A DNA stretch of 10,521 nt from Candidatus Cloacimonadota bacterium (lineage in GTDB: Bacteria; Cloacimonadota; Cloacimonadia; JGIOTU-2; B8-G9), in assembly GCA_003647765.1 (NCBI GenBank), contig QMNM01000027.1, positions 1 through 10,521 of the forward strand. Direction: 5' to 3'. Below, one piece after another: positions 1 to 10,521 of the stretch. The position numbers and the translations under genes were made by a program. The notes below the pieces were generated by a model, which saw nothing but the letters and a program-made list of their open reading frames with translations, was not told the origin of the DNA and ran no database searches. Positions within the stretch are counted from its first letter, which is position 1. Every line of letters starts with the position of its first letter.

Positions 1-480
1 ATCGTTCTATTTGATACACCAGCAGTTCTGCCAATAACAGAGTCATCATATATTTTCTCAAATTTAGATGGCGTTATCTTAATATGTAAAATACTTCAAA
101 CTACACATAATGATGTAAAAAAAGTTATAAAAAGGATTATTACTACAAATACAGAAATCTTTGGCGCTATCCTAAATTACAGTAGGCATAATATTTTTGA
201 TAAAGAATACGAAGATTATAGTGATTATTATTACAAATACAGATATAAATATGGTTATGGCTATTATGATACATACAAGGGAAAAGAAGGATTTAATTTC
301 TGGAATGATGTAATTAGAAAGCCAGCAAATAAGGTCTATAATTATATCTTATCCTCACTTTTTATCACTTATCCAAGACATAATCATAAAGAGGAACAAG
401 AAGAGGATAAGAATATTGAAGAGATAAAAAAACAAGAGATTGAAAGTTTTGGAAAGTGGGCAGATAGATTTAAGGAATAA
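1..480 (+). CDS. C-terminal part of a bacterial tyrosine kinase (Wzc/CapB-type BY-kinase), 5'-truncated by the window
   Basis: The reading frame is open from base 1 to the TAA at 478-480, giving 159 residues; the N-terminus lies outside the window. It opens with IVLFDTPAV, which fits the Walker B strand (hydrophobic run, then DxP) of P-loop BY-kinases. A cluster follows with 12 tyrosines between residues 70 and 92, the autophosphorylated tail typical of Wzc/CapB proteins. BY-kinases sit at the inner membrane, and cycles of tail phosphorylation control capsule or exopolysaccharide polymerisation and export. A Wza-like export gene two genes downstream fits this role. Walker A and A' motifs would lie upstream and cannot be checked. 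Oddly, about 67 further residues, ending in a charged Glu/Lys-rich stretch, follow the tyrosine cluster, which usually ends the protein. A MinD/ParA ATPase is the alternative, but the tyrosine tail and context argue against it. Confidence 0.8.
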   Translation: MVLFDTPAVLPITESSYIFSNLDGVILICKILQTTHNDVKKVIKRIITTNTEIFGAILNYSRHNIFDKEYEDYSDYYYKYRYKYGYGYYDTYKGKEGFNFWNDVIRKPANKVYNYILSSLFITYPRHNHKEEQEEDKNIEEIKKQEIESFGKWADRFKE

Positions 481-1589
481 TGCAAAAAAATAGTAGATTA
501 GGGCAAAAGCAAAAGTTCATAGTTTTACTCTTAATATTATTAAGTTCGGCTGTAATTGCTTGTTCTTTATATTTATTACTTACTAAGCCCAAGCAAGAGC
601 AGGAAGTTTGTTATGCTGGTATTGGAGGAGCAGTAAAAGAACCAGGAGTATATCAAGTAACTGAAAATACTTTATTATATGAGTTAATTCTAAAAGCTAA
701 TGGATTATTGGATAGAGCGGATGTTAGGCAAATGAATACTGATAAAAAGATAGTTCCTTTCAAAGTATATTGCATCCCCTTTTTGCCTAAAATGGAGTAT
801 GCCAAGGTTCCAAAGCCGAGTTTGACAGAGAGGAAGCCAAAAATTCCTAAAATGCCAACATTAAAAAAGTTTGAGAAGATAAACATTGTCTATGCTGGAC
901 TTCCAAGAACTTTTATCTTTATTTCTATCTTTCCTGATATAGATTTGATTATAGCAACTCATATTCCTTATTATACAAAAGTTACATTTGACTATGAATA
1001 TCCACGCACTTTATATGAGATTTATCTGACAGGTGGTATCCCATTTTTGCTAAGATCTGTTAAAAGAATTACAAAAGAGAGAATTGATTATTATTTTGCC
1101 CAGAAGCGTCCTGTTTGGATTAATTTTATAAATTACTTAGGCGGAATAGAGGTCAACATTCCGCCTGAGTTTGCCAAAGAATATGGATTAAAACAGGAAA
1201 GGAGAAACCTTGATGGTCTGCTTTCCTGGGAATACATTAGATTTATTAGCAAAGATGTACGAAAAATAGACCCTATAACAGGGTCAGCATGGAGAATTAA
1301 AAGACAAAAAGAGTTTATGTATTCTATGTATAAGAAATTTAAGGAACATAATTTTATGTATCAAAGCGAGATAGCAAAAAATATCCTGGCTGAAGCAGAA
1401 ACAAATATCAAAATTGACAATCTAATATCAATGGCTTATAAAATTAGAAAGATGAAGAAGCCCAAATTAGAACTCCTTACTATACCAGGAATAGTTCAAG
1501 AATATAATGGTCAAAAAATGTGGATTACAGATTTAGAAAACTATCATCTTAAAATTGAAAGTATGATAAACGAATTGGGGATTTATTAA
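480..1589 (+). CDS. Membrane-anchored SLBB-LCP (LytR-CpsA-Psr) fusion protein
   Basis: A 369-residue protein. A transmembrane segment at about 13-34 precedes an SLBB-type domain at about 43-100 (GGAVKEPGVYQV), a Lys/Pro-rich linker at 101-130, and an LCP-like domain from about 134 to 290. LCP hallmarks are the stretch around RIDYYF and NYLGGIEVNIP (201-228), then LDGLLSWEYIRF (244-255) and RIKRQ (272-276). LCP enzymes transfer undecaprenyl-linked glycopolymers to cell-wall acceptors. By my alignment D155 matches the catalytic Asp of the RSD motif and R176 the Arg of PRD, which here reads PRT; the usual GSDxR start is not evident. Activity is therefore plausible but uncertain. SLBB domains bind polysaccharide and occur in Wza. 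The ATG overlaps the upstream TAA by 1 nt, with AAGGA just before it, and the early start is needed to keep the membrane anchor. It probably attaches or releases polysaccharide in the export pathway of its neighbours. Confidence 0.72.
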   Translation: MQKNSRLGQKQKFIVLLLILLSSAVIACSLYLLLTKPKQEQEVCYAGIGGAVKEPGVYQVTENTLLYELILKANGLLDRADVRQMNTDKKIVPFKVYCIPFLPKMEYAKVPKPSLTERKPKIPKMPTLKKFEKINIVYAGLPRTFIFISIFPDIDLIIATHIPYYTKVTFDYEYPRTLYEIYLTGGIPFLLRSVKRITKERIDYYFAQKRPVWINFINYLGGIEVNIPPEFAKEYGLKQERRNLDGLLSWEYIRFISKDVRKIDPITGSAWRIKRQKEFMYSMYKKFKEHNFMYQSEIAKNILAEAETNIKIDNLISMAYKIRKMKKPKLELLTIPGIVQEYNGQKMWITDLENYHLKIESMINELGIY

Positions 1590-1592
1590 GTT

Positions 1593-2249
1593 ATGAAGAA
1601 AATTATCGTATTGTTATTTTATATCTTGATTTTGATTATCTTATTAAATGCTCAGGAGATTACTATTTCCAAAGAAGCAGAAGAGTATATCTTAAAAAGA
1701 GGTGATAGATTATCCATTGAAGTTATGGACCATCCTGAATTTACCAAAAAAGTTCGTATTCTTCCTGACGGCACAATAGAATATCCGATTTTAGGAAATA
1801 TGCTAGTAGCTGGACTATCACCAAAACAGTTAGGCGATGTTATAAAGCATAATTTAGAGCCATATGTGCCTATCCCAGTTGTAACAGTTTATGTAACAGA
1901 AATTTATGGTGAGAGCATCAATATCATTGGCTATGTTAATAGTCCAGGAACTTATCAGATTTATGAGCCGTTAGATATTCCTACTGCATTATCAAAAGCT
2001 GGTGGGATTCAGAACATACGAAAAGTGAAATATCTAAAAATCCTGCGTAAGAATGGTGAAGTCATAAAAATAAAACTATCAAGTTTGTGGGAGACAGAAA
2101 AAATCATTGTATCTGAGGAGAGCAAACTAAAATTATATGCTGGAGATACTTTGATTGTGCCACCGCCAAAAGAATTTAACTGGAGTATGTTAAATGCTTT
2201 CATCTCTATTATAGCATTGTCATTATCAATATATAATACATTAAAATAA
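1593..2249 (+). CDS. Polysaccharide export protein, Wza/PES family with one SLBB domain
   Basis: A 218-residue exported protein. A hydrophobic signal peptide at 1-21 ends in LLNAQ. A Poly_export (PES) domain follows at about 30-105: YILKRGDRLSIEVMDHPEF, then RILPDGTIEYPILG. One SLBB domain follows at about 108-190, with INIIGYVNSPGTYQI and LDIPTALSKAGGI. A hydrophobic C-terminal helix spans about 195-218. In E. coli Wza the C-terminal helices of an octamer form the outer-membrane pore through which capsule leaves, and this helix could play that part. At 218 residues it is shorter than Wza (about 380) and has one SLBB repeat fewer; the SLBB domain in the gene before may supply the missing layer, which is inference. 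The gene starts 3 nt after the upstream stop, so it belongs to the same transcription unit as the kinase. No strong Shine-Dalgarno is visible beyond GGGG about 13 nt upstream, so translation may be coupled. Confidence 0.85.
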   Translation: MKKIIVLLFYILILIILLNAQEITISKEAEEYILKRGDRLSIEVMDHPEFTKKVRILPDGTIEYPILGNMLVAGLSPKQLGDVIKHNLEPYVPIPVVTVYVTEIYGESINIIGYVNSPGTYQIYEPLDIPTALSKAGGIQNIRKVKYLKILRKNGEVIKIKLSSLWETEKIIVSEESKLKLYAGDTLIVPPPKEFNWSMLNAFISIIALSLSIYNTLK

Positions 2250-2354
2250 CTTAATATAGGAGTCAGAAGACAGAAGTCAGGAAAAAGATAATAGAATGAA
2301 AAAGAGTTATATTGAAGAGTTTATAAGCAATATCAAGAAAATAAAAATCTGTGG

Positions 2355-2501
2355 TAGTCCTCTCAAAGTAGTGGTGAATGATTTATTAATTAAAGCATCT
2401 CAAATTGAATGCAATTACTTAATACAGGGCTACCCATTTTCAGACAATATACCGTGAAACCCGACTCGAGTTCAAAGAACCCGAGTCGAGTTTCTGTCTG
2501 C
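2355..2501 (+). repeat. Two-hairpin intergenic repeat, copy 1 (degenerate)
   Basis: This 147-bp segment is closely related to 5416-5557, in the same orientation. It has a first imperfect inverted repeat with outer arms at about 2355-2376 and 2410-2432, a conserved linker (CCCATTTTCAGACAATA and onward), and a second 37-nt hairpin at 2457-2493. The first hairpin's right arm has decayed relative to copy 2, but its outermost bases still pair. It lies immediately before the FliF-FliG gene. Two copies within 3 kb, both intergenic and with conserved base pairing, suggest a dispersed palindromic repeat family in this genome. No transposase is visible. Confidence 0.82.
2457..2493 (+). terminator. 17-bp stem, AAA-loop hairpin; possible transcription terminator
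   Basis: The arms AAACCCGACTCGAGTTC and GAACCCGAGTCGAGTTT flank an AAA loop, with 15 of 17 positions paired. It sits about 210 bases after the stop of the polysaccharide export gene. Only a short T run follows (TTTCTGTCTG), so it is not a textbook intrinsic terminator. Being nearly palindromic, it could act on either strand, or could simply be part of the repeat. Confidence 0.5.
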
Positions 2502-2556
2502 TGAACTTATGTAAAAAATTATCTACTCAGCTAAGAATAAAGAAAGAGACATAATA

Positions 2557-3987
2557 ATGAAAAAACTAGTTATATTACCAATTCTTTTCATTCTTACATC
2601 AGGCTTATTATCACAGACAAAAGAGAATATTGATTACAATCTGACAATAAAGGAGATAAATTCGGAGAGAGAGATTTCTAACTGGATTGAAAACTTATTG
2701 TTTCCATTGGTTGGTAAGGTCATAGTTGTTGTGGACTTAAAATTAAAATATCCATCTATTATTCCTTCTGGTATGGAATTGAATGATAATCTCAGTTTAC
2801 CGTCATTGCCAGCAGTAAGGTCAAGGCAGGTCATACCGAGTGAGATTGCTGGTCAAGTAATTCTGCCTACAGAGATAACCAAATTCTTTATTACAATATT
2901 TGTGGATAAAGAGATGAATAGCAAACAGATTGAGGAGATACGGAAATATCTTAACAAATGGTTTGACATTGACCCAGCAAGAGGCGATGGCATAAAGATT
3001 GAAAAAGTAAATCATATATTTTCTACATCGGAAACTCCCAAAATAGATTCAAATAAATATCTATTCATTGCTCTTATTATTGTGCTTATACTGGCAATAT
3101 TTCTAATCTCCTCCAATATGAACAAAGCGGTCAGTATTATATCTAATCAATTAGCAGAAAGAGAAAGCACTTTACATAAAGCTAATTTTGCATTTCCCAG
3201 TTTTTCACCTATGCACATTCCAGGTAAGGAAGCCATAAATATCAGAGAAGGAACAAAACCAATACCAATCCGAATTGTAAGAGAAAAGACAAATACTATG
3301 GAGAAAAAGAGAGAACTTACTGATTTCTCATTTTTAAATGAAATGCCAGAAGAGGAATTGCTTCAGCTAATTTCTGATGAACAACCAAAAACAATAGCTC
3401 TTATTCTTTCTCAATTATTACCTGAGAAAGGGGTTTTCATTTTAGAAAAGTTGTTTAGTAAAAAATATGACAGTGAGAAAATAGAGCAATTAACAAAAGA
3501 GATGATTGATGTTGCTGAAAAGAGTAAGACCCAGTTAATTTCTCTCAGACAGAAACTATTGAATAAAATTATTGCTTTTGAAGACAAACAAGTTATTGGT
3601 AAGCAAGGCGAGCAACAATTAATAAATTTTATCAATAATTCACAACCATCTATTGCAAAAAAGATAGCAGATACTATTATGAGTATCAGACCAAATATTT
3701 GGGAAAAGATAAAAAAGAATATCTTTTTGGTAGAAGATATTGTAAAATTGGATGATAGAATAATAGAGGCATTATTACGAAATATAAGTAGGCAAACTTT
3801 AGTATCATTTTTGTCTGTATCTAGTAAGGATATAAGAAATAAATTTTATAAGAATATGACCCCTCGCGCAGTTTCTATTATTAAAGAAGATATTGAAATT
3901 ATGAGAGAAGTTTCTAAGGAGAAAGCAGAGGAGTCAACCTACGAGGTATTACAACTAATTAGAATGGGATTGGGTTTGGAGGCATAG
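2557..3987 (+). CDS. fliF-fliG: FliF-FliG fusion: truncated MS-ring protein joined to flagellar rotor/switch domains
   Basis: A 476-residue protein. A signal peptide or first membrane helix (1-20) leads into a periplasmic region resembling FliF RBM3. One half lies at about 38-65 (IENLLFPLVGKVIVVVDLKL), a short loop replaces the beta-collar at 66-105, and the second half at 106-155 ends in FDIDPARGDGIKIEKV, like the FliF GYDxxRGDxVxV signature. A membrane helix (168-186) and a 65-residue linker lead to FliG middle and C-terminal domains (about 258-476). FliG marks are DEQPKTIALILSQL (274-287; EHPQ reads EQPK), FLVEDIVKLDDR (390-401) and MTPRAVSIIKEDIEIM (434-449). RBM1, RBM2 and FliG's N-terminal domain are absent. 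The last normally docks on the FliF tail, so fusion makes it unnecessary. E. coli torque residues R281, D288 and D289 match R437, E444 and D445; K264 and R297 appear as Ser. MotA and MotB follow directly, so it is probably the rotor of a non-flagellar motor. Confidence 0.82.
   Translation: MKKLVILPILFILTSGLLSQTKENIDYNLTIKEINSEREISNWIENLLFPLVGKVIVVVDLKLKYPSIIPSGMELNDNLSLPSLPAVRSRQVIPSEIAGQVILPTEITKFFITIFVDKEMNSKQIEEIRKYLNKWFDIDPARGDGIKIEKVNHIFSTSETPKIDSNKYLFIALIIVLILAIFLISSNMNKAVSIISNQLAERESTLHKANFAFPSFSPMHIPGKEAINIREGTKPIPIRIVREKTNTMEKKRELTDFSFLNEMPEEELLQLISDEQPKTIALILSQLLPEKGVFILEKLFSKKYDSEKIEQLTKEMIDVAEKSKTQLISLRQKLLNKIIAFEDKQVIGKQGEQQLINFINNSQPSIAKKIADTIMSIRPNIWEKIKKNIFLVEDIVKLDDRIIEALLRNISRQTLVSFLSVSSKDIRNKFYKNMTPRAVSIIKEDIEIMREVSKEKAEESTYEVLQLIRMGLGLEA
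3978..3982 (+). promoter_or_regulatory. Shine-Dalgarno of motA inside the end of the FliF-FliG gene
   Basis: GGAGG lies 5 nt before the ATG at 3988, within the last codons of the FliF-FliG gene, whose TAG directly abuts that ATG. It is the strongest ribosome site on the + strand here and fixes the motA start. It also ensures that rotor and stator are translated from one message. Confidence 0.75.
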
Positions 3988-4734
3988 ATGAGGTTCACTA
4001 CTATCTTTGGATTGTTGCTCGGTTTCATAATTATTTTGACTATATTATTCTTAAGTGGTTCTAAGGAATATTTTATCAACATAACTGCATTGTTAATTAC
4101 TGTGGGTGGAACTTTATGTGCCACAATAATATATTATTCGCCAAAAGCATTACATATTACTTTAATAGTATTGAAAAAATTGTTCTTTTCTAAACAATTG
4201 TATTCTAACCAATTCACAGAGATAATTGTCAATTTAGCGAGGAAATCTCGTAAGATTGGATTTGTCTCCTTATTAAAGACCAATGAAGCCAGACAGGACG
4301 CTTTTCTTTATAATGCATTAACACTATTAGCAGATGGATATAGTGCAGGTGAAATAAGGGAAGTTTTAGCAACTAAATCTGTATCTGATAGTGATAATTT
4401 TATGATTGCTGAAAGAGTTCTTAGAACAGCAGGAAGCCTGGCACCTATATTCGGAATGTTAGGCACTGTCACTGGCTTAATTATAATGCTTGGTAGAATT
4501 ACTAATCCAGAAACAATACCTTCTGCAATGGGCATTGCTTTGGTCTCTACATTCTACGGATTGATTCTATCAGGATTAATATTAAAGCCATTATCAGGGA
4601 AAATCAGGGATAAAAATGGCTTTGAGGTAAGTAACCATACTATAATTACTGAAGGGATAATATTAATTCGGAAAGGTGAAAATTCACAGATAATCCGAGA
4701 AAGATTAAGTTCCTATAATGTGAGTTCATTATGA
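3988..4734 (+). CDS. motA: MotA-type stator protein (flagellar motor family)
   Basis: A 248-residue inner-membrane protein of normal MotA length. Helices lie at about 3-23, 29-51, 146-169 and 178-200, with a large cytoplasmic loop between helices 2 and 3 and a cytoplasmic tail. MotA/PomA features are ITVGGTLCATII (37-48), LARKSRKIGFVSL (83-95), LAPIFGMLGTVTGLIIMLG (151-169), STFYGLILSGLILKPLSGKI (187-206) and a GENSQIIRERL tail. MotA pentamers surround two MotB subunits and convert ion flow into torque on FliG. E. coli R90, which contacts FliG, aligns with R88, but E98 aligns with L96. Prolines P173 and P222 appear to match P153 and P201. It abuts the FliF-FliG gene and overlaps motB by 4 nt. 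Length, loop and GENxxxIRE tail favour MotA over ExbB/TolQ; a ZorA-like long coiled tail is absent. Confidence 0.9.
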   Translation: MRFTTIFGLLLGFIIILTILFLSGSKEYFINITALLITVGGTLCATIIYYSPKALHITLIVLKKLFFSKQLYSNQFTEIIVNLARKSRKIGFVSLLKTNEARQDAFLYNALTLLADGYSAGEIREVLATKSVSDSDNFMIAERVLRTAGSLAPIFGMLGTVTGLIIMLGRITNPETIPSAMGIALVSTFYGLILSGLILKPLSGKIRDKNGFEVSNHTIITEGIILIRKGENSQIIRERLSSYNVSSL

Positions 4735-5405
4735 TTAAAAATATTAAAGCTATTATTAAAAGAAAACAAATTGTGGATATTGAGGATACTAATAAAGAGA
4801 CAAGCAATTGGCTGGATGTAATGGTCCCTTATGCAGATTTAATGACTTTGCTACTGATTTTTTTCGTATTCTTTTTCAAGTTCTCAGATATTGGTGGAAC
4901 TGTCAATATAAATAAAAATATTGGTTCTCAATATAATACAGCAATGGATTCAACAAAAGTATTATCTGAAAAGACAAAGATTGATACTCTTAAACAAGAA
5001 GAGGAAAGCCGAGTAAATGAAAAAGAATTTATTATTAGAATTAGTAATAATATTCTATTTGATTCAGGAGAGGCGAGCTTAAAAAAGTCGGCATATCCAA
5101 CATTAGCTCTAATAGCTAATAGAATATCAAAAAAAGTTAAAATAGAGAATTATCAAGTTCGTGTAGAGGGACATACTGACAATGTTCCAATCAGAACTAT
5201 AAAATATCCATCTAATTGGGAGTTATCTATTGCTCGTGCTTTGTCAGTGGTAAGATTTTTTATAGAGTATAATTACTTTTTACCTGACCAATTACAAGCA
5301 ATGGGATATGGAGAGCATAAGCCATTATATCCTAATGATACTCCTGAAAATAGAGCAAAAAATCGCCGTGTAGAGATACGACTTGTAAAGCCAACAAAAT
5401 TATAA
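4731..5405 (+). CDS. motB: MotB-type stator protein with OmpA peptidoglycan-binding domain
   Basis: A 224-residue protein. The N-terminal cytoplasmic tail is followed by one transmembrane helix at about 33-52, VPYADLMTLLLIFFVFFF. This carries D36, which matches the ion-carrying Asp32 of E. coli MotB. A short, charged periplasmic linker (about 53-100) leads to an OmpA-like domain (about 101-218). There NNILFDSGEASL, VEGHTDNVPI, SNWELSIARA and the ENRAKNRRVEI ending are all intact, so peptidoglycan anchoring is expected. Total length is a little below the usual 250-300, mainly from the short linker. The ATGA overlap with motA indicates translational coupling. With MotA it would form the stator that drives the FliF-FliG rotor. 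Whether the ion is H+ or Na+ cannot be decided from sequence. TolR/ExbD is excluded by the OmpA domain. Confidence 0.92.
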   Translation: MIKNIKAIIKRKQIVDIEDTNKETSNWLDVMVPYADLMTLLLIFFVFFFKFSDIGGTVNINKNIGSQYNTAMDSTKVLSEKTKIDTLKQEEESRVNEKEFIIRISNNILFDSGEASLKKSAYPTLALIANRISKKVKIENYQVRVEGHTDNVPIRTIKYPSNWELSIARALSVVRFFIEYNYFLPDQLQAMGYGEHKPLYPNDTPENRAKNRRVEIRLVKPTKL

Positions 5406-5415
5406 AAAATTTTAG

Positions 5416-5557
5416 TAGTCCTCCACAAGTAGTGGTGAATGATTTATTAAATAAAGCATCTCAGAACACCACTACTTATACAGGATTATCCATTTTCAGA
5501 TAATAGACCGTGAAACCCGACTCGAGTTCAAAGAACCCGAGTCGGGTTTCTGTCTGC
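5416..5557 (+). repeat. Two-hairpin intergenic repeat, copy 2 (well preserved)
   Basis: This 142-bp segment is related to 2355-2501 and in the same orientation. Its first hairpin has 22-bp arms at 5416-5437 and 5467-5488 with about four mismatches, including a perfect 11-bp core (AAGTAGTGGTG against CACCACTACTT). The interior (ATGATTTATT with AAATAAAGCAT) is also largely self-complementary, so almost the whole segment folds. A conserved linker leads to the second hairpin at 5513-5549. It starts 10 bases after the motB stop, between convergent gene sets. Together with copy 1 it brackets the three motor genes. Confidence 0.85.
5513..5549 (+). terminator. 17-bp stem, AAA-loop hairpin after motB; likely terminator between convergent units
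   Basis: The arms AAACCCGACTCGAGTTC and GAACCCGAGTCGGGTTT pair at 16 of 17 positions around an AAA loop. Placed about 108 bases after the motB stop and 90 bases beyond the end of the opposing gene, it could end transcription from both sides. The T tract after it is short, so termination strength is uncertain. Confidence 0.6.
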
Positions 5558-5613
5558 AATCCCGTAAGGATGAAATGAAATAATTATAGCAATAATTACA
5601 ATAGCAAATCATA

Positions 5614-5626
5614 GCTCCGTAGGAGC
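5614..5626. other. Small hairpin between convergent genes
   Basis: GCTCC, loop GTA, GGAGC forms a 5-bp GC-rich stem 12 bases beyond the stop of the minus-strand gene. It may help terminate that gene, or belong to another short dispersed repeat. No T tract follows on the minus strand, so terminator function is weakly supported. Confidence 0.35.
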
Positions 5627-5637
5627 GACATAAATAC

Positions 5638-8600
5638 TTATTTCCCAGTAGGATAGAACAGCTCATCTGGCGCATTCATTTTAAGTTTGTACCCGACTTT
5701 TGGTTCCATTGTTGTTAAATTGCCGACCCATACGCCATACCAAGTAGCAGATTGCGTCTGATTCTTTATCTGATATGCGTTGCCTTGAATTCCATATAAA
5801 GCATCAGTAATTGGAATGGAAACCTGTGGAAAATATGCAATCCAATTCCAATTCTCATTTAAGCTAATAGAATTTGTATCACAGTCAATAGGAATTCCTG
5901 TTGCAGAAAAAGATGCTGAATTATTCATTTGGACTAAATAGCCGTCATCTTTATAAATATGTGTTAAATTGCCAACCCATACGCCATACCAAGTAGCAGA
6001 TTGCGTCTGATTCTTCACCTGATGAATATAACCATTACTTGTTAATTCGCTAAATACAGCGGATAATGAACTGTCTTCAAATTCTACATTAAACGAAATC
6101 CAGTTCCAATCCTGATCTAAATCATAAGTCCAGGACACAAGATTGCTAACTTGCAACTTTTGAGCAAAAATATTATAAATATCAGTTTTGCCACTGGAAC
6201 GAGTGTCTTCCCAAATAACTATTGCATTTCCACAATTGTCTTTGACTGCTTTTGGATCTGTCTGTTTTTTAATAGCATCGCAAACTAATAGTCCGTCAGT
6301 TGCCCACTGCAATTGTCCATCTAAATCCAATTTTTGAGCATAAATATCAGAATTCCCAGATGAGTCATCTTTCCACAGTATTAGAATATTATCGCCTATC
6401 TTAACTAAACAAGGACAGGATTGGTCATCTGGTTTATTTGTTATTGCTACTCCATCAGGAGTCCATAATTCTGTTCCAGTGCTATCATATTTTTGTATAA
6501 ACACATCATTATCATTACCATTTCTGAAATCTTGCCACACATTGTAAATATACCCATCATAGATAAAATCGGATGCTCCTTGATCATTGGATAAATCAAT
6601 TAAAGGAATACCATCATTTTGCCATAATGTTTCTCCTGAGTATGTAATTATCTGTCCATATATATCCATGTTACCATTACGCAAATCCTCCCATACAATT
6701 AATAGTCCAAGAGGTGTTAGTACTCCTTTTGCATTTTTTTGATGGCCTGATGCTCCGCAAACAAGAAGTCCATCATCAGACCAGCCCGGAGCAGTGTTTC
6801 CATTCTCATCAACAAGTTTGGCATAGATATTATAATTAGAAGAACATTCATTTTGCCAGATAAAAAAGCGTCCCACTATATCAGTTAGAAAATCATCCCA
6901 ATCTAAATCTGCAATTTTGACACCTTCATTTGCCCATTGAAGCTCGCCATTTCTAATAGATTGTGCATAGATGCCATAATTCCAATTATCACGAAGGTCA
7001 GACCATCCTACATAATAGTTCTGTGTATCTGGACTGATATATTCCACAGACAGTTTTGCACCTTGCTGTTCTGCAAGGAAAGTGCCAACTGGTATTCCTG
7101 TATTACTCCACAAGAAATTGCCATTGATATCTACGGCTTGGGCATATATCTGGGTATAGTCCGCTCTATTTTCCTGCCATACAATTACAGCACCATCTAC
7201 AGTATAATGAACAACAGCATCAGGATATTCCTGGTCTGAGCCAGTAGGCTCAGTAATAGCTTTTCCATTCACTTGTAATCCAAGAGAGCCATCATTATTC
7301 AAGACCTGCATAAAAATTTGCCTTCCAAGTACTGGATTACGAGTATCTTCCCAAATTATTATAGATTTATTACCATCTCCTAAAATTTCATAATTACAAG
7401 CATCTCCACATAATCCATAATAAATAATTTCACCATTAGCAGATAAAATAATATTACCAGCACTATCTAAAATTTGGACATATATTCCAGTTGAGCCAAG
7501 TCTGTTATCACCCCATACAGCAAATAGATTATTATCAGTGTCTCTTCTTAATAATGGCGAGAATTGTTCACCATCTGCATTGCAAATCGGTTTTCCATTC
7601 TGTTCAAAAAGGGCATTTCCAATAGCGTCAATATGTTGCACATAAATATCCTCATATGGATGACCTTGTATTCGTCCATCTTCCCAGATGAAGTAGCAAC
7701 CACCATTAGTATCATTGATGAGTCGTGGATTTATTTGGTCATTTTGTTCCGTGCATAGGGCTAATCCTGATGTGTTCCAGACCAAATTACCATCAAGTGC
7801 AATTTTTTGAGCATATATATCTTTTGTAAATGGGTCATTACGGCCGTCTTCCCATACGATAATTGCTCCGCCATCAGAAGCAGTTGTAATTCTTGGATTT
7901 TGCTGAATGCCATTAGCTACATATACTTGTATTTCCTCAGTCCACAGGAAATCGCCATTGATATCAACACGATGAGCAAAAATATCACCATTATTTTCAT
8001 TTCTTTTATCTCGCCATACGAAAATAAAAGAGCCAGTTCCATCAGGAGCAATTTTTACGCCTTCTTGAATTCCTGTAGCATCACATAGTAATTTGCCACC
8101 AGTATCCCAGAGTAAAGTTCCATCAGCAGAGATTCTTTGCATATACAAGTTTTCATTGCTTGCGTTGCGTGTATCATGCCATGCAACTATTGCTCCACCA
8201 TTGCCATCTTCCCAAAATGTATGCCCATCTTGAGAGCCACTTTCATGTGCAATCGGATTACCATTTACATCCCAGCCAGATGCAATACTGCCAGAAGATT
8301 CAATATGTGTTCCATAAATGTCCACTCCACCAGGATTACGGCTGTCTAACCAGATTATATAAGCACCACCATTATCATCATTAACAATATTCAATGAAAT
8401 TTGCACATCCCCAGCTAGGCATAAAGGCACGCCTATAGTATTCCATACTAAATTACCATTTTCATTTAGTTTCTGTGCATATATATCACCAGCTTCCTCA
8501 TTACGAAAATCTACCCAAGCAATAATAACATTACCATCCCCAGCATTGATTACTACTGGATCCTCTTGCCTGTCAATTTCACCATTAACTAAAACTGCAT

Positions 8601-8835
8601 CTTCTCCCCATAGAAGATTACCATTAATATCAATTTTCTGAGCCCATACATCACGGTCACCATTACGAGTATCAGACCAAACATAAACTACACTACCATC
8701 GTCAAGTGAAGCTGCTGCTCTTGACCATTCAATATTAACACCTTGACGAATGGGTATCCCATTTTCTGTCCATTGTAGCTGTGCAATCAATGTTGTAGAT
8801 AACAACACTATCACAATTATTATAAGTCGTTTCAT
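5638..8835 (-). CDS. Large secreted protein with sixteen WxDxRN repeats and paired C-terminal 'NWNWI' modules
   Basis: A 1065-residue protein with a clear signal peptide (1-19, ending LSTTLIAQ). Residues about 40-895 carry sixteen copies of a roughly 55-residue repeat, W-[SEDR]-D-x-R-N, then DIYAQ and D-x-x-G-N-x-x-W; the first tryptophan is W53 and the last W875. Copies 12 and 15 have lost part of the WxDxRN core. Sixteen evenly spaced copies suggest a beta-propeller-like fold, possibly two eight-bladed units; this is inference. From residue 901 come two tandem modules of about 83 residues. Each holds NWNWI (910-914 and 996-1000 regions) and the identical KNQTQSATWYGVWVGNLT (from 941 and 1024). 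I do not recognise a named family or catalytic residues. Surface adhesion, glycan binding or cell-surface display are possibilities. AAGGAG lies 6 nt before the ATG. It lies 70 bases after larA on the same strand, so cotranscription is possible. Confidence 0.85.
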   Translation of the reverse strand: MKRLIIIVIVLLSTTLIAQLQWTENGIPIRQGVNIEWSRAAASLDDGSVVYVWSDTRNGDRDVWAQKIDINGNLLWGEDAVLVNGEIDRQEDPVVINAGDGNVIIAWVDFRNEEAGDIYAQKLNENGNLVWNTIGVPLCLAGDVQISLNIVNDDNGGAYIIWLDSRNPGGVDIYGTHIESSGSIASGWDVNGNPIAHESGSQDGHTFWEDGNGGAIVAWHDTRNASNENLYMQRISADGTLLWDTGGKLLCDATGIQEGVKIAPDGTGSFIFVWRDKRNENNGDIFAHRVDINGDFLWTEEIQVYVANGIQQNPRITTASDGGAIIVWEDGRNDPFTKDIYAQKIALDGNLVWNTSGLALCTEQNDQINPRLINDTNGGCYFIWEDGRIQGHPYEDIYVQHIDAIGNALFEQNGKPICNADGEQFSPLLRRDTDNNLFAVWGDNRLGSTGIYVQILDSAGNIILSANGEIIYYGLCGDACNYEILGDGNKSIIIWEDTRNPVLGRQIFMQVLNNDGSLGLQVNGKAITEPTGSDQEYPDAVVHYTVDGAVIVWQENRADYTQIYAQAVDINGNFLWSNTGIPVGTFLAEQQGAKLSVEYISPDTQNYYVGWSDLRDNWNYGIYAQSIRNGELQWANEGVKIADLDWDDFLTDIVGRFFIWQNECSSNYNIYAKLVDENGNTAPGWSDDGLLVCGASGHQKNAKGVLTPLGLLIVWEDLRNGNMDIYGQIITYSGETLWQNDGIPLIDLSNDQGASDFIYDGYIYNVWQDFRNGNDNDVFIQKYDSTGTELWTPDGVAITNKPDDQSCPCLVKIGDNILILWKDDSSGNSDIYAQKLDLDGQLQWATDGLLVCDAIKKQTDPKAVKDNCGNAIVIWEDTRSSGKTDIYNIFAQKLQVSNLVSWTYDLDQDWNWISFNVEFEDSSLSAVFSELTSNGYIHQVKNQTQSATWYGVWVGNLTHIYKDDGYLVQMNNSASFSATGIPIDCDTNSISLNENWNWIAYFPQVSIPITDALYGIQGNAYQIKNQTQSATWYGVWVGNLTTMEPKVGYKLKMNAPDELFYPTGK
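5714..5766 (-). repeat. 53-bp intragenic direct repeat, copy A
   Basis: It matches 5963-6015 at 52 of 53 bases. On the minus strand it encodes the KNQTQSATWYGVWVGNLT segment of the last C-terminal module. The flanking parts of the two modules differ strongly in both DNA and protein. Confidence 0.92.
5963..6015 (-). repeat. 53-bp intragenic direct repeat, copy B
   Basis: The partner of 5714-5766, offset by 249 bases (83 codons, in frame). It encodes the same 18 residues in the first of the two C-terminal modules; the only difference is a silent change in a Val codon (GTC/GTT). Confidence 0.92.
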
Positions 8836-8841
8836 TTCTCT

Positions 8842-8847
8842 CTCCTT
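8842..8847 (-). promoter_or_regulatory. Shine-Dalgarno of the secreted repeat protein
   Basis: On the minus strand AAGGAG sits 6 nt before the ATG at 8835, supporting that start, which also gives an intact signal peptide. Confidence 0.75.
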
Positions 8848-8905
8848 ATATGTTAGTTAGTATGAATTTCCTTTTTTTATAATTTTTCAGAACACTATTA
8901 AAATT

Positions 8906-10195
8906 CTATTCTTTTGTGTCTTTGTTGCTGGAAAGTTGTTCATAAACTGGAAAGAACATAGTTCCGTTTGGTACAATATAAGATGTAAAATCATTACTAT
9001 GCTTTTTCTTTACATATTCGTATGCTTCTTCTAATGATTTCATTGGAGTAAAATGCATGTCAGTAACTATATCATCTTCCATATTACTAATAATAATTAT
9101 TTCGCACTTTTTTAGCAATCTACCAGTAGCAAAAGCCCGGTGCCCACCAATCTGAATATCTTGTTGTTTTATCTTGAATAAGTCATCTAAGTCCTTTGCT
9201 TTTCGTAATACCTCTTCCATCTGCTTTTGTCCAACACCTTCATTACAACATGCTACAAGAACAATAGTTCCATCTTGCTTAACCAAATCAATTATATTGT
9301 TAAGTGCTTTCTGTGATTGATAAAAATTTAAATCCTTTGGATAACCACCAGGGCTTGTAAATACTACATCTGCCAATTTATGAAATTTTACAGCATATAT
9401 CTCTGTTAAAATTTTTGTGCCATAATAAAAGGATTCTATTATATCACCTGCAACACAATCTACTGGTGCTTTCTTGTCATTTATCAGTATATTGATATTA
9501 AAATCAACTCCGACTTTTAATGCTGCTTCCTCCATTTCTTCGTGTATTTTATTACCTTTGAGTTTGGCAAGTTTTGCAAAGTCGTAAATAATATTAGAGT
9601 GATTTGCTCGTATGGTCTCATATCCACATACTCCTGGCAAAATTGCTTTTCGTCCTCCTGAATAACCAGCAAAATAATGAGTATTTAGCACACCAGTAGT
9701 TATGAGAAAATCTGCTTCAACCACTTTCCTATTAACTAATAGTTCATTGCCAGAGCTTAATTTCCCAAGTGATACCAAATCTTTTGCGTAACAATCGTGA
9801 TTTACAAATTTGTATTTATTAACAAGTTCTTCACCATAATGCCACTTCATTTCATTTATATTCATTGGACGATGTGTACCTGTAGCAATGACAAACTCAA
9901 TCTGTTGTGTCTTTATTCCTGAATCTTCAATTAGTTCCACAATTATAGGCAATAATTTGCTAAATGGGCCTGCTCGTGTAATATCACTAATAATTATTAC
10001 TAAGGTTCTGATTTTCTTTTTTTGTAATAATTCTTTCAGAGACGGACTCCCAATAGGATTGTTTAACTTCTCCATTATCATATTCTCTACATTGTCAATG
10101 GCTGGTATTTGTTTCATTTTCAAAATGTCAATTACATTCTTATCATCAATCTGTAAAGTACGATATTCTTTGTCATAACCTAATTTGATTTCCAT
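8906..10195 (-). CDS. larA: LarA-family nickel-pincer racemase (lactate racemase-like)
   Basis: A 429-residue cytoplasmic enzyme, the usual length for LarA. The N-terminal domain carries SDITRAGP (70-77) and ATGTHRP (104-110). The central stretch NTHYFAGYSGGRKAILPG (171-188) is followed by RANHSN (196-201). Compared with Lactobacillus plantarum LarA from memory, the catalytic histidines His108 and His174 match H108 and H173. Lys184, which binds the pincer cofactor covalently, matches K183, and the nickel ligand His200 matches H199, so the active site looks complete. The family interconverts D- and L-2-hydroxyacids by hydride transfer. Lactate is the best-known substrate, but relatives act on malate, phenyllactate and others, so the substrate is uncertain. 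The cofactor genes larB, larC and larE are not in this window. The first gene of the minus-strand set, it has only a weak ribosome site (AAGAG about 10 nt before the ATG). Confidence 0.88.
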   Translation of the reverse strand: MEIKLGYDKEYRTLQIDDKNVIDILKMKQIPAIDNVENMIMEKLNNPIGSPSLKELLQKKKIRTLVIIISDITRAGPFSKLLPIIVELIEDSGIKTQQIEFVIATGTHRPMNINEMKWHYGEELVNKYKFVNHDCYAKDLVSLGKLSSGNELLVNRKVVEADFLITTGVLNTHYFAGYSGGRKAILPGVCGYETIRANHSNIIYDFAKLAKLKGNKIHEEMEEAALKVGVDFNINILINDKKAPVDCVAGDIIESFYYGTKILTEIYAVKFHKLADVVFTSPGGYPKDLNFYQSQKALNNIIDLVKQDGTIVLVACCNEGVGQKQMEEVLRKAKDLDDLFKIKQQDIQIGGHRAFATGRLLKKCEIIIISNMEDDIVTDMHFTPMKSLEEAYEYVKKKHSNDFTSYIVPNGTMFFPVYEQLSSNKDTKE

Positions 10196-10253
10196 AATTA
10201 TACACTCTTAATGTCCGAGCTTATGCTGAATTACTATGTAGTTGATTATTTAA

Positions 10254-10310
10254 GAAGGCAGAAATCAGAAGACAGAAATCAGAAGGCAGAAATCAGAAGG
10301 CAGAAATCAG
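10254..10310. repeat. 14-bp tandem repeat, four copies
   Basis: The unit GAAGGCAGAAATCA occurs four times in a row; the second copy has A for G at position 5 (GAAGACAGAAATCA). A related single unit (GAAGACAGAAGTCA) lies at 2266-2279, so the motif is dispersed in this genome. There are no spacers, so it is not a CRISPR array. Confidence 0.92.
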
Positions 10311-10424
10311 ATACTGGCGAAAATGATATAATAGTCAGTTTAATGTCAATTTGGTATTAGTGCTATGTAAAGTTAGTTTTGATATATACATTTTCTATAT
10401 TGTATTTTTTGGTATTGATAGAAG

Positions 10425-10444
10425 CCCACGATTTTAATCGTGGG
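10425..10444. repeat. Palindrome 1: CCCACGATT / AATCGTGGG
   Basis: Perfect 9-bp arms around a TT centre form a stable small hairpin. It is the first of three similarly built palindromes within 91 bases. Such short intergenic hairpins resemble REP-type elements, sometimes mobilised by Y1-type transposases; no such gene is visible here. Confidence 0.8.
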
Positions 10445-10469
10445 TATGAAAATCAAGAACTGATGTATT

Positions 10470-10485
10470 AACCATTTTAATGGTT
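10470..10485 (+). terminator. Palindrome 2 with T tract: terminator-like
   Basis: AACCATT and AATGGTT form perfect 7-bp arms around TT, directly followed by TTTT, so on the + strand it resembles a weak intrinsic terminator. The stem is AT-rich, and no gene ends before it on this strand, so it may just be a repeat element. Confidence 0.4.
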
Positions 10486-10499
10486 TTTTAATATTGTAA

Positions 10500-10515
10500 A
10501 ACCGTTAAAACGGTT
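10500..10515. repeat. Palindrome 3: AACCGTT / AACGGTT
   Basis: Perfect 7-bp arms around AA. It shares the AACC...GGTT frame with palindrome 2 and lies six bases from the window edge, so the series may continue outside. Confidence 0.7.
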
Positions 10516-10521
10516 ATGAAT

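Follow-up and report, generated by a model that had tools for sequence, protein, structure and literature searches.

The motor of the bacterial flagellum is familiar as one component of that organelle and its export system, and the locus considered here raises the question of what a flagellar-type motor might turn in a bacterium that appears to build no flagellum. The analysed stretch of DNA, referred to below as the window, is a complete contig (C27; 10,521 nucleotides) of a Cloacimonadota-class metagenome-assembled genome (MAG) of 1.97 Mb, which consists of 360 contigs and is 88.8% complete. In the initial annotation, three consecutive genes of the window, fliFG, motA and motB, were interpreted as a self-contained rotor-stator cassette and, possibly, as a previously undescribed non-flagellar rotary machine.

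The open reading frames of the three genes lie exactly at the positions, and with the spacing, given in that annotation (Table 1). The window FliFG matches FliG_C (72 bits) and FliG_M (30.3 bits) above the Pfam cut-offs, and the stator proteins match MotA_ExbB (67.5 bits), MotB_plug (32.4 bits) and OmpA (75.8 bits), all above the curated cut-offs. Together with the evidence for a FliF RBM3 domain presented below, these matches bear out the assignment of a rotor, a stator channel and a peptidoglycan anchor. The closest curated families are all flagellar (FliG; MotP/PomA/MotA; MotD/MotS), and in profile comparisons with solved structures MotA aligns with MotA over its full length (E 1e-35) and MotB yields an E value of 3e-28. 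Across the aligned cassette copies, both MotA channel prolines are kept in all 21 and the ion-binding Asp of MotB in 20 of 21.

Table 1. Features of the cassette region and of FliFG in the window (positions in nucleotides)
Feature	Position	Strand	Description
Wzc-type BY-kinase gene, 3' part	1..480	+	cut by contig start; 5' part ends contig C12
LytR-CpsA-Psr (LCP) protein with SLBB domain	480..1589	+	cassette-linked in three genomes
Wza-like polysaccharide export protein	1593..2249	+	cassette-linked in three genomes
fliFG	2557..3987	+	476 aa; N-terminal hydrophobic segment, RBM3-like periplasmic domain, one TM helix, linker, FliG middle and C-terminal domains
FliF RBM3-like periplasmic domain	2644..3012	+	residues about 30-152; conserved LP-G/S-LP and RGD motifs
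FliFG transmembrane helix	3058..3114	+	residues 168-186 by hydropathy; helix 167-206 in predicted model
FliG ARM_M/ARM_C	3316..3945	+	residues 254-463; PDB profile 3hjl E 5.5e-36; Foldseek 3.7e-9
EQPK replacing FliM-binding EHPQ	3379..3390	+	FliFG residues 275-278
motA	3988..4734	+	248 aa; 0-nt gap after fliFG; stator ion-channel subunit; channel prolines P153, P201 kept
motB	4731..5405	+	224 aa; 4-nt overlap with motA; one TM, ion-binding Asp D36, OmpA-type peptidoglycan-binding domain

The FliF part of the window FliFG lies below Pfam detection. Profile searches against solved FliF (9yh6 and 12dr) returned E values of 0.0014 and 0.0012 for the window protein and 0.016 for its N-terminal domain alone, and the predicted fold, a model of modest confidence (mean pLDDT 69.9, pTM 0.34), matches the FliF RBM3/S-ring (6sd3_Q, 9.5e-4; 8z5v_A, 1.2e-3). 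Because the direct hhalign comparison of FliFG with flagellar FliF is weak (44% probability), the relationship had to be bridged through an unfused homologue, FliF' (see below): the N-terminus of FliFG aligns with FliF' at E 4.6e-8, and an E value of 7.9e-13 links FliF' to the class's flagellar FliF. Furthermore, FliF' scores 36.2 bits on FliF_C (cut-off 23.8) and its alignment spans only positions 234-553 of the 555 in FliF, indicating that it has neither RBM1 nor RBM2. The MS ring of flagella encloses the export gate (PMC7693769), so that the missing domains fit the absence of a gate. Thus, the initial reading of the rotor was right as to its FliF and FliG parts but overlooked the truncation of FliF to RBM3. 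The replacement of EHPQ noted in that reading was found as described (Table 1), and the loss of this FliM-binding motif extends to the whole family, with EHPQ present in none of 22 cassette sequences versus four of the four alignable flagellar FliG of the class. The window protein retains the charged residues (DDR) of the FliG rotor, which vary among its relatives.

Profile searches detected no FlhA, FliM/FliN or rod/hook genes either in the window or in the rest of the assembly, which holds a single FliG_C domain; nor did they reveal, elsewhere in this genome, a flagellar gene set lacking its own fliF, fliG, motA and motB, the situation that, according to the initial annotation, would have spoken against a non-flagellar machine. 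We searched 124 genomes of the same class for three flagellar markers (FlhA, FliMN_C and Flg_bb_rod), each of which matches the same 12 genomes, the own genome not being among them; the FlhA profile was positive in four control genomes. The FliF_C profile matches 10 of the 12 flagellated relatives and no other genome of the class, the own genome included among the negatives. The fliFG fusion is carried by 23 of the 124 genomes, and all three markers are absent from 22 of these carriers, including 13 of at least 90% completeness; G055 is the single carrier with a flagellum. Mutual exclusion of cassette and flagellum was considered and dropped, given that one flagellated genome among 23 carriers is no different from chance (Fisher p 0.46). 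Conservation of the trio in relatives that likewise lack the FlhA, FliM/FliN and rod markers, together with the missing flagellar genes of the own genome, supports the proposal of a putative non-flagellar rotary machine, as far as gene content can indicate.

The description of the cassette as self-contained, however, proved an overstatement, the trio being part of a larger conserved locus. In most carriers the gene order is C2-C4-FliFG-MotA-MotB, where C2 is a giant protein of the Ig/PKD/cadherin or FG-GAP type that is secreted and has a C-terminal CHU_C-type sorting domain resembling those of type-B cargo of the Type IX secretion system (T9SS), and C4 is an outer-membrane beta-barrel, PorV/SprF-like, with a TPR tail. 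In the own genome, C2 matches CHU_C with 37.3 bits (Pfam cut-off 27) and falls just under the cut-off of the NCBIfam type-B model TIGR04131 (32.3 versus 35), whereas C4 scores 30.8 bits on PorP_SprF (Pfam cut-off 22.3) and remains under the NCBIfam cut-offs for both TIGR03519 (28.4 versus 90.55) and the PorV model. In structure comparisons, the predicted C4 fold resembles that of the T9SS translocon protein PorV (E 9e-10), with Z of about 29 for PorV and FadL. The own C2 and C4 genes reside on a separate contig, C12, whose end falls within wzc. As the window opens within wzc about 208 codons beyond that point, the two contigs probably adjoin each other across a gap of about 0.6 kb. FliFG and C4-specific matches co-occur in 21 genomes of the class, compared with two that hold FliFG only, three that hold C4 only and 98 that hold neither (Fisher 1.6e-18, a value not corrected for phylogeny). 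FliFG, MotA, MotB, C4 and C2 display dN/dS ratios of 0.05-0.16 among close relatives, and purifying selection acts on each of these five genes. Some copies also travel with exopolysaccharide genes: the class genome G051 and a locus from another phylum (L103) share AAA, Wzc, LCP, Wza, FliFG, MotA, MotB, C2 and C4 in an order that differs in each, and overall the cassette genes recur in three different orders. Thus, the trio itself was correctly read in the initial annotation, which missed the T9SS-type adhesin, the outer-membrane carrier and the exopolysaccharide genes.

All named carriers belong to Ca. Cloacimonadota (Ca. Tenebribacter among them), apart from one MAG of Neomarinimicrobiota (Fidelibacterota), in which the whole gene set forms one block (L103) and FlhA is absent. 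Matches to the FliFG profile were obtained in 70 of 245 Fidelibacterota genomes, many of them representing ordinary flagellar FliG. In addition, Fidelibacterota encode an unfused version of the set, with MotA, MotB, a FliF-like protein and a FliG of ~310 aa in this order at the nine loci examined, although three of the FliF-like genes carry no HMM label and were assigned by position and alignment. The unfused FliF' is RBM3-only. A C4-like gene directly precedes MotA in eight of the nine loci, and its product, C4', has the same TPR tail as C4 (hhalign E 3.3e-25). A second fused type, found at four loci, consists of FliFG followed by two C4-like barrels, with no adjacent motAB. The wider Fidelibacterota family is represented at L126-L129 and L130-L138, and some of the unfused operons come from small genomes in which no classic FliG was matched. 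In the FliG phylogeny, the cassette FliFG, including that of the window, form a clade (support 100/99). Further clades, each separate, comprise flagellar FliG from the two phyla (100/99), FliG of the unfused type (100/100) and FliFG of the second fused type (96/84); the branches are long and the deeper joins unsure. Judging from these comparisons of genes and genomes, the fused FliF-RBM3/FliG, the complete MotA/MotB, C2 and C4 constitute one conserved gene set in bacteria predicted to lack flagella, which suggests an undescribed rotary machine moving cell-surface proteins. We found no description of such a machine in open PMC full texts, and a 2026 review of gliding makes no mention of FliG (PMC13104615).

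The closest counterpart for the output is the gliding apparatus of Bacteroidota, which comprises the GldLM motor, the GldJKN track, the SprF carrier and the SprB adhesin. In Bacteroidota, type-B cargo binds PorP-like carriers (PMC9143113), and in gliding, SprF carries the SprB adhesin and links it to the motor-driven track (PMC12635249); these two relationships serve as our model. The cassette genomes resemble this system in the giant repeat adhesin with its T9SS type-B-like domain, in the PorP/SprF-PorV-like carrier, in the SprA translocon and in a motor that is predicted to be ion-driven and of the 5:2 class. By contrast, the cassette motor is FliFG-MotAB, with neither GldL nor GldM scoring above cut-off in the class or in the control genomes, and the carrier tail is TPR in C4 as opposed to Cys-X-Cys in SprF (PMC12635249). 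The idea that a conserved Cys of C4 might correspond to the SprF-GldK disulfide was dropped, because this residue lies in the TPR and is absent from the Fidelibacterota consensus.

We favour, with moderate confidence, a rotor-stator machine in the cell envelope, ion-driven and separate from any flagellum, that moves T9SS-displayed adhesins, with a gliding-like output. We infer that FliFG would assemble into a small hybrid of S-ring and C-ring, which a peptidoglycan-anchored MotA5MotB2 stator would turn by ion flow. Given the absence of FliM/FliN, such a ring would not be reversed by the known switch and, given the absence of RBM1/RBM2, it would house no export gate. The RBM3 ring might pass torque, probably via the TPR tail of C4, to the carrier in the outer membrane and to its bound adhesin, and the adhesins (C2) would, as a consequence, move or spin on the cell surface. 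The output would most likely be gliding or active adhesion, that is, the job performed by GldLM-SprF-SprB in Bacteroidota, with a flagellar-type motor replacing GldLM. Whether surface motility thereby has an ion-driven machine of a third kind, in which a flagellar-type rotor and stator, relieved of export gate, switch and filament, turn or drag T9SS-displayed adhesins via an outer-membrane carrier, appears to us evenly balanced. Such a machine would span at least two phyla of the FCB group, with rotor lineages separate from those of flagella, implying either a stripped-down flagellum or a branch whose motor never had a filament. If so, the flagellar motor could act as a free-standing module that needs neither an export gate nor a switch, rod or filament, and it would become testable whether the motor and the export system have separate histories. 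Gliding biology would gain an additional type of motor, T9SS adhesins a candidate role in phyla where GldLM has not been recognised, and structural work a natural minimal FliF-FliG rotor.

An alternative that we consider unlikely is that FliFG-MotAB energises T9SS export rather than movement, replacing GldLM/PorLM in expelling the type-B adhesin together with its carrier from the SprA translocon. The own genome does encode SprA (TIGR04189, 546.7 bits; cut-off 200), C2 and C4 resemble T9SS-type cargo and carrier, and no GldM or GldL scored above cut-off in the 124 class genomes, which would leave room for another energiser there, although the GldL and GldM models were built on Bacteroidota and were equally silent in the control genomes. 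However, SprA_N was detected in all 70 class genomes that are at least 90% complete, compared with the cassette in 23 of 124, and some SprA-bearing Cloacimonadota carry no cassette. The far wider distribution of SprA makes a general T9SS energiser unlikely; at most, one dedicated cargo would be served.

Even less probable, in our view, is a motor for exopolysaccharide, whose rotation would drive or shape a polymer exported via Wzc/LCP/Wza, as in the spore-coat motor Agl-Nfs of Myxococcus. Wzc, LCP and Wza do adjoin the trio in the window and accompany it in G051 and L103, but most carriers possess C2-C4-FliFG-MotA-MotB without them, the constant partners being the adhesin and the outer-membrane carrier. 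The gliding and spore-coat motors of Myxococcus (AglRQS/Nfs) are comparable to the cassette as MotAB-like motors working without a flagellum; the cassette differs in having T9SS-type surface proteins instead of Glt/Nfs and in the presence of FliF/FliG, AglRQS having, to our knowledge, no FliF/FliG rotor. Zorya was rejected as well: the window MotB resembles ZorB of ZorAB, but MotA has no match to the ZorA models and FliFG none to any PADLOC model.

It is very improbable that the cassette is the remnant of a lost flagellum, or that a flagellar set was missed through incomplete assembly. FliG, MotA and MotB are flagellar homologues, with conserved ion-binding Asp, channel prolines and peptidoglycan anchor, and the assembly is fragmented and incomplete; nevertheless, the 13 more complete carriers without FlhA, FliM/N and rod genes, the low dN/dS, the separate cassette FliFG clade and the new constant partners C2 and C4 all argue against this reading. 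Relative to the flagellar motor, the cassette is without the FlhA export gate, the FliM/FliN switch and the rod/hook, has a FliF that is reduced to RBM3 and joined to FliG, has lost EHPQ and has its genes linked to those of a surface adhesin and an outer-membrane carrier. A TolQR/ExbBD-like force transducer, in which MotAB only pulls through the envelope while FliFG is a static docking protein with no rotating ring, would accommodate the loss of EHPQ and of some torque-helix charges, and ring assembly of FliFG is itself a prediction, but we regard it as very improbable in view of the purifying selection on the combination of a ring-building RBM3 with FliG ARM_M/ARM_C, which is what a rotor requires, and of the maintenance of this combination as separate FliF' and FliG' in Fidelibacterota.

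Several cassette copies deviate from the common pattern. In the sole flagellated carrier (G055, L049), the ion-binding Asp of the cassette MotB is replaced by Asn, and this is perhaps a dead or dying copy. The MotB of G116 and G115 (L032:9579-10001 and L034:1338-1877) are without the OmpA domain and have a different C-terminus, which in G116 resembles LysM by eye, with no Pfam support. A divergent FliFG paralogue with no adjacent C2-C4 occurs in G101, G077 and G075 (L051, L053 and L056), and G101 and G075 hold a standard FliFG copy besides. Downstream of the trio, the window encodes on the minus strand (5638-8835) a secreted protein of 1065 aa with DIYAQKID..NG repeats and a duplicated C-terminal unit, without a significant Pfam family. 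The trio is flanked by two direct repeats with a strong hairpin (2334-2501 and 5395-5557). Their interpretation as the mark of a mobile element was rejected, because the same hairpin is also found 3' of sprA (L083:7824), indicating that these are dispersed intergenic repeats.
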